From positions 1 to 54,681 of the forward strand of contig JACPTK010000009.1 in assembly GCA_016192825.1 (NCBI GenBank): 54,681 nt of DNA. The letters are read 5' to 3'. The translations under genes were made by a program, and so were the position numbers. Of this stretch, positions 1 through 54,681 are shown in pieces. Under the pieces are notes generated by a model. That model was given only the letters and a program-made list of their open reading frames with translations, was not told the DNA's origin and made no database searches. This DNA is from Betaproteobacteria bacterium. Its GTDB lineage: Bacteria; Pseudomonadota; Gammaproteobacteria; Burkholderiales; SG8-41. The first letter of the stretch is position 1, and each line of letters starts with the position of its first letter.

Positions 1-2
1 GT

Positions 3-122
3 CTGGTCCAAGCTGGTAAACATCACTATGTGGCCATCACCGCTTGCATGCGCAAAATGCTCGTCATCCTCAATGCCATGCTCAGATCCGGCAAACCTTG
101 GAAAGCCTCACACCATCCTTGA
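3..122 (+). pseudogene. IS110-family transposase, C-terminal remnant
   Basis: The window opens inside a reading frame that ends at a TGA at 120-122. Its last 39 codons include ACMRKMLVILNAMLRSGKPW, which matches the conserved C-terminal tail of IS110-type DEDD transposases (usually MRKLLxxLNAMLRxGxPW). The N-terminal catalytic part lies outside the window, so the gene may be intact beyond the edge or may be a fragment. A separate N-terminal IS110 remnant lies near 35.4 kb. The dispersed repeat beginning at 150 follows directly. Confidence 0.7.
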
Positions 123-149
123 CTTTTAACGCAGTTGCTCTCTGTGTCC

Positions 150-378
150 AGCAGCTTGTCGGACTTTCGCCCCGACAAGCTGCTAAATGGAACGACAGGT
201 TGCGCTGGGCTGCAGTCAACCTGAATGGCGTGGGTACGTTAGGCAAGCAGGGCATATCGATTGTGAGGCATGGGTGATGAGCCGATTTGATTACAGCCTG
301 TCGGCTCGGCGCTAACCAAGAGCGACTACCCAGGCGTTCACACCGACCGTTCATGATGCCAAGTCCGACAGGCTGCTA
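150..378. repeat. Dispersed palindromic (MITE/REP-like) element, copy A
   Basis: A 229-bp segment bounded by inverted ends: AGCAGCTTGTCGGAC at 150-164 and GTCCGACAGGCTGCT at 363-377. The left end is itself the first arm of a hairpin (AGCAGCTTGTCGG...CCGACAAGCTGCT, 150-183). The block after the hairpin (AATGGAACGACAGGTTG, then TGCAG, GGTACGTT and AAGCA) recurs in the same order in copy B at 46.5 kb. The TAG stop codon of the aminotransferase gene lies in the right terminal repeat. Confidence 0.65.
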
Positions 379-1566
379 GGCTTTCAGGAATTCAGCGATG
401 CGGGCAACGCCCTCCTGCAGCCGCTCGATCGCGCTGGTGTAGGCAAACCGCACGTGCCGCTCCGGCGCGTTCGCGCCGAAGTCCACACCCGGCGTGACGG
501 CGACACCCGCCCGCTCCAAAAGGTCGCGCGCGAAGGCGAAGCTGTCTTTCGTCAGCTTGCCGCAGCCGGCATAGACGTAGAACGCGCCCTGCGGCATCAC
601 CGGAATGTCGAATCCCAGCTTGCGCAGCTCGGGCACCAGGTAGTCGCGCCGCGCCTTGAACTCCCGCGCGCGTGTATCCAGTATCGCCAGCGTTTCCGGC
701 TCGAACGCCGCGAGCGCCGCGAACTGCGCCGGCGTCGGCGCCGAGAGAAACAGGTTCTGCATCAGCTTGTCCAGCTCGCGCACGTACGGGTCCGGCGCCA
801 CCATCCAGCCGAGCCGCCAGCCGGTCATGTTGAAGTACTTGGAGAAGCTGTTGATGGCGAAAACATCGTCCGCGAGCGCGAGCGCGGTGGTGCACTGGCC
901 CTCGTACACCAGGCCGTGGTAGATCTCGTCCACGATCAGCGTGCCGCCCTTAACGCGCGCAATCTCCGCCATCGCCGACAGCCGCTCGGTCGTGACGATC
1001 GTTCCGGTCGGGTTCGACGGCGAGGCGACGAGCGCGGCCGCGGTGCGCGGCCCCCACTGCCGCTCGAGGTGATCGGGCGCGAGCTGGTAGCCGCTCGCCG
1101 CGTCCACCGGCACCGAGCGGGGCACGCCCTCGACCACTCTCACGAAATGACGGTTGGCGGGATAGCCGGGATCGGCGAGCAGCACCTCGTCCCCGGGATT
1201 AAGCAAGGCCGCGCAGGCGAGCAGCAGCGCGCCGGAGGATCCCGTGGTGACGAGGACGCGGGACGCCGGAACTTCGACGCCGTAGCGGGAACGGTAATAG
1301 CCGGCGATCTTTTCCCGCAGCTGCGGCAGGCCCGTCGCCGCAGTGTAGAACAGCTCGCCTTTTTCGAGCGCGCGCCGGCCCGCGCGCAACACCGGCTCAG
1401 GCGTCGGGAAATCCGGCTCGCCGATCTCCATGTGGACGATGGAGCGGCCCTGCGCCTCCAGCTCGCGCGCGCGGGCGAGCAGCTCCATCACGTGAAACGG
1501 CCGGATGTCCTCCATGCGCCGCGCGATGCGCGCGGCGCGGCCTGCCCCCGGCTTCGGGCGCGCCAT
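376..1566 (-). CDS. Fold-type I PLP-dependent aminotransferase (aspartate aminotransferase-like)
   Basis: A 396-aa class I/II aminotransferase of normal length for the aspartate/aromatic subgroup. Visible motifs are SPSNPTG (182-188), DEIYH (213-217, with the PLP-pyridine-binding Asp) and SFSKYF, whose Lys243 should form the PLP Schiff base. A conserved Arg near the C-terminus (HVRFAYT) fits carboxylate binding. The ATG at 1566 is chosen because the family keeps ARRMEDIRPF upstream of Met18. The gene starts 5 bp after the TAXI receptor stop codon, so the two are probably co-transcribed, suggesting use of an imported amino or oxo acid. The stop codon sits in the terminal repeat of a dispersed element. 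The substrate cannot be told from sequence. Confidence 0.9.
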   Translation of the reverse strand: MARPKPGAGRAARIARRMEDIRPFHVMELLARARELEAQGRSIVHMEIGEPDFPTPEPVLRAGRRALEKGELFYTAATGLPQLREKIAGYYRSRYGVEVPASRVLVTTGSSGALLLACAALLNPGDEVLLADPGYPANRHFVRVVEGVPRSVPVDAASGYQLAPDHLERQWGPRTAAALVASPSNPTGTIVTTERLSAMAEIARVKGGTLIVDEIYHGLVYEGQCTTALALADDVFAINSFSKYFNMTGWRLGWMVAPDPYVRELDKLMQNLFLSAPTPAQFAALAAFEPETLAILDTRAREFKARRDYLVPELRKLGFDIPVMPQGAFYVYAGCGKLTKDSFAFARDLLERAGVAVTPGVDFGANAPERHVRFAYTSAIERLQEGVARIAEFLKA

Positions 1567-1571
1567 CGGCG

Positions 1572-2528
1572 CTACTTGGCGGTCACTCCCCGGTCGGCGA
1601 AGTACTTGAGCGCCCCGCGGTGCCAGGGCACGGCGGACGCGCCGATCGTCTGGTTCTCCAACGTCATGTTCGTCGCCTCGCGGTGCGCGGCGACGATGTC
1701 CTGGTGCCGCCCGAACAGCGTCTTGAGGATGTCGTAGACCAGTTTCTCGTCCATGCTCTCGTGCACGAGCAGCACGCCCCAGACGTTGACCGTCTGATTC
1801 TCCTTCGCCTGGCCGGAGTAGGCGCCCGCCGGGATCTTCCCCGCCGCGTAGATCGGGCCGTACTTCCTGGTCATCGCCTTGAGGGCGCCCGCGTGGTCGA
1901 CCAGTTTGATCTGGACGCCGGGCGTGGCGGCGACGTCGGTGACGGCCGGCAGCGGCACCCCGGCCGCGTGCATGAATGCGTCGATCTTGCGGTCCTTGAG
2001 CGCGTTGCCCGCCTCGGCGACGCCCAGCCGCTCGCGCACGACGTCCTTGTCGGGGTTGATGCCGTACGCTTCGAGTATGCGCAGGGCCATGACCTCCGTC
2101 CCGCTCCCCGGTGAGCCGGTGGAGATGCGCTTGCCCTTGAAATCGGCGATGGTCTCGATGCCTCTCCCCTCGGCGGTGACAACGTGCATGACGAGGGGGT
2201 GGACCACCGCGATCGTGCGCATCGGCACTTTCTCCTTGAACTTGCCGGTGCCGTGGAGCCCGTCCCACGCCGCGTCAACCATCGAGAAGGCGATTTCGGA
2301 CTTCCTCGATGCGAGCAGGTTGATGTTGGCCACGCTGCCGCCGGTCACCTCCGCGGTCACCGCGGCGCCGCCGGGCATGTGCTTCGTCAGCACGTTCGCC
2401 ATCGCGCCGCCCATGGGGTACCAGACGCCGCCGGTGCCCCCGGTCGAGATCGAGAGTTTGACCTGCTGGCCATGGGCCGCCGTTGTCAATCCGATCGCGG
2501 CCACGATCGCAACGAGCAATGCCTTCAT
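1572..2528 (-). CDS. TAXI-family TRAP transporter solute-binding protein
   Basis: A 318-aa periplasmic receptor. Residues 1-20 form a signal peptide ending AHGQ. The mature start KLSISTGGTGGVWYPMGGAM is typical of the TAXI (TRAP-associated extracytoplasmic immunogenic) family, as is KGKRISTGSPGSGTE in the ligand-binding lobe. These proteins deliver small organic acids such as glutamate or 2-oxoglutarate to a fused DctQM-type permease. No permease gene is present in this window, so the receptor is orphaned or works with a distant membrane subunit. A good Shine-Dalgarno (GGAGGAGAAAAC) precedes the ATG at 2528. The aminotransferase follows 5 bp downstream. Confidence 0.9.
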   Translation of the reverse strand: MKALLVAIVAAIGLTTAAHGQQVKLSISTGGTGGVWYPMGGAMANVLTKHMPGGAAVTAEVTGGSVANINLLASRKSEIAFSMVDAAWDGLHGTGKFKEKVPMRTIAVVHPLVMHVVTAEGRGIETIADFKGKRISTGSPGSGTEVMALRILEAYGINPDKDVVRERLGVAEAGNALKDRKIDAFMHAAGVPLPAVTDVAATPGVQIKLVDHAGALKAMTRKYGPIYAAGKIPAGAYSGQAKENQTVNVWGVLLVHESMDEKLVYDILKTLFGRHQDIVAAHREATNMTLENQTIGASAVPWHRGALKYFADRGVTAK

Positions 2529-2632
2529 TGTTTTCTCCTCCAGGATAGTGGGATACGTTTCGAATTGTGGGTTGAAACGCAGCGGCTATCCTACGCCAAA
2601 AACCAATCGGCGGGACGAAGCCCGCCGATTTG

Positions 2633-2706
2633 GGTGATAGGCGATAGGGGCCAATGGCCGCGCAAGCGCGGGTGACTTATCACTAATCACCCGTCACTCA
2701 TCACGC
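2633..2706. repeat. Heptameric repeat arms (TATCACT/AATCACC family)
   Basis: The left arm holds GGTGATA-GGCGATA (about 2636-2650). The right arm reads TATCACT-AATCACC-CGTCACT-CATCACG (about 2678-2705). The arms are complementary and could form an imperfect hairpin. This is one of about fifteen such loci in the window. Confidence 0.6.
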
Positions 2707-2707
2707 C

Positions 2708-2816
2708 TTATTCAAGATTCTTCTTGAACTACTCCGTCGCCCGCTTCCAGCCGTCGGTGGCCGCTTCCTTGCGGTAGCTCGGCCGGAAGGCGTGCGCCGT
2801 GTCGGGTGCGACGGTA
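2708..2816 (-). pseudogene. Dienelactone hydrolase, C-terminal remnant
   Basis: Reading leftward from 2816 gives DTVAPDTAHAFRPSYRKEAA, then DGWKRATE, a TAG stop (2729-2731), then FKKNLE and TAA at 2708. This matches the C-terminus of dienelactone hydrolase family proteins (catalytic His in HAF, then a W-x-R-x-x-x-FFKKHL tail). Only about 35 residues remain and an internal stop is present, so it is a decayed fragment abutting the TetR stop codon. Confidence 0.6.
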
Positions 2817-3494
2817 TCATCGCGTTGCTCGGCGTCGCGCTACGCGCGGGCGCGGCGGCGCAGGCTGACGCGCCGGCAACTGGCCCGCGAGCCCGCCGAG
2901 GAAAAAGTCCACGACGCGCTCCGCCTCGCGCTCGAGCGGCCGGTAGTCCGGGTCGGTCACCCATTTGCTCATGAGGCCGTCCAACAGCGCGTGCAGCCCC
3001 AGCGCCGCGTGGCGGGTGTTGAGGGTCTTCGGCACCTGGCCGCGCGCGACGGCAGCCCACAGCCCCTGCTCGATGTTCTTGAGGCAGCCCACCTGCATGT
3101 CGGAGAGCCGTTTCCATACCGGCTTCATCTCGTCCACATACTCGCACTTGTGGAAAACGATATGAAAAACGCGGCGCGCCTGGGGATCCTCCGAAATGCG
3201 GCTGAGGATCGCGACCATCATCGTGCGTATGCTTCCGAGCGGGTCGGCGGCCGCGCCGTGGTTGACCTGGCACGGCGCGGTCTCCATCGGCAGCGTGACG
3301 CGCGCCACCATCTCGCAGAAGAGGTCCGCCTTGTCCCGGAAGTGCCAGTAGATCGCGCCGCGCGTGACGCCCGCGGCCTCGGCGATGTCGGCGAGCGAGG
3401 TACGCGACACGCCGCGCTCGCTGAATACCCGTTCGGCGGTGTCAAGAATGGTGTTGCGCGTCTCCTGCGCTTCGTCTTTCGTGCGTCGTGCCAC
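2817..3494 (-). CDS. TetR/AcrR-family transcriptional repressor of the RND operon
   Basis: A 225-aa TetR regulator, divergent from the efflux operon that starts at 3709. The N-terminal helix-turn-helix is clear (ADIAEAAGVTRGAIYWHF, about residues 35-52), and the central part resembles AcrR/TtgR C-terminal ligand-binding domains. The C-terminus is Arg/Pro-rich (PAPPRPRVARRRATR) and may be extended relative to homologues, because the frame runs up to a hydrolase remnant. A near-perfect AcrR-like palindrome lies between this gene and the pump genes. By analogy with E. coli AcrR it probably represses both itself and the pump, with relief by pump substrates. Confidence 0.9.
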   Translation of the reverse strand: MARRTKDEAQETRNTILDTAERVFSERGVSRTSLADIAEAAGVTRGAIYWHFRDKADLFCEMVARVTLPMETAPCQVNHGAAADPLGSIRTMMVAILSRISEDPQARRVFHIVFHKCEYVDEMKPVWKRLSDMQVGCLKNIEQGLWAAVARGQVPKTLNTRHAALGLHALLDGLMSKWVTDPDYRPLEREAERVVDFFLGGLAGQLPARQPAPPRPRVARRRATR

Positions 3495-3604
3495 GTCGTG
3501 ATTGTCCCCTGCAAGATGCGGGAGCCCGTTGCCATCGCGACTCCCACTGTCACATTCCTGTTATCGCATGGAGCCGGAATGGCGAGAGCGCCCGCCGACC
3601 CCCT

Positions 3605-3630
3605 TTACATACATACGTGATTGTATGTAA
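3605..3630. promoter_or_regulatory. AcrR-like operator palindrome
   Basis: TTACATACAT (3605-3614) and TTGTATGTAA (3621-3630) form an inverted repeat with 9 of 10 matching positions and a 6-bp spacer. The known E. coli AcrR operator has the same TACATACA...TGTATGTA core. It lies 110 bp upstream of tetR and 78 bp upstream of the membrane fusion gene, the right place to control both. Confidence 0.75.
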
Positions 3631-3708
3631 ACTGCCCGCTCCCTGCAATAGACATGCCCCCCTGCGGCGAAAAATTCCGTACAGCGCCGACCTACTGGAA
3701 CGAGAACG

Positions 3709-4926
3709 ATGATCACGCTCACCCGCATTTCACGCATCGGATCACGCGCCGCGGCGCCGCTCGCGCTGTTGCTGCTCGCCGCCGGCTGCCAGCCCGCCGG
3801 CGGGCCTCCCGGCGGCGGATTTCCCCCGCCCCTCGTGACGGTCGCAACGGTGGAGCCGAAGGACGTGCCGGTCGCCTACGAATACGTCGCCCAGACCGCC
3901 GGCTACCGCGAGGTCGAGGTGCGCGCGCGCGTCACCGGCGTCCTGCTCAAGCGCAACTACCGGGAGGGCACGGCTATCCGGAAAGGCGAGTCGCTGTTCA
4001 CTATCGATCCGGCACCGTTCCAGGTCGCCCTCGCCCGCGCGGAAGCCGATCTCGCGGTGGCCGAGGCGCGGCTCGCGCAGGCGAAACGCGAGGTGGCGCG
4101 CCTGCGCCCGGTGCTCGAATCCCGGGCGGTGAGCCAGAAGGAGCTCGACGACGCAACCTCCGCCGAGCAGGTGGCGGAAGCCGAGGTCAAGAGCGCCCGC
4201 GCGCGCGTCAGCGAGGCGAAACTCAACCTGGACTACACGCGCGTCGAGTCGCCGATCTCCGGCACCGCGAGCCGCGCGGTCGTCTCGGAAGGCTCGCTGG
4301 TGTCGGGACCCAATGTGTTGCTCACGACCGTCACCCAGACCAACCCGATGTACGTGATCTTCGGGATTCCCGACCGCGATCACCTCGCGCTGCGCCGCGA
4401 CGTCGACGCGGGACGGCTGAAGCTGCCGCAGAACGGGCGTTTCAAGGCGACGCTCAAGCTCGCCGACGGCGGCGCCTATGCGAAGGGCGGCACGCTCGAT
4501 TTCACCGACGTGCGGGTCAACACGCAGACCGGCACGAGCGAGGCGCGCGCGGAGTTCCCCAACCCGGGCAACGTGCTGCGCGCGGGCGAGTTCACGCGCG
4601 TGACGCTCAGCGGCGCGGTGCGCCCCGGCGCGATCGTGGTGCCGCAGCGCGCCGTGCTGGAAAGCCCGAAAGGCAAGTTCGTCTTCACCGTGAACGCCGA
4701 GAGCAAGGCCGAGGCGCGCCCGGTCGAAGTCGGAGACTGGACCGCCGACGGCTGGATCATCAACGGCGGCCTCAAGCCCGGCGACCGAGTGATCGTGGAC
4801 GGCGTGGTCAAGCTGCAGCTGATGGGGCCGGGCGCCCCTGTACAGGTTTCGAGTAATGCGGCTGCCCCCGGGACACCGGCAGCAAGGAAGGCATCGACGG
4901 ACAAGAAGACAACGGCGGAAAAGTAA
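3709..4926 (+). CDS. RND efflux periplasmic adaptor (membrane fusion) lipoprotein, AcrA/MexA-like
   Basis: A 405-aa adaptor bridging the inner-membrane pump and the outer-membrane channel. The N-terminus is a lipoprotein signal with lipobox LAAGC (Cys27). The order is typical of AcrA/MexA: first half of the lipoyl domain (EVRARVTGVLLKRNYREGT), long alpha-hairpin (about 100-170, rich in Ala/Glu/Arg), second lipoyl half (YTRVESPISGTASRA), beta-barrel and membrane-proximal domain (GAIVVPQRAVLESPKGKFV). It is first in a three-gene operon, with the pump gene starting 12 bp downstream. It probably responds to the divergent TetR repressor. Drug specificity is not predictable. Confidence 0.93.
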   Translation: MITLTRISRIGSRAAAPLALLLLAAGCQPAGGPPGGGFPPPLVTVATVEPKDVPVAYEYVAQTAGYREVEVRARVTGVLLKRNYREGTAIRKGESLFTIDPAPFQVALARAEADLAVAEARLAQAKREVARLRPVLESRAVSQKELDDATSAEQVAEAEVKSARARVSEAKLNLDYTRVESPISGTASRAVVSEGSLVSGPNVLLTTVTQTNPMYVIFGIPDRDHLALRRDVDAGRLKLPQNGRFKATLKLADGGAYAKGGTLDFTDVRVNTQTGTSEARAEFPNPGNVLRAGEFTRVTLSGAVRPGAIVVPQRAVLESPKGKFVFTVNAESKAEARPVEVGDWTADGWIINGGLKPGDRVIVDGVVKLQLMGPGAPVQVSSNAAAPGTPAARKASTDKKTTAEK

Positions 4927-4938
4927 GGGCAGCCGCAT

Positions 4939-7900
4939 ATGATCTCGCGCTTCTTCATCGACCGGCCGATCTTCGCGGCCGTGCTCTCGATCTTCATCGT
5001 CATCGCGGGGCTCGCCGCGATGCGCGTGCTGCCGATCGCCCAGTATCCGGAGATCGCGCCGCCCGTGGTCACGGTGCGCGCCGTCTATCCGGGCGCCTCC
5101 GCCCAGGTGCTCGAGCAGACCGTGGCCGCGCCGCTGGAAAACCAGATCAACGGCGTCGAGAACATGCTCTACATGAACTCGACCTCGACCTCGAACGGCG
5201 CGATCGAGATCCAGGTCACTTTCGAGATCGGCGCGGACGTGGACACCGCCGCGCTCAACGTCAACAACCGCGTCAAGCAGGCCGAGCCGCGGCTGCCGCA
5301 GGAAGTGCGCCGGCAGGGCGTCACCGTCGAGAAGGGCTCGTCCTCGTTCCTGCAGGTGCTCGCGTTCACGTCTCCCGACGGCAGCCGCGACGATCTCTTC
5401 ATCTCGAATTACGTCACGCTGAACGTGCTCGACGCGCTCAAGCGCATCCCGGGCACCACCAACGTGCAGATCTTCGGCGCCAAGGATTACGCGATGCGCA
5501 TCTGGGTGCGCCCCGACCGCCTCGCGCAGCTCAAGCTCTCCCCTTCCGACCTGGTGCGCGCGCTGAACGAGCAGAACGCGCAGTTCGCCGCCGGCAAGAT
5601 CGGCCAGTCGCCGACCGGGGGGCCGCAGGAGCTCGTCTACACCATCACCACGCGGGGCCGGCTCTCCGAGCCCGCGGAATTCGAGAACATCGTGGTGCGG
5701 GCGAACCCCGAGGGCTCGATCCTGCGGCTGAAGGACGTGGCGCGCGTCGAGCTCGGCTCCCGGGACTACGAGTTCATGGGCCGGGTGAACGGCAAGTCGG
5801 CGACGCTGGTGGGGATATTCCTGCAGCCCGGGGCCAATGCACTCGCCACCGCCGGGCGCGTGAAAGCGGCGATGACGCCGCTCGCGCAGCGCTACCCGCC
5901 GGGCCTCGAGCACACGGTGGTGTACGACACCACGCGCTTCGTCGAGGTCTCGATCCGCGAGGTGGTGATCACGCTCGCCGAGGCGATGCTGCTCGTGTTC
6001 CTGGTGGTCTGGGTATTCCTGCAGAACTGGCGCGCCACGCTGATCCCGTTCGCCGCGGTGCCGGTGTCGCTGATCGGCACCTTCGCGGGGCTGGTGATCC
6101 TCGGCTACTCGATCAATACGCTGACCCTCTTCGGCATGGTGCTCGCCATCGGCATCGTGGTGGACGACGCGATCGTGGTGCTGGAAAACGTCGAGCGCAT
6201 CATGCACGAGGAGCGCCTGCAGGCGCGCGAGGCGGCGATCAAGGCCATGAAGGAAGTCACCAGCCCCATCATCGCCATCGTGCTGACGCTGTGCGCGGTA
6301 TTCGTGCCGATCGCCTTCCTCGGAGGCCTGACGGGCGAGCTCTACCGCCAGTTCGCGGTGACGATCTCGATCGCAGTGGTGATCTCGGGCCTCGTCGCGC
6401 TCTCGCTCACGCCCAGCCTGTGCGTGCTGATCCTGAAGCGCGAGCACAAGCAGCCCGGGCGCTTCTTCCAAGGGTTCAACAATTGGTTCAGTCGCATGAC
6501 CGGGCGTTACGTGGACGGCGTCAGCTGGATGGTGCGCCGGGGCGGCATCGCACTCGCGCTCTTCGCGGGCATGGTCGCGCTGACGCTCGGCCTGTGGCGC
6601 GCCACGCCGGGATCGCTGGTGCCCGACGAGGACCAGGGCTATTACATCGCCGCGGTGTTCCTGCCCGACGGCGCGACGCTCGAGCGCACCGACAAGGTGG
6701 TGAGCGAGGTGGTCGCCGCCATCCGCTCGAATCCCGCGAACGAGAACGCCGTCGCCTTTACCGGCTTCGACTTTCTCGGCGGCGGCTTCCGCAACAGCGC
6801 CGCGACCATTTTCGTCACGCAGAAGCACTGGGACGAGCGCAAGGTCTCGACACCGCAGCTGGTCGGCGAGTTTTTCATGAAGACCGCGCACATCAAGGAG
6901 GGGCTGGTGCTCGCCTTCGGGCCGCCGCCCATCTTCGGCCTCGGCACCGCGGGCGGCTTCGAGTTCTACATCCAGAACCGCGGCGAGGGCGGCCCGCAGC
7001 GCCTCGCCGAAATGACGCAGCAGCTGCTCGGCGCGGTCGCCCGGGACCCGATGTTCGGCCAGGTCAACACGCTGTGGCGGGCGAACGTGCCGCAGCTCTA
7101 CGTCCAGACCGACCGCGAGAAGGCGAAAGCGCTGGGCGTGCCGCTGGACGAGCTCTACAACACGCTCGCCGCGACGCTGGGCACGTTCTACGTCAACGAC
7201 TTCAACAAGTACGGCCGCACCTGGCAGGTACTGATGTCGGCCGAGCCGGCCTACCGCAAGCGCCCCGGCGACGTCGGCGCGGTGTACGTGCGCTCCGAGC
7301 GCGGCGCGATGGTGCCGCTCGCGTCGCTGGCACAGGTCGACTACTCCTCCGGGCCGGATTCGCTCGATCGCTTCAACAACCTGCCCTCGGTGAAGATCTT
7401 CGGCTCGACGAAGCCCGGCTACAGCTCGGGCCAGGCGATCGAGCGGATGGAGAAGATCGCGCGCGAGACGCTGCCGCCGGAGTTCAGCTTCGACTGGGGC
7501 GGCGCCTCGTACCAGGAAAAGCGCTCGGGCGGCACCTCGCTGCTCGCGCTGGGGCTCGCGGCGCTCATGGTGTTCCTGATCCTCGCCGCGCAGTACGACC
7601 GCTGGTCGCTGCCGCTGGCGGTCATGCTCGCCCTGCCCTTCGGCACCTTCGGCGCGCTGGCGGCGATCTTCATCAACAACCTGCTGCCGATCCCCTTTTA
7701 CATGGCGCAGGGCGTGCCGTGGCTGCAGTGGCTGCTCTCACCGCTCGCCGGCATCGCCCGCTTGAGCAACGACGTCTACTTCCAGATCGGGCTCGTGACG
7801 CTGCTCGGCCTCGCGGCGAAGAACGCGATCCTGATCGTCGAGTTCGCGGTGATGAAGAAGCACGAAGGGCTGTCCACGTCGGCCGCGGCGATCGAGGCGG

Positions 7901-8223
7901 CGCGGCTGCGCTTCCGGCCGATCCTCATGACCTCGCTCGCCTTCATCCTCGGCGTGACGCCGCTCGTCCTCTCGTCCGGCGCGGGCGCCGGCGCGCGCCA
8001 TTCCGCCGGCACCGGCGTGATGGGCGGGATGCTGGCGGCGACGTTCCTCGCGATCTTCTTCATACCGTGGTTCTTCCACCTGATCGTGGACCGCAAGCTG
8101 GCCGAGCCGCGCTCGACCGCCGAGATCGAGGAGGAAGCGAAGCACCATCGCGAAACGGCGCTGCGCGCGGCTACCGTCCCGCACCATCATCCGCTCGCGC
8201 AAGGAGAAGCCGATGAAACATAG
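4939..8223 (+). CDS. RND efflux pump, inner-membrane transporter (AcrB/MexB-like HAE1)
   Basis: A 1094-aa proton-driven multidrug exporter. It starts MISRFFIDRPIFAAVL, the standard HAE1 N-terminus. The proton-relay Asp pair is at 409-410 (VVDDAIVVLEN, TM4) and the TM10 Lys at 961 (GLAAKNAILIVEFA), matching AcrB Asp407, Asp408 and Lys940. Two large periplasmic porter/docking loops and 12 TM segments are evident. It is about 45 aa longer than AcrB: there is an extra stretch before TM10 (around NNLLPIPFYMAQGVPW) and a His-rich tail near PHHHPLA. It overlaps the outer-membrane channel gene by 11 bp, implying translational coupling. Confidence 0.95.
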   Translation: MISRFFIDRPIFAAVLSIFIVIAGLAAMRVLPIAQYPEIAPPVVTVRAVYPGASAQVLEQTVAAPLENQINGVENMLYMNSTSTSNGAIEIQVTFEIGADVDTAALNVNNRVKQAEPRLPQEVRRQGVTVEKGSSSFLQVLAFTSPDGSRDDLFISNYVTLNVLDALKRIPGTTNVQIFGAKDYAMRIWVRPDRLAQLKLSPSDLVRALNEQNAQFAAGKIGQSPTGGPQELVYTITTRGRLSEPAEFENIVVRANPEGSILRLKDVARVELGSRDYEFMGRVNGKSATLVGIFLQPGANALATAGRVKAAMTPLAQRYPPGLEHTVVYDTTRFVEVSIREVVITLAEAMLLVFLVVWVFLQNWRATLIPFAAVPVSLIGTFAGLVILGYSINTLTLFGMVLAIGIVVDDAIVVLENVERIMHEERLQAREAAIKAMKEVTSPIIAIVLTLCAVFVPIAFLGGLTGELYRQFAVTISIAVVISGLVALSLTPSLCVLILKREHKQPGRFFQGFNNWFSRMTGRYVDGVSWMVRRGGIALALFAGMVALTLGLWRATPGSLVPDEDQGYYIAAVFLPDGATLERTDKVVSEVVAAIRSNPANENAVAFTGFDFLGGGFRNSAATIFVTQKHWDERKVSTPQLVGEFFMKTAHIKEGLVLAFGPPPIFGLGTAGGFEFYIQNRGEGGPQRLAEMTQQLLGAVARDPMFGQVNTLWRANVPQLYVQTDREKAKALGVPLDELYNTLAATLGTFYVNDFNKYGRTWQVLMSAEPAYRKRPGDVGAVYVRSERGAMVPLASLAQVDYSSGPDSLDRFNNLPSVKIFGSTKPGYSSGQAIERMEKIARETLPPEFSFDWGGASYQEKRSGGTSLLALGLAALMVFLILAAQYDRWSLPLAVMLALPFGTFGALAAIFINNLLPIPFYMAQGVPWLQWLLSPLAGIARLSNDVYFQIGLVTLLGLAAKNAILIVEFAVMKKHEGLSTSAAAIEAARLRFRPILMTSLAFILGVTPLVLSSGAGAGARHSAGTGVMGGMLAATFLAIFFIPWFFHLIVDRKLAEPRSTAEIEEEAKHHRETALRAATVPHHHPLAQGEADET

Positions 8224-9649
8224 GATCATCGGCCCCGCGGCCCTGGCGGCGTTAATCGCCGGTTGCGCGGTTGGCCCCGCCTATCAGCGGCCTGCCGTCG
8301 AGCTTCCCCCGGCGTGGCAGGACGTCCCGTCCCAGGGCATCCGCGCAACCGGCGATCGCTGGTGGGCGCTGTACGGCGACCCCGCGCTCGACAAGCTGGT
8401 CGAGGAGGCGCTGAAGCACAACCAGGACCTCGCGCTCGCGGCGGCGCGCGTGGACGAGGCGCGCGCGCTGGCGCGCGTCGCCGACTCCCAGCTTCTCCCC
8501 GCGGTGGACGCCACCTTCCAGCGCGACCGCGCGCGCTCCTCCGACCGCTCGGCGATCCCGCTGCCGCCCAGCGTGCCGCTCGAGCGCAACGATTACCGCG
8601 CGCAGCTCAACGTTTCCTACGAAGTGGACCTGTGGGGACGGCTGCGGAGCGCGAGCGACGCCGCCCGCGCCGACCTGTTCGCCACGCAGGCCGCGCGCGA
8701 AACCGTGCGCATCGCGCTCGCGACCGAGGTAGCGCGCGCCTACTTCACGCTGGTCGCGCTCGACGCCCAGGTCGCCGCCACGCGGCGCTCGCTCGCGCTG
8801 CGCGGTGACGGGCTCGCGCTGCAGAAAGTGCGGCACAAGGCCGGGCTCATCAACGACTTCACGCTGCGCCAGCTGGAGGCGGAAGTGGCCGCGGCGCAGG
8901 CGCAGTTGCCCACGCTCGAATCGGGCCGCACCGCGCAGGAGGCAGCGCTCGCGGTTCTGCTTGGCCGCAGCCCGCGCGCGATCATGAAAGGCACGGTCGC
9001 ACGCCGCGGCGAGCAGGGCGCGCCGGCGGCGCCGGTCGTGCCGGAAGGCCTGCCCTCCGATCTCCTGCTGCGGCGGCCCGACGTGGTCCAGGCCGAGCAG
9101 GGCCTGATCGCCGCCAACGCCCGCATCGCGGAAGCGCGCGCGGCGTTGTTCCCGCGCATCGCGCTGACCGGCTACCTCGGCAGCGAGAGCGCGTCGCTGG
9201 GCGATCTGTTCTCGGCGCCGGCGCGCATCTGGTCGCTCGCGTTCGGGCTGGCGCAGCCGATCTTCCAGGGCGGGCGGCTGTTCGCCGAGGTCGAGGCGGT
9301 GCAGGCGCGCGAGCGGCAGGCGGTCGCGCAGTACCAGAAGGCGCTGCAGCAGGCGTTCGGCGAGGTGCGGCAGGGGCTCAATACGCAAGTCAAGGCGCGC
9401 GAGGCGTACGAGGCCGAGAACGCGCGCGCCGTCGCGCTGGCGGACGCCTCGCGGCTCGTCCGCATCCGTTACGAGAACGGGCTGGTCTCCCAGCTGGAAG
9501 TGATCGATGCGGACCGGAACCTGCTGCAGGCGGAGCTGAACCGGAGCGACGCGCTGCGCGTGCAGCGCGCGGCGGTGGCGGACCTGGTCAAGGCGCTCGG
9601 CGGCGGCTGGCAGGGGCTCGAGGCGACGCCCCTCGCCCGACAACACTAA
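8213..9649 (+). CDS. NodT-family outer-membrane efflux channel lipoprotein (OprM/TolC-like)
   Basis: A 478-aa outer-membrane factor completing the RND pump. It has a lipoprotein signal with lipobox LIAGC (Cys18), followed by AVGPAYQRPAVELP, which is characteristic of the NodT subfamily. Two OEP repeats follow, including DLWGRLRSASDAARA in the first and PIFQGGRLFAEVEAVQAR in the second, and the classic LLLRRPDVVQAEQGL segment between them. The start overlaps the end of the pump gene, and no other gene of the operon follows. An octameric repeat array begins immediately after the stop codon. Confidence 0.94.
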   Translation: MKHRIIGPAALAALIAGCAVGPAYQRPAVELPPAWQDVPSQGIRATGDRWWALYGDPALDKLVEEALKHNQDLALAAARVDEARALARVADSQLLPAVDATFQRDRARSSDRSAIPLPPSVPLERNDYRAQLNVSYEVDLWGRLRSASDAARADLFATQAARETVRIALATEVARAYFTLVALDAQVAATRRSLALRGDGLALQKVRHKAGLINDFTLRQLEAEVAAAQAQLPTLESGRTAQEAALAVLLGRSPRAIMKGTVARRGEQGAPAAPVVPEGLPSDLLLRRPDVVQAEQGLIAANARIAEARAALFPRIALTGYLGSESASLGDLFSAPARIWSLAFGLAQPIFQGGRLFAEVEAVQARERQAVAQYQKALQQAFGEVRQGLNTQVKAREAYEAENARAVALADASRLVRIRYENGLVSQLEVIDADRNLLQAELNRSDALRVQRAAVADLVKALGGGWQGLEATPLARQH

Positions 9650-9652
9650 AAG

Positions 9653-9742
9653 ACGGGAGATCGGGAGGTCGGGAAATCGGGAGATCGATAGAACGGTTTT
9701 CCCGCTCTCACGCTCTCGCGGGTTCTGTCGCTCTCCCGGCGG
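9653..9742. repeat. Octameric tandem repeat with inverted arms (GGGAGATC family)
   Basis: Four copies of GGGAGATC-like octamers (9655-9687) are followed by a complementary arm of CGCTCTCN/GCTCTCCC-type octamers (9701-9739). The array sits between two converging genes, directly after the NodT stop codon and just before the fmdB-like stop codon. A weak transcription-stopping hairpin is possible, but no U-tract is visible. Confidence 0.6.
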
Positions 9743-9745
9743 CAC

Positions 9746-9979
9746 CTAGTCCAGCGAGCAGGCGCCCGGCCCGCGCGGGTCGCCGCACATGCCGCACGCG
9801 GCGACTTCCGATTGGCTCATCGGCGTCGACGTCAACGGGGACGTCCCCATCGCGAACACCGACAATTGCTTCTCCAGCGACGTGCTCTTGCACGAAGGGC
9901 ACTCCACGGTGGTCGACGCCCGGACGAGCGTCTCGAACCGGTTGTCGCATTGCTTGCACTGGTATTCGTAAATCGGCAT
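9746..9979 (-). CDS. FmdB-family zinc-ribbon protein
   Basis: A 77-aa protein starting MPIYEYQCKQCDNRFE, the hallmark of the FmdB/CxxC_CXXC_SSSS putative regulatory family. A zinc ribbon is formed by CKQC (residues 8-11 in MPIYEYQCKQC numbering) and CPSC. A further CGMC lies near the C-terminus, which ends GACSLD. The start at 9979 is chosen over an ATG two codons upstream because family members begin at MPIYEY. Members are widespread small proteins of uncertain role, named after a formamidase-associated gene. The gene is isolated from its neighbours. Confidence 0.85.
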   Translation of the reverse strand: MPIYEYQCKQCDNRFETLVRASTTVECPSCKSTSLEKQLSVFAMGTSPLTSTPMSQSEVAACGMCGDPRGPGACSLD

Positions 9980-10050
9980 GGTCATCCGCTCCTGGTCGAC
10001 AATGGCGCGTATTTTGCACCTGCGCCCGCTCCGCTTTCAACCCGGCGCCG

Positions 10051-10087
10051 GCCACGAGCCGCAATTCGCAAGTCACGAGTCACGAGA
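10051..10087. repeat. Heptameric repeat arm, left of the DJ-1 gene
   Basis: GCCACGA-GCCGCAA-TTCGCAA-GTCACGA-GTCACGA, ending 2 bp before the DJ-1/PfpI stop codon. It is complementary to the array at 10752-10781 on the other side of that gene. Confidence 0.6.
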
Positions 10088-10088
10088 A

Positions 10089-10724
10089 TTAGGCAAAGGG
10101 ATCGTTCGACGCGTCCTCGTTCCAGACGTACTCCATGTTGCGCGCCGCCGCGACCGCCATGTCGCGGCCATTGAGGCGGGCGATGAGCGCAAGGATCATG
10201 TCGATGCCGGCGGACACGCCAGAGGACGTCAACATGTCGCCATCGTCCACCCAGCGCGCGCGCCGCTGCCATCGCACGCGCGGCCCCTGCTGCACCACCC
10301 AGTCCCACGCGATCTTGTTGGACGTGGCCGGCCGGCCATCGAGCCGCCCCGTGCGGGCAAGCAGCGCCGATCCCGTGCACACCGTTGAAGTGACCGCCGA
10401 GCGCCCGCTGGCCCGGCCCAGTCTGTCCAGGAACGCCGCGTCGTTCACCAGGGCGCGGGTGCCGAACCCGCCGGGCACGACAAGGATGTCCCAGGGCGGC
10501 GCGTCGTCGAACGCATGATCGACGACAGTGGCCGGGCCGTCGCCGCTGCGCACCGGGCCGGGCCGGACGCCCAGGGTCATCGTCTGGAAGAAGCGCCGCT
10601 GCGTGCCGTCGGCCTGTCGCCAGCGGCAGGAACTGAACGCCTGTATCGGGCCGTACGCGTCGAGCACGGTGAAGCCCTCGAACAGCACGACGGCGACGGT
10701 GCGAATGGCGGGGTCCTGAGCCAT
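10089..10724 (-). CDS. DJ-1/PfpI superfamily protein (isonitrile hydratase/GlxA N-domain-like)
   Basis: A 211-aa class I glutamine amidotransferase-like protein. The nucleophile elbow is STVCTGSALLA with Cys116. The neighbouring LVVPGGFGTR and RLDGRPATSNKIAWDWV match isonitrile hydratase-like proteins and the N-terminal domain of GlxA/ArgR-type AraC regulators, but no AraC DNA-binding domain is present. It therefore fits the stand-alone enzyme form, although the substrate is not known. It lies between two complementary heptamer arrays. Confidence 0.85.
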   Translation of the reverse strand: MAQDPAIRTVAVVLFEGFTVLDAYGPIQAFSSCRWRQADGTQRRFFQTMTLGVRPGPVRSGDGPATVVDHAFDDAPPWDILVVPGGFGTRALVNDAAFLDRLGRASGRSAVTSTVCTGSALLARTGRLDGRPATSNKIAWDWVVQQGPRVRWQRRARWVDDGDMLTSSGVSAGIDMILALIARLNGRDMAVAAARNMEYVWNEDASNDPFA

Positions 10725-10751
10725 GGGAAGGCTTTCCGTACGTCTAAAGAG

Positions 10752-10781
10752 GTGACTCGCGGCTCGTGACTCGTGACTGGA
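10752..10781. repeat. Heptameric repeat arm, right of the DJ-1 gene
   Basis: GTGACTC-GCGGCTC-GTGACTC-GTGACTG, the reverse complement in type of the array at 10051-10087. Confidence 0.6.
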
Positions 10782-10813
10782 GTTTTGACTGAATACCGCA
10801 ACATTCTCGGAAC

Positions 10814-10909
10814 GGGGTCAGGTCTTGCATTGACGTACGCTGATGCAAGACCTGACCCCCTTACCGTTCTTTGACGTACGCTGATGCAAGACCTGACCCC
10901 CTTATCGTT
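10814..10909. repeat. REP-like palindrome with tandem duplication
   Basis: GGGGTCAGGTCTTGCAT (10814-10830) pairs perfectly with ATGCAAGACCTGACCCC (10843-10859) around a 12-bp loop. The loop plus right arm is then duplicated (10830-10868 copied at 10871-10909, with only one difference seen). The GGGGTCA ends resemble REP sequences mobilised by RAYT transposases. A related GGGGTCA element and a RAYT fragment lie near 35.1-35.4 kb. Confidence 0.7.
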
Positions 10910-10952
10910 CGACTCCCCCGAAGGGGCGGGAGGCGTCCATGCCATCTTGGCG
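10910..10952. repeat. 43-bp dispersed repeat, copy 1
   Basis: An exact 43-bp match to 35611-35653. It begins CGACTCCCCCGAAGGGGCGG and ends GCCATCTTGGCG. Both copies lie next to GGGGTCA-type REP elements and just downstream of a minus-strand gene. Confidence 0.75.
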
Positions 10953-10968
10953 TCTTGGCGGTTAGGAT

Positions 10969-11991
10969 CTATCGGCGCCCGCCGATGCGCCGCGTCTGCG
11001 GCATGCCCGCGCCGATGTAGACGTCCTGCGGTCCCGGGCCGCCCGCGACGGCGAGGTAGATTTCGTCCGGGCTGCGCGCGCGCCATACGGTGTCCGCGTC
11101 GCCGCGGCCCGCCGCGATCTCCGTGCGCGCGAAGTCCGGCGCGAAATACGAGACCGGGAGCCGCGCGAGCTCCCACAGCCGCTGCTGGATGTCGCGCTTG
11201 CCGAGACCGACCTCGGCGAGCGAGCGGGCATGATTGACGCCGAGGAGGAGGAGCACGCCGTCGCCGCCGCCGTACATCGGCGGCATGTTGGTCGCGATCT
11301 GGCGCAGGATTTCCTCGGGGCCGACGCCCTCGCCCCCCGAGATATTGCAAAAGTTGGAGGCCTTGAACACCGTCACGGCGCTGTCCCCGCGCGCGCAGCC
11401 GCGCCCGGCGTGAAAGGGCTCCCACGGGCTCTCCTCCTCGTTCTCGCCGCAGATATAGGAGTACCGCAGCGGCGATCCGAAGCTGACCTTCGAGTACACT
11501 CCCGGCAGCGCGCCGCCCACGTTGATCATGATGAGCCGGATCGCGCGGCCGATGGTGGAATTCGCCCGCCAGCCGGGGCCGAGGCAGCCGGTGCCGGAAT
11601 TGATCTCGAGCCCGCGCCGCACCGGGCCGTTCACCAGCAGGAACGGCGTCATGGGATTGGTGGTGACCTGCATGAACTCGAGCGGATAGCTCGGATCGAG
11701 CATGCCCTCGACCGCCGCGATGATGACCGGCATGTATTCCGCGCGGCACCCCGCCATGACGGCGTTCACCGCGAGGGCCTCCACCGTCGCGCGCCCCTTG
11801 CGCGGCGGCAGATGCCCGATCACCTCGCCGGCGGCGCGCCCCGATGCAGCCACGAATCGCTGCACCGCTTCCGGGGTCGCCGGGATGATCGGCAGGCCGT
11901 CTGTCCATCCCTGCTCGTAGGCGTGCTCGTATGCGCGCGAGATGAGATCGGCGGCCGAATCCGCTGCGAGTTGAACTTCTGCTTGCGGCAT
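10969..11991 (-). CDS. Conserved protein of unknown function, partner of the UGSC selenoprotein
   Basis: A 340-aa soluble protein with no signal peptide or TM segment. Recognisable conserved stretches are EQGWTDGLPIIPATPEAVQR, NAVMAGCRAEYMPVIIAAVE, TTNPMTPFLLVNGP and NSGTGCLGPGWRANSTIGR. From memory, proteins with this TDGLPxxPPT signature are often encoded next to UGSC-type proteins, but I know of no assigned reaction. Two conserved Cys residues (in AGCRAE and GTGCLG) could be redox-active or bind metal. The gene starts 13 bp after the UGSC stop codon with a good Shine-Dalgarno (AAGGAGCAGGAAATG), so the two are co-expressed and may form a complex. Confidence 0.75.
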   Translation of the reverse strand: MPQAEVQLAADSAADLISRAYEHAYEQGWTDGLPIIPATPEAVQRFVAASGRAAGEVIGHLPPRKGRATVEALAVNAVMAGCRAEYMPVIIAAVEGMLDPSYPLEFMQVTTNPMTPFLLVNGPVRRGLEINSGTGCLGPGWRANSTIGRAIRLIMINVGGALPGVYSKVSFGSPLRYSYICGENEEESPWEPFHAGRGCARGDSAVTVFKASNFCNISGGEGVGPEEILRQIATNMPPMYGGGDGVLLLLGVNHARSLAEVGLGKRDIQQRLWELARLPVSYFAPDFARTEIAAGRGDADTVWRARSPDEIYLAVAGGPGPQDVYIGAGMPQTRRIGGRR

Positions 11992-12004
11992 TTCCTGCTC
12001 CTTT

Positions 12005-12661
12005 TCAGACCGGCGTTGCGGCGCGCACGACGCCCGCCGGCCGGATCTGCTCCTCGGCCACGCCGCGCAGGCGGCGCTCGAGCTCCCCGGGCGGGAGCGT
12101 GAGCCCGTCGATGACCGTGCCGATCATCGCCTCCGCGCGCACCCGCAGTGCCGCCTCGTCGAGCTGGCGGATGGGGTTAGGCGTCTCCGCGATGGTCACG
12201 TAGGGGCAGCCCTGCGTGGACGACATGCGGCGCCCGAAGCGGGAAAAGGTGTCCGTCACGATCATCACCGTCGGGATGCCGCGGGACTCCAGGGCGGGCG
12301 TGACGTGGCTACACCACGTCGTGCAGGACCCTCAGTCGCCGGTCGCGGTGATCGCCACATCGACGCGCTGCGCAAAACCATCGAGCAACTCGCGCATCGT
12401 GTCGAGCAGCTTCCCGGTGCGGATCGGCAGCTCCCGGACGGGCTGCTCCAGCACCACTGCCTTCAGCCTGTAGCGCTCCTCGAGCAGCGCGCCGACCGAC
12501 TTCAGGATGTGGACCGCCGACGGCCGCCAGTTGGGCAGCAGGCCCAGCACCTTGCCGTCGAGGGTCGCCGGCCGCGGCGCGAGCGTGCTGCCGGAATTCG
12601 CGCCGTCCAGGTACATGGGAAGCGGTGAGAGCATCGTCAAGCTGAGCGGGGTCCGGGCCAT
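12005..12661 (-). CDS. UGSC-family selenoprotein (in-frame TGA read as selenocysteine)
   Basis: Two open frames in the same phase are separated by a single TGA (12332-12334). Reading it as selenocysteine gives a continuous 218-aa protein whose centre is ITATGD-U-GSCTTWCSH, with Sec110 in the literal U-G-S-C motif that names this family. The UGSC family was defined in metagenomic selenoproteome surveys and resembles thiol/selenol redox motifs of the UxxC kind, but its function is unknown. A perfect 7-bp stem-loop follows the TGA at bacterial SECIS spacing. The start at 12661 is preferred for its AGGAG at suitable spacing; an in-frame ATG at 12706 would add 15 residues. A TGA-naive annotation would split or lose this gene. 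Confidence 0.85.
12302..12331 (-). promoter_or_regulatory. Candidate bacterial SECIS element of the UGSC gene
   Basis: On the coding strand the TGA is followed by 11 nt, then GACGTGG-TGTAG-CCACGTC, a perfect 7-bp stem with a 5-nt loop (12302-12320). The loop G is 20 nt after the TGA, within the spacing known for SelB-dependent bacterial SECIS hairpins (about 16-37 nt, with a G among the first loop bases). Confidence 0.75.
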
Positions 12662-12814
12662 GATTTCGATCTCCTGGGTTGCGACTTCGGATGAAAAGAC
12701 GCTCATTTTGCCTCGCCGACCGCGGAAGGGAAAGCGTGGCGTCCGGGAATCCGGCTGTGCCGCTCTTTTGTGCTAGGATTTTCCCCGGTAGACTTGCCGC
12801 CAAGGAGGGCGCCC

Positions 12815-13249
12815 ATGAAGTTCGAGGGATTTCTGCATCTGAATATCCGCTGCTCGAAGGAGGACCTGCCGGCGATCGAGAAATTCTACGGCGAAGTGCT
12901 GGGACTCAAGCCGGGTTACCGGCCCAACTTCAAGTTCGGCGGGCTCTGGCTCTATGACGGCGAGGATCCGATCATTCACGTCGGCGCGCGCTTCCCCAAG
13001 GGCTCCTTCGTCAAGGACAAGCACAGCGGCAGCGTGGATCACATCGCGTTCAAGGCCTCCGGCGCGGCGGACTTCCGCAAGCGGCTGAAGAAGCTCGCCA
13101 TCGCGTTCGAGGAGCAGAACATCGAGAACGCCGGCTACCAGGTTTTCCTCTACGACCCGGTCGGCACCAAGCTCGAATTCAACTTCCTCAACGAGCGCGT
13201 TCCGGACGCGGTGCCGCTCGGCACCACCGCCGGCGCTAACCTACGCTAG
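12815..13249 (+). CDS. VOC-superfamily (glyoxalase/dioxygenase fold) protein
   Basis: A 144-aa single-domain vicinal oxygen chelate protein with two beta-alpha-beta-beta-beta modules. Likely metal ligands are His8 (FLHLNIRC), the His in VDHIAFKA and the Glu in TKLEFNF. LHLNI, FYGEVLGLKPG and YDPVGTKLEF are typical of the superfamily, which includes glyoxalase I, extradiol dioxygenases and fosfomycin resistance proteins. The exact activity cannot be assigned. A strong Shine-Dalgarno (AAGGAGGG) precedes the ATG at 12815, and a clean terminator follows. It is divergent from the UGSC operon, so the two could share a regulatory region (12662-12814). Confidence 0.88.
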   Translation: MKFEGFLHLNIRCSKEDLPAIEKFYGEVLGLKPGYRPNFKFGGLWLYDGEDPIIHVGARFPKGSFVKDKHSGSVDHIAFKASGAADFRKRLKKLAIAFEEQNIENAGYQVFLYDPVGTKLEFNFLNERVPDAVPLGTTAGANLR

Positions 13250-13267
13250 CGGCGCGCGCCCGGGAGC

Positions 13268-13296
13268 AAAAAAGCCCGCCGATGGCGGGCTTTTTC
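13268..13296 (+). terminator. Rho-independent terminator after the VOC gene
   Basis: AAAAGCCCGCC-GAT-GGCGGGCTTTTT is an 11-bp perfect stem with a 3-nt loop and a T-run, 18 bp after the VOC stop codon. Confidence 0.9.
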
Positions 13297-13314
13297 ATTT
13301 CTGTCTCCGCGCCA

Positions 13315-13423
13315 AGGATGAAGGATGACATCCGCAGTGCGGAAGTGAAACCAGGTCAGCCTTCAATCCTTCAGGTGAAGCCGTCCTGGGTCATCCATCC
13401 GCCTTCGGCCTTCATCCTTCGCG
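13315..13423. repeat. Heptameric repeat arms (GGATGAA family)
   Basis: AAGGATGAAGGATGAC (about 13314-13329) is complementary to GTCATCC...CTTCATCCTTCG (about 13389-13422). The array lies between the VOC terminator and the nitroreductase stop codon, where two genes converge. Confidence 0.55.
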
Positions 13424-14029
13424 TCACGCAGTGACGCCCTTGCCCCAGCCGCCTTCGAAGAAGCGCTCGGCCAGCGGCTTGCGCCCGCGCGGCCTCAGTT
13501 CCTTGGCCTTCGTTTCCTCGTCCAGGACGTCCGCGCCGGCCTGGTAGCCGACCGCAATCATCGCCATCGGCGTGTACTCGGCCGGGACGTTGAACGCGGC
13601 GCGCGCCTTGTCGGCGTCGAATCCGCCCATCTGGTGATAGGCGAGCCCGAGGGCGGCCGCCTGCAGCGCCATGCTGGTGCTCGCCGCGCCGGTGTCGTGC
13701 TGGGTCCAGCGGTTGGGCTTGCCGGTGGCGGCGAAATTCGAGCCCGCGCAGGACAGCATGAGCAGCGGCACGTTCTTGACCCACTTGCGGTTGTTCTCCG
13801 ACAGGCAGTCGAACGCCTTCTGGAAGCCCTCGGGATCGCGTTTGCGGTCCCAGACGAGATAGCGCCACGGCTCGTCACCGTTGCAGGACGGCGCCCACCG
13901 GCCGGCCTCGAGCAGCGTAATCAGCTGCTCGCGGCTGACGGGCTTCGCCGCGTCGAACGCGCGCGTGCTCCAGCGGCGCGCAAGGAGATCGTGTATGGGA
14001 CGGCTGGTCTGTGCGATTCGGTCTGACAT
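13424..14029 (-). CDS. Nitroreductase-family FMN-dependent oxidoreductase
   Basis: A 201-aa flavin reductase of normal family length. The FMN-binding RRWSTRAFDAAKPVS (about 18-32), the APSCNGDEPWRYLV segment and the AALGLAYHQMGGFD region are typical of the NfnB/NOX superfamily. Members reduce nitro groups, quinones or other electron acceptors with NAD(P)H. The start at 14029 (MSDRIAQTS) is preceded by GGGAG. It lies between the two selenoprotein loci on the same strand, with DoxX upstream, so a role in redox or reactive-compound detoxification is plausible but unproven. Confidence 0.9.
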   Translation of the reverse strand: MSDRIAQTSRPIHDLLARRWSTRAFDAAKPVSREQLITLLEAGRWAPSCNGDEPWRYLVWDRKRDPEGFQKAFDCLSENNRKWVKNVPLLMLSCAGSNFAATGKPNRWTQHDTGAASTSMALQAAALGLAYHQMGGFDADKARAAFNVPAEYTPMAMIAVGYQAGADVLDEETKAKELRPRGRKPLAERFFEGGWGKGVTA

Positions 14030-14092
14030 CGTGCGGCTCCCTCTTCCCGGGTTGTTCGGAATGCGCATTCTACATAACTCGCGGGTAAAGGC

Positions 14093-14117
14093 TGACCGCT
14101 GACGACTGACTCCTGGC
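14093..14117. repeat. Short heptameric repeat (GGCTGAC-CGCTGAC-GACTGAC)
   Basis: Three degenerate heptamers lie between the nitroreductase start and the DoxX stop codon, ending just before the latter. Confidence 0.45.
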
Positions 14118-14120
14118 AGC

Positions 14121-14534
14121 TCAGGATTTGCGGTTATCGACGCTTAAAGGCCCGGCGCCGAACGCCATGACGTAGAGCATCCCGCCCATGATGCAGAGGT
14201 TCTTCATGAACTGGATGGTTTCCATCTGTTTCCCCGCCGTCACCGCCCAGAACGGGTGAAAGATCAGCGTCGTCGGGATCAGGAACAGGAAGATCGCGGT
14301 CGCCGCCCAGCGCGCCTGCCAGCCGATGACGAGCAGGATGCCGCCGACGAGTTCCACCGCGATCGCGCCGGCTGCGGCGAGCTGCGGCAGCGGCAGGCCC
14401 TTGCTGGCGATGTAGCCGACCGTGCCCTCGAAGCCGGCCAGCTTGTTGAAGCCGGAAATCACGAAAATCAGCGCCAGCAGGATGCGGCCGGCCAGCGGCC
14501 CGTACGTCTTCACTGCCTCACACAACGCATTCAT
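14121..14534 (-). CDS. DoxX-family inner-membrane protein
   Basis: A 137-aa protein with four predicted TM helices (about 12-32, 48-70, 75-95 and 108-128). The segments GRILLALIFVISGFNKLAGF and AVELVGGILLVIGWQARWAA are characteristic of DoxX/DoxD. DoxX-type subunits are linked to membrane thiol or quinone redox chemistry in several systems. Translation starts 21 bp after the end of the DedA-rhodanese gene, so it is the second gene of that operon. Neighbouring a rhodanese supports a role in sulfur or thiol redox. Confidence 0.88.
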   Translation of the reverse strand: MNALCEAVKTYGPLAGRILLALIFVISGFNKLAGFEGTVGYIASKGLPLPQLAAAGAIAVELVGGILLVIGWQARWAATAIFLFLIPTTLIFHPFWAVTAGKQMETIQFMKNLCIMGGMLYVMAFGAGPLSVDNRKS

Positions 14535-14555
14535 GCGCCCTCCTTCCGTCGTGAT

Positions 14556-15500
14556 TCACTCCATGGTTTCGAAACCCTCGACCGGCCCGCCCGCCTCGAT
14601 CCACGCCTCGAGCCCGCCGGCGAGCGGCCGCACCTTGCGGAAGCCCTGGTCCATCAGCAGGCGGGCGACACGCGCCGCGCTCGCTTCGTTCGGTCAACTG
14701 CAGTACACCACCACTTCGCGGTCGGTCGCGACAGGGCCGAGATTGCGCGCGGGCGCGTCGATGTTCACGGGGATCGCGCCGGGAATGCGGCGCGGGTCGA
14801 GCTGGCGACCCGTCTCCGAGCGCACGTCGAGTATCACAGGCCGCTCGCCGCTCGCCATCAATTCCTTCAGCTGTCCGACCGTGATCCTCGCTGAGCGCAG
14901 CAGCCGGATGAACATCCAGCGCTCGATCCATTTCACGGCCACGTAGAAAGCGACGACCACCGCGATCGCGGTGAGCGCGCCGGCGCCCAGGTCCCGGAGC
15001 CACGCGAGCGCCCGCTCGACTTCGGCGTGGAACAGCATGCCGGCGGCGATGGCGACACCGGCCCAGAGTGCGGCGCTCACCGCGCTGTAGAACACAAATG
15101 GGCCGAACGGAAGCCGCATCGCCCCGGCGAGCGGCGGCGCCACGGTGGAGAATCCGGGGATGAACTTCGCGAACACCAGCGACGGCGCGCCCCAGCGTTC
15201 GTAGATGCCCTCGGTCTGCTTCACGCACACATCAGGCTCGATGGCGACGCGGCAGAGCGTGCTCAGTATCGGATAGCCGTAGCGGCGCCCGGCGAGGAAC
15301 CAGGGGATGTCGCCCAGCAGCGATCCCACGACCGCCACTACTACAAGCCATGGCAGTGCCAGCTGTCCCTGCTGCACCAGCGCGCCGGCGACGACCAGCA
15401 GCGGCACGGCCGGCACCGGGACGCCGGCCTGGGCAACGAGAACGTTGGCGAAAACGAGCGCGAGCCCGTGCTGCGCCAGCAGGTCGGTCATCTCTTCCAT
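14556..15500 (-). CDS. DedA/VTT membrane protein fused to rhodanese, probable selenoprotein
   Basis: With an in-frame TGA (14694-14696) read as selenocysteine, the gene encodes 314 aa. Residues 1 to about 190 form a DedA (VTT/SNARE-associated) domain with re-entrant and TM helices, including the GDIPWFLAGRRYG and KFIPGFSTVAPPLAGAMRL signatures. Residues about 205-314 form a rhodanese domain with VILDVRSETGRQ, the active-site loop VVVYCS-U-PNEASAARVA (Sec269) and RPLAGGLEAW. Homologues normally read YCSCPNEAS, so the TGA sits exactly at the second Cys, and the frame continues with perfect homology to a TGA at 14556. DoxX follows 21 bp later. Without recoding, the rhodanese domain would be cut at its active site. 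A disabled pseudogene or sequencing error is the main alternative. Confidence 0.8.
14659..14693 (-). promoter_or_regulatory. Possible SECIS hairpin of the DedA-rhodanese gene
   Basis: After the TGA, 15 nt lead to GCGGC-GCGT-GTCGC, a 5-bp stem (one G-U pair) with loop GCGU whose first G is 21 nt from the TGA. The spacing fits a bacterial SECIS, but in DNA this GC-rich such a short stem could arise by chance. Confidence 0.4.
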
Positions 15501-15518
15501 CGCGATTCTCGCTTTCGG

Positions 15519-15825
15519 CTATCAGCTACCAGCTACCAGCTATCAGCTACCAGCTACCAGTTGCCAGCTACCAGCTACCAGCTACCGGCTACCGGCTACC
15601 AGCTACCAGTTGCCAGCTACCAGCTACCAGTTGCCAGCTACCAGCTACCAGTTGCCAGCTACCGGCTACCAGCTACCAGTTGCCAGCTACCGGCTACCAG
15701 CTACCAGCTACCGGCTACCAGCTACCAGCTACCAGCTACCAGCTACCAGCTACCAGCAACTGTCAGACCCGGTGGGAAATTATGGTTCAAGCTCGCGGCT
15801 CGCGGCTGGAAGCTGGCGGCTCAAT
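15519..15825. repeat. Long heptameric array (CTACCAG)n with partial complementary arm
   Basis: About 34 tandem copies of a 7-bp unit (TACCAGC with TATCAGC, TACCGGC and TTGCCAG-type variants) run from 15519 to about 15758. A complementary tail follows (GCGGCTCGCGGCTGGAAGCTGGCGGC, 15793-15821). The tail after GGTTCAAGCT is nearly the same as in the element at 20.5 kb. The array lies between the dioxygenase stop codon and the DedA start, and its last units end about 18 bp before the DedA ATG. Confidence 0.85.
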
Positions 15826-16603
15826 CAAAGCGGTAGGCATCCATGCTGATCACGCCGGACTGGATGCTCGAGTGCAGCCGCTGCGTCGCGCCGCCGGGAT
15901 CGCCCGCGCCAAGCGCGACGAACAGTGGTATCAGGTGCTCGTCCGTGGGATGGTTGCGCACCGCGTGCGGCGCGCGCCGGCGGTAATCGACCAGGTCATC
16001 CCGCCGCCGCGCGGACAGCGCGTCCGCAAGCCATTCGTTGAACTCGACGGTCCACGGCTGCGGCACCGGATTGCCCCGCTGGTGGCTCAGCTCGTGCAGG
16101 TTATGGGTGGCGCCGCCCGAGGCGAATATCAACACGCCCTCGTCGCGCAGCGGCCGCAGCGCTTCGCCCAGCCGCACGTGATGCGCCGGTCCTTCACGCC
16201 ACTGGATCGAGCATTGCGTGACCGGTATGTCGGCCGTCGGGTACATGTGGAAGAGCGGCGTCCACGCGCCGTGGTCGAGGCCGCGCGCGGGGTCGATGTC
16301 GGTTTGCAGGCCACGCTCCTGCAGCAGACCCGCGACACGCTCGGCGAGCCTGGGCGCGCCGGGCGCGGGATAGAGCAGGCGGTAGAGTCCCGGCGGAAAG
16401 CCGTAGAAGTCGTAAATGGTTTCCGGCTTCGCCGCGCCGCTCACCGCCGGTCGCGCGGTGTCCCAGTGCGCCGAAACGACGAGGATCGCGTCCGGCCGGC
16501 CGAGCGAGCCGCCGAGCCCATGCAGGAAATCGACGGCCGCGCTGCGCTCGAGCGGCAGCGTCGGCGAGCCGTGCGAGACGAAAATCGCGGGCCAGCGTTT
16601 CAT
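15821..16603 (-). CDS. LigB-type extradiol ring-cleavage dioxygenase (4,5-DOPA dioxygenase-like)
   Basis: A 260-aa protein of the YgiD/DODA family within the LigB superfamily. Predicted metal ligands are His11 (FVSHGSP), His46 (VVSAHWD), His167 (GATHNLH) and His223 (TDEHLIPLF), the pattern seen in E. coli YgiD. Family members cleave catecholic rings such as DOPA or act on uncharacterised aromatics. The start at 16603 (MKRWPAIFVSHGSP) fits the family N-terminus. Its neighbour upstream is a glutathionyl-hydroquinone reductase, giving a small aromatic-turnover group, though nonamer repeats separate the two genes. Confidence 0.9.
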   Translation of the reverse strand: MKRWPAIFVSHGSPTLPLERSAAVDFLHGLGGSLGRPDAILVVSAHWDTARPAVSGAAKPETIYDFYGFPPGLYRLLYPAPGAPRLAERVAGLLQERGLQTDIDPARGLDHGAWTPLFHMYPTADIPVTQCSIQWREGPAHHVRLGEALRPLRDEGVLIFASGGATHNLHELSHQRGNPVPQPWTVEFNEWLADALSARRRDDLVDYRRRAPHAVRNHPTDEHLIPLFVALGAGDPGGATQRLHSSIQSGVISMDAYRFD

Positions 16604-16617
16604 GTCGCGCTAAAAAA

Positions 16618-16742
16618 TAGACAGGATTTACAAGATTACCCAGGATTAACAAGATAGAAACAAAGGATACTGACAACACGAAGCCATTCGTCTTTATTGG
16701 TCTAATCCTGTAAATCTTGTCGAATCCTGTTAATCCTGTGTA
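16618..16742. repeat. Nonameric repeat arms (TAATCCTGT family) forming a hairpin
   Basis: Left arm: GACAGGATTTACAAGATTAC, then CCAGGATTAACAAGAT (16619-16654). Right arm: TAATCCTGTAAATCTTGT, then CGAATCCTGTTAATCCTGTG (16702-16740). The units are about 9 bp and the arms are complementary. A related GGATTATCCTGTTAATCCTG stretch occurs at 38823-38845. Confidence 0.7.
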
Positions 16743-16773
16743 ATTTTTTTTGGCTCTCTTGAACAGGCGACGC

Positions 16774-17748
16774 TCACGCAGCGGCGCGGGCGAACTTGCG
16801 CGCGCGGTCGTGCGGCGCCATGAAATCGAGCGCCGGCCCCCTGGGCACGATGCCGGTCGGGTTGATGTGGCGGTGGCTCGCATAGTAGTGGCGCTTGATG
16901 TGGTCCATGTCCACCGTCTCCGCGACGCCCGGCACCTGGTAGAGGTCGCGGACGTAATTCGACAGGTTGGGATAGTCCTCGATGCGCCGCCGGTTGCACT
17001 TGAAGTGACCGTGGTACACCGAGTCGAAGCGCACGAGCGTGGGAAAGAGCCGCCAGTCCGCCTCCGTGATCCGGTCCCCCACCAGGTAGCGCGAGCGGTC
17101 GAGCCGTGCCTCCATCTCGTCCAGCGCGGCGAACAGGGCGTCGAACGCACGCTCGTACGCCTCCTGCGTCGTCGCGAAGCCGGTACGGTACACGCCGTTG
17201 TTGATGCCCCCGTAGACCACCTTGTTGACCGCGTCGATCTCCCCGCGCAATGGCTTTGGATAGTAGTCCTCGTGCGCGCCGGCGTGGGCCTCGAACTCGC
17301 TGTTGAGCATCCGGATGATCTCGGAGGACTCGTTGTTGACGATCGTGCCCTTCCGCTTGTCCCACAGCGCCGGCACCGAAACGCGACCGGTGTAGTCGGA
17401 TTTCGCCTTCGTATAGAGCTGGTGCAGGTGATGGAATCCGTTTACGGTGTCCGGCACGCAGCCCTGCCCCTCCCCGAACGGCCAACCCTGGTCCACTATG
17501 ACCGGGTCCACGATCGAGATCGAAATCGCTTGTTCGAGTCCCTTCAGCTTGCGGAAGATGAGGGTGCGATGCGCCCACGGACACGCGGTCGAGACGTAGA
17601 GGTGGTAGCGGCCCGCCTCCGCCGGAAACCCGCTCGAGCCGTCCGCCGTCACGCGGTCACGGAACTGGCTGTCGCGGCGCACGAACTCGCCGCTGACCAT
17701 TCGCGCATCGTGGCCTTCGCGCCAGGCACCGTTTTCGAGATAGCCCAT
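16774..17748 (-). CDS. Glutathionyl-hydroquinone reductase (Xi-class GST, YqjG/PcpF-like)
   Basis: A 324-aa Xi-class glutathione transferase. The catalytic Cys is Cys56 in STACPWAHRTLIFRKLKGL. The C-terminal helical domain carries NNGVYRTGFATTQEAYE, WRLFPTLVRFDSVYHGHFKCN and YPNLSNYVRDLYQ, all diagnostic for this class. These enzymes reduce glutathionyl-hydroquinones back to hydroquinone plus glutathione and appear in chlorophenol breakdown and quinone detoxification. The ATG at 17748 (MGYLENGAW) is chosen by homology. It has no Shine-Dalgarno, and the leader directly upstream is a run of CACCCAT-type heptamers. Confidence 0.93.
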   Translation of the reverse strand: MGYLENGAWREGHDARMVSGEFVRRDSQFRDRVTADGSSGFPAEAGRYHLYVSTACPWAHRTLIFRKLKGLEQAISISIVDPVIVDQGWPFGEGQGCVPDTVNGFHHLHQLYTKAKSDYTGRVSVPALWDKRKGTIVNNESSEIIRMLNSEFEAHAGAHEDYYPKPLRGEIDAVNKVVYGGINNGVYRTGFATTQEAYERAFDALFAALDEMEARLDRSRYLVGDRITEADWRLFPTLVRFDSVYHGHFKCNRRRIEDYPNLSNYVRDLYQVPGVAETVDMDHIKRHYYASHRHINPTGIVPRGPALDFMAPHDRARKFARAAA

Positions 17749-17752
17749 TGTC

Positions 17753-17792
17753 GTGATGGGTGATGGGTGATGGGTGATGAGTGATGAGTGAC
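17753..17792. repeat. Heptameric array (TGATGGG/TGATGAG) at the hydroquinone reductase start
   Basis: Five tandem heptamers (TGATGGG three times, then TGATGAG twice, ending GTGAC) begin about 5 bp upstream of the ATG at 17748. They occupy the place where a ribosome-binding site would be expected. Confidence 0.75.
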
Positions 17793-17847
17793 TTAGCGGC
17801 GCACTCATTACACCGGATAAGACAATAACAGTTTGCGTCAATGAGTT

Positions 17848-18882
17848 CTATCCGTCCGCAGCGCAGCGGAACCCGATCTGCCGGTGGCCGGTCGCGGGAT
17901 TGCGGAAAGCGACGGTGCGGTTCCAGCTGACGAGCTTATCGGGCGTATCGTCGAAGATATAGTTGCCGCCACGCACGATGCGCTCGCCAGGAGCAGCCAG
18001 GTCCTCGCGGCCGTCGTCTGCGCGGTAGGGATACGGGCGGTCGAACGTGCTGGTCCATTCGAGCAGGCTCCCCGCCATGTCGAGCAGACCTTCCGGGGTC
18101 GCGCCGCGCGGGCGGCTGCCGGCCGGGAGCGTGGTGCCGCTCGGGAGCCCGATTACCGCGAGCCCCGCCGTCGGCATCGCGTCGCCCCAGGGAAAGGGGC
18201 GTCCCTGCATCCCGCGGGCGGCGGCTTCCCATTCGACTTCGGTCGGCAGGCGCGCGCCGCGCCAGCCGCAATAGGCGAGAGCGCCGGCCCAGGTGACTTC
18301 CGTCACCGGATGGTTGTCGTGGCCTGAATTGGGAACGAAGCGCCCGCCGCGCACCCCGATGCGCGCGTCCTCATCGTCCGTGTCTATGATCGTATAGGGC
18401 GAGGGACGGCTCGAGAATTCGAGGAAGAAGCGCCGGTCCTGCGGGGCAAAGTTCTCGGGCCGCGTCCTGCCGCCGAGCGCGGCGCCGACAGGCTTCGCTG
18501 GAAGCGCATTGAGGAACTCGGCGAACTGCGCGTTGGTGACCTCGGTCCGGTCGATCCGGAACGGCTTGATCGCCACGCGGTGCTCCGGCATCGCGGCGCG
18601 GTTGGCGAGCGGGTGCTGTGCCGGCGAGCCGATGGTGTAGGTGCCTCCCGGGATCCGCGCCATGGAGGCGTGCTGCCGGGCCGATTCGGGGGCGCTCTTC
18701 GCGTCGAACGGCACGGGCTGGGGAAACCGCGGCGGCGGCGTCATCGGTGAAGCCGTCTGCGCGACCGCGCCCGCGCTGAAGGCGATCGAAAGCGCGGCCG
18801 ATAAAAGCCGCGCGCGAACACGAACAGCAGCCCGCCTGCGATCGATAGGCGGGCAAGCGTTCCGCGTGAGCGCTTTTGGCAT
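17848..18882 (-). CDS. SUMF1/formylglycine-generating-enzyme-like secreted protein
   Basis: A 344-aa protein with a cationic N-terminus and signal peptide (AALSIAFSAGAVAQ, cleavage near residue 42), then a complete FGE-sulfatase (SUMF1) fold. Motifs are MARIPGGTYTIGS, RIDRTEVTNAQFAEFL, HPVTEVTWAGALAYCGW, RLPTEVEWEAAARG, DMAGSLLEWTS, RIVRGGNY and RQIGFRCA. Only some members convert Cys to formylglycine; here few Cys are conserved, so a non-catalytic or different oxidative role is possible. The ATG overlaps the stop of the upstream flavoprotein gene (TAATG), implying translational coupling. A periplasmic product coupled to a cytosolic quinone reductase is unusual. Confidence 0.88.
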   Translation of the reverse strand: MPKALTRNACPPIDRRRAAVRVRARLLSAALSIAFSAGAVAQTASPMTPPPRFPQPVPFDAKSAPESARQHASMARIPGGTYTIGSPAQHPLANRAAMPEHRVAIKPFRIDRTEVTNAQFAEFLNALPAKPVGAALGGRTRPENFAPQDRRFFLEFSSRPSPYTIIDTDDEDARIGVRGGRFVPNSGHDNHPVTEVTWAGALAYCGWRGARLPTEVEWEAAARGMQGRPFPWGDAMPTAGLAVIGLPSGTTLPAGSRPRGATPEGLLDMAGSLLEWTSTFDRPYPYRADDGREDLAAPGERIVRGGNYIFDDTPDKLVSWNRTVAFRNPATGHRQIGFRCAADG

Positions 18883-19466
18883 TACGCCGTTGCTAGCGCA
18901 CGCTCGCCGGCGAACTGCAGCGTCACCCGCGCGACGCGCCGACCGAGTTCCTCGGCGGTCTTGAGATCGCTCGCCGGGATCGCCTCCGCGCCCTGGTCCA
19001 CTGCCGACTGCGTCATCGAGCCGCCGAAGCCGCCCAGCCGGTTGAGATCGTTGACGCTGCCCTTGCTCGAATTGTTTCCCGGCATCAGCCCCAGCCCCAC
19101 CCAGACCATGCCGTGCTGCATCGCGAAGGTGAACAGCTGCACCAGCGAGTTGAACTTGTCCCCGCTCTGGCTCCCGGAATGCGTGAAGCCCGCCGCGATC
19201 TTGTCCTTCCAGCCCTGCGTGAACCAGACCTTCGAGCTTGCGTCCATGAACGCCTTGAAAGGCGCGGAGGCGCTGCCCATGTAGGTCGGCGCGCCGAAGA
19301 CGATCGCGTCGGCCTCGTCGAGGTCCTGCCAGTGCTTCTCGATGTCCTCGACCCGGACCAGCCGGGTGTCGATGCCGTCCACGCCGGCCGCGCCGCGCGC
19401 AACCGCCTTTGCCACTTCGGCCGTATGGCCGTATCCGCTGTGATACACGACTGCAACCGTTGTCAT
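18882..19466 (-). CDS. WrbA-like NAD(P)H:quinone oxidoreductase/flavodoxin family protein
   Basis: A 194-aa flavodoxin-fold protein. It starts MTTVAVVYHSGYGHTAEVAK, in which SGYGHT is the FMN phosphate-binding loop. FGAPTYMGSASAPFKAFMD and a late GGFGGS loop match the WrbA/NADPH-dependent FMN reductase group. WrbA-type enzymes reduce quinones by two electrons to avoid radical formation. The ATG at 19466 is preceded by an AGAGAGG sequence. The stop overlaps the SUMF1-like start, and a LysR-type regulator is transcribed divergently from 19596 across a perfect palindrome, so it is probably LysR-controlled. Confidence 0.9.
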   Translation of the reverse strand: MTTVAVVYHSGYGHTAEVAKAVARGAAGVDGIDTRLVRVEDIEKHWQDLDEADAIVFGAPTYMGSASAPFKAFMDASSKVWFTQGWKDKIAAGFTHSGSQSGDKFNSLVQLFTFAMQHGMVWVGLGLMPGNNSSKGSVNDLNRLGGFGGSMTQSAVDQGAEAIPASDLKTAEELGRRVARVTLQFAGERALATA

Positions 19467-19564
19467 GGCCGTGCCTCTCTTGAAGTTGAAAATGGTCGTG
19501 ACGAAGTCCACGCCGCACAGTCTGGGGTACGTGGCGTCCGGGATAAACAGACTGGAGATTGATT

Positions 19565-19589
19565 TATTATCCCAATTATCGGGATAATA
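19565..19589. promoter_or_regulatory. Operator palindrome between wrbA-like and lysR genes
   Basis: TATTATCCC (19565-19573) and GGGATAATA (19581-19589) form a perfect 9-bp inverted repeat with a 7-bp spacer. It is AT-rich against a GC-rich background, 6 bp upstream of the LysR start and about 100 bp upstream of the divergent flavoprotein gene. It is a plausible LysR autoregulatory site. Confidence 0.7.
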
Positions 19590-19595
19590 GCGGGC

Positions 19596-20495
19596 ATGGA
19601 CCTCTTCCGGTCGCTTCGTGTTTTTACACAAGTTGTTGAATCCAAGAGTTTTGTACGGGCAGCTGAACGACTAGACCTGTCCACCACAGCCGTGTCCAGG
19701 CAGATCGCCGAACTTGAAGATCACCTGCATACGCGGCTGTTCCACCGCACTACGCGGCGCATCAGCCTCACGGAATCGGGTCGCGGATTCCACGAGCGCT
19801 GCGCGCAGATACTGGCCGATCTCGACGAAGCCGAACGGGAGGCGGCACAGCAGGTAGCCGAGCCGTACGGCACGGTCCGCCTTACATCCTCGGTCAACTT
19901 CGGCACGCGCCAGCTGACGCCCGCGATCGCGTCGTTCATGGCACGTCATCCTCACGTCAAGTTCGACGTCTCGCTCTCCGACCGGATCGTCGACCTCTTT
20001 GAGGAAGGATTCGATCTCGCGATCCGGGTCGGCGGAACGGGCGCGCAAAATCTCGTCGCGCGCAAGCTCGGCGAGACGCGATTCGTGACCTGCGCCGCGC
20101 CAGCCTACCTCGCCCGGCACGGCGCGCCGGCCGCGCCGGAGGATCTCGCGCGCCACAACTGCCTCACGTACGAGTACGCGCTGCGCGATGCCTGGACGTT
20201 CAGGGATGCATCAGGGCGCGAGCGCGCCGTGCGCGTCGCGGGCAATCTCAGCTCGAACAACGGGGACCTGCTCGCCGCGGCGGCGGCGCAGGGCGTGGGC
20301 ATACTGCTGGAGCCCGACTTCATCGTCGGCCCGGAGCTGGCGCAGGGGCGCCTGGTGCGCGTGCTCGAGTCGTTCGAGGCCCCGGTCTCACCGATCTATG
20401 CCGTTTACCCGAGCCGCCGCCACCTGGCGGCGAAGATACGCGCGTTCGTGGATTTTCTCGCCGAACGATTCGCCGGCGCGAAGGCATGGGCTTGA
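19596..20495 (+). CDS. LysR-family transcriptional regulator
   Basis: A 299-aa regulator. The N-terminal winged helix-turn-helix is MDLFRSLRVFTQVVESKSF with SFVRAAERLDLSTTAVSRQI as recognition unit, followed by the LFHRTTRRISLTESG wing. The C-terminal substrate-binding domain belongs to the CrgA/DsdC-type PBP2 group (GTVRLTSSVNFGTRQLTP, LFEEGFDLAIRVG, FVTCAAPAYLARHG). Divergent orientation and a shared palindrome suggest it controls the neighbouring wrbA-like/SUMF1-like operon, probably in response to a quinone or electrophile. That link is inferred from position only. Confidence 0.93.
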   Translation: MDLFRSLRVFTQVVESKSFVRAAERLDLSTTAVSRQIAELEDHLHTRLFHRTTRRISLTESGRGFHERCAQILADLDEAEREAAQQVAEPYGTVRLTSSVNFGTRQLTPAIASFMARHPHVKFDVSLSDRIVDLFEEGFDLAIRVGGTGAQNLVARKLGETRFVTCAAPAYLARHGAPAAPEDLARHNCLTYEYALRDAWTFRDASGRERAVRVAGNLSSNNGDLLAAAAAQGVGILLEPDFIVGPELAQGRLVRVLESFEAPVSPIYAVYPSRRHLAAKIRAFVDFLAERFAGAKAWA

Positions 20496-20498
20496 GTC

Positions 20499-20579
20499 AG
20501 CCGTCAGCTACCAGCGTAAGACCAACGGCGCCGCTAAGGTTCAAGCTGGCGGCTGACGGCTGGAAGCTGGCAGCTTGTT
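20499..20579. repeat. Heptameric hairpin element (CAGCCGT/CAGCTAC family)
   Basis: CAGCCGTCAGCTACCAGC (20500-20517) is matched by GCTGGCGGCTGACGGCTG (20546-20563) with two mismatches around a 28-nt loop. GAAGCTGGCAGC follows. It begins just after the LysR stop codon and ends at the pirin stop codon, between two converging genes, so it could act as a bidirectional terminator-like hairpin. Confidence 0.7.
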
Positions 20580-21278
20580 TCATGGCAAGTCGAAAAGCAA
20601 GACCTCGGCTTCGCGCGCGTCATTCAGTTCGATCGAGGCCTCGCTCGCGATCCTGGCGCCGTCGCCGCTCTTGAGCGGCGTGCCATTCACGTTGACCGTT
20701 CCGCGCGCGATGTGGAGGTAGGCGCGGCGCCCCGGCGCGAGCCGGTGCGCGACCGCGTCCCCGCCGTCGAGAACCGAGGCATACACGTAGGCGTCCTGAT
20801 GGATCGTGACCGAGCCCTCGCGCCCGTCGGGCGAGGCGATCAGGCGCAGCTGCGCCTTCTTCTCGGCGGTGCCGAACTGCTTTTCCTCGTAGCCCGGCCG
20901 CACGCCAGTGATTTTCGGCTCGATCCAGATCTGCAGCAGGTGCACGCGCTCCTCGCGCGAGGGATTGAACTCGCTGTGGCGCACGCCGGTGCCGGCGCTC
21001 ATGCGCTGCACGTTGCCGGGCCGGATGATGGAGCCGTTGCCCATGCTGTCCTTGTGCTCGAGCGCGCCCTCCAGGACGTAGGTGATGATCTCCATGTCGC
21101 GGTGGCCGTGCATGCCGAAGCCCTGCCCGGGCTGCACCTTGTCGTCGTTGATCACGCGCAGCGCCCCGAAACCCATTTCGCGCGGGTCGTGGTAATCGGC
21201 AAACGAGAACGTGTGCCAGGTGTCGAGCCAGCCGTGATTGGCATGGCCGCGCGCCTCCGCTTTCCTGACCGTCAGCAT
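20580..21278 (-). CDS. Pirin-family bicupin (quercetinase-like) protein
   Basis: A 232-aa pirin-like bicupin. The N-terminal cupin carries metal-ligand motif [15 protein letters not shown], preceded by [13 protein letters not shown], and a later H in [10 protein letters not shown]. The first residues ([20 protein letters not shown]) are typical of YhhW/YhaK-type proteins. E. coli YhhW has quercetin 2,3-dioxygenase activity in vitro, and other pirins act as redox cofactors. The start at 21278 ([10 protein letters not shown]) is chosen by homology and has AGGAGGCAAC upstream. It converges with the LysR gene. Confidence 0.92.
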
Positions 21279-21427
21279 GTTGCCTCCTTGTCGGTATTCC
21301 GTGGGTCGTCGTGGACCGGATAACCGCATGATAGGGCGCGGCGGCGCGCCATCAAATCGGAATAATTTGACATGATCCGTCAGATTATTTGAACGATAAT
21401 GAATATATTAATCAGGTGGTTGCATAT

Positions 21428-21456
21428 AAGAAATCCGATGGATTATCGGATTTCTT
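21428..21456 (-). terminator. Perfect stem-loop over the protease stop codon
   Basis: AAGAAATCCGAT (21428-21439) and ATCGGATTTCTT (21445-21456) form a 12-bp perfect stem with a 5-nt loop. The protease stop codon (21443-21445) lies at the loop. There is no clear T-run after it on the minus strand, so it may be a terminator or an RNA-stabilising hairpin. Confidence 0.5.
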
Positions 21457-22459
21457 CAGGGTCAATATCGAGCACCAGCCGGCGCCCGCGGCGCAGTACT
21501 GTGACCGGCACGCGGCTGCCGAGCTTCTCCTCGGTCAGCAAGCGGTGCAGGTCGTCGAAGCCCCCAACCGGCTGGCCGGCAAAACCGACGATGATGTCGC
21601 CCTGCTCCACGCCCGCGCGGCTCGCGGGCCCGCCGCGCTCGACCGAGGCGACCTGGACGGCGGCCTCGCGCTCGAGTCCGTGCTGCCGCACCATCCGCCG
21701 CGGCAGCACGATGTTCTGCCCCGCGAGCCCCAGACGCGCGCGCCGCACGCGACCGTGCTTGAGCAGCTGCGCAATGGTCACTTTCGCGGTGTCGATCGCC
21801 GTGGCAAAGCAAATGCCCTGCGCCGGCAGGATGATCGCGGTGTTGACGCCGATCACCTCGCCGCGCGAGGACACCAGCGGTCCCCCGGAATTGCCCGGAT
21901 TGAGCGCGGCATCGGTCTGGATCACGTCGTCCATCAGCCGCCCGGTCTGCGAGCGCAGCGAGCGGCCGAGCGCGGAGACGACGCCCGCCGTCACGGTGCA
22001 CTGGAAGCCGTACGGATTGCCGATCGCGATCACGAGCTGCCCGACGCGCAGGCCGCGCGATTCCCCGAGCGCGACCGACGGCAGCTTGTGGCCGTCGACG
22101 CGCACCACCGCGAGATCGGTGTCGGGGTCGTCGCCGATGAGGCTCGCCTGGAGCACCTGCCCGTCGTTGAGCGTCACGCCGATCCCGGCCGCGCCCGACA
22201 CGACGTGGCTGTTGGTGGCGATCAGGCCGTCGGGCGCGAAGATGAATCCGGAGCCGCTGCCTGCGACTTCCTGCGCGACTTCGCGTCCCCGCGCGTCGCG
22301 CCCGCGCACGCGCCGCTTGACGTCGAGCCGCACCACGGCGGGCGCAACGCTTTCCGCGACATGAGTGACCGTGCGCGAATATGCGTCGAGCAGGGCTGCG
22401 TCGGATAAAGACCCTGAACCGCTCTCGGGATTGGACGATTGAATGGCTTCGTCCAGCAT
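21443..22459 (-). CDS. Trypsin-like S1C serine protease with PDZ domain (HtrA/DegP-like)
   Basis: A 338-aa HtrA-family protease. The catalytic triad is visible as His85 (TNSHVV), Asp115 (DTDLAVV) and Ser191 (NPGNSGGPL). A single C-terminal PDZ domain spans about residues 250-335 (GLERE...GVEQGDIIVGFAGQPVGG). No signal peptide or TM helix is evident at the N-terminus, so unlike DegP/DegS it may act in the cytoplasm, or the true start may lie elsewhere; the frame upstream runs into repeat DNA and a methylase fragment. The family degrades or refolds damaged proteins. Confidence 0.9.
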   Translation of the reverse strand: MLDEAIQSSNPESGSGSLSDAALLDAYSRTVTHVAESVAPAVVRLDVKRRVRGRDARGREVAQEVAGSGSGFIFAPDGLIATNSHVVSGAAGIGVTLNDGQVLQASLIGDDPDTDLAVVRVDGHKLPSVALGESRGLRVGQLVIAIGNPYGFQCTVTAGVVSALGRSLRSQTGRLMDDVIQTDAALNPGNSGGPLVSSRGEVIGVNTAIILPAQGICFATAIDTAKVTIAQLLKHGRVRRARLGLAGQNIVLPRRMVRQHGLEREAAVQVASVERGGPASRAGVEQGDIIVGFAGQPVGGFDDLHRLLTEEKLGSRVPVTVLRRGRRLVLDIDPEEIR

Positions 22460-22489
22460 CCACCGAAAATGGGGCTGCGGCGGCAGGAA

Positions 22490-22753
22490 TCAACCCGCTG
22501 CTTGCGAACCCGAAGCGGACAGCGGGGCCGCGGCCGGGTCAATGTAGATGCAATCCACCTTTCCCGCGTACACCGGAAGCAGCGCCTTGAGGGCGTGCAG
22601 GTTGTCGCCGTGGATGATGAGGTTGTCGTCGAGCGAGGGCTTCTGCCCTTTGGCGGGCGATGATTTCTTGGCGTCGATCACCAGCTCGCGGAACGGGACC
22701 GAGAGATGGTGCGCGTAGACGAACGACTTCCCTTTGAATTCCAGTGTCGGCAT
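22490..22753 (-). pseudogene. Site-specific DNA methyltransferase (type III Mod-like), N-terminal fragment
   Basis: From the ATG at 22753 the frame reads MPTLEFKGKSFVYAHHLSVP, then SLDDNLIIHGDNLHALKALL and KVDCIYIDP. This is the exact opening of restriction-modification DNA methyltransferases, ending in the first part of the catalytic DPPY region. Homology stops after IDP (near 22536) and the frame runs on into unrelated sequence to 22490. About 70 of the expected several hundred residues remain, so this is a deletion remnant of an RM system. Confidence 0.75.
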
Positions 22754-22887
22754 CGACTTTCCCCCTCCCAGTCCAAGAATGATACGGTGCCCCGCTGCCA
22801 GTGACCAGCCGGAGGAAATGACCTTTGAATACCGCCGACTGCGATTCAATTCACCTCCAAGTCATACAAACCATTTACTGGCGGCGG

Positions 22888-23095
22888 AACAGGGCGGGTG
22901 GTGGGGGCGGTCCAGTGGGCCCAACCCCACTCTGTGGGACGAATGCACCAGCCGCGCCCGGGTGGCGGAATGGCCGGTGACTGATCCGGTCTCCCGGTGC
23001 TGGTACTGACTCACGGCAACACGACGGCCAAGTCCTATGCCTGGATGCGCTCGGGAGAACGGAGCAGGCGCCGGCCGTTCCGACAGGACCCGGCC
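22888..23095. repeat. Long direct repeat, copy 1 (left of higBA)
   Basis: A 182-bp block (22914-23095) is repeated at 24078-24259 with only one difference noticed. A 23-bp leader (AACAGGGCGGGTGGTGGGGG..., 22888-22910) is repeated at 23936-23958. The copies flank the higBA genes in the same orientation. I do not recognise a protein in the repeat. The stretch 22754-22887 holds nothing identifiable. Confidence 0.85.
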
Positions 23096-23142
23096 CAGCC
23101 CATGTTTTGCTCTAATCCTTTTGCCTTCGGCTCAGTCGGCCC

Positions 23143-23442
23143 TCAGTCCGCGTGCACCCGCACCCGCGGCTCGGCCTTCAGCCAGGTCGTGCGTTTCGCG
23201 ACCCTCAGGTCGTAGTCGACCTGGAGATTGAGCCAAAGCTCCGGCGACACCCCGAAATACTTGCCGAGGCGCAGCGCGGTGTCGGCGGTGATCGAGCGCT
23301 TGCCGTTGACGATATCGCTGATGCGATTGGGTGGTACCGCAATCTCGCGCGCGAGTCCGTTGATGCTCACACCCATCGGCTTCATGAAGTCCTCGTAGAG
23401 GATCTCGCCGGGAGGAATCGGTTCGAGCAGTTTGGCAGCCAT
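23143..23442 (-). CDS. higA: HigA-family antitoxin (XRE helix-turn-helix)
   Basis: A 99-aa antitoxin of the HigA/VapI group. The helix-turn-helix is SINGLAREIAVPPNRISDIV (about 25-44), followed by NGKRSITADTALRLGKYFGV and SPELWLNLQ, all diagnostic for HigA. It should neutralise HigB and repress its own promoter. The start at 23442 (MAAKLLEPIPPGEIL) has an AGGAGAGATGTC leader. The toxin gene precedes it by 10 bp, the inverted gene order typical of higBA. A perfect palindrome lies upstream of the pair. Confidence 0.92.
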   Translation of the reverse strand: MAAKLLEPIPPGEILYEDFMKPMGVSINGLAREIAVPPNRISDIVNGKRSITADTALRLGKYFGVSPELWLNLQVDYDLRVAKRTTWLKAEPRVRVHAD

Positions 23443-23452
23443 GACATCTCTC

Positions 23453-23734
23453 CTAGGAATGGTAGTCGACAATCTCGACGTCGTATGCGTGTCCTTCCGA
23501 CCAGCGAAAGCAGATCCGCCACTGGTCGTTGATGCGGATGCTGTGCTGGCCCCTGCGGTCGCCCTTGAGGGCCTCGAGCCGGTTGCCCGGCGGCGCCGTC
23601 AAGTCGCGAAGCGTCTGCGCACGGTGCAGATACAGCAGCTTCCGGCGCGCCGGGCGCTCGATCGCCCTGAAGCGCGCAACCATGCGGTCGTTGAACAGTG
23701 CCTCGACCTCCGGCGACCGGAAGGACTTGATCAC
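23453..23734 (-). CDS. higB: HigB/RelE-family mRNA interferase toxin
   Basis: A 93-aa toxin, the usual length for HigB. Recognisable elements are MIKSFRSPEVEALF, RKLLYLHRAQTLRDLTAPPG, NRLEALKGDRRGQHSIRIND and QWRICFRW, with the basic residues expected of ribosome-dependent RelE-fold endonucleases. It is the first gene of the higBA operon. The module sits between two 182-bp direct repeats and beside a methylase fragment, which suggests acquisition or cassette-like mobility. Confidence 0.92.
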   Translation of the reverse strand: MIKSFRSPEVEALFNDRMVARFRAIERPARRKLLYLHRAQTLRDLTAPPGNRLEALKGDRRGQHSIRINDQWRICFRWSEGHAYDVEIVDYHS

Positions 23735-23886
23735 GAGACAAGGGTATTACGCACCTCGTAATACGTCAAGCGTACAGCAGCCGCGAGCCCGTCGAAGAAC
23801 CCGGGTTCGGAAGGCTTGGCGACCCCGGCCCGCGACGGCTCATGCGGCTTGAGCCTTCCGATGCCCAGCAAGTTGTCCAAGGTCAT
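23731..23886 (-). pseudogene. Truncated small gene upstream of higB (N-terminus only)
   Basis: From the ATG at 23886 the frame reads MTLDNLLGIGRLKPHEPSR, similar to the start of small HEPN-like proteins I recall beginning MxLxNLLxIGxLKxHxPS. The similarity ends near GVAKPSEPGFFDGL, and the frame closes after about 50 codons while overlapping the higB start by 4 bp. It appears to be a remnant. If transcribed it would read through the higBA operator. Confidence 0.4.
23745..23763. promoter_or_regulatory. higBA operator palindrome
   Basis: TATTACG-CACCT-CGTAATA is a perfect 7-bp inverted repeat 10 bp upstream of the higB start, the expected position for HigA autorepression. Confidence 0.75.
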
Positions 23887-23935
23887 GGTCGCTCCCGAGG
23901 GATGTGGGCGGAGGGATGGAGGATGCCCCCTGCGA

Positions 23936-24280
23936 AACAGGGCGGGTGGTGGGGGCGGCAATGTGATCCTCGTGTAAATGCCTGACGAGGCATTTACACC
24001 TCGAATCTCCCCTCTCCGCTCGGGAGAGGGGCGGGGGTGAGGGATGAGCGGCGTCAAGCATTGTTACGACGCTCATTAGTGGGCCCAACCCCACTCTGTG
24101 GGACGAATGCACCAGCCACGCCCGGGTGGCGGAATGGCCGGTGACTGATCCGGTCTCCCGGTGCTGGTACTGACTCACGGCAACACGACGGCCAAGTCCT
24201 ATGCCTGGATGCGCTCGGGAGAACGGAGCAGGCGCCGGCCGTTCCGACAGGACCCGGCCGCCGTTCCGACAGGACCCGGC
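23936..24280. repeat. Long direct repeat, copy 2, with a 119-bp insertion
   Basis: The 23-bp leader (23936-23958) and the 182-bp block (24078-24259) match copy 1 but are separated by 119 bp. The insertion holds a perfect 12-bp hairpin, GTGTAAATGCCT-GACG-AGGCATTTACAC (23972-23999). The last 21 bp of the block are repeated once more (24260-24280). Between 23887 and 24299 there is no gene. Confidence 0.8.
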
Positions 24281-24299
24281 CAGCGGGGACGGGAAGTGA

Positions 24300-27200
24300 C
24301 TATGCTTTTTCGGCGGGTGCATGCGCCACGCTGCCGCCGGCCGCCTCGTCCGCCGGCCGCCGCCGCTCGCGGATCAGCAGCGTGTAGGCGGCGGGAATGA
24401 CGTAGAGCGTGAGCAGCGTGCCGAACAGGAGCCCTCCGACGATCACCCAGCCGATCGGGCGGCGCGCCTCCGCCCCGGCGCCGAAGGCGACCGCAAGCGG
24501 TATGGCGCCGAGCACCATGGCGCCGGTCGTCATCAGGATCGGGCGCAGGCGCAGCGCCGCGGCTTCGGCCACCGCCTCGAACTTGCCCCGGCCCCGTTCC
24601 ATGAGCTGGTTGGCGAACTCGACGATCAGGATGCCGTGCTTGGTGATCAGGCCGACCAGCATGATCAGGCCGACCTTGCTGTAGACGTTGAGGGTGCCGC
24701 CGGCGCCGAACGTGAAGGCGAGCAGCCACAGCGCGGCCAGCGCGCCGGTCATCGCGAGCGGCACCGTGAGCATGATCACGAACGGCGAGACGAAGCTCTC
24801 GAACTGGGCGGAAAGCACGAGGTAGATGAACGCGAGCGCCAGCACGAAGATGAGATAGAGCTGCGCGCCCGATTCGCGGTACTCGCGCGACCCCCCGTCG
24901 AGCGCGGTCTGCGCCGTCTGCCCCAGCTCCTCGCGGGCCGTCTGCTCCAGGAAATCCAGCGCTTCGCCCAGCGTGTAGCCCGGCGCCAGGCTCGCGGTGA
25001 CGATCGCCGCCCGCAGCCGGTTGAAGTGGTTGAGCTCCTTCGGCGCCACCGTTTCCCTGAGCTGCACCAGGTTGGAAAGCTGCACGAGCTGCCCGTCCTT
25101 CGCGCGCACGTAGATCGAGGTGAGGTCGGTCGGCTGCACGCGGTCCTTGTCCTCCAGGCGCACGATCACGTCGTATTGCTTCCCTTCGCGCTTGAAGCGC
25201 GTCACCTGGCGCCCGCCGAGCAGCGTCTCGAGCGTGCGGCCGATCGCGTCCACCTCCGCCCCCACCGCGGCGACCTTCTCGCGGTCCACGTCCACCGCGA
25301 GCTGCGGCTTGTTGAGCTTGAGGTCGGAATCGAGGTTGGCGAGCCCCGGGTTCTTGCGCGCGCGCACCAGGACCCGCTCGACCCGCTTGTCGAGCTCCTC
25401 GTACGACGGCGCGAAGACGACGAACTGCACCGGCTGGCTGCGGAAGCTCTGCCCGAGCGAGGGCGGGTTGTTGGGAAACGCGAGCACGCCCGGCATCATG
25501 CTGAACATCTTCGGACCCACTTCCCGCGAAATCTCGATCTGGCTGCGGCTGCGCTCGCCCCACGGCTTGAGCCGCACGAAGGACAGCGCGAAGTTGACCG
25601 GGTTCGGCCGCTCCAGCCCCGGCGCGACGACCACGAAGTAGCTGGTGATCTCCGGCACGCCTTTGTAGATTTCCTCCCAGATGCGGGCATAGCCGTCGGT
25701 ATATTCCAGCGTCGAGCCCTCCGGGGCAAGCATCACGCCGAGGATGAAGCCGCGATCCTCCAGCGGCGCGAGCTCGGACTTGAGCGCGGCGCCCATCCCG
25801 ATCATCGCCACCAGCACCGCGGCGTACCCCGCCACCACGACCTTGCGATGCCCGAGCGCCCAAGCAAGCGAGCGTCGATAGCCCGCGTTCATCGCGGTGA
25901 AGAAGCGCTCGGTCGCGTTGTAGATCGCGCCGTGCCTCGCGTGATGCTTCAGCAGCCGCGAGCACATCATCGGCGTCAGCGTCAGAGAAATGAAGCCCGA
26001 AACCAGCACCGCCATCGTTACCGTCAGCGCGAACTCCGTGAAAAGCTTGCCGGTGTTGCCGGTCGAGAACACGAGCGGCACGAACACCGCCGCGAGCGAT
26101 ACCGTCATCGCCACCACGGCAAAGGCGATCTCGCGGCTGCCCTTGACCGCGGCCTCGAACGGCGACAGCCCGTCCTCGATGTGGCGGTGGATGTTCTCCA
26201 GCACCACGATGGCATCGTCCACCACCAGTCCGATCGCGAGCACGATGCCGAGCAGCGTCAGGATGTTGATGGTAAAGCCGAAGACCCAGAGAAAGAAGCA
26301 GGCACCGATCAGGGACACCGGGATGGTGACGAAGGGGATCAGCGTCGAGCGGAACGAGCGCAGAAAGAGGAAGATCACCAGCGTCACCAGCAGAATGGCG
26401 TCGAAGATCGCGCGGTAGACTGCCTTGATCGAGGCTTCGATGAAGAGCGATGAATCGAACGCGATGAACGCCGTTATGCCCTCGGGCAGCGACGATTGGA
26501 TGCGGGGCAGCTGCGCCTTGACGGCCTGCGCCACTGCCAGCGTATTAGCCGTGGACTGCTTGACGATCCCCAGTCCCATCGCCGGGTTGCCGTTGACGCG
26601 CACGACGCCGCGCTCGTCCTGGGCCCCCATCTCGGCGCGCCCGACGTCCTTCAGCCGCACCGGGTAGCCGCGCGCCTCGGTGATGATGAGGCTGTTGAAC
26701 TGCTCGGGCGTCCGGAGATCGGTCTCGGTCAGCACCGTGAACTCGCGCTTGCGGCTCTCGATGCGGCCCGAGGGCACCTCGATGTTCTGGCGCCGCAGGG
26801 CGTTCTCGACATCGAGCGGCGTCAGACCGAAGCCCGCGAGCCGGTCGCGGTCGAGCCAGATGCGCATCGCGTACTTGCGCGCCCCGCCGATGATGACGCT
26901 CGCCACCCCCGGCAGCGCCTTGAGCGAGTCGGCGACGTAGCGGTCGGCGTAGTCGGTGATGAAAAGCGCGTCGTGCCGGTCGCTGTAGAACGCGATCCAC
27001 AGGATCGCCTGCGCGTCAGCCTCGATCTTGGACACGACCGGCTCGTCCACTTCCTCCGGCAGGAGCCCCCGGACCCGCGCAACGCGGTCGCGCACGTCGT
27101 TCGCCGCGGCGTCGATGTTGCGCTCGGGTATGAATTCGACCGTGATCTGTGAGACCTCCTCGCGAGAGACCGATTTGATGGTGCGGATGCCCTCGATGCC

Positions 27201-27416
27201 CGAGAGCGAGTCTTCGAGCGGCTGCGTGACCTGCGATTCGATTACCTGCGCGCTGGCGCCGGTGTAGACCGTGCGCACCGACGCAACCGGCGTGTCGATC
27301 TTCGGGTACTCGCGCACCGACAGGCGCAGGAACGAGATCACCCCGAGCAGGATGATGGCGAGGCTCATCACCGTCGCCAGCACGGGCCTGCGTATCGATA
27401 ACTCAGGAAGGAACAT
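24300..27416 (-). CDS. RND efflux transporter, inner-membrane subunit (second system)
   Basis: A 1038-aa HAE1-type RND pump, normal length. It starts MFLPELSIRRPVLATVMS. The TM4 Asp pair occurs in GLVVDDAIVVLENIHRHIEDG (about residue 400), and the TM10 region reads GLITKHGILIVEFANQL, where the Lys is followed by His-Gly as in the MdtB/MexW-like branch, not Asn-Ala as in AcrB. Two periplasmic porter domains are complete. The adaptor gene lies 39 bp upstream and no outer-membrane channel gene follows, so it probably borrows one. The ATG at 27416 lacks a Shine-Dalgarno, and its leader consists of CATCCCT-type heptamers. Confidence 0.94.
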   Translation of the reverse strand: MFLPELSIRRPVLATVMSLAIILLGVISFLRLSVREYPKIDTPVASVRTVYTGASAQVIESQVTQPLEDSLSGIEGIRTIKSVSREEVSQITVEFIPERNIDAAANDVRDRVARVRGLLPEEVDEPVVSKIEADAQAILWIAFYSDRHDALFITDYADRYVADSLKALPGVASVIIGGARKYAMRIWLDRDRLAGFGLTPLDVENALRRQNIEVPSGRIESRKREFTVLTETDLRTPEQFNSLIITEARGYPVRLKDVGRAEMGAQDERGVVRVNGNPAMGLGIVKQSTANTLAVAQAVKAQLPRIQSSLPEGITAFIAFDSSLFIEASIKAVYRAIFDAILLVTLVIFLFLRSFRSTLIPFVTIPVSLIGACFFLWVFGFTINILTLLGIVLAIGLVVDDAIVVLENIHRHIEDGLSPFEAAVKGSREIAFAVVAMTVSLAAVFVPLVFSTGNTGKLFTEFALTVTMAVLVSGFISLTLTPMMCSRLLKHHARHGAIYNATERFFTAMNAGYRRSLAWALGHRKVVVAGYAAVLVAMIGMGAALKSELAPLEDRGFILGVMLAPEGSTLEYTDGYARIWEEIYKGVPEITSYFVVVAPGLERPNPVNFALSFVRLKPWGERSRSQIEISREVGPKMFSMMPGVLAFPNNPPSLGQSFRSQPVQFVVFAPSYEELDKRVERVLVRARKNPGLANLDSDLKLNKPQLAVDVDREKVAAVGAEVDAIGRTLETLLGGRQVTRFKREGKQYDVIVRLEDKDRVQPTDLTSIYVRAKDGQLVQLSNLVQLRETVAPKELNHFNRLRAAIVTASLAPGYTLGEALDFLEQTAREELGQTAQTALDGGSREYRESGAQLYLIFVLALAFIYLVLSAQFESFVSPFVIMLTVPLAMTGALAALWLLAFTFGAGGTLNVYSKVGLIMLVGLITKHGILIVEFANQLMERGRGKFEAVAEAAALRLRPILMTTGAMVLGAIPLAVAFGAGAEARRPIGWVIVGGLLFGTLLTLYVIPAAYTLLIRERRRPADEAAGGSVAHAPAEKA

Positions 27417-27417
27417 G

Positions 27418-27455
27418 CGAGGGATGAGGGATGAAGGATGAGGGATGAGGGAAAA
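27418..27455. repeat. Heptameric array (GGGATGA) between adaptor and RND pump genes
   Basis: Five tandem heptamers (GGGATGA, GGGATGA, AGGATGA, GGGATGA, GGG) fill nearly the whole intercistronic gap and end 4 bp from the RND start codon. A complementary (CTCATCC) array occurs at 29005-29104, beyond the adaptor and thioredoxin genes. Confidence 0.8.
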
Positions 27456-28544
27456 TCAAGACCCCCTCGGCGCCGACGGCGCGGCCGTTGGCGGAGGTTT
27501 GTCGGGAAGCACCATCACCGGCGTTCCGTCCTGCAATTTCAGCTGACCGTCGGTGACAACCACCTCGCCGGGCTTGAGGCCCTTCGTGATCTCCACCTGG
27601 CCGGGACTGCGGGCGCCCAGTCCGACTTCGGTCAGGGCGGCTTTCCCGTTCACCACGCGGAACACGAAGTTCCTGTTCCCGCGCGGCACGATCGCCTGCT
27701 CCGGGACGAGCGTCGCCTTGTCGTTGCTGCCCAGCTCCAGCGTGACGCGCGCGAACATTCCCGGTCGCAGCCTCACGCCCTTGTTTTCCACGCGCCCGCG
27801 CAGCATGACGGTGCGCGTCCTCTCGTCCACCGCGGTTTCGACCGCGTACACCCGCCCGGCGAACTGCTCGCCGGGAAACGCGTCTACCCGCACCGCAACC
27901 GGCTGATCGCGCCGGATCTTGCCCAGGTAGACCTCGGGCACCCGGAAATCGAGCTTCATCACGTCGATCTTGTCGAGCCGCACGATGTCCTCGCCCGCCT
28001 TGAGGTAAGCACCGGCGCTGACCTGCCGCAGGCCCACGATGCCGGAGAACGGCGCGCGGATTTCGGTCTTGGCAACCCGGGCCTCGTTCTCCTGGCGCTG
28101 CGCGGTGGCTTTCTTGTACGCCTCGCGGGCGTCGTCGAGCGCCTGCTGGCTGATGAAGTTCTTCTTGAACAGCTCGGCCGCCCGCTCCGCCCGCTGCTGG
28201 GTCAACCGCTCATCGGCCCGGCTCGCCGCAAGCTGGGCCTGGACCTCGGTCGAGTCGAGTGAAACCAGGCGCGCGCCCGCCGCGACGGCCTGGCCCTCGT
28301 TGAACTGGATCGCGGCCACCCGCCCCGCGACCTCGGGACGGATCACGACGGACTCGTTGGCGAGGAGCGAACCGACCGCCGAGACATCGTGCGTGACGGT
28401 GCCGACCTTCACCGGCGCCGCCTTCACCGGCATGCCCATGGGCTTGCCCTTGGGCGGCTGCGCGGAAGCGGTAACCGCGAAAGCGAGGAGAGACGCGACC
28501 AGGACCCCGCCAAGCCGGCGCAGAATCATTGATTTTTTTTGCAT
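27456..28544 (-). CDS. RND efflux periplasmic adaptor subunit (second system)
   Basis: A 362-aa membrane fusion protein. A signal peptide covers MILRRLGGVLVASLLAFAVT to about residue 29, without a lipobox. The lipoyl halves are EVAGRVAAIQFNEGQAVAAG and KTEIRAPFSGIVGLRQVSAG, with a short alpha-hairpin between. The beta-barrel includes PGMFARVTLELG and the membrane-proximal part VLVTD-like GEVVVTDGQLKLQDGTPV. The adjacent, same-strand RND pump makes a two-gene efflux operon. The ATG at 28544 is preferred to a TTG 30 bp upstream. The end is Pro-rich (DKPPPTAAPSAPRGS). Confidence 0.92.
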   Translation of the reverse strand: MQKKSMILRRLGGVLVASLLAFAVTASAQPPKGKPMGMPVKAAPVKVGTVTHDVSAVGSLLANESVVIRPEVAGRVAAIQFNEGQAVAAGARLVSLDSTEVQAQLAASRADERLTQQRAERAAELFKKNFISQQALDDAREAYKKATAQRQENEARVAKTEIRAPFSGIVGLRQVSAGAYLKAGEDIVRLDKIDVMKLDFRVPEVYLGKIRRDQPVAVRVDAFPGEQFAGRVYAVETAVDERTRTVMLRGRVENKGVRLRPGMFARVTLELGSNDKATLVPEQAIVPRGNRNFVFRVVNGKAALTEVGLGARSPGQVEITKGLKPGEVVVTDGQLKLQDGTPVMVLPDKPPPTAAPSAPRGS

Positions 28545-28592
28545 GACGAACCGGGAGCGAAACCGCACGGGCAACGATGGAAAGGCGCCATT

Positions 28593-28967
28593 TTATTGCT
28601 GTTGTTGCGCCTGCTGCTCGGCAATTTCCTGGTGGACTTTCGCCATGTCGAGCGCGCGCGCCTGGCCGATGATGCCCTCCAGCGCCTCCGCCGGCAGCGC
28701 GCCGGCCTGGGCGAAGAGGACCACCTTCTCTCGAAAAAACATCACGAAGGGTATGGAGCGGATGTTGAACGCCGATGCCAGCTCCTGCTGATCGTCGGCG
28801 TTGACTTTGGCAAACACGATGTCCGGATGCTTCTCGGACGCGGCCTCGAAATCCGGGGAGAAGCTCTTGCACGGCCCGCACCACGACGCCCAGAAGTCAA
28901 CAACGACCATGTCGTTCGTGGTCACGATTTCCTCAAAATTTTCCCTGGTCAACTCAACCGTGGCCAT
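28593..28967 (-). CDS. Thioredoxin-family protein
   Basis: A 124-aa thioredoxin with the active site WCGPC (Cys30, Cys33) in VVVDFWASWCGPCKSFSPDF, and cis-Pro in IRSIPFVMFF. The core is about 105 residues; the C-terminal extension ends in a Gln-rich tail (EIAEQQAQQQQ). It probably acts as a cytosolic disulfide reductase. It lies 48 bp upstream of the RND adaptor gene on the same strand and could be co-transcribed with it. Confidence 0.93.
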   Translation of the reverse strand: MATVELTRENFEEIVTTNDMVVVDFWASWCGPCKSFSPDFEAASEKHPDIVFAKVNADDQQELASAFNIRSIPFVMFFREKVVLFAQAGALPAEALEGIIGQARALDMAKVHQEIAEQQAQQQQ

Positions 28968-29004
28968 CGCGGTCTCCGCTCAAAAAAGTCGCGCATTTTA
29001 TCAC

Positions 29005-29104
29005 GCCCCTCATCCCTCGATCCTCACGGCGCCAAGCGCTGTACTGCCTCCCTCCCTCTGGGGGGAGGGAACTGAGGGTGGGGGTGGTCCTCATCCCTCA
29101 GTGA
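29005..29104. repeat. Heptameric (CTCATCC) and Gly-rich short repeats
   Basis: CCCCTCATCCCTCGATCC (29005-29022) and GGTCCTCATCCCTCAGTG (29086-29103) flank a GGGGGGAGGGA-type stretch between ndh and the thioredoxin gene. The units complement the (GGGATGA) array at 27418-27455. Confidence 0.55.
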
Positions 29105-29113
29105 AGCTGCACG

Positions 29114-30427
29114 TCAGTGCAGCTTCACTCGTGGCTCAGTTCGTCGCGTGATGAGCTTGGCGAGCGTGTCGAACAGCATCTTGGAGAAGCCGTGCAGCGC
29201 ATAGACGTGCATGCGGTAGAGCGAGACGTACATCAGCCGTGCGAACAGGCCCTCGATGAAGATGGTGCCGCCGAGCAGCGCGCCCATCAGGCTGCCGACG
29301 GTCGAGTACTCCCCGAGCGACACCAGCGAGCCAAAATCGCGGTAGCGCCACGGTTTGAGCGGCTCGCCCGCGAGGCGCCGCGGCAGCATCCGCGCGAGGT
29401 GCGTGGCCTGCTGGTGCGCCGCCTGCGCGGTCGGCGGCACGGGCCGGTCGTGTCTCGGCCATGGGCAGCTCGCGCAATCGCCCATGGCGAAGATGTCGGG
29501 GTCGCGAGTGGACTGGAGCGTCTCGCCCACCACCACCTGGTTCATGCGGTTGGTCTCGATCCCGTCGAGGTCTTTCAGGAAATCCGGAGCCTTGATCCCG
29601 GCAGCCCATACCGTCAGTTCCGCGGGTATCTTTTTCCCGGTCGCGGTCTTCACGCCGTCCGCGGCGATTTCCGTCACGCGCTCGCCGGTCAGCACATGCA
29701 CGTTGAGCCCGCGCAGCAACTCCTCGGCCGCCTTCGACAGCCGCTCCGGCACCGCCGGCAGGATGCGCGGCGCCGCCTCGATCAGCGTGAGTTGAACGTC
29801 CTTCTCGGGGTTGATCTTGTCGAGACCGTAGGCGACCAGCTCGCGCGTGGTCTTGTGAAGCTCCGCCGCCAGCTCCACCCCGGTCGCGCCGGCGCCGATA
29901 ATCGCGACTTTCAGCTGCTCGGGACGCAACGGCGTCACCTGCGCGTTGGCGCGGATGCAGGCGTTGATCATCCGCCTGTGAAACAGCTCCGCCTGCTCCG
30001 GCATGTCGAGACTGATCGCGTGCTCGCGCGCGCCCGGCGTGCCGAAGTCGTTGGTATGGCTGCCGACGGCGATCACCAGCGTGTCGTAGGGAATCTCGCG
30101 GCGCGGGATCAGCTCGCGGCCATCCTCGTCGAACGTCGGCGCCACCAGCACGATGCGGCGTGCACGATCGAGCCCGTCCATGCTGCCGCGCTGGAAACGG
30201 AAATGATGCCAGCGCGCCTGCGCCAGATAGGACAGCGCGTGATGATCGAGGTCCATGCTGCCGGCCGCGAACTCGTGCAGCAGCGGCTTCCACAGGTGCG
30301 TGCGCGCGCGGTCAACGAGCGTGACGCGCGCGCGGCCCCTGCGGCCGAGCGTGTCGCCGAGGCGCGTGGCAAGCTCCAGTCCACCCGCCCCGCCGCCCAC
30401 GATCACGATTCGGTGTGGATCACTCAC
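29114..30427 (-). CDS. ndh: Type II NADH:quinone oxidoreductase (NDH-2)
   Basis: A 437-aa single-subunit, non-proton-pumping NADH dehydrogenase. The FAD-binding motif is RIVIVGGGAGGLELATRLG (about 6-24). The NADH-binding motif is VAIIGAGATGVELAAELHK (about 172-190). AMGDCASCP near residue 315 is the second FAD contact with a Cys pair seen in many NDH-2. The C-terminal part (GALLGGTIFIEGLFARLMYV and the following amphipathic helix) is the membrane anchor. It starts 28 bp after pabB, suggesting an operon with it, although the functions are unrelated. Confidence 0.93.
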   Translation of the reverse strand: MSDPHRIVIVGGGAGGLELATRLGDTLGRRGRARVTLVDRARTHLWKPLLHEFAAGSMDLDHHALSYLAQARWHHFRFQRGSMDGLDRARRIVLVAPTFDEDGRELIPRREIPYDTLVIAVGSHTNDFGTPGAREHAISLDMPEQAELFHRRMINACIRANAQVTPLRPEQLKVAIIGAGATGVELAAELHKTTRELVAYGLDKINPEKDVQLTLIEAAPRILPAVPERLSKAAEELLRGLNVHVLTGERVTEIAADGVKTATGKKIPAELTVWAAGIKAPDFLKDLDGIETNRMNQVVVGETLQSTRDPDIFAMGDCASCPWPRHDRPVPPTAQAAHQQATHLARMLPRRLAGEPLKPWRYRDFGSLVSLGEYSTVGSLMGALLGGTIFIEGLFARLMYVSLYRMHVYALHGFSKMLFDTLAKLITRRTEPRVKLH

Positions 30428-30455
30428 GAGGCGGGTGACATGGCAAGGCGTGACG

Positions 30456-31844
30456 CTAGGCCTCGCGCTGGTCCACGCTGCTCTGCTGCAGGAGCTTGAG
30501 CATCGCTGCTGCCTTGTCGAAGGTTTCCTGGTACTCCTCCTCGAGTTTCGAGTCGGCGACGATGCCGCCGCCCGCCCAGCAGCGGATGACGCCGTGGGAA
30601 TGGATCAGCGTGCGGATCGCGATATTGACGTCCATGTTGCCGTCGAAGCCGACGTAGCCGATCGCGCCGCAATAGACGCCGCGGCGATGCGGTTCCAGCT
30701 CCTCGATGATCTGCATCGCCCGCAGCTTGGGCGCGCCCGTGATCGAGCCGCCGGGAAAACATCCGCGCAGCAGGTCGAGCGCGTCGCGGTCCGGCCGCAG
30801 CTCGCCCGTCACCGTGCTGACCAGGTGATGCACCGTGGCGAAGCTCTCGACGTCGAAGAGCTTCGGGACCTTGACCGTGCCGAGCGCGCAGTTCTTGGAG
30901 AGATCGTTCCGCAGGAGGTCCACGATCATCAGGTTCTCGGCGCGGTCCTTCTCGGATGCGCGCAACGCCTCGATCAGCTCGGCGTCGAGGCGCGCGTGCC
31001 CCGCGCGCGGGCGCGTACCCTTGATCGGCCTGGTCTCGACGCGCCCACCCTCGACCTTCAGGAAACGCTCGGGTGAAGCCGACAGGACCTGCGCGTACGG
31101 CGTGTTGAGGTAGGCCGAGAACGGCGCCGGGTTGATGATGCGCAGCCGCTGGTACGCGAGCCAGGGGTCACCGGTCGCGGTCGCGGAAAAGCGCTGCGCG
31201 AGATTGACCTGGTAGCAGTCCCCGTCGTGGATGTAGCCGCGTATCCTGCGGAAAGCGCGCGCATAGGCCTCGTGCGTCATGTTGGATGCGACGGGCGTAA
31301 GGATGTGAAACGGCGCGCGCGGCTTTTCCGGCGGCGGCGCGCTGAAGCGCTCGACCAGTCCGCCCCACCTGATGTCGGTTTCCGGATCGCGGCCCTGGCC
31401 GACGAGCCAGCTCCTGCGCTCGCGGTGATCCACCACCACCGCCCAGTCGTAGATGCCGACCGCCATCTCCGGGATGCGCTCGATATCCTCCGCGACGGCC
31501 GGCAGGCGCTCCAGCCGGCGCGCGAGGTCGTAGCCGAAGTAGCCGATCGCCCCGCCGCAGAACGGCATGCCGCCGCCGCACGTCGGGTCGAAGGCGAGCT
31601 GCGCCTTGAGCAGCGAGAACGGGTCCTCGCGCGAGAGCCGGATGTCGTCGGCGTAGACCTCCGTCAGCGCGCCGCGCGTGACCAGGCGCACGAAGGGCTG
31701 GGCTGCCAGGATGTCGTAGTGCGACTGCCCGGGATGATGCGGCCCGCCGTCGAGAAACACCGCCCACGGCAGGTCCGCGATCGCCTCGAACAGGCACGCG
31801 CTGTCTTCGTGATAGGGCAGCTCTGTCAGCAAAGGCGGACGCAC
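30456..31844 (-). CDS. pabB: Aminodeoxychorismate synthase component I (PabB)
   Basis: A 462-aa chorismate-using enzyme of folate (p-aminobenzoate) synthesis. PIKGTRPR (273-280), with Lys275 in place of the Ala of anthranilate synthase, separates PabB from TrpE. GSITGAPK (366-373), GDCYQVNLAQRF (208-219) and VYCGAIGYVGFDGNMDVNIA complete the chorismate-binding domain. No PabC lyase domain is fused at the C-terminus, and no pabA or pabC gene is nearby. NDH-2 follows 28 bp downstream. Confidence 0.95.
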   Translation of the reverse strand: MRPPLLTELPYHEDSACLFEAIADLPWAVFLDGGPHHPGQSHYDILAAQPFVRLVTRGALTEVYADDIRLSREDPFSLLKAQLAFDPTCGGGMPFCGGAIGYFGYDLARRLERLPAVAEDIERIPEMAVGIYDWAVVVDHRERRSWLVGQGRDPETDIRWGGLVERFSAPPPEKPRAPFHILTPVASNMTHEAYARAFRRIRGYIHDGDCYQVNLAQRFSATATGDPWLAYQRLRIINPAPFSAYLNTPYAQVLSASPERFLKVEGGRVETRPIKGTRPRAGHARLDAELIEALRASEKDRAENLMIVDLLRNDLSKNCALGTVKVPKLFDVESFATVHHLVSTVTGELRPDRDALDLLRGCFPGGSITGAPKLRAMQIIEELEPHRRGVYCGAIGYVGFDGNMDVNIAIRTLIHSHGVIRCWAGGGIVADSKLEEEYQETFDKAAAMLKLLQQSSVDQREA

Positions 31845-32265
31845 CGCATGATTTTACTCCCGGGGGCTCAACAAGGATGAAGGATGAACGTGGAAGGATA
31901 GCGCGTCGAGGGGCGGAGCAGGGGCCCCGGTTTCCGGGGATGCGACCCCCGGTGACGCGCAGAACGGCCGACGCGATGCGCATCAATTCATCGCGCTAAA
32001 TATCGGAGGCCGTTCCCCACGCTTCGCGTGAAATCCATGTCGCGGCCTTTCGCTGGCGCCCGGCCGGCGGCTACCGACCGAAGGAGACGAGAGGTCGGGA
32101 CATTCTCAATTCCAGCGTAGCTGGGGGTCATCCCTCATCCCTCATCCCTCATCCCTCATCCCTCATCCCTCATCCCTCATCCCTCATCCCTCATCCTTCA
32201 TCCTTGCGGTTGGCGGTGCTAGACTCGCCCGAACCACCCGCGATAACGAGCCCCGAGGAGACCCC
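31845..32265. other. Intergenic region with heptamer arrays and unassigned GC-rich hairpins
   Basis: This 421-bp divergent gap holds a short GGATGAA array (31874-31891) and a long CTCATCC heptamer array (about 32128-32205, some 11 units); the two are complementary. Between them is about 220 bp with strong local hairpins, such as GGGGCCCCGGTTTCCGGGG-like sequence near 31921. I recognise no gene or riboswitch there. The heptamers end about 60 bp before the next start codon. Confidence 0.6.
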
Positions 32266-33093
32266 GTGGCGAAGATGCAGGACCGGCTCGCGCTTCACAC
32301 CTGGACCGTGGACACGACACCGCTCGCGGACGCGCTGCGGGCCGCCCGCGAGGGCGGGTTCAACGCGGTCGAGCTGAGGCGCGTCGATTTCACGCGCTGT
32401 TTCGATCAGGGCATGACCAACGACGACGTTCTCGGCCTCGTGAAGTCGAGCGGCGTCAAGGTCGCCTGCGTGGGAACCGAATACGGCGTCATCTTCGCGA
32501 AGGGCGAGGAGCGGGATCGCCTCCTCCAGGTGCTCGACCAGACCTGCCGCAACGCCGTCGCGCTCGGCTGCGATCTCGTGATGATCGCACCGGGCCAGAA
32601 TCCCCCGGGATCGCTCGCCGAGGGAGCGGCGAACTACCGCGCGGCGGGCGAAGTCGCGAAAAAGCACGGCGTGCGGCTCGCGCTCGAGTTCAATTCGCAG
32701 CACAAGGTCATCAACAGTCTGAAGGCCGCGCGCGAGATCTTCGCGCTCACGAAGCACCCGAGCTGCGGGATCCTGCTCGACGCCTATCACATGCAGCGCT
32801 GCGGAGACGGAGGGCGGAGCTTCGAAGCGATGCCGCTCGCGGAAATCTACGCGTTCCAGTACAGCGACGTGCCGGCAGGCACGCCCGCGGCCGCGAGCCG
32901 GCCGACCGATCGCCTCGCCCCGGGAAAGGGCGTCGTCCGCTGGCGCGAGGTGCTCTCCCTGCTCAAGGAAAAGGGATACCCGGGATACCTGAGCTACGAA
33001 GCGCCCAATCCCGAGCACTGGTCGCGGCCGGCGGTGGAAGTGGCGCGCGAAGGGGCGGAAGCCACCCGCGCCCTGCTGGCGCAGGTCGAGTGA
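32266..33093 (+). CDS. Sugar phosphate isomerase/epimerase, AP endonuclease family 2 TIM barrel
   Basis: A 275-aa xylose-isomerase-like TIM barrel (IolE/IolI/hydroxypyruvate isomerase group). Metal-ligand segments are LALEFNSQ, GILLDAYHMQRCG, YAFQYSDVPAG and GYLSYEAPNPE, supplying the usual Glu/Asp/His/Glu set. The GTG at 32266 has GAGGAG 7 nt upstream; an ATG three codons later is possible. A class II aldolase/adducin gene follows about 20 bp downstream, so the pair may process a sugar acid or tetronate-type compound. No kinase is present. Confidence 0.85.
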   Translation: MAKMQDRLALHTWTVDTTPLADALRAAREGGFNAVELRRVDFTRCFDQGMTNDDVLGLVKSSGVKVACVGTEYGVIFAKGEERDRLLQVLDQTCRNAVALGCDLVMIAPGQNPPGSLAEGAANYRAAGEVAKKHGVRLALEFNSQHKVINSLKAAREIFALTKHPSCGILLDAYHMQRCGDGGRSFEAMPLAEIYAFQYSDVPAGTPAAASRPTDRLAPGKGVVRWREVLSLLKEKGYPGYLSYEAPNPEHWSRPAVEVAREGAEATRALLAQVE

Positions 33094-33118
33094 TGAGTGA
33101 TGGGTGATGAGTGATGAG
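33092..33118. repeat. Heptameric array (GTGATGA) bridging stop and start codons
   Basis: TGATGAG-TGATGGG-TGATGAG-TGATGAG. The first unit contains the isomerase stop codon and the last contains the aldolase start codon, so the whole intercistronic spacer is repeat. Confidence 0.75.
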
Positions 33119-33899
33119 AAAAAAACCTGAGGCTGCCGGCAGGGCAAGGCGTTCCGTGCGAGCGAGCGTCAGTGCGGGGGAATGGCAGTTGCGCTGCGAG
33201 CTGGCGGCGGCGCACCGGCTGATCGCGCACTTCGTGTTCGTGGACATGACCTACAACCACATCTCCGTGCGCCTGAAGGAGAATCCGAGCCACTTCCTGG
33301 TGAAGCCCGACAACCAGTTCATGGAGCAGGTGACCGCGTCGAGCCTGGTCAAGTACGACGTGACCGGCAATCGCATCTCGGACGGGGAATCCAAGGCGAG
33401 CGCGGCGGCCTACAACCTGCACGCCGCCGTGCTGAAGGCGCGCCCCGACATCCAGGCCTGCGTGCACACGCACTCCCCCGCCAATCTCGCCGTCTCGGCG
33501 CAGAAGCGCGGCCTGCTGCCGATTACGCAGCAGGCGATGCGCTTCTACAACCGCATCGCCTACTACCCGAACGAGGTCGACGACACGGTGCGCGAGGGCG
33601 CGGACCTGCTGGCAGAGGCGCTGGGCGACAAGTGGGTCATGATCCTGGAGAACCACGGTGCGCTGGTGTGCGGCACCACGCTGCCCGAAGCCTACATTTA
33701 TCACCACTTCTTCGAGCTCGCCTGCCGCGCGCAAGTCGGGGCAGCGGCCAGCGGCGCGGAACTCGTCATGCCGGCGCCGGAGACGTGCGCGGAGCGCGTC
33801 AAGAAATTCGGGCGCATCGGCATCTACGACAGGACGAGCCGCGACTGGGTGGCGAGCATGGCGCTGGTGGAAAAGCTGTTCCCGGATTACAAGACGTAA
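33114..33899 (+). CDS. Class II aldolase/adducin-family protein
   Basis: A 261-aa metal-dependent aldolase-fold protein. Zinc ligands are seen in ACVHTHSPANLAVSA (His-x-His) and in the late MILENHGALVCG His. FVDMTYNHISVRLKE is the conserved N-terminal strand. Related proteins are fuculose- and ribulose-5-phosphate aldolases/epimerases and tetronate-phosphate decarboxylases. The start is uncertain: the ATG at 33114 lies in a heptamer repeat, and the conserved domain begins near WQLRCELAAAHRLIA, about 23 residues in. It likely works with the isomerase upstream. Confidence 0.87.
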   Translation: MRKKPEAAGRARRSVRASVSAGEWQLRCELAAAHRLIAHFVFVDMTYNHISVRLKENPSHFLVKPDNQFMEQVTASSLVKYDVTGNRISDGESKASAAAYNLHAAVLKARPDIQACVHTHSPANLAVSAQKRGLLPITQQAMRFYNRIAYYPNEVDDTVREGADLLAEALGDKWVMILENHGALVCGTTLPEAYIYHHFFELACRAQVGAAASGAELVMPAPETCAERVKKFGRIGIYDRTSRDWVASMALVEKLFPDYKT

Positions 33900-33902
33900 A
33901 CC

Positions 33903-33958
33903 TCAAATCGAACCGCCAAGACGCCGAGAACGCCAAGAGAATCTATACAAAAATCAAA
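33903..33958. repeat. 56-bp direct repeat, left of a methyltransferase gene
   Basis: An exact match to 34985-35040. It contains CCGCCAAGACGCCGAGAACG, itself made of CGCCAAGA-type units, and ends CTATACAAAAATCAAA. Confidence 0.85.
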
Positions 33959-34057
33959 GGCACACACCAGTAAACACGGTCACTGCAAATAGTCGAAGGA
34001 CACCGAGGAATTACAACAGATTGCACCGAGGAAAACTGCGGTACCAGGCAGGCCCAC

Positions 34058-34858
34058 GTGAACGACGATCAAACAGGGCGCAAGGCCCAGACCAGAGCGC
34101 AGTTCAACGCAATCGTCGCCGATTACGACTTCGGACCCGGTTGCTTTGCGCATTTCGGCCGGCGTCTTGCGGCTGTGGCAGGCATTGAACCGGGACAGCG
34201 CGTGCTGGATATCGCGAGCGGCCGCGGCGCCGTTTTGTTTCCTGCAGCCGAACTGGTTGGGCCTACAGGCTACACAGTCGGAATCGAGCTTGCGGAGGAA
34301 ATGGCACGGGCCGCAAACGAGGAGGCGGTTCGAAGGGGCGTGAAGGCCCAAGTTCGAGTCATGGACGCCGAGCTTCTCGAATTTCCCGACGGAGCGTTCG
34401 ACCGTGTGCTGTGCGGATTCGGCATAATGTTCTTTCCCGATCAGGATCGCGCAATGGCAGAGTTCCGGCGTGTCTTGAAACCGGGCGGCCGGCTGGCCCT
34501 GTCAACCTGGAGTATCGATCAGGCCGGTGAGTTCAAAAAGGTCTTCGTCGCATTGGAATTGAAGGCACCCGAACCGCCGGGGTGGATCAGCGAACCCGAT
34601 GTACTTTCGCAGCTCCTGACGCGTGCCGGTTTCACCAACGTGGACGTACGAGCAGACTCGCAATCATTTCGCTACGCAGATGTCGAGGAGTACTGGCGTC
34701 AGGCTCGTAGTACTGGATTCAGGCGCGCGCTCGATGCGTTGGACGCCGTCCAGGTCGAGCGGGTACGAACAGCGCTCGCCGAGAGGGCACGTCAGCATCA
34801 GCGCGCGGACGGGATCTACTTCCCAGCAACGGCACTCCTGGCAGTGGCAACCCGTTAG
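34058..34858 (+). CDS. Class I SAM-dependent methyltransferase (UbiE/MenG-like fold)
   Basis: A 266-aa methyltransferase. SAM-binding motif I is VLDIASGRGAVLFPAAELVG (about 48-67). VGIELAEEM is the acidic loop, MDAELLEFPDGAFDRVLCGFG carries motifs II/III, and VLKPGGRLALSTWS motif IV/V. The start is a GTG at 34058; no clear Shine-Dalgarno is seen. Base composition is lower in GC than its neighbours, and it lies between exact 56-bp direct repeats, so it may be a recent insertion. The substrate is unknown. Confidence 0.88.
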   Translation: MNDDQTGRKAQTRAQFNAIVADYDFGPGCFAHFGRRLAAVAGIEPGQRVLDIASGRGAVLFPAAELVGPTGYTVGIELAEEMARAANEEAVRRGVKAQVRVMDAELLEFPDGAFDRVLCGFGIMFFPDQDRAMAEFRRVLKPGGRLALSTWSIDQAGEFKKVFVALELKAPEPPGWISEPDVLSQLLTRAGFTNVDVRADSQSFRYADVEEYWRQARSTGFRRALDALDAVQVERVRTALAERARQHQRADGIYFPATALLAVATR

Positions 34859-34984
34859 CTCGGAAGCCTCGCGCAACGAAGCCGAAAGCGCTTCGGCCGG
34901 TAAACAGGGCCAGTGTAGGTTTTCCGGACAACGCGATCTCGCGATCCGAAGGCTGACCCGCCAGGACGCGAAGATCCGAGAACT

Positions 34985-35040
34985 TCAAATCGAACCGCCA
35001 AGACGCCGAGAACGCCAAGAGAATCTATACAAAAATCAAA
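34985..35040. repeat. 56-bp direct repeat, right of the methyltransferase gene
   Basis: The second copy of 33903-33958, in the same orientation, 1082 bp away. The rest of 34859-35669 holds no intact gene, only REP sequences and transposase fragments annotated separately. Confidence 0.85.
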
Positions 35041-35091
35041 AACACAGACCGATATTTCGTTCCCCCACTCCCGGCGTACCGTGCAACGGCA

Positions 35092-35414
35092 AAGGGGTCA
35101 ACGCTTTATCTTATAGCAATCCAATAGCATCCGCAGCGGCCCTTGCGGCTTGGCGCTTTCTGCCTCGGCCTGAATTGGCGACACCCGTGGAGCGGATATT
35201 CCGGCACACCGCGCAACCTTGGCGATTGGTTCGTTCAATATTCGCCTCAGCAGATAAACTGCACAACGATACGCCGGCGCGTAGCGGCGGTCGAGCACAG
35301 CGTTGACCCCTATGTTTCGCTATAAAGTAAAGCGTTGACCCCTATGATCCTATACTATAAAGTAAAGCGTTGACCCCTATGATCTTTTGACCCCTATGAT
35401 CTTTGACCCCTATG
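35092..35414. repeat. REP-like cluster (AGCGTTGACCCCTATG units)
   Basis: AGGGGTCAACGCTTTAT at 35094-35110 faces five direct copies of TTGACCCCTATG (starting near 35303, 35334, 35370, 35387 and 35403), two of them preceded by ATAAAGTAAAGCG. The inverted outer copies bracket the RAYT tail. Confidence 0.7.
35098..35298 (-). pseudogene. REP-associated tyrosine transposase (RAYT), C-terminal domain remnant
   Basis: The frame carries CAVYLLRRILNEPIAKVARC, then AGISAPRVSPIQAEAE and ends LLDCYKIKR. This is the DnaA-like/HTH tail of RAYT proteins (usually LLRRxxxLPLxEVAxLAGVSPxRVSQIQ...YKLK). The catalytic Y1 (HUH) domain is absent. GGGGTCA-type REP arms lie immediately on both sides, as expected for a RAYT-REP unit. 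Confidence 0.65.
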
Positions 35415-35489
35415 ATCCTCGTGTCCCTCTACCCAATACACCTGAAATACCTGCTTTGCCAAATCCAGCGCATACAGAGTACGATCCAT
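35405..35489 (-). pseudogene. IS110-family transposase, N-terminal remnant
   Basis: From the ATG at 35489, with GGAGAG upstream, the frame reads MDRTLYALDLAKQVFQVYWV. This is the conserved start of IS110 transposases, including the first catalytic Asp of the DEDD RuvC-like site. It breaks off within about 28 codons into the REP cluster. The left-end sequence of the element probably continues to about 35560. Confidence 0.7.
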
Positions 35490-35610
35490 GTGGGGCTCTC
35501 CTTTCCGTTGAGTCGATGCGTTATCACTCCTGGCACTCGATGCCGTCAGGATTGTGAGAGCCCCTCCTCATCTTCCCCAACCATCGCTCTTCCCATTAAG
35601 ATGGCATGCT

Positions 35611-35653
35611 CGACTCCCCCGAAGGGGCGGGAGGCGTCCATGCCATCTTGGCG
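35611..35653. repeat. 43-bp dispersed repeat, copy 2
   Basis: Identical to 10910-10952. It ends 16 bp before the frmA stop codon. Confidence 0.75.
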
Positions 35654-35669
35654 GTTCAATGGTTGTTGA

Positions 35670-36779
35670 CTAAAAAACGACCACGCTGCGTATCGACTCC
35701 CCCCGCCGCATCAGCTCGAACCCCTGGTTGATCTCGTCGAGCTTGAGCGTATGCGTGATGAGGTCGTCGATGTTGATCTTTTTCTCCATGTACCAGTCCA
35801 CGATCCTCGGCACGTCGCGCCGCCCCTTGGCTCCGCCGAAAGCGGTGCCCTGCCACACGCGCCCGGTCACGAGCTGAAACGGCCGCGTCCTGATCTCCTG
35901 CCCCGCGCCCGCGACGCCGATGATGGTGGAAACGCCCCAGCCCTTGTGGCAGCACTCCAGCGCCTGGCGCATCACGTCGACATTGCCGATGCACTCGAAG
36001 CTGTAGTCCGCGCCGCCCTTCGTCAGGTTCACCAGGTACGCGACGAGGTCGCCTTCGACTTCCTTCGGGTTGACGAAATGGGTCATTCCGAACTTCTCCG
36101 CAAGCGCCCGCCGCGCGGGATTGATGTCCACGCCCACGATCCTGTCGGCGCCCGCGATCCGCGCGCCCTGGATCACGTTCAGCCCGATGCCGCCCAGCCC
36201 GAACACCACGACATTCGCGCCGGGCTCGACCTTCGCCGTGTTGATGACGGCACCGATGCCGGTGGTGACGCCGCATCCGATGTAGCAGACCTTGTCGAAG
36301 GGGGCGTCCTCACGGATCTTCGCGAGCGCGATCTCGGGCACCACCGTGTAGCTGGAGAACGTCGACGTGCCCATGTAGTGGTGGATCTTTTTTCCGCCGA
36401 GCGAGAACCGGCTCGATCCGTCGGGCATCACGCCCTGTCCCTGCGTCACGCGGATCGCCTGGCACAGGTTGGTCTTCTCGGAGACGCAGTACTCGCATTG
36501 CCGGCACTCGGGCACGTAGAGCGGGATGACATGATCGCCTTTCCTCAGCGTCGTGACGCCCGGACCGGCGTCCACCACCACGCCCGCGCCCTCGTGCCCC
36601 ATGATCGCGGGAAACAGCTCCTCGGGATCGGCGCCGGAGAGCGTGAACTCGTCGGTGTGGCAGATGCCGGTCGCCCTGATCTCGACCAGCGCCTCGCCCG
36701 CCTTCGGCCCCTCGACATCCACCGTTTCGATCGTGAGCGGCGCGCCGGCCTTGTGCGCAACCGCCGCCTTCGTCTTCAT
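35670..36779 (-). CDS. frmA: S-(hydroxymethyl)glutathione dehydrogenase / class III alcohol dehydrogenase
   Basis: A 369-aa zinc alcohol dehydrogenase. The catalytic zinc site has Cys40 (GICHTDE) and His62-Glu63 (GHEGAG). The structural zinc site has Cys92, Cys95, Cys98 and Cys106 (ECRQCEYCVSEKTNLC). VFGLGGIGLNVIQGARIAGA binds NAD. The motif order and AFGGAKGRRDVPRIVDWYM place it in the glutathione-dependent formaldehyde dehydrogenase class, which oxidises S-hydroxymethylglutathione to S-formylglutathione. No frmB hydrolase gene is adjacent. The ATG at 36779 (MKTKAAVAHKAGAPL) is chosen by homology. Confidence 0.95.
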   Translation of the reverse strand: MKTKAAVAHKAGAPLTIETVDVEGPKAGEALVEIRATGICHTDEFTLSGADPEELFPAIMGHEGAGVVVDAGPGVTTLRKGDHVIPLYVPECRQCEYCVSEKTNLCQAIRVTQGQGVMPDGSSRFSLGGKKIHHYMGTSTFSSYTVVPEIALAKIREDAPFDKVCYIGCGVTTGIGAVINTAKVEPGANVVVFGLGGIGLNVIQGARIAGADRIVGVDINPARRALAEKFGMTHFVNPKEVEGDLVAYLVNLTKGGADYSFECIGNVDVMRQALECCHKGWGVSTIIGVAGAGQEIRTRPFQLVTGRVWQGTAFGGAKGRRDVPRIVDWYMEKKINIDDLITHTLKLDEINQGFELMRRGESIRSVVVF

Positions 36780-37032
36780 GCGTCCACTCCTATCAGAATT
36801 CCATGAGCGACGGGTACACCGTACGTTGCGACTCATGCAGCGGCGGCGGTCGTACCGGCCGCGAGCGTCCGGTGATCGATACTATAAACTGTCATCGAAC
36901 AATCAGGCGCACCTTTCCTCCGACAAAAGGCACGCATCCCCTTTGTCCGGTTCGTGTTCTTGGTGGTTTGAGAACTATTTTCCTTCCCGAGCCTTTCCAA
37001 GATCGCAAGCCATTGCCACAGACGGATCCTTG

Positions 37033-37959
37033 ATGATCACGGCGGCATTCGCGAAGGAAGGAAAATACCGCGGCCGCTTCGCGCCTTCGCCCACCGGGCC
37101 GCTGCACTTCGGCTCGCTGGTCGCGGCAGTCGGAAGCTTTCTCGAGGCGCGCACGCACGGCGGCGAGTGGCTGGTGCGCATCGAGGACCTGGATCCGCCG
37201 CGCATCGCGCCGGGGACGGAGGACCTAATCCTGCGCACGCTCGAGGCCTGCGGCATGGGCTGGAACGGCGCGGTTGCGCATCAGAGCGCGCGACGCGACG
37301 CCTATCACGGCGCGCTGCACCGCTTGCGCGAGAAAGGTCTGGTCTATCCCTGCGCCTGCAGCCGGCGGGAAATCGCCGATTCCGCCGTCGCCGGCGTCGA
37401 CGGGCCGGTCTATCCGGGCACCTGCCGCGCGGGCCTGCCGCCCGCAAAGATCGCGCGCGCGCTGCGCCTCGACACCCGCGGCGCCCGCGTCGCGTTCGAC
37501 GATGCGCTGCAGGGACACATCGCGCACGACCTGGAGAAGGACTTCGGCGATTTCGTGCTGCTCCGCGCCGACGACGTTTACGCCTACCAGCTCGCCGTCG
37601 TGGTGGATGATGCCGAGCAGGGCATCACCGACGTCGTGCGCGGCGCGGACCTGCTCGGCTCCACGCCGCGGCAAATCTACCTGCAGCAGCGGCTGGGCCT
37701 GCCGCGACCGCGCTATGCCCACCTGCCCGTCGCGGTCAACGCAGCGGGCGAAAAGCTCTCCAAGCAGACTCTCGCCGCGCCGTTCGACGCGAAGAAGCCG
37801 CTTCCTGCTCTCATCGCAGCGCTCTCGTTCCTCGGCCAGCAACCTCCGCGCGAACTCTCGCGCGGAACAGTCGGTGAACTCTGGAATTGGGCAATCGGAA
37901 ATTGGCGGCTGGACCGGGTGCCGAGGGCGGCGTCGTTACCGGCGCCGGCTTACACGTGA
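37033..37959 (+). CDS. gluQ: Glutamyl-Q tRNA(Asp) synthetase
   Basis: A 308-aa truncated glutamyl-tRNA synthetase paralogue that attaches glutamate to queuosine-34 of tRNA(Asp). The class I signature is FAPSPTGPLHFGSLVAAVGS with HFGS in the HIGH position, the KMSKS-like motif is EKLSKQT, and the zinc site is formed by YPCACSRREI and YPGTC. It lacks an anticodon-binding domain, as expected for GluQRS. A dksA gene often precedes it in other proteobacteria but not here. The ATG at 37033 fits the family start; an octameric repeat array begins right after the stop codon. Confidence 0.95.
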   Translation: MITAAFAKEGKYRGRFAPSPTGPLHFGSLVAAVGSFLEARTHGGEWLVRIEDLDPPRIAPGTEDLILRTLEACGMGWNGAVAHQSARRDAYHGALHRLREKGLVYPCACSRREIADSAVAGVDGPVYPGTCRAGLPPAKIARALRLDTRGARVAFDDALQGHIAHDLEKDFGDFVLLRADDVYAYQLAVVVDDAEQGITDVVRGADLLGSTPRQIYLQQRLGLPRPRYAHLPVAVNAAGEKLSKQTLAAPFDAKKPLPALIAALSFLGQQPPRELSRGTVGELWNWAIGNWRLDRVPRAASLPAPAYT

Positions 37960-37962
37960 GAG

Positions 37963-38131
37963 CGGGAGAGCGTGAGCGCGGGAGAGCGAGCGAAGCCGTG
38001 AGGGCGCGAGAGCGTGAGCGCGGGAGAGGGAAAAACCTCCATTTCACGATCTCCCGATCTCCCGATCTCCCGTCTTCTCGACCTCCCGACCTCCCGACCT
38101 CCCGCTCTCCCGATCTCCCGATCTCCCGTGT
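37963..38131. repeat. Octameric arrays (GCGGGAGA and CTCCCGAT families), inverted
   Basis: GCGGGAGA/GCGTGAGC-type octamers (about 37963-38031) are followed by about ten CTCCCGAT/CTCCCGAC octamers (about 38050-38130). The two halves are complementary and fill the space between converging gluQ and rhodanese genes. The CTCCCGAT units match those at 9.7 kb and 51.4 kb. Confidence 0.85.
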
Positions 38132-38141
38132 TTTCGGGCTG

Positions 38142-38708
38142 TTACCAGAAGAATGGATCGGACTGCGCCATCGGCAGCTCCGCGGTGCGCCACGCCGCGA
38201 CGCCCCCGCGGTACCACATGACGTTGGTGTAGCCGAGCGCGATGGCGCGCAGCGCCGCGTTGTAGGACAGCCAGCACTCCGCGTTCACGCAGAAGAACAC
38301 CATGGGCCGGTTCTTGTCGCCGCCGGCAAAGGCGGCGACGGCGGACGCGAAGCGCTTCTCCTCGTCCCGGTTCATGTCCCCGGCGCCCGCGCCGATCATC
38401 CAGAACGCGCCCGCGAGCGTGCGGTGGATGCCGCCGCCCAGCACGTCGATCAGGTACGGCCGCGGCTCGGCTTCCAGCAACACCTTGAGCGCCTGCGTGG
38501 TCACCACCGTGCCGCCCGGGATCTTGAGCGGCGTGGGCGCGTGGTAGCCGACGGTGCGCAGTTGCACGGTCGGCGGCACGCCCCAGTCGCGGGTTTCGTT
38601 GGCGTAACCGCCCGGTTTCGCGCCCTGCGCCCAGGCGTGCACTGCGCCTAGCGCTCCAGAAAGCGCGAGCAGCATGCTGACGCCGATGCGGACGAACTGG
38701 ACCCTCAT
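38142..38708 (-). CDS. Secreted rhodanese-like protein with CXXCW-type motif
   Basis: A 188-aa protein with a signal peptide (VSMLLALSGALGAVHAWAQ, cleavage near residue 28). The C-terminal half is a rhodanese fold, with YLIDVLGGGIHRTLAGAFWM and the active-site loop FFCVNAECWLSYNAALRAIA, ending NVMWYRGGVAAW. The C-x4-CW segment followed by a conserved S/N-AA helix resembles the PQQ-dependent-catabolism-associated CXXCW rhodaneses found near methanol or ethanol oxidation genes. None of those genes are adjacent here. It is predicted to be periplasmic. Confidence 0.85.
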   Translation of the reverse strand: MRVQFVRIGVSMLLALSGALGAVHAWAQGAKPGGYANETRDWGVPPTVQLRTVGYHAPTPLKIPGGTVVTTQALKVLLEAEPRPYLIDVLGGGIHRTLAGAFWMIGAGAGDMNRDEEKRFASAVAAFAGGDKNRPMVFFCVNAECWLSYNAALRAIALGYTNVMWYRGGVAAWRTAELPMAQSDPFFW

Positions 38709-38835
38709 AAAATCCCCCGTGCACGCCTAAATCAACCACCTCATATGCGGGTATATTCTAATCGCCCGGCGCGCGGCCGGGCGATCAGACCACGCCACGC
38801 CCTACCCCTGCAAGAAAATGGACAGGATTATCCTG

Positions 38836-39768
38836 TTAATCCTGTCTGATTTGTTCAGCGGTGCGGCGACCGGGCACTTTCGCCGCCGCAACGCTCGCGA
38901 TCAGCTCGCGCACGCGCGGCACCGCCTCGCGTCCCGCCGACTCGCCGGCGACGATATTGGCTCCCTTGTTCTCGAAATCGAGCATGCGGGTGCGCACCGT
39001 TCGCGGCACGATGACGACATCGGCCGCATCGAGCTCGTCCGCGAGCAGCGCGTAACGCCCGCTGCGGCCGCTTTGGGCTCCCGCGCCGCCCGAAAGGTTG
39101 CGCCCCTGCGCAAACCAGGACACGTCCACCGCGATCACGATGTCGGCGCCCATGGCGCGAGCGAGCTTCGCCGGCACCGGGCTCGTCAGCCCGCCGTCCA
39201 CGTACTCCTCCCCGTTGATCACCGGCGGGACGAACAGGTTGGGCACGCTCGCCGATGCGCGCACGGCGAGCCCGGTGTCGCCGCGGTTGAACACGGTGGG
39301 GCGGCCGCTCTTCGCCTCGGTGGCAACTACCGCGAACGGCCTCGCCAGCCGCTCGATCGGCCGCGCGCCCACCATGCGGTTGACGAACTCCTGCAAGGCC
39401 TCGCCCTTGACCCAGCCCTTGCCGAACAGCGCGAAGTCCACCAGATCGGCTTTCTCGACCCCGAGGGCGATCTCCTCCAGCTCGAACGCACGGCGGCCGC
39501 TGGCATAGAGCGCGGCAACGACGGCCCCGGAGCTCGACCCGGTGACGATGTCCGCCACGATACCCGCCTCTTCCAGCGCCTTGATCACGCCGACGTGGGC
39601 GAAGCCGCGGGCGCCGCCGCTGCCCAGGGCGAGCGCCACCAGCGGCCCCTCCGACCTGAGGGGAACGACGGCAGCCTGGCGTGGCGCGCCGGCGCCGTTG
39701 TGGTCGGTTGACAGCAGGGCGCACGCCGCAAGCAGCGCGGCGGCAAGGACGGCTACGAGCTTGCGCAT
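38836..39768 (-). CDS. Patatin-like phospholipase lipoprotein (RssA-like)
   Basis: A 310-aa patatin-domain hydrolase. The N-terminus MRKLVAVLAAALLAACALLS carries a lipobox (LLAAC, Cys16). The domain has the oxyanion loop LALGSGGARGFAHVGVIKAL, the nucleophile motif VTGSSSGAVVAAL (G-x-S-x-G) and the catalytic Asp in EYVDGGLTSPVPA. These enzymes release fatty acids from phospholipids. The start at 39768 is preferred to a longer frame with no signal sequence. A nonamer-type repeat (GGATTATCCTGTTAATCCTG) overlaps the end of the gene region. Confidence 0.9.
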   Translation of the reverse strand: MRKLVAVLAAALLAACALLSTDHNGAGAPRQAAVVPLRSEGPLVALALGSGGARGFAHVGVIKALEEAGIVADIVTGSSSGAVVAALYASGRRAFELEEIALGVEKADLVDFALFGKGWVKGEALQEFVNRMVGARPIERLARPFAVVATEAKSGRPTVFNRGDTGLAVRASASVPNLFVPPVINGEEYVDGGLTSPVPAKLARAMGADIVIAVDVSWFAQGRNLSGGAGAQSGRSGRYALLADELDAADVVIVPRTVRTRMLDFENKGANIVAGESAGREAVPRVRELIASVAAAKVPGRRTAEQIRQD

Positions 39769-39953
39769 GATGGCGGGGATTGTCTCAAAGCGTTCAGCCG
39801 GCGACAACGCCTCCAATATGAGCACCGGGTCGCGGCCGTGGCTGCGGCCGCCCCGGCGAGTTGCGCTCAACAATCAAAACAGACAGAATGTCTGGGGCGC
39901 GGCTGCACAATGCGGGCCCGCCACAACAACATAAGCGTATTAGGAGGAAACCC

Positions 39954-40925
39954 ATGAGATCGAATTTGTTCCTGGGACTGATACTGGGACTGGTGACGCT
40001 TCCGTGCGTGGCGGCGGACGCAGCGATGGACTACCCGAACCGCCCGATAAGGCTGTTGGTGCCGAACGGGCCGGGCAGCGCGGTGGACACCCTGACCCGA
40101 ATCGTCGCGAACGAGCTGTCCAACGTGATCGGGCAGCAGCTCGTGATCGACAACCGTGGGGGCGCGGCCGGCGTGATCGGCATGGAAATCGCCAAGAACG
40201 CGAACGCGGACGGTTACACGATGATCACCGCCACCACGGCTGCCACCACCATCGCCCGGCTGCTTCTGAAGAAGCCCCCCTACCACCCCGTTAACGACTA
40301 TGACTACGTCGGGCAGTTCGCGGTCACGCTCAACGTGCTGGTGGTCAATCCCAGGCTGCCGATCAAGTCGGTGAAGGAGCTCCTCAATTACGCGAAGAGC
40401 GGGAAAAAGCCGTTCAACATGGCCTCGGCCGGCGTCGGCTCGCAGAGCCATTTGTCCGGCGCCTATTTCCAGCAGGTCGCGGGCATCAATTCCCTGCACG
40501 TGCCCTACAAGGGCGGCGGCGCGTCCTCGGGTTCGGTGGTCTCCGGCGAGTCCCAGTGGACGCTCATCCCCGCGCCCGCAGCGATGAACCATGTCAACGC
40601 CGGACGCATGCGCGCCCTGGCCCATACGCTGCCCAGACCCACGTCGCTGCTCCCCAACGTTCCGCCGGTATCCGACACCATCCCCGGCTTCGACTACAGC
40701 GGGTGGATGGGTTTCTTCGTGCCGAAGAGCACGCCCAGGCCGGTCATCAACAAGATTCGCGCAGCCATGGAGAAAACCATGAGCACGCCCCAGGTCAAGA
40801 AGGGGATGGCCGTCCAGGCCACGGAGATCGTCATCCTCGGGCCGGACCAATTCCGCAAGGTCGTGCGGGAGTCCATGGTCAAGAACGAAAAGCTGGTGAA
40901 GTCGCTCGGGCTCACGGCCAATTGA
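39954..40925 (+). CDS. Bug-family tripartite tricarboxylate transporter receptor (TctC-like)
   Basis: A 323-aa periplasmic binding protein with a signal peptide ending VAADA. The mature sequence has YPNRPIRLLVPNGPGSAVDT and IGQQLVIDNRGGAAGVIGME, the two ligand-contact loops diagnostic of Bug proteins, which are greatly expanded in Bordetella and other Burkholderiales. A strong Shine-Dalgarno (AGGAGGAAACCC) precedes the ATG. No TctA/TctB membrane genes are adjacent. The hydrolase and dehydrogenase genes downstream suggest that it imports the substrate of that cluster, although a terminator separates them. Confidence 0.93.
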   Translation: MRSNLFLGLILGLVTLPCVAADAAMDYPNRPIRLLVPNGPGSAVDTLTRIVANELSNVIGQQLVIDNRGGAAGVIGMEIAKNANADGYTMITATTAATTIARLLLKKPPYHPVNDYDYVGQFAVTLNVLVVNPRLPIKSVKELLNYAKSGKKPFNMASAGVGSQSHLSGAYFQQVAGINSLHVPYKGGGASSGSVVSGESQWTLIPAPAAMNHVNAGRMRALAHTLPRPTSLLPNVPPVSDTIPGFDYSGWMGFFVPKSTPRPVINKIRAAMEKTMSTPQVKKGMAVQATEIVILGPDQFRKVVRESMVKNEKLVKSLGLTAN

Positions 40926-40936
40926 TTCAAGCCACG

Positions 40937-40968
40937 GCGTGATTCGTGAATCGTGATTCGTGAATCGG
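40937..40968. repeat. Heptameric array (TTCGTGA/ATCGTGA)
   Basis: Four heptamers between the Bug receptor stop codon and its terminator. The units are partly self-complementary (GATTCGTGAATC). Confidence 0.65.
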
Positions 40969-40984
40969 CTGGCTACTGACTCTC

Positions 40985-41014
40985 AAGGGCGGCTGCGGCC
41001 GCCCTTTTCTTTTT
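40985..41014 (+). terminator. Rho-independent terminator after the Bug receptor gene
   Basis: AAGGGCGGC-TGCG-GCCGCCCTT is a 9-bp perfect stem followed by TTCTTTTT, 60 bp after the stop codon. Confidence 0.9.
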
Positions 41015-41018
41015 CGAG

Positions 41019-42182
41019 ATGAATGCGCGACACGGCTCAAACGACGCCGGGGAAGCGCTGGTGCCGGGCGGCGGACGCGATCTCGCCCGGCTGAAGGAGG
41101 AAGTGCAGCATCGCGCCGATCGCAACATGCCACCGCTGGGCGGCATCGCGCCGGAAGATGCCCGCGCGGCTCTCGCGCAGATCACCAGCCTCGACCGCGA
41201 CGAATGGGCGCTCGCGTTCAGCGCCGTCGCCGACCGGCATTGGGAACGGGCATGTGCCCTTGAGGCCGCCGACCGCGCCGCCGCGGCGGGAGAGTACTGG
41301 CAGGCCTGGCGGCTCCATCACTTCGCGCGCTGGCCCACCGAGAACGCGCCGGCGAAACGGCGCGCCAGGCAGCGCGCGCTGGAAGCGTTCCGCAGTTACG
41401 CGCGGCTGCTCGACCCGCCGATTGAAATCGCCCGCATCCCGTTCGAAGGCGCGGCAATTGTCGCTTATCTCCGCTTCCCTGCGGCGCCCCGGCCCGCCCC
41501 GCTCGTCTTCGGCATCGCCGGGCTCGATTCGCGCAAGGAGGATGTTGCCGCGCACAGCGACAGCTACCTGAAGCAAGGCCTCGGCCTGTTCGCGGTCGAC
41601 CTGCCGGGCACGGGTGAATCGCCGCACGCGGCCGCCGGGACCGGCAGCGACTGCATCTTCTCCGCAGCGCTCGATTATCTCGCGCACCGCCCGGAGGTGG
41701 ACGCTGGCCGCATCGTCGCGCAGGGCCGCAGTTGGAGCGGCTACTGGGCCGCCAAGCTCGCGATCACCGAGCGCTCCCGTCTGCGGGGCGCGGTCGTGCA
41801 CGGCGGGCCGATCCACCATTACTTCCAGCGCGACTGGCTCGAGCCTTCGCTCGCCACCGGTGAATACCTGTACGACTACCTTCCAGCCAAATGCGCGATG
41901 ATGGGCGCGGCGGGCCTGGACGAGCTGCTCGACCGGGCGCGCCGCTTCTCGCTGCTCGAAGCGGGCCTGCTCGACCGGCCGTCGGCGCCGATGCTGGTGG
42001 TCAACGGCGCGCGCGATACGCAGATCCCCATCGCCGATGCGTACGCGCTGCTGGAGCATGGCGACGCCAAGGAGGCGTGGATCAACCCCGAGGGCGGGCA
42101 CATGGGGCGATCCCCGCAGTGGTCGAGTCCCGTCATCGCAGAGAAAGTATTGATGCCGTGGATCACGCGCCGAATCGGCTAG
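41019..42182 (+). CDS. Alpha/beta hydrolase, FrsA/DUF1100-like esterase
   Basis: A 387-aa protein with a helical N-terminal cap region (about 1-130) and an alpha/beta hydrolase core. The nucleophile elbow is VAQGRSWSGYWAAKLA (Ser in G-R-S-W-S-G), preceded by FAVDLPGTGESPH. The catalytic Asp and His are probably in VVNGARDTQIPIAD and INPEGGHMGRSP. The architecture matches FrsA-like esterases and the 2,6-dihydroxypseudooxynicotine hydrolase group that cleaves C-C bonds in diketones. The start is uncertain: the ATG at 41019 is only a few bases after a terminator, and an ATG at 41127 is an alternative. Confidence 0.85.
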   Translation: MNARHGSNDAGEALVPGGGRDLARLKEEVQHRADRNMPPLGGIAPEDARAALAQITSLDRDEWALAFSAVADRHWERACALEAADRAAAAGEYWQAWRLHHFARWPTENAPAKRRARQRALEAFRSYARLLDPPIEIARIPFEGAAIVAYLRFPAAPRPAPLVFGIAGLDSRKEDVAAHSDSYLKQGLGLFAVDLPGTGESPHAAAGTGSDCIFSAALDYLAHRPEVDAGRIVAQGRSWSGYWAAKLAITERSRLRGAVVHGGPIHHYFQRDWLEPSLATGEYLYDYLPAKCAMMGAAGLDELLDRARRFSLLEAGLLDRPSAPMLVVNGARDTQIPIADAYALLEHGDAKEAWINPEGGHMGRSPQWSSPVIAEKVLMPWITRRIG

Positions 42183-42325
42183 GCGGGCGTCGACACCTCG
42201 ACTCGGGTCCGCGTCGCGCAGGCAGCGGCAAGGGGCGGCGCGTGATAGATTATCTTTGCATTCCAAGGGTCAAGCGACATCGCGGAAAGCCGTGATTCCC
42301 GCACTACCGGGTCGCACGTTGTAGA

Positions 42326-43441
42326 ATGTTGGATCCAACGACAGAAAAAAGGAATGCCGTGGGAAGCACCCCCCCCGTAAAACTGGGCATCGTGGGTCTC
42401 GGCCGATGGGCCAAGGTGTTGACGCGCGCCGCGAAGCAGTCCGACAGGCTCAAGATCGTCTCCGGTTACAGCCGCTCCCAGGAAAAGCGCGCGGCGTTCG
42501 AGAAGGAGATGGGCGTGCCGGCAGCGCCGGACATGAAGAGCCTGCTCTCGAATCCCGAGATCAAGGGCGTGATCCTGACGGTGCCCAACGAGCAGCACCT
42601 GCCGCTGGCGGAGCAGGTCGCAAAAGCCGGCAAGCACGTCTACACCGAGAAGCCCATCGCCCAGACCCTGGAAGACGGGCTGAGGATCGCCGACCTCGAG
42701 CGGCAGCACGGCGTCACCGTGACCGTCGGCCACAGCGCGCGGCTGATGGCCGGCATCCGCATCATCAAGGAGCGAATCGACGCGGGCGAGCTGGGGCGCG
42801 TCGCCTTCATGGAAGCGAACTTCTCCAACGAGCGCGCGCTGGAGCTCACGCCCCAGACCTGGCGCTGGTACAAGGACCGCGCGCCCGGCGGCCCGCTGTC
42901 CCAGCTCGCGATCCACCAGTTCGACGTCCTGCACCTGCTCGGCGGCGAGATCGCCGAGGTCTCCTCCATGGCGTCCAAGCTCTCCCCGGTCGGCGCGGAA
43001 GTGGACGACCAGTCAATGACGACGCTCAAATTCGCCGACGGCAAGCTCGGCTACGTCGGTTCCTGCTGGACATCCCCCGGCATCTTTTCCGTGCGCGTGT
43101 TCGGCTCCAAAGGCCTCATGCACTACGAGATCGATTTCGGCACCTGGGATACGCCGCACTTGCTGCACCAGGCGTCGGTGCTCTACCTGCAGCGCGGCAC
43201 GGACGGTTGGGCGAAGCGCCAGGACATCTTGCTACCCGAGAGCGACATGTTCCGCGCCGAGCTGGAGATGTTCGCGGGGAGCTGCGCGAGCGGCGAGCCG
43301 AACGAGCTGACCGCCCACAACGGCAACGTCGCGGTCGCCGTGGTCTACGCGGCGCTCCGGTCGATCGACCGGAAGGGACAATGCGTGCGCATCGCCGACA
43401 TCCTGGACGAGACGCGCGCCAGACTGCGCGCGGCGGCATAG
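42326..43441 (+). CDS. Gfo/Idh/MocA-family NAD(P)-dependent oxidoreductase (first)
   Basis: A 371-aa dehydrogenase. The Rossmann motif is VKLGIVGLGRWAKVLTRAAK and the signature TEKPIAQTLEDGLRIADLE carries the catalytic-site Lys. GGPLSQLAIHQFDVLHLLGG is the second conserved region with the His. Substrates in the family include sugars, inositols and cyclic acids. The ATG at 42326 is used, but a GTG at 42359 (in-frame, GGAATGCC upstream) is equally reasonable. It starts the run hydrolase, dehydrogenase, creatininase, cupin, hydroxyacid dehydrogenase on the plus strand. Confidence 0.9.
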   Translation: MLDPTTEKRNAVGSTPPVKLGIVGLGRWAKVLTRAAKQSDRLKIVSGYSRSQEKRAAFEKEMGVPAAPDMKSLLSNPEIKGVILTVPNEQHLPLAEQVAKAGKHVYTEKPIAQTLEDGLRIADLERQHGVTVTVGHSARLMAGIRIIKERIDAGELGRVAFMEANFSNERALELTPQTWRWYKDRAPGGPLSQLAIHQFDVLHLLGGEIAEVSSMASKLSPVGAEVDDQSMTTLKFADGKLGYVGSCWTSPGIFSVRVFGSKGLMHYEIDFGTWDTPHLLHQASVLYLQRGTDGWAKRQDILLPESDMFRAELEMFAGSCASGEPNELTAHNGNVAVAVVYAALRSIDRKGQCVRIADILDETRARLRAAA

Positions 43442-43454
43442 ACGCCACGCCAAC

Positions 43455-43577
43455 GGCGTGAATGGTGAACAGTGATTGGTGAATGGACTGAAAACCCCTT
43501 GCCCATGGCCGATGCGGGCATTGACAGCGATCTGCTCACTAATCACTAATCACCAATCACTAATCACCAATCACGCT
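43455..43577. repeat. Heptameric hairpin arms (GTGAATG / AATCACT) before the creatininase gene
   Basis: GTGAATG-GTGAACA-GTGATTG-GTGAATG (43459-43486) is complementary to five AATCACT/AATCACC heptamers (about 43537-43574). The right arm ends 7 bp before the creatininase ATG, leaving no room for a Shine-Dalgarno. Confidence 0.85.
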
Positions 43578-43580
43578 TTT

Positions 43581-44378
43581 ATGACGCGTTACTTCATCGA
43601 CCTCACCCAGCCGGAAATCGCGGCGCAGCTGAGGAAGAATCCGCTGGTGATCCTGCCGGCGGGCAGCGTCGAGCAGCACGGGCCGCACCTGCCGGCGGGG
43701 ACCGACATCCATGCCGCGAACGTGATCGGGCACGCCGTGGCCGAGCGCATGGACGGCCTGGTGCTGCCGGGCGGGCCGCTCGGCGTCACCCCCATGCACA
43801 TGCCGTTCGAGGCCACCCTCACGCTGGCGCCCGAGACCTACCAGCGCGTGGTGGTGGAGACCTGCGAGTCGACGGCGAAGCACGGCGCGAAGCGCCTGCT
43901 GATCCTCAACTGGCACGAGGGCAACATCCCCTCGCTCGCCATCGCCTCCGAGAAGCTGCACCGGGATATCGGCATGAGCGTGATCGTGGTGCAGGCGTGC
44001 TACGTGGCGGCCGAGCTCTACGGCCAGGATTGCGGCGGTCTCACGCACGGCGGCGAAATCGAGGCGCTGGCCGTGCTCGCGTACCGGCCGGACCTCGTTC
44101 ACCTCGACCGCATAGACTATTCGTCCGATCACTCGCACGGCCGCAAGTGGGACCGGCTGCGCCGCACCCGCAGCTACCAGCCGGTGCTGCGCGACATCAG
44201 GACCATCGCGCCGACCGGTTGGTACGGCAGCCCGCAGCACGCCACGGCCAACAAGGGCAACCGGATGCTCGACGACATCGCGGACGCGATCGCGAAGGAG
44301 GCGGGCGAGATCTTCCGCCTGCTCGACGAGGCGCAAGGCGGCACTGCGGAAATCAAGCAGCTGAAGAAGGCCGGCTGA
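43581..44378 (+). CDS. Creatininase-family amidohydrolase
   Basis: A 265-aa protein of the creatininase/MftE/FAPy-deformylase family. Metal ligands appear as Glu31, His33 (GSVEQHGPHLPAGTD) and Asp42, His112 (ILNWHEGN) and a later Glu in THGGEIEAL. It hydrolyses cyclic or linear amide bonds. YDRSH-like residues in DYSSDHSHGRKWDRL fit the family too. The TGA overlaps the ATG of the cupin gene (TGATG), so the two are translationally coupled. It lacks a Shine-Dalgarno; heptamers precede the ATG. Confidence 0.92.
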   Translation: MTRYFIDLTQPEIAAQLRKNPLVILPAGSVEQHGPHLPAGTDIHAANVIGHAVAERMDGLVLPGGPLGVTPMHMPFEATLTLAPETYQRVVVETCESTAKHGAKRLLILNWHEGNIPSLAIASEKLHRDIGMSVIVVQACYVAAELYGQDCGGLTHGGEIEALAVLAYRPDLVHLDRIDYSSDHSHGRKWDRLRRTRSYQPVLRDIRTIAPTGWYGSPQHATANKGNRMLDDIADAIAKEAGEIFRLLDEAQGGTAEIKQLKKAG

Positions 44379-44752
44379 TGGCCAGGGTTCTGTCGCAGGC
44401 CGACGCGAAGAGCATGGGGCTGCCCGGCCGCAAGTCGCTCGAGATCGTCTCCGGCGAGAAGGGATCGCAGGGGGTCACGCTGCGGCTGGTCGAGATTCCG
44501 GTGCCCCGCCCCGGGGAAACCCCGCGCGGCCCGCACTATCACAAGGGATTCGAGGAATGCATCTTCGTGATGTCGGGCGAAGGCTGCACGGAGGCCGACA
44601 GCGGGAAATTTCCGCTGAAGGCAGGCGACACCATCCTGATACCGTCCGGGGAGCGGCACGTGACCCGCAACACGGGCGGCGCGCCGCTGGTGCTGCTGTG
44701 CTTTTTCCCGGTGGCCGATATTTCGAAACGAACCCAGGAGGGAACCGCGTGA
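44378..44752 (+). CDS. Small single-domain cupin
   Basis: A 124-aa cupin with motif 1 GPHYHKGFEECIFVMSGEG (His-x-His-x5-Glu, about 52-70) and motif 2 PLKAGDTILIPSGERHVTRN with the final metal-ligand His. The start ATG shares one base with the creatininase stop codon. Its role may be as a dioxygenase, isomerase or sensor of the pathway intermediate. The stop codon lies in the first heptamer of the next repeat array. Confidence 0.88.
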   Translation: MARVLSQADAKSMGLPGRKSLEIVSGEKGSQGVTLRLVEIPVPRPGETPRGPHYHKGFEECIFVMSGEGCTEADSGKFPLKAGDTILIPSGERHVTRNTGGAPLVLLCFFPVADISKRTQEGTA

Positions 44753-44836
44753 ACAGTGAACTGTGAACCGAACAACCGGGCTCGTTGGCGCCGCGTTTGT
44801 TTCCGTTCGCCATTCACCATTCACCGTTCACGAATT
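44749..44836. repeat. Heptameric hairpin arms (GTGAACA / CCATTCA)
   Basis: GTGAACA-GTGAACT-GTGAACC (44749-44769) pairs with CCATTCA-CCATTCA-CCGTTCA-CG (44811-44833). The left arm contains the cupin stop codon, and the right arm ends within 8 bp of the next ATG. Confidence 0.85.
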
Positions 44837-44837
44837 C

Positions 44838-45812
44838 ATGGCCGCTGACGTCCTGTGCCTGCGCCCCGAGGTCGATTTCACGCGGGTGGGGGTGACGCCG
44901 CCCGCGGGGCTGAACATCGTCTACCGCCGGCCCGATGATCCCACCCTCGCCGCGTTCATCAAGGAGTCCCGCGCGCTCGTGATCCCCGCCGTGGGCGGCA
45001 GGCTGTCCGGCGCGTTTTTCGAGAACAGCCAGGTCAAGCTGGTGCAGGTCACCGGCGCCGGCGTGGACCGCCTCGACGAGGCGGCCATGAAAAAACTCGG
45101 CATCGCGGTGGCCAACGTGCCGGGCGGCAGCAACAGCGCGGTCGCCGAGTACGCGGTGGGCTGCGCCATCGTGCTGCTGCGCCGGCTGACGTGGTCCGAC
45201 GCGGAGATCCGCGAGGCCAATTACGTTTCCTTCCGCGGGCGCATGGTGTCCGACAATCTGCCCGGGCTCGAGGGTCTTAGCGTGGGCGTGATCGGCCTGG
45301 GCACCATCGGTTTCGCGGTGGCCGAGGCGTTCCACCGCTTCGGCTGCCGGATCGTCTATCACGATCCCGCGCCACGCGACGAGGCCGCCAGGATCGGGGC
45401 CAGGGCGCTTGCGCTCGACGAGCTGCTCAAGACGGCGGACGTCGTGACCGTGCACGTGCCGCTGCTGCCGCATACGAGGAGCATGATCGGCGCGCGCCAG
45501 CTCACGATGATGAAGCCGGGGGCGGTGCTGATCCAGGCCTCGCGCGGCGGGATCGTGAACGAGGTTGCGCTCGCCGCCCACCTGAACTCCGGCCATCTGG
45601 GCGGCGCGGCGGTCGACGTCTTCGCGACCGAGCCGCCCGACACCGACAATCCGCTGTTCGCGCTCGAAGGCGAAGCGGCCCGCCGCGTGCTGTTCACGCC
45701 CCACGTCGCGGGGGTGACGCGCCAGGCTTCCGCGACGCTCTTCCGCGAGGCGTGGGCCAACATCGAGCGCGTGCTGGTCAAGGGCGAGGCGCCGCTCAAC
45801 CGTGTCTACTAG
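44838..45812 (+). CDS. D-isomer-specific 2-hydroxyacid dehydrogenase family protein
   Basis: A 324-aa NAD-dependent dehydrogenase related to phosphoglycerate and glyoxylate/hydroxypyruvate reductases. The Rossmann motif is LSVGVIGLGTIGFAVAEAF. The substrate Arg is in QASRGGIVNEVALAA, the Glu in DVFATEPPDTDNP and the catalytic His in LFTPHVAGVTRQAS. It probably reduces a 2-oxoacid or oxidises a hydroxyacid made by this cluster. The ATG at 44838 (MAADVLCLRPE) fits family N-termini. Its leader is a heptamer array with no Shine-Dalgarno. Confidence 0.92.
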   Translation: MAADVLCLRPEVDFTRVGVTPPAGLNIVYRRPDDPTLAAFIKESRALVIPAVGGRLSGAFFENSQVKLVQVTGAGVDRLDEAAMKKLGIAVANVPGGSNSAVAEYAVGCAIVLLRRLTWSDAEIREANYVSFRGRMVSDNLPGLEGLSVGVIGLGTIGFAVAEAFHRFGCRIVYHDPAPRDEAARIGARALALDELLKTADVVTVHVPLLPHTRSMIGARQLTMMKPGAVLIQASRGGIVNEVALAAHLNSGHLGGAAVDVFATEPPDTDNPLFALEGEAARRVLFTPHVAGVTRQASATLFREAWANIERVLVKGEAPLNRVY

Positions 45813-45901
45813 CTTCCAGCCGCCAGCTATCAGCGGCGAGCCGAGCATCGGAAAGTTGTTGCCCTTGGCTGAAGGCTGGTAGCTGAGAGCGGATAGCCGG
45901 A
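45813..45901. repeat. Heptameric hairpin arms (CAGCTAT / GGCTGAA)
   Basis: TTCCAGC-CGCCAGC-TATCAGC (45814-45834) is complementary to GGCTGAA-GGCTGGT-AGCTGAG (about 45868-45890). It spans the whole gap from 1 bp after the dehydrogenase stop codon to 8 bp before the next ATG. Confidence 0.75.
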
Positions 45902-45908
45902 GAACCCT

Positions 45909-46475
45909 ATGGCCCGTGTTTCACCCGCGCCGCCCGAGCGCTTTGCGCAGGTCGCCGACATCATGGAACGCTGGCGGCGGACCAAGGGCTATCCACCCAA
46001 CAGCTGGCACACGATGGTGCGCAAGCCCGGTGTATTTCGCGCGTACCGGGACCTGCATACGGCCGTGATGATGGAGGAAGGCGAAATACCGAAGGCGCTG
46101 AAGTTCATGGTCGCGCACGTCGTGAGCCGCGCCTGCGGGGATCCCTACTGCGCGGCGCACAATGCGGAGAACGCCGCGCACATCGCGGGCGCGGCCATTG
46201 AAAAGGTGGAAGCGCTGTCGCAGTTCCGGACGAGCCCCCTGTTCACCCCGGCCGAGCGCGCCGCGCTGGAGCTCGCCCATGCCGCGGGGAGTTGCCCGCC
46301 GCGCGTAACCGACGCGCACTTCGCGGAGCTCAGGAAGTACTACAGCGAGGACGCCGTCATCGAGATCGTGGCGGTCATCGCGCTCCTCGGCTGGCTCAAC
46401 CGCTGGAACATCACGCTCGCCACGCCCATCGAGCGTGAAGCGCTCGCGTTCGCCGACGAGCATCTCGCGCCCTAG
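45909..46475 (+). CDS. Carboxymuconolactone decarboxylase / AhpD-like family protein
   Basis: A 188-aa all-helical AhpD-fold protein. The active-site-like motif is SRACGDPYCAAHNAENA, with Cys76, Cys81 and His84 (C-x4-C-x2-H rather than the C-x2-C of AhpD). Members are peroxidase-linked disulfide reductases or gamma-carboxymuconolactone decarboxylases, and many in catabolic clusters are uncharacterised. It is the last of the co-directional genes before a dispersed repeat, whose first bases supply the TAG stop codon. Confidence 0.88.
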   Translation: MARVSPAPPERFAQVADIMERWRRTKGYPPNSWHTMVRKPGVFRAYRDLHTAVMMEEGEIPKALKFMVAHVVSRACGDPYCAAHNAENAAHIAGAAIEKVEALSQFRTSPLFTPAERAALELAHAAGSCPPRVTDAHFAELRKYYSEDAVIEIVAVIALLGWLNRWNITLATPIEREALAFADEHLAP

Positions 46476-46665
46476 CAGTGTGTCGGACTTTGGGTTCCGC
46501 ACGGGTTTTCGCAGGCCACCACCATCATGATCCGCGGTGCCGGCGGGCGACACACTGCTGAATGGAACGACCGGTTGGAAGGGGATGCAGCCAAACGCAA
46601 CGGCTTCGGTACGTTGGATAAGCATTAAGAGTTTGTCGAGATCGAGTCCGACAAACTCCTGGCTG
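46473..46665. repeat. Dispersed palindromic (MITE/REP-like) element, copy B
   Basis: It begins TAGCAGTGTGTCGGACTT, with the TAG being the stop codon of the upstream gene. An inner arm GGCGACACACTGCT (46547-46560) is complementary to the start. AATGGAACGACCGGTTG, TGCAG, GGTACGTT and AAGCA follow in the order seen in copy A. The far end has GAGTCCGACAAACTCCTGG. No gene is present from 46476 to 46716. Confidence 0.65.
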
Positions 46666-46716
46666 GACGCCCGGCGTGCACGCCGGCGCCAGCGACGTGT
46701 CGCGGGGAGAGACTGA

Positions 46717-47811
46717 ATGAAACGGGAGACCAGACGGAAGGAGCTGGGCATCGCCGTCGTCGGCGCCGGCCGCATCGGCACGCTGCGGGCGCGGCTGGCG
46801 GCCAAACACCCCGCCGTCGGCTTCATGGCGATCGCCGACGCCGATCCCCAGCGCGCGAAAGCGCTCGCGGAGCTGGCGGGCGCCGATTTCCACACCGGAA
46901 ATAATAACGAGGCGATCGAGCGGCCGGAAGTCAACGCCGTCTTCGTGTCCACGCCGGAGAGCCTGCACGCCGCGCCGGTGCGCCGCGCGCTCGAGCTCGG
47001 CAAGCCGGTGCTGTGCGAGAAGCCCATCGCGCTGTCGCTGAAGGACGCCGACGACATCCTCGAGACCCTCAAGGCGACGGGCGGAACGCTGCGCATCGGC
47101 TACAGCCGCCGCTACAAGGAATGCTTTCTCCGCGCCAAGGAGCAGATGATCCACGGCCGCCTCGGGAAAGTGGTCGGCGGTCTCGCCCGCGTCTACAACT
47201 CCCGCGCCCAGACCTTCGCCATTCTCAAGCGCGACCCCCACGCCACGCCGGTGCTCGACGTGCTCACGTATTACGTGGACCTGATGTGCTGGTTTCTCGA
47301 GGGCAACCGGCCGGTGGAAGTGGTGGCGCGCGGACAGCACGGCATCTTCAGGGACGCGGGCTACAGCGCCCACGACGCCACCTGGGCGATCGTGACTTTC
47401 GCCGACGGCGCGGTCGTCAACTTCGGCATCAGCTACGCCCTGCCGGCGCAGTTTCCCACCCAGGGGCAGTCCGACCGCGTCGAGCTGCTCGGCACCGAAG
47501 GTACCATGCTGATCGACGACGACCACAAGGACCACTTGCTGTACACCGAGAAGGGCATCCCGCACCCCTACGTGCCGGGGCACAGCCTGAAGCTCGCCTT
47601 CCTCGGGAGCAATACCGCGGGCGACTGGGCGGTCGGCGATTTCTGGGGGCCGATCGGCAACGAGACACGCGCCTGGCTCGATCACCTCGTCACCGGCGCC
47701 CCCACCGCCCACACGACGCCCGAGCAGGCGCGCATCAACCTCGAGACCACCATCGCCATCGAGCGCGCTGTGGCAACGGGGAAAGCAGTGCGCCTGCCGC
47801 TCGAAACTTAA
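46717..47811 (+). CDS. Gfo/Idh/MocA-family oxidoreductase (second; myo-inositol dehydrogenase-like)
   Basis: A 364-aa dehydrogenase. The Rossmann motif is LGIAVVGAGRIGTLRARLAA, the signature VLCEKPIALSLKDADDILE, and the catalytic region HATPVLDVLTYYVDLMCWFL, with IGYSRRYKECFLRAKEQM as in inositol 2-dehydrogenases. It is distinct from the first Gfo gene at 42.3 kb. Upstream is the dispersed repeat. GGGGAGAGACTG precedes the ATG. It may use the same substrate class as the cluster, but the repeat element separates it from those genes. Confidence 0.92.
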   Translation: MKRETRRKELGIAVVGAGRIGTLRARLAAKHPAVGFMAIADADPQRAKALAELAGADFHTGNNNEAIERPEVNAVFVSTPESLHAAPVRRALELGKPVLCEKPIALSLKDADDILETLKATGGTLRIGYSRRYKECFLRAKEQMIHGRLGKVVGGLARVYNSRAQTFAILKRDPHATPVLDVLTYYVDLMCWFLEGNRPVEVVARGQHGIFRDAGYSAHDATWAIVTFADGAVVNFGISYALPAQFPTQGQSDRVELLGTEGTMLIDDDHKDHLLYTEKGIPHPYVPGHSLKLAFLGSNTAGDWAVGDFWGPIGNETRAWLDHLVTGAPTAHTTPEQARINLETTIAIERAVATGKAVRLPLET

Positions 47812-47852
47812 AACGATCCAGCCGCGAGCGCGCGGCAAGCGCTTTCGCGCCA

Positions 47853-47868
47853 TGCCTACCGGCAGGCA
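47853..47868. repeat. Mini-palindrome TGCCTACCGGCAGGCA
   Basis: A small palindrome 40 bp after the dehydrogenase gene, nearly identical to the one inserted in the IS91 gene at 48086-48100 (TGCCTACCGCAGGCA). Confidence 0.5.
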
Positions 47869-47909
47869 GGCGCCCCGGCTGCTCCGAGGAGCTTCTTCCG
47901 TACCACAGC

Positions 47910-48980
47910 TCAGGCGATGTCGGGAACCGGGTGATAGGTCAGGGGCAGGCTGATATGCCGGGGCCAACTCGCCGCACCGGGCGGCGAACTTCTCTCGGTG
48001 GCGAGCGGCGCCCATAATCCGAGGTGCTCGAGGATACGCCAGATGACGCCCAGATCCTCGATCAAGCCGATGACCCGCATCGGCCTGCCTACCGCAGGCA
48101 GGCCCCTTGCACCTGGGGCACTCCAGCGGATCGGCCTCGTAGACCATTCGGATCAGCCGCGCCCAGGTGGCTCTTGCGCGAGCCGCAAATTCAGTTACCG
48201 GCGCCTCGCCCGAAGAAGGCAGGAAGAGGCCGTCATGGGGCAAAGCTTTCTTCGCGCGCTCACCCCGCGCACGGTTCGAGTACCACCCCGCGTAGCGCAC
48301 CAGGTGCTCGTAGCGGTCGGGGATGTGTTTGCAGAGCAACTCCAACCACTCGGCGCCGGGCATGACCTGAAAGTTGCGCTTCAAGCCGGCGTGCATCTTC
48401 GAGCGGTAGATCACCGTGCCCGTGGCCGCATCGTAGGTCATCTTCTGCAAGGACAGCGGGGCGCGCAGCATGTAGCCGGCGAGTTTCTTTCGCCCCTCGG
48501 CATCCTCGGCCGCCACGCTTACCTCGTTATGCGCCGAGAAACCGCTATAGCGCCAGGCGAGCATACGGCAGCAAAGCTCTTCCGATACCGCTCCGTTCCG
48601 CACCAGAAAATCGAGCACCGCGCGCCGAAAGCCCTCGGCAAGAAAGTGTGCCGGCACCCGCGGCAGCGCGACAAAGCGACCGCCGGGAAGAAACGCCCCG
48701 TCGGCGGCAAGCACGTGCAGATGCGGATTGAAGTTGACCAGGTCACCGAACGTCTGCACAAATTCGATCAATGCGGGCCTGCCTCCCGGCAGCGCCGCCG
48801 GATACGCGCGCGAGAGCAGCCGCTCCGCGATGCTGCAGAGCTCCCCCAGCCACTCGCGGCGTCTGGCAAAGAAGTGGCGCACGAGCCGCGGCAGGGTGAA
48901 GACGTACTGCCGGTGAGGCACGGGCGCAAGAACGTTCTCCTCGACCCACTCGCCATACAGGAGCACGCGCAAAACCTCGC
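47910..48980 (-). pseudogene. IS91-family transposase, N-terminally truncated and frameshifted
   Basis: About 355 codons of an IS91/IS801-type HUH transposase. Segments include EENVLAPVPHRQYVFTLPRL, VQTFGDLVNFNPHLHVLAAD with the HLH metal-binding pair, WRYSGFSAHNEV, and the tail MVYEADPLECPRCKG with its Cys pair. After that a 19-bp insertion shifts the frame; the second frame resumes with MRVIGLIEDLGVIWRILEHL and ends HPVPDIA at TGA 47910. The N-terminal zinc domain is missing; the sequence joins a methyltransferase fragment near 48980. Not functional by itself. Confidence 0.8.
48083..48103. repeat. Mini-palindrome inserted in the IS91 gene
   Basis: CCTGCCTACCGCAGGCAGGC separates the codons for LECPRCKGP and MRVIGLIED, which are contiguous in homologues. 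Removing 19 bp restores the reading frame, so this looks like a precise small insertion. Confidence 0.6.
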
Positions 48981-49491
48981 CTCGACGAGGCCCGCGATCC
49001 TCAGCTTCGCGGAATTCGGCGCGCAGGCCATCCCGCTTCCCGGCGCGAGCATCGACGTCGTGATGATGTTCAGATCGCTGCACCACGTGCCCATTGCGCG
49101 ACTCGACGACGCCTTCGGCGAGATCCATCGCGTGCTGAAGCCGGGCGGCTGCGTCTATATCTCCGAGCCGATCTTCGCGGGCGAGCTGAACGAGATGATG
49201 CGGATCTTTAACGACGAGGAGGCGGCGCGGCGCGCCGCGTTCGACGCCGCACGCCGCGCCGTGGAGAGCGGCCTATTCGAGCTTGCGAGCGAGACGTTCT
49301 TCCTCGTGCCCGCGAACTACAGGGACTTCGGCGAATTCGAGAAGAGGCACTTCCAGGTCACTTTCAGCGAGCGCAAAGTGAGCCAGACGCAGCGCGATGC
49401 CGTCAGGGCGCTGTTTGACAAGCACATGCGGCCCGAGGGCGTGGAGTTCGCGCACCCGGTGCGCGTCGATTTACTGCGCAAGCCCCGCTGA
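48979..49491 (+). pseudogene. SAM-dependent methyltransferase, C-terminal fragment
   Basis: The frame reads ILSFAEFGAQAIPLPGASID, VVMMFRSLHHVP and EIHRVLKPGGCVYISEPIFA, which are motifs III-V of a class I methyltransferase, then continues about 100 residues to a normal-looking end (VRVDLLRKPR). The N-terminal SAM-binding motif I is absent, replaced by the IS91 fragment at about 48979. It is a 5'-truncated gene, probably disrupted by the insertion. Confidence 0.7.
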
Positions 49492-49645
49492 GCGGTCCGC
49501 GCCGCCAATTCTTTCTTGACCGCCGCCGACTCGCGAGCTCCCTTGCGCCCTTCGCATATTCCCGCCCGACAGTCCCTCTTTCAAGTTCGTTTTACAGGCT
49601 TGGCCCTGCGCTGGTGCGGAAAAAGCTCATGGGCGCCGCCTTCTG

Positions 49646-50671
49646 CTACTTTGGGCAATTTTGAGAACTAACGCGCGTCCAGGCAAGACACAACCTTTCG
49701 TCCGGCCAACTTTTCTTATTGTGATAGAACGTTGGCCAATCGGCCTTCTTGCCGAATGACGCCACAAGCCGGTCGTACGTCGCCTCGAGAAGAGGCGGAA
49801 GAAAGTCCTTCGCCATGTCGGCGACGCTTCCGCTGACTTTCTTATTCTTCCAGTAGTTCGATTCCTTAGTCGCCCATTCGCACTTATTCCAGGGGTTCCC
49901 GGAGATTTTTTTGGAAAAGGGCATACCGACGCCGGTGGCGAGAGCGGTCTCGCAAAATACTCCCGCACTTACGAGATCCCTCTCCCCCTTGATGGTCGCG
50001 TCAAGCCATTTCCGGTACCCATCTCTTATCTGTTTTTCGGTCAGGGCACGTTTCGTGACTCTCGCCACATCCGAAATGAAACCCGTCGGATACCTTACCA
50101 CGAATTTCCGGTCCTTTCCGAAAATGGTATCGGAGAAGTAGCCGCGCTGCTTGCACGCCGCGACTGCATCGAGAACCTCATCGGTCCATTCCTGAACATC
50201 ACCGGACAGAGTGTAGTCCTTGAAAGCAGGGCACGAGTTCTTGGTCCTCCTGACGAAGTTCGAGTCGAAGCGATAGTCGACCATTACGTGGCTCAGGACG
50301 CCCAAGTAGAAGGCGATCAACTCTTTGCAGGTGACATCGCCGGCATACTTTGCGCCGACGCTCGGGCAGTTTTCGCTCATCTGTTGCGCCGCATTCTGCA
50401 GGAAACTGCCGAAGTGGGCCCAACTCCCTGTGCTTCTGTTGACCTGCAGCATCGCGTCCGGGAAGGCCACACCCGCGTAGTACCAAGCTACGTAAGGCCC
50501 CGTGAGATTGTCCTTTACCGATTTCTTGACCTCCGATCGCGCTTTCTCAGCCGCGGCGAGATGGACGAATGCGCCCGACGAGAGCGCAGGCCGCGGAACG
50601 GCGCCAAGAATAGCACTGCAAACGAACAGTAACGCGCTCCGCTGAATGAACTGAAAAGCATTTGTTGACAT
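49646..50671 (-). CDS. Secreted zinc-dependent phospholipase C-like protein
   Basis: A 341-aa protein with a signal peptide (FIQRSALLFVCSAILGAVPR, cleavage near residue 31). The mature start SSGAFVHLAAAEKARSEV and the YLGVLSHVMVDYRFDSNFV helix resemble the bacterial zinc-dependent phospholipase C/S1-P1 nuclease-like fold, where such His/Asp residues bind zinc. Eight or so Cys residues suggest periplasmic disulfides. GC content is lower than in its neighbours, pointing to acquisition. The start at 50671 is chosen for the signal peptide. The exact function is unproven. Confidence 0.65.
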   Translation of the reverse strand: MSTNAFQFIQRSALLFVCSAILGAVPRPALSSGAFVHLAAAEKARSEVKKSVKDNLTGPYVAWYYAGVAFPDAMLQVNRSTGSWAHFGSFLQNAAQQMSENCPSVGAKYAGDVTCKELIAFYLGVLSHVMVDYRFDSNFVRRTKNSCPAFKDYTLSGDVQEWTDEVLDAVAACKQRGYFSDTIFGKDRKFVVRYPTGFISDVARVTKRALTEKQIRDGYRKWLDATIKGERDLVSAGVFCETALATGVGMPFSKKISGNPWNKCEWATKESNYWKNKKVSGSVADMAKDFLPPLLEATYDRLVASFGKKADWPTFYHNKKSWPDERLCLAWTRVSSQNCPK

Positions 50672-50965
50672 AGCGCCCCCCCGAACATTGTTAACATCTA
50701 AGTCCGTGCACACGGGCTCGTACCAGTGCGCTGATATGTTTGTGTAATACAGTTTCGGCAGTTACTGATGTCGGCGATACAGGGAAATGCTCGACTTGTC
50801 AATATTGTGTGTGGCAAGCCACTGCTATTCAATTTAGCGCTGCGCGGTGACCGTTGGAATCTGATCCACTCGATTCAGTTGGGATTTCCGTCCATGACCA
50901 GATAGAGCTGCAGCCCCTCGCGACGCGCGGCATCGGCTTCGATGGCGTTTCTTGTGGGTACGCAG

Positions 50966-51262
50966 TCATCCATTTGAGCCATGGCCCTGGCCGGGCTTGC
51001 CTCGCAGGCCCTCTGCAACGGCCGAATCAGCCTTGTGACCGCCTTCAGCGACAAGCGATGCCAGCCGGGCGTCAAGATTCTCGTCGAGCTTGAATTTCAC
51101 GCCGTCCGGGCAGGTAGGCAGCGGGATAATGCGTTCGCGCGTCACCTCAGCCGCGTAAGCGAGCGCCGCCCGGATATCGCCGGAGGTCAGTTGTGGATAC
51201 GCCTCGAGCAATGTTGAACGAAACGAAACGATAAACGATAGGAAATTCAATCCGGCCGCCAT
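50966..51262 (-). pseudogene. DUF433/DUF5615 (VapB-like/PIN-like) toxin-antitoxin remnant
   Basis: A single frame joins two pieces: EAYPQLTSGDIRAALAYAAE with RIIPLPT, the C-terminus of a DUF433 antitoxin, and VKFKLDENLDARLASLVAEG with AVAEGLRGKP, the N-terminus of a DUF5615 PIN-like toxin. Both are normally separate, adjacent genes. The DUF433 N-terminus is missing, and the toxin ends after about 45 of about 115 residues. A second short frame (50875-51075) overlaps but is not recognised. The rest of 50672-50965 holds nothing identifiable. Confidence 0.65.
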
Positions 51263-51388
51263 CCCGCCGCGCCAAGCCGAGGCGCCGGGAGCGGGGGCAG
51301 AAAAGCTGCCGCAATATGCATAACGGGCCTTATGGATCGGTCTAAGCGCGCTGAAGACGGGGAAGGCGGAGCGGCTGCCGCTGGAAAC

Positions 51389-51465
51389 CTAGAAACCGGG
51401 AGATCGGGAGATCGAAAGAGTGCTTTATCTCGCTCTACCGCTCTCCCGCCCTCCCGCTCTCACGT
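51389..51465. repeat. Octameric inverted array (GGGAGATC / CTCTCCCG)
   Basis: CCGGGAGATCGGGAGATCG (51396-51414) is complementary to CGCTCTACCGCTCTCCCG, then CCCTCCCGCTCTCACG (51432-51465). It lies just downstream of the second Bug gene's stop codon and is the same family as at 9.7 and 38.0 kb. Confidence 0.75.
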
Positions 51466-51485
51466 AATTTCGGGGCGCCGCGGCG

Positions 51486-52454
51486 CTACTGGATTTTCAG
51501 TGACTTGATGATCTTGCCCCACTTGTCGTGCTCGCCCCGCAGGAACACCGCGAACTCCTCCGGTGTCGTCGAGGTCGGCTCCAGCGCCTGCTTTTGAAAC
51601 AACGCCCGGAAATCGGGCAACTTGACGATCGCGGCCAGCTCGCCGTGAAGCTTGTCGACGATGGGCCTGGGCACCGCCGCGGGCGCCGCGATCGCGTACC
51701 ACGAGGGCGCCTCGACGCCCTTCACGCCGAGCTCCACCAGCGTCGGCACCTCCGGAGCGATCGGCGAACGCGTGGGACTGGTGACGGCAAGCGCGGCCAG
51801 GCGTTTCGAGCGCACGTGCGGCATCACCGCCGTGACGCTGGCCATGATCACCTGGGCTTCCCCCGAGAGCACGCCGACGGCCGCCGTCCCGCTGCCCTTG
51901 TACTGGATAGCGACGATATTGGTGCCCGTCGCCGATTTGAACAGCTCCGGCACCAGGTGCGTCGGCGTCCAGGGGTTGCCGGACGCGTAGTTGAGCTCGC
52001 CCGGGCGCTTTTTGGCAAAGGCGATCAGCTGCTTGATCGAGCGCACCGGAAGCGAGGGGTGCACCGCGATCACGTGATACGACGAGGCGAGCAGGCTGAC
52101 GCCGATGAAGTCCTTGAGGGGGTCGTAGGTCGTCTGCTCGACGTGGGGGTACATCGCGAGCTGCCCCACGAAGCCAAGCAGCAGCGTATAGCCGTCGGGG
52201 GCGGATTTCGCCACCAGGCCGGTGGCGATGCTCCCGCCGGCGCCGGGCCGGTTCTCCACGATGAACTGCTGGCCGAGCCGGTCGCTGAGCCTCTGTCCGG
52301 CCGTCCGCGCGACGAAATCGTTGCCGCCGCCGGGCGAGGTCGGGACTACGATCCGCACCGGCTTGGCGGGATAGGCTTGCGCCTGCGCGCCCCCGGCCAC
52401 CGCCAGGCCGAGCACCACGGCACCGGCCGCCCTGCAACCGATCCTGTTCTTCAT
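51486..52454 (-). CDS. Bug-family tripartite tricarboxylate transporter receptor (second)
   Basis: A 322-aa periplasmic receptor with a signal peptide ending GGAQAQ. Ligand-binding loops are YPAKPVRIVVPTSPGGGNDF and LGQQFIVENRPGAGGSIATG, classic for Bug proteins. The start at 52454 (MKNRIGCRAAGAV) is preceded by GGAGGGAAC. It differs clearly from the receptor at 40 kb, and no transporter membrane genes are nearby. The HIT protein gene upstream is 56 bp away on the same strand. Confidence 0.93.
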   Translation of the reverse strand: MKNRIGCRAAGAVVLGLAVAGGAQAQAYPAKPVRIVVPTSPGGGNDFVARTAGQRLSDRLGQQFIVENRPGAGGSIATGLVAKSAPDGYTLLLGFVGQLAMYPHVEQTTYDPLKDFIGVSLLASSYHVIAVHPSLPVRSIKQLIAFAKKRPGELNYASGNPWTPTHLVPELFKSATGTNIVAIQYKGSGTAAVGVLSGEAQVIMASVTAVMPHVRSKRLAALAVTSPTRSPIAPEVPTLVELGVKGVEAPSWYAIAAPAAVPRPIVDKLHGELAAIVKLPDFRALFQKQALEPTSTTPEEFAVFLRGEHDKWGKIIKSLKIQ

Positions 52455-52510
52455 CGTTCCCTCCTCCTTACGATTATTTTTGCTCCTTACCCTGCACTCT
52501 GCCATTGTTC

Positions 52511-52849
52511 TTACCCCGGTGGCCAGCGGAACTTGCGTCCTGCGAGCAGGTGCAGGTGGAGATGGAATACGCTCTGCCCGGCTTCCGCGCCGTTGTTGAC
52601 GACCAGACGGAAGGCGTCGCCGACGCCGAGATCGCGCGCAACCCGGCCCGCCGCCAGCATGAGGTGCCCGAGCAGGCTCTCGTCCCCGGCGCCGGCGTCA
52701 GAGAGTTTGGCGATCTCCTTCTTGGGAACGATCAACACGTGCGTCGGAGCCTGCGGGTTGATATCCCGGAAGGCCAGGCAAACCTCGTCTTCGTAGACGA
52801 TGTCCGCCGGTATTTCCCGGCGAACGACCTTCCCAAAAATCGTCGTCAT
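52511..52849 (-). CDS. HIT-family protein (HinT-like purine nucleoside phosphoramidase)
   Basis: A 112-aa HIT protein of the HinT branch. The HIT motif is [14 protein letters not shown], with the His triad and catalytic central His. [20 protein letters not shown] and [16 protein letters not shown] are the standard N-terminal segments. HinT enzymes hydrolyse adenosine phosphoramidates and aminoacyl-adenylates. The ATG at 52849 begins MTTIFGKVV as in homologues. Confidence 0.95.
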
Positions 52850-52969
52850 GGTTTTATCTCATTGATTTATTGAGTTTTATTATTGTCCGCCGCCGTGCCA
52901 TGGCTCAATGTAAGTATCCACTTAAATCAGTACGTTACCGCAATGCAATATATTTTTGATCTAGCGCCC

Positions 52970-52997
52970 TTGACATCTCGGTTTCTAAGCATATAAT
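52970..52997 (+). promoter_or_regulatory. Sigma-70 promoter of the phasin gene
   Basis: TTGACA (52970-52975) and TATAAT (52992-52997), both exact consensus, are 16 bp apart, with an expected start near 53004. A near-palindrome (ATTGTGC...GCACCAAT) around 53003-53020 overlaps that position and could be a regulator site, such as for a PhaR-type repressor. Confidence 0.8.
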
Positions 52998-53065
52998 TTG
53001 TATTGTGCGGTGCACCAATACTGGCCGGACACCAGATTAACCTGTTGGTTTACAAGGAGATTGGT

Positions 53066-53611
53066 ATGTATCAGACCCCTGAACAACTGGTGGCCCTCAA
53101 TAAGGCCAACCTCGAAGTGGCAATGAAGTTTGCCGGTGTCGCGCTCCAAGGCACCGAACGCATTCTGGACCTGCAGCTGAAGGCTGCCAAGACCGCATTC
53201 GCCGACTCCGTCGAGAACGCGAAGACGATCGCGGCGGTCAAGGACCTGCAGCAGCTGGCGGCGCTGAAGGACAGCATGGCGCAGCCGACCCTCGAGAAAG
53301 CGACCGCCTACGCGAAGAGCGTCTACGACGTGACGACGGCCACCCAGGCCGAATTCGGCAAGCTCGTCGAAGAGCAGGTTTCCGAGTTCAACAAGCAGGT
53401 CGTGACCGCGCTCGACAAGATGGTGAAAAACGCCCCGGCGGGCTCAGAAGTCGGCATCGCCGCATTCAAGTCGGGCATCGCCGCGGTGAATTCCGCCTAT
53501 GACAACCTGTCGAAAGTTGCCAAGCAGTTCCAGGATGTCACGCAGTCGAACATCGAAGCCGTCGCCAAGCAGGCGGTGAGCGGGGTGAAGAAGGCGAAGA
53601 AAACCGCCTAA
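53066..53611 (+). CDS. phaP: Phasin (polyhydroxyalkanoate granule-associated protein)
   Basis: A 181-aa phasin of the beta-proteobacterial PhaP type. It begins MYQTPEQLVALNKANLEVAM, the phasin_2 signature, then continues as amphipathic helices rich in Ala, Lys and Val, and ends in a basic tail (KQAVSGVKKAKKTA). Phasins coat PHA granules and control their number and size. AAGGAGATTGGT precedes the ATG. A consensus promoter upstream and a strong terminator downstream mark a single-gene, highly expressed unit. Confidence 0.95.
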   Translation: MYQTPEQLVALNKANLEVAMKFAGVALQGTERILDLQLKAAKTAFADSVENAKTIAAVKDLQQLAALKDSMAQPTLEKATAYAKSVYDVTTATQAEFGKLVEEQVSEFNKQVVTALDKMVKNAPAGSEVGIAAFKSGIAAVNSAYDNLSKVAKQFQDVTQSNIEAVAKQAVSGVKKAKKTA

Positions 53612-53704
53612 ATTCCGTTAAACCGGACGCTCCGCGCCGGTTTGACTCCGCGCGTTCGAACGGATAGAACGGTTACCGTTCAACGCGCAGCAAGCAGCAC
53701 AAGA

Positions 53705-53734
53705 AGCCTCCGGGCGATTCCCGGGGGCTTTTTT
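53705..53734 (+). terminator. Rho-independent terminator after the phasin gene
   Basis: AGCCTCCGGG-CGATT-CCCGGGGGCT (one T-G pair) is followed by TTTTTT, about 95 bp after the stop codon. Confidence 0.85.
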
Positions 53735-53782
53735 CACGTACTCGTCTTTCGCTGCGCCGAGCGGCGAACCCTCCTTCGGGAT

Positions 53783-54532
53783 TCAGCCCGGCTCGCCCCA
53801 GGGAAAGCCCAGAGCGCTGACGCCGCGCTTCAAATGGGCCATGGCCTGCGCTACCGAGCCGGGCTCGCCGCGAACGCCAAGCTCGATGTATCGCTCCGGC
53901 TGCACGCGCGGCAGGCTGAAGACCTTAATGCCCGAGTGCCGTTTCTGGCAGTCGTTCATCAGGTCGATCAGCTGGCTCTCGCCCGCCTCGCGCACGATGA
54001 TCGAGGATTCGGCGATGCTGCCCGGCGCGGACAGGTGCGCATAGTGGCTGTCGAGCACCCACGCCATCATTGGCCACGCCATCTCGGGGAATCCGGGCAG
54101 GAAATAGTGGCGCCGGTAGCTGAAACCGGGGATGCGGTTGTAGGGGTTCGGAATGATTTCGGCGCCTTCCGGAAACTCCCCCATCGCGAGGCGCTGCGGC
54201 GTCACGCCCGCGGGGTTGTCGGCGAAACGCGCCCGGATTTCGGCCTCCGCGTCCGGGTGCAGCCGGAGCGCGACGCCCGCCGCCCGGGCCGCCGCGGCCC
54301 GCGTATGATCGTCCGGGGTCGCGCCGATGCCGCCGAAGCTGAACACCACGTCATCTCCCGCGAACGTCCGCCGCAACGTATCGGTGATGAGCTGCGGGTC
54401 GTCGCCCAGGTAGTGGGCCCAGGCCAGCTGCAGGCCGCGCGCGCCGAGCGTCTCGATGGTCTTCGCGAGGTGCCCGTCCTTGCGCTTGCCGGACAGGATC
54501 TCGTCGCCGATGATGATCGCCCCAAAATTCAT
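53783..54532 (-). CDS. Molybdopterin-binding (MoaB/CinA N-terminal-like) domain protein
   Basis: A 249-aa protein with a MoCF/CinA N-terminal domain. GAIIIGDEILSGKRKDGHLA (about 4-23) and VVFSFGGIGATPDDHTRAAA (about 61-80) are the phosphate- and nucleotide-binding motifs. The late FLPGFPEMAWPMM segment is typical of CinA-like (competence/damage-inducible) proteins. The nicotinamide-nucleotide amidase domain of full CinA is absent, so it is the short form whose function is unclear. ATG at 54532; the region upstream is AT-rich. Confidence 0.9.
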   Translation of the reverse strand: MNFGAIIIGDEILSGKRKDGHLAKTIETLGARGLQLAWAHYLGDDPQLITDTLRRTFAGDDVVFSFGGIGATPDDHTRAAAARAAGVALRLHPDAEAEIRARFADNPAGVTPQRLAMGEFPEGAEIIPNPYNRIPGFSYRRHYFLPGFPEMAWPMMAWVLDSHYAHLSAPGSIAESSIIVREAGESQLIDLMNDCQKRHSGIKVFSLPRVQPERYIELGVRGEPGSVAQAMAHLKRGVSALGFPWGEPG

Positions 54533-54558
54533 TTACAATGAATTTGGCAATGTTTCAC

Positions 54559-54681
54559 TTAATGGGTAAACGCTGCGTCGAAGACACCAGCCGCTTAAGC
54601 ATAAACGCTATGAAATCGGTGTCTTGTGGCATGCGATGCTTGATGTCAGCTTCTGCGAGATATCTCGGCAGGTGTTTGGGG
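54559..54681 (-). pseudogene. Possible transposase C-terminal fragment, cut by the window edge
   Basis: The frame entering from the right edge reads PKHLPRYLAEADIKHRMPQD, then FIAFMLKRLV and ends LPIK at TAA 54559. KHLxRYLAExD recalls the C-terminus of IS1595/ISXO2-type DDE transposases, but the match is short and the rest of the gene lies outside the window. It could be another protein. Confidence 0.3.

Follow-up and report, generated by a model that had tools for sequence, protein, structure and literature searches.

Fusion gene, in-frame UGA and neighbouring genes

The window, i.e. the whole 54,681-nucleotide stretch of DNA that was analysed, carries on its minus strand a gene in which a DedA (VTT) domain is joined to a rhodanese domain (14556..15500). 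The frame starts at the ATG at 15500 and ends at the terminal TGA at 14556-14558, and translation, Pfam and comparison with relatives characterize it as a predicted selenoprotein gene of 314 residues with selenocysteine (Sec) at residue 269. The frame VVVYCS-TGA-PNEASAARVA, given without a strand in a preliminary description of this DNA, is present here, and a translation check showed that the plus strand of 14556-15500 is not the coding strand of this gene. In the list of open reading frames the gene is shortened to 14694..15500, ending at the internal TGA (codon 269). This TGA, at 14694..14696 of the minus strand and within the predicted motif YCSUPNEAS, aligns with Cys codons of relatives. 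Translated through it, the protein reads VVVYCS-U-PNEASAARVA, followed by RPLAGGLEAW and a natural stop, and protein homology resumes directly after the TGA up to this C-terminus, as had been described. Annotation that ends at the UGA would yield a truncated DedA protein.

Pfam places the VTT/DedA domain at residues 29-155 (52.7 bits against a gathering score of 33.9) and Rhodanese at residues 208-302 (45.7 bits). Because the Rhodanese match spans U269, the TGA lies inside the domain. The Cys-x-Sec pair (YCSU) proposed earlier for the active-site loop of a rhodanese fused to DedA was thus recovered in translation, with both domains recognised by Pfam. Just 5' of the start of the fusion gene, in the place expected for a promoter, about 34 copies of the 7-mer GCTACCA form a tandem repeat (15518-15757).

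The next gene, starting 21 bases past the fusion stop, encodes a DoxX family membrane protein (14121..14534, minus strand; PF07681). After a gap of 52 bases it is followed by a gene for a nitroreductase family protein (13424..14068, minus strand; Pfam), the three being consecutive on one strand. Near 15 other TGA-type loci, relatives of nitroreductase were found at nine, of pirin at seven, of DoxX at five and of the UGSC family at none, and near 11 Cys-type loci nitroreductase was found at two and pirin at four; since the compared loci are 6 to 19 kb long and several are short or located at the end of a contig, the absence of a neighbour is weak evidence. The operon with DoxX that had been suggested is supported in the window by the short gap, but the low number of other TGA-type loci with a DoxX relative does not extend it to the group as a whole.

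A second recoded gene nearby, also reported in the preliminary description, proved to be real and is a predicted selenoprotein gene of the UGSC family (12003..12706, minus strand, with the UGA at 12332-12334; PF24696). Its Pfam score is 133 bits (cut-off 25), and its NCBIfam score is 98 against a cut-off of 125. The predicted SECIS hairpin of this gene, GACGUGG-UGUAG-CCACGUC, is located at 12302..12320 (minus strand), and RNAfold also closes a U-G pair in it, leaving the loop GUA. An open reading frame on the opposite strand (12770-13249) separates the UGSC gene from the fusion and DoxX genes, which makes a shared operon unlikely. The UGSC family (PF24696, NF041046), an already known family of selenoproteins, is unrelated in protein to the fusion, and among the loci compared it is a neighbour in this genome alone. 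A conserved cluster of two selenoprotein genes is rejected, as no UGSC relative was found near the 15 other TGA-type loci, several of them short, and the argument that proximity of two recoded genes speaks against chance is weak. The gene beside the UGSC gene (10969-11991, minus strand) gave no match at 0.001 in either Pfam or NCBIfam.

TGA and Cys versions of the fusion gene and the predicted hairpin after the UGA

Alternation between Cys and TGA among homologues, proposed in the preliminary description together with a way to check it, was examined in 45 DedA-rhodanese genes read from DNA, the gene of the window included. The recoded column holds TGA in 15 of them and Cys in 30. Matches were present in 59 of the 399 genomes of the order that were searched, and 13 of these 59 have an in-frame TGA in the match, 12 in a fusion preserved from end to end and the remaining one in a shortened copy, that of G637. 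A sample of 369 genomes of the class gave four genomes with a match, including the window's own, and the other three matches are stop-free. Among the 33 loci read from the order and class searches, 12 have TGA at the exact column and 21 have Cys, and scanning the contigs of named genomes added 12 loci (three TGA and nine Cys). The three named TGA loci (L067-L069) come from metagenome assemblies of Betaproteobacteria. Among the matches of the order search beyond the loci read letter by letter, those that span the entire fusion are listed without an internal stop.

Within the window's own family, a match at 1e-20 was detected in seven of 12 genomes, all seven with TGA, and five genomes are without a match. 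TGA fusion genes come from separate assemblies that represent three or more families of the order, and the coded TGA rows belong to families f1, f188 and f195. Looking for further standalone TGA rhodaneses among the 369 genomes of the class (1e-14) brought up three fusions and nothing else. Searching plasmids gave 26 records, all below 60% identity to the query and one of them with at least 80% query cover.

A predicted bacterial SECIS hairpin follows the UGA at 14656..14685 (minus strand), as indicated by synonymous freezing, folding and pairing across 17 genes. Its upper stem GGCG/CGCC with the loop CGUGU occupies 14664-14676, and the loop starts at the 22nd base past the UGA. Synonymous conservation was measured by counting identical codons over gene pairs that share the amino acid; three Cys rows with the motif LCAC (L076-L078) were left out of these codon counts, which comprise 42 rows. 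Codons +5 to +12 past the UGA are identical at a level of 0.945 in the 15 TGA genes, the top value of 307 eight-codon windows (median 0.466), whereas the same codons in 27 Cys genes reach 0.373. Similarly, the RNAalifold consensus hairpin is clear, at -12.4 kcal/mol, in the TGA set and almost missing in the Cys set (-0.5 kcal/mol).

Base pairing was followed in 17 TGA genes, i.e. 16 fusions (with the shortened copy of G637) and a standalone TGA rhodanese, L102, of genome G505. All four upper pairs and the CGUGU loop are formed in every one of them, and each of the six lower stem pairs is formed in 15 to 17. The fold had been proposed as a check of the TGA, and the outcome is a conserved hairpin that is rare in Cys genes, where all four upper pairs occur in three of 27 and the CGUGU loop in one of 27. 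The standalone rhodanese keeps the loop while two stem pairs are swapped (18-30 from GC to CG and 21-27 from GC to CG). In bacterial SECIS elements a G is found among the first two bases of the loop, and CGUGU has it in all 17 genes. Single-sequence folds vary among the TGA genes, alternatives with neighbouring loops being predicted for many, and a scan of the window against Rfam at gathering thresholds gave no match. The standalone rhodanese (G505:C13:78000-84000) carries the motif TYCTU.

The TGA might alternatively represent a nonsense mutation or an assembly error, in which case a truncated DedA protein would be made and the rhodanese end would be a remnant. Points in favour are the five same-family genomes without a match, a further TAG at codon 66 of one TGA gene (L029), and the copy in G637 (L064 7854-8381, G637:C76), in which the greater part of the DedA domain is missing while the TGA and the hairpin are kept. 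Together, the TAG and the DedA loss raise the possibility of decay or misassembly in some copies. Degenerative changes in relatives, named in advance as a sign against recoding, are therefore seen in two copies and do not constitute a general rule. Against a nonsense codon stand the recurrence of this TGA in 15 genes that come from different assemblies and several families, the homology that resumes at once and extends to the protein end, and the synonymous freezing downstream of the TGA, absent in Cys genes. With the column shared, the codons frozen and the hairpin formed in all 17 genes, a nonsense mutation or sequencing error is extremely improbable and for practical purposes excluded.

Three changes are required to explain the TGA rows on a tree built from 45 proteins, far below the mean of 12.7 for shuffled labels, and a single TGA clade is mildly rejected (p 0.0275). 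Because hairpins of TGA genes are near-identical, they suggest one origin of the TGA, followed by transfer or by reversion to Cys (e.g. in L020).

Sec decoding genes, protein features and possible function

The search for Sec machinery called for in the preliminary description found all of its components in the window's own genome: tRNA-Sec (76 bits, anticodon TCA), SelB (440 bits, plus Pfam SelB domains), SelA (523 bits) and SelD. Genes for SelA, SelB and tRNA-Sec are located together on one contig of 7.4 kb, in an assembly with 4.96% estimated contamination. Two SelD matches exceed the cut-off (L099, G000:C123, and L100, G000:C20); in one of them a GGUGCK motif contains an in-frame TGA, and the other is a long open frame without TGA. 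A gene for a pyridine nucleotide-disulphide oxidoreductase (L023 5315-6208, G000:C50) is situated between selB and the tRNA-Sec gene.

SelB was present in 12 of 13 TGA genomes, compared with 13 of the 44 genomes whose full-length fusion contains no stop (Fisher p 7e-5, with related rows). This association is confounded with kinship, and a paired test along the tree had too few contrasts to count. The sole TGA genome in which SelB was not found (G509) is 84% complete. In the window's family, SelB was found in all 12 genomes searched.

Judging from these sequence data, the in-frame UGA is almost certainly decoded as selenocysteine. We put at about 0.88 the probability that the gene encodes a functional membrane selenoprotein in which UGA269 is read as Sec. 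In the proposed mechanism, SelB carrying Sec-tRNA(Sec) would bind the SECIS hairpin past UGA269 and the ribosome would insert Sec; continuation of read-through via the rhodanese domain to the natural end is strongly supported by sequence. The DedA/VTT domain would anchor the fusion in the inner membrane, with Cys267 and Sec269 as a putative Cys-x-Sec pair at the rhodanese active-site loop. The prokaryotic selenoproteome would thus gain a membrane-anchored, DedA-fused member.

Residues C83, C92, C267 and C/U269 are invariant in all 41 proteins aligned (41 of 45). The pair C83/C92 is absent from two other DedA matches of the genome (L002 and L003), and present in all four apparently unfused DedA proteins (L117-L120, open frames of 226-241 aa), which weakens it as fusion-specific evidence for a rhodanese relay. 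A structure model of the fusion (mean pLDDT 85, pTM 0.72) shows a helical part, then a rhodanese fold. The best Foldseek rows are mostly named rhodanese-like, such as Alr3790 (3ilm, 3k9r), 1gmx also matched, and no DedA-named structure is among the best 50 rows. As a basic stretch, KWIERWMFIRLLR, follows the last helix, the C-terminal rhodanese probably faces the cytoplasm, a placement drawn from charge only.

Among the template alignments listed, five have a Cys in the loop. Three of these (both domains of 6mxv and domain 2 of 1yt8) place it at position 269, the other two (3nhv and domain 4 of 1yt8) at 267. Cys267 as the plainly canonical catalytic Cys is not supported by this split, and Sec269 may be either the residue that attacks or the partner of that residue. 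The usual rhodanese loop contains Arg. The loop CSUPNEAS is devoid of it, and classical thiosulfate:cyanide activity of the fusion is therefore doubtful.

Rhodanese with CxU is a listed selenoprotein form in the available excerpts of PMC9312934 and PMC13188914, and rhodanese selenoproteins also appear in those of PMC1088965 and PMC2398784. The 'rhodanese-like domain-containing protein form 3' (PMC13188914, excerpt) has the same Cys-x-Sec loop. So does NF041203 (rhodanese_LYCAU, rhodanese-related (seleno)protein), which shares the rhodanese domain with an active-site Cys-x-Sec; its model, however, is a single domain of 126 positions, while the domain described here sits behind DedA and scores 73.1 bits against a cut-off of 115. 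No protein exceeded the NF041203 cut-off in 18 genomes. TsoB (NF045694, rhodanese/DsbD fusion-like selenoprotein) combines, by its name, a rhodanese-like domain with a membrane part, as here, but the model has 572 positions and a cut-off of 805 bits, and the fusion scores 18 bits over residues 258-309.

The same architecture is found in Cys-type fusions, namely proteins annotated as 'DedA family protein/thiosulfate sulfurtransferase GlpE', PA1209 (PMC12893004, in the excerpt available) and members of COG0586, whose rhodanese link is called unclear in the accessible part of a 2023 analysis (PMC10127716). The Cys-type fusions that were read, PA1209 not among them, differ in having Cys at 269 and in that the hairpin is mostly missing, and 29 aligned Cys rows have 39-53% identity to the window's protein along its length. 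A Sec version of DedA-rhodanese was not encountered in the literature searched, the older domain name included, most subscription papers and bioRxiv preprints being outside its coverage, nor in titles and abstract starts among the matches listed for DedA, rhodanese and selenoprotein literature. Thus, the Sec DedA-rhodanese, not described in the literature searched, would place a known Sec motif in a new architecture, both parts being already known.

The membrane device for selenium or sulfur transfer or for thiol redox envisaged in the preliminary description is plausible from the sequence. The most likely reading, which we hold tentatively and at somewhat less than even odds, is that the fusion acts at the membrane as a relay, either for thiol/selenol redox or for sulfane sulfur, and its odds are independent of whether residue 267 or 269 corresponds to the canonical Cys. 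One residue of the pair would take a persulfide or an oxidised thiol, and the pair would resolve as a selenenylsulfide that is reduced by cytosolic thiols. The Sec fusion would do the job of Cys-x-Cys fusions, but faster or with less over-oxidation. Possible membrane partners are DoxX and the conserved DedA pair C83 and C92. A DoxX-SodA-SseA complex exists in mycobacteria and does not enter into this reasoning.

A bolder version, in which Sec269/Cys267 exchange electrons or persulfide sulfur/selenium with C83/C92 and DoxX, and the selenol drives or gates DedA transport of lipids or oxyanions, is decidedly unlikely. If true, it would represent the first DedA-type transporter-like protein under selenocysteine control; to our knowledge, none is known so far.

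Two further explanations retain the selenoprotein and assign it other roles. The DedA part could be an undecaprenyl phosphate (UndP) flippase, with lipid recycling gated by the rhodanese in the role of redox sensor. DedA proteins of COG0586, rhodanese fusions included, are proposed as UndP flippases in the accessible part of PMC10127716, and the DedA part has weak matches to the UptA models of NCBIfam. These scores are far under the cut-offs, however (42 against 250 bits), and the few neighbours looked at include no recognisable gene for a lipid carrier. We consider this role doubtful, though worth keeping in mind. Less probable is a selenium carrier, in which the rhodanese would deliver a precursor to SelD and DedA would aid selenite entry, the protein not being a thiol-redox enzyme. 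The CxU site and the further selenoprotein genes of the genome (UGSC copies and the TGA-containing SelD match) fit such a role, as does a 2005 paper whose title reportedly names a probable connection of DedA to selenite resistance. Yet SelB genomes of the window's family can lack the fusion gene (5/12), and Cys versions are common without SelB (31/44 genomes), which argues that the fusion family does not exist for Sec synthesis.

Whichever function applies, a single membrane protein is available in natural Sec and Cys forms, many of the Cys ones in relatives without detected SelB. This set makes possible a direct test of what Sec adds to rhodanese and what the rhodanese fusion does for DedA.

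UGSC genes among the relatives

We have also addressed the occurrence of UGSC genes in general. Matches at 1e-15 were present in 15 of 24 genomes searched, each with an in-frame TGA, accompanied in two by a TAA. Four matches belong to the window's own genome, namely the gene of the window, two on contig C53 and one on C19. The searched hairpin motif was detected in 19 of 20 UGSC loci, at 20 places, and at a distance from the TGA like that in the fusion gene. Varied stems combined with similar loops across relatives make these hairpins good material for a SECIS model. By eye, the loops are UGUAG, AGUGU or AGUAU, and RNAfold closes some of them further and folds others differently.
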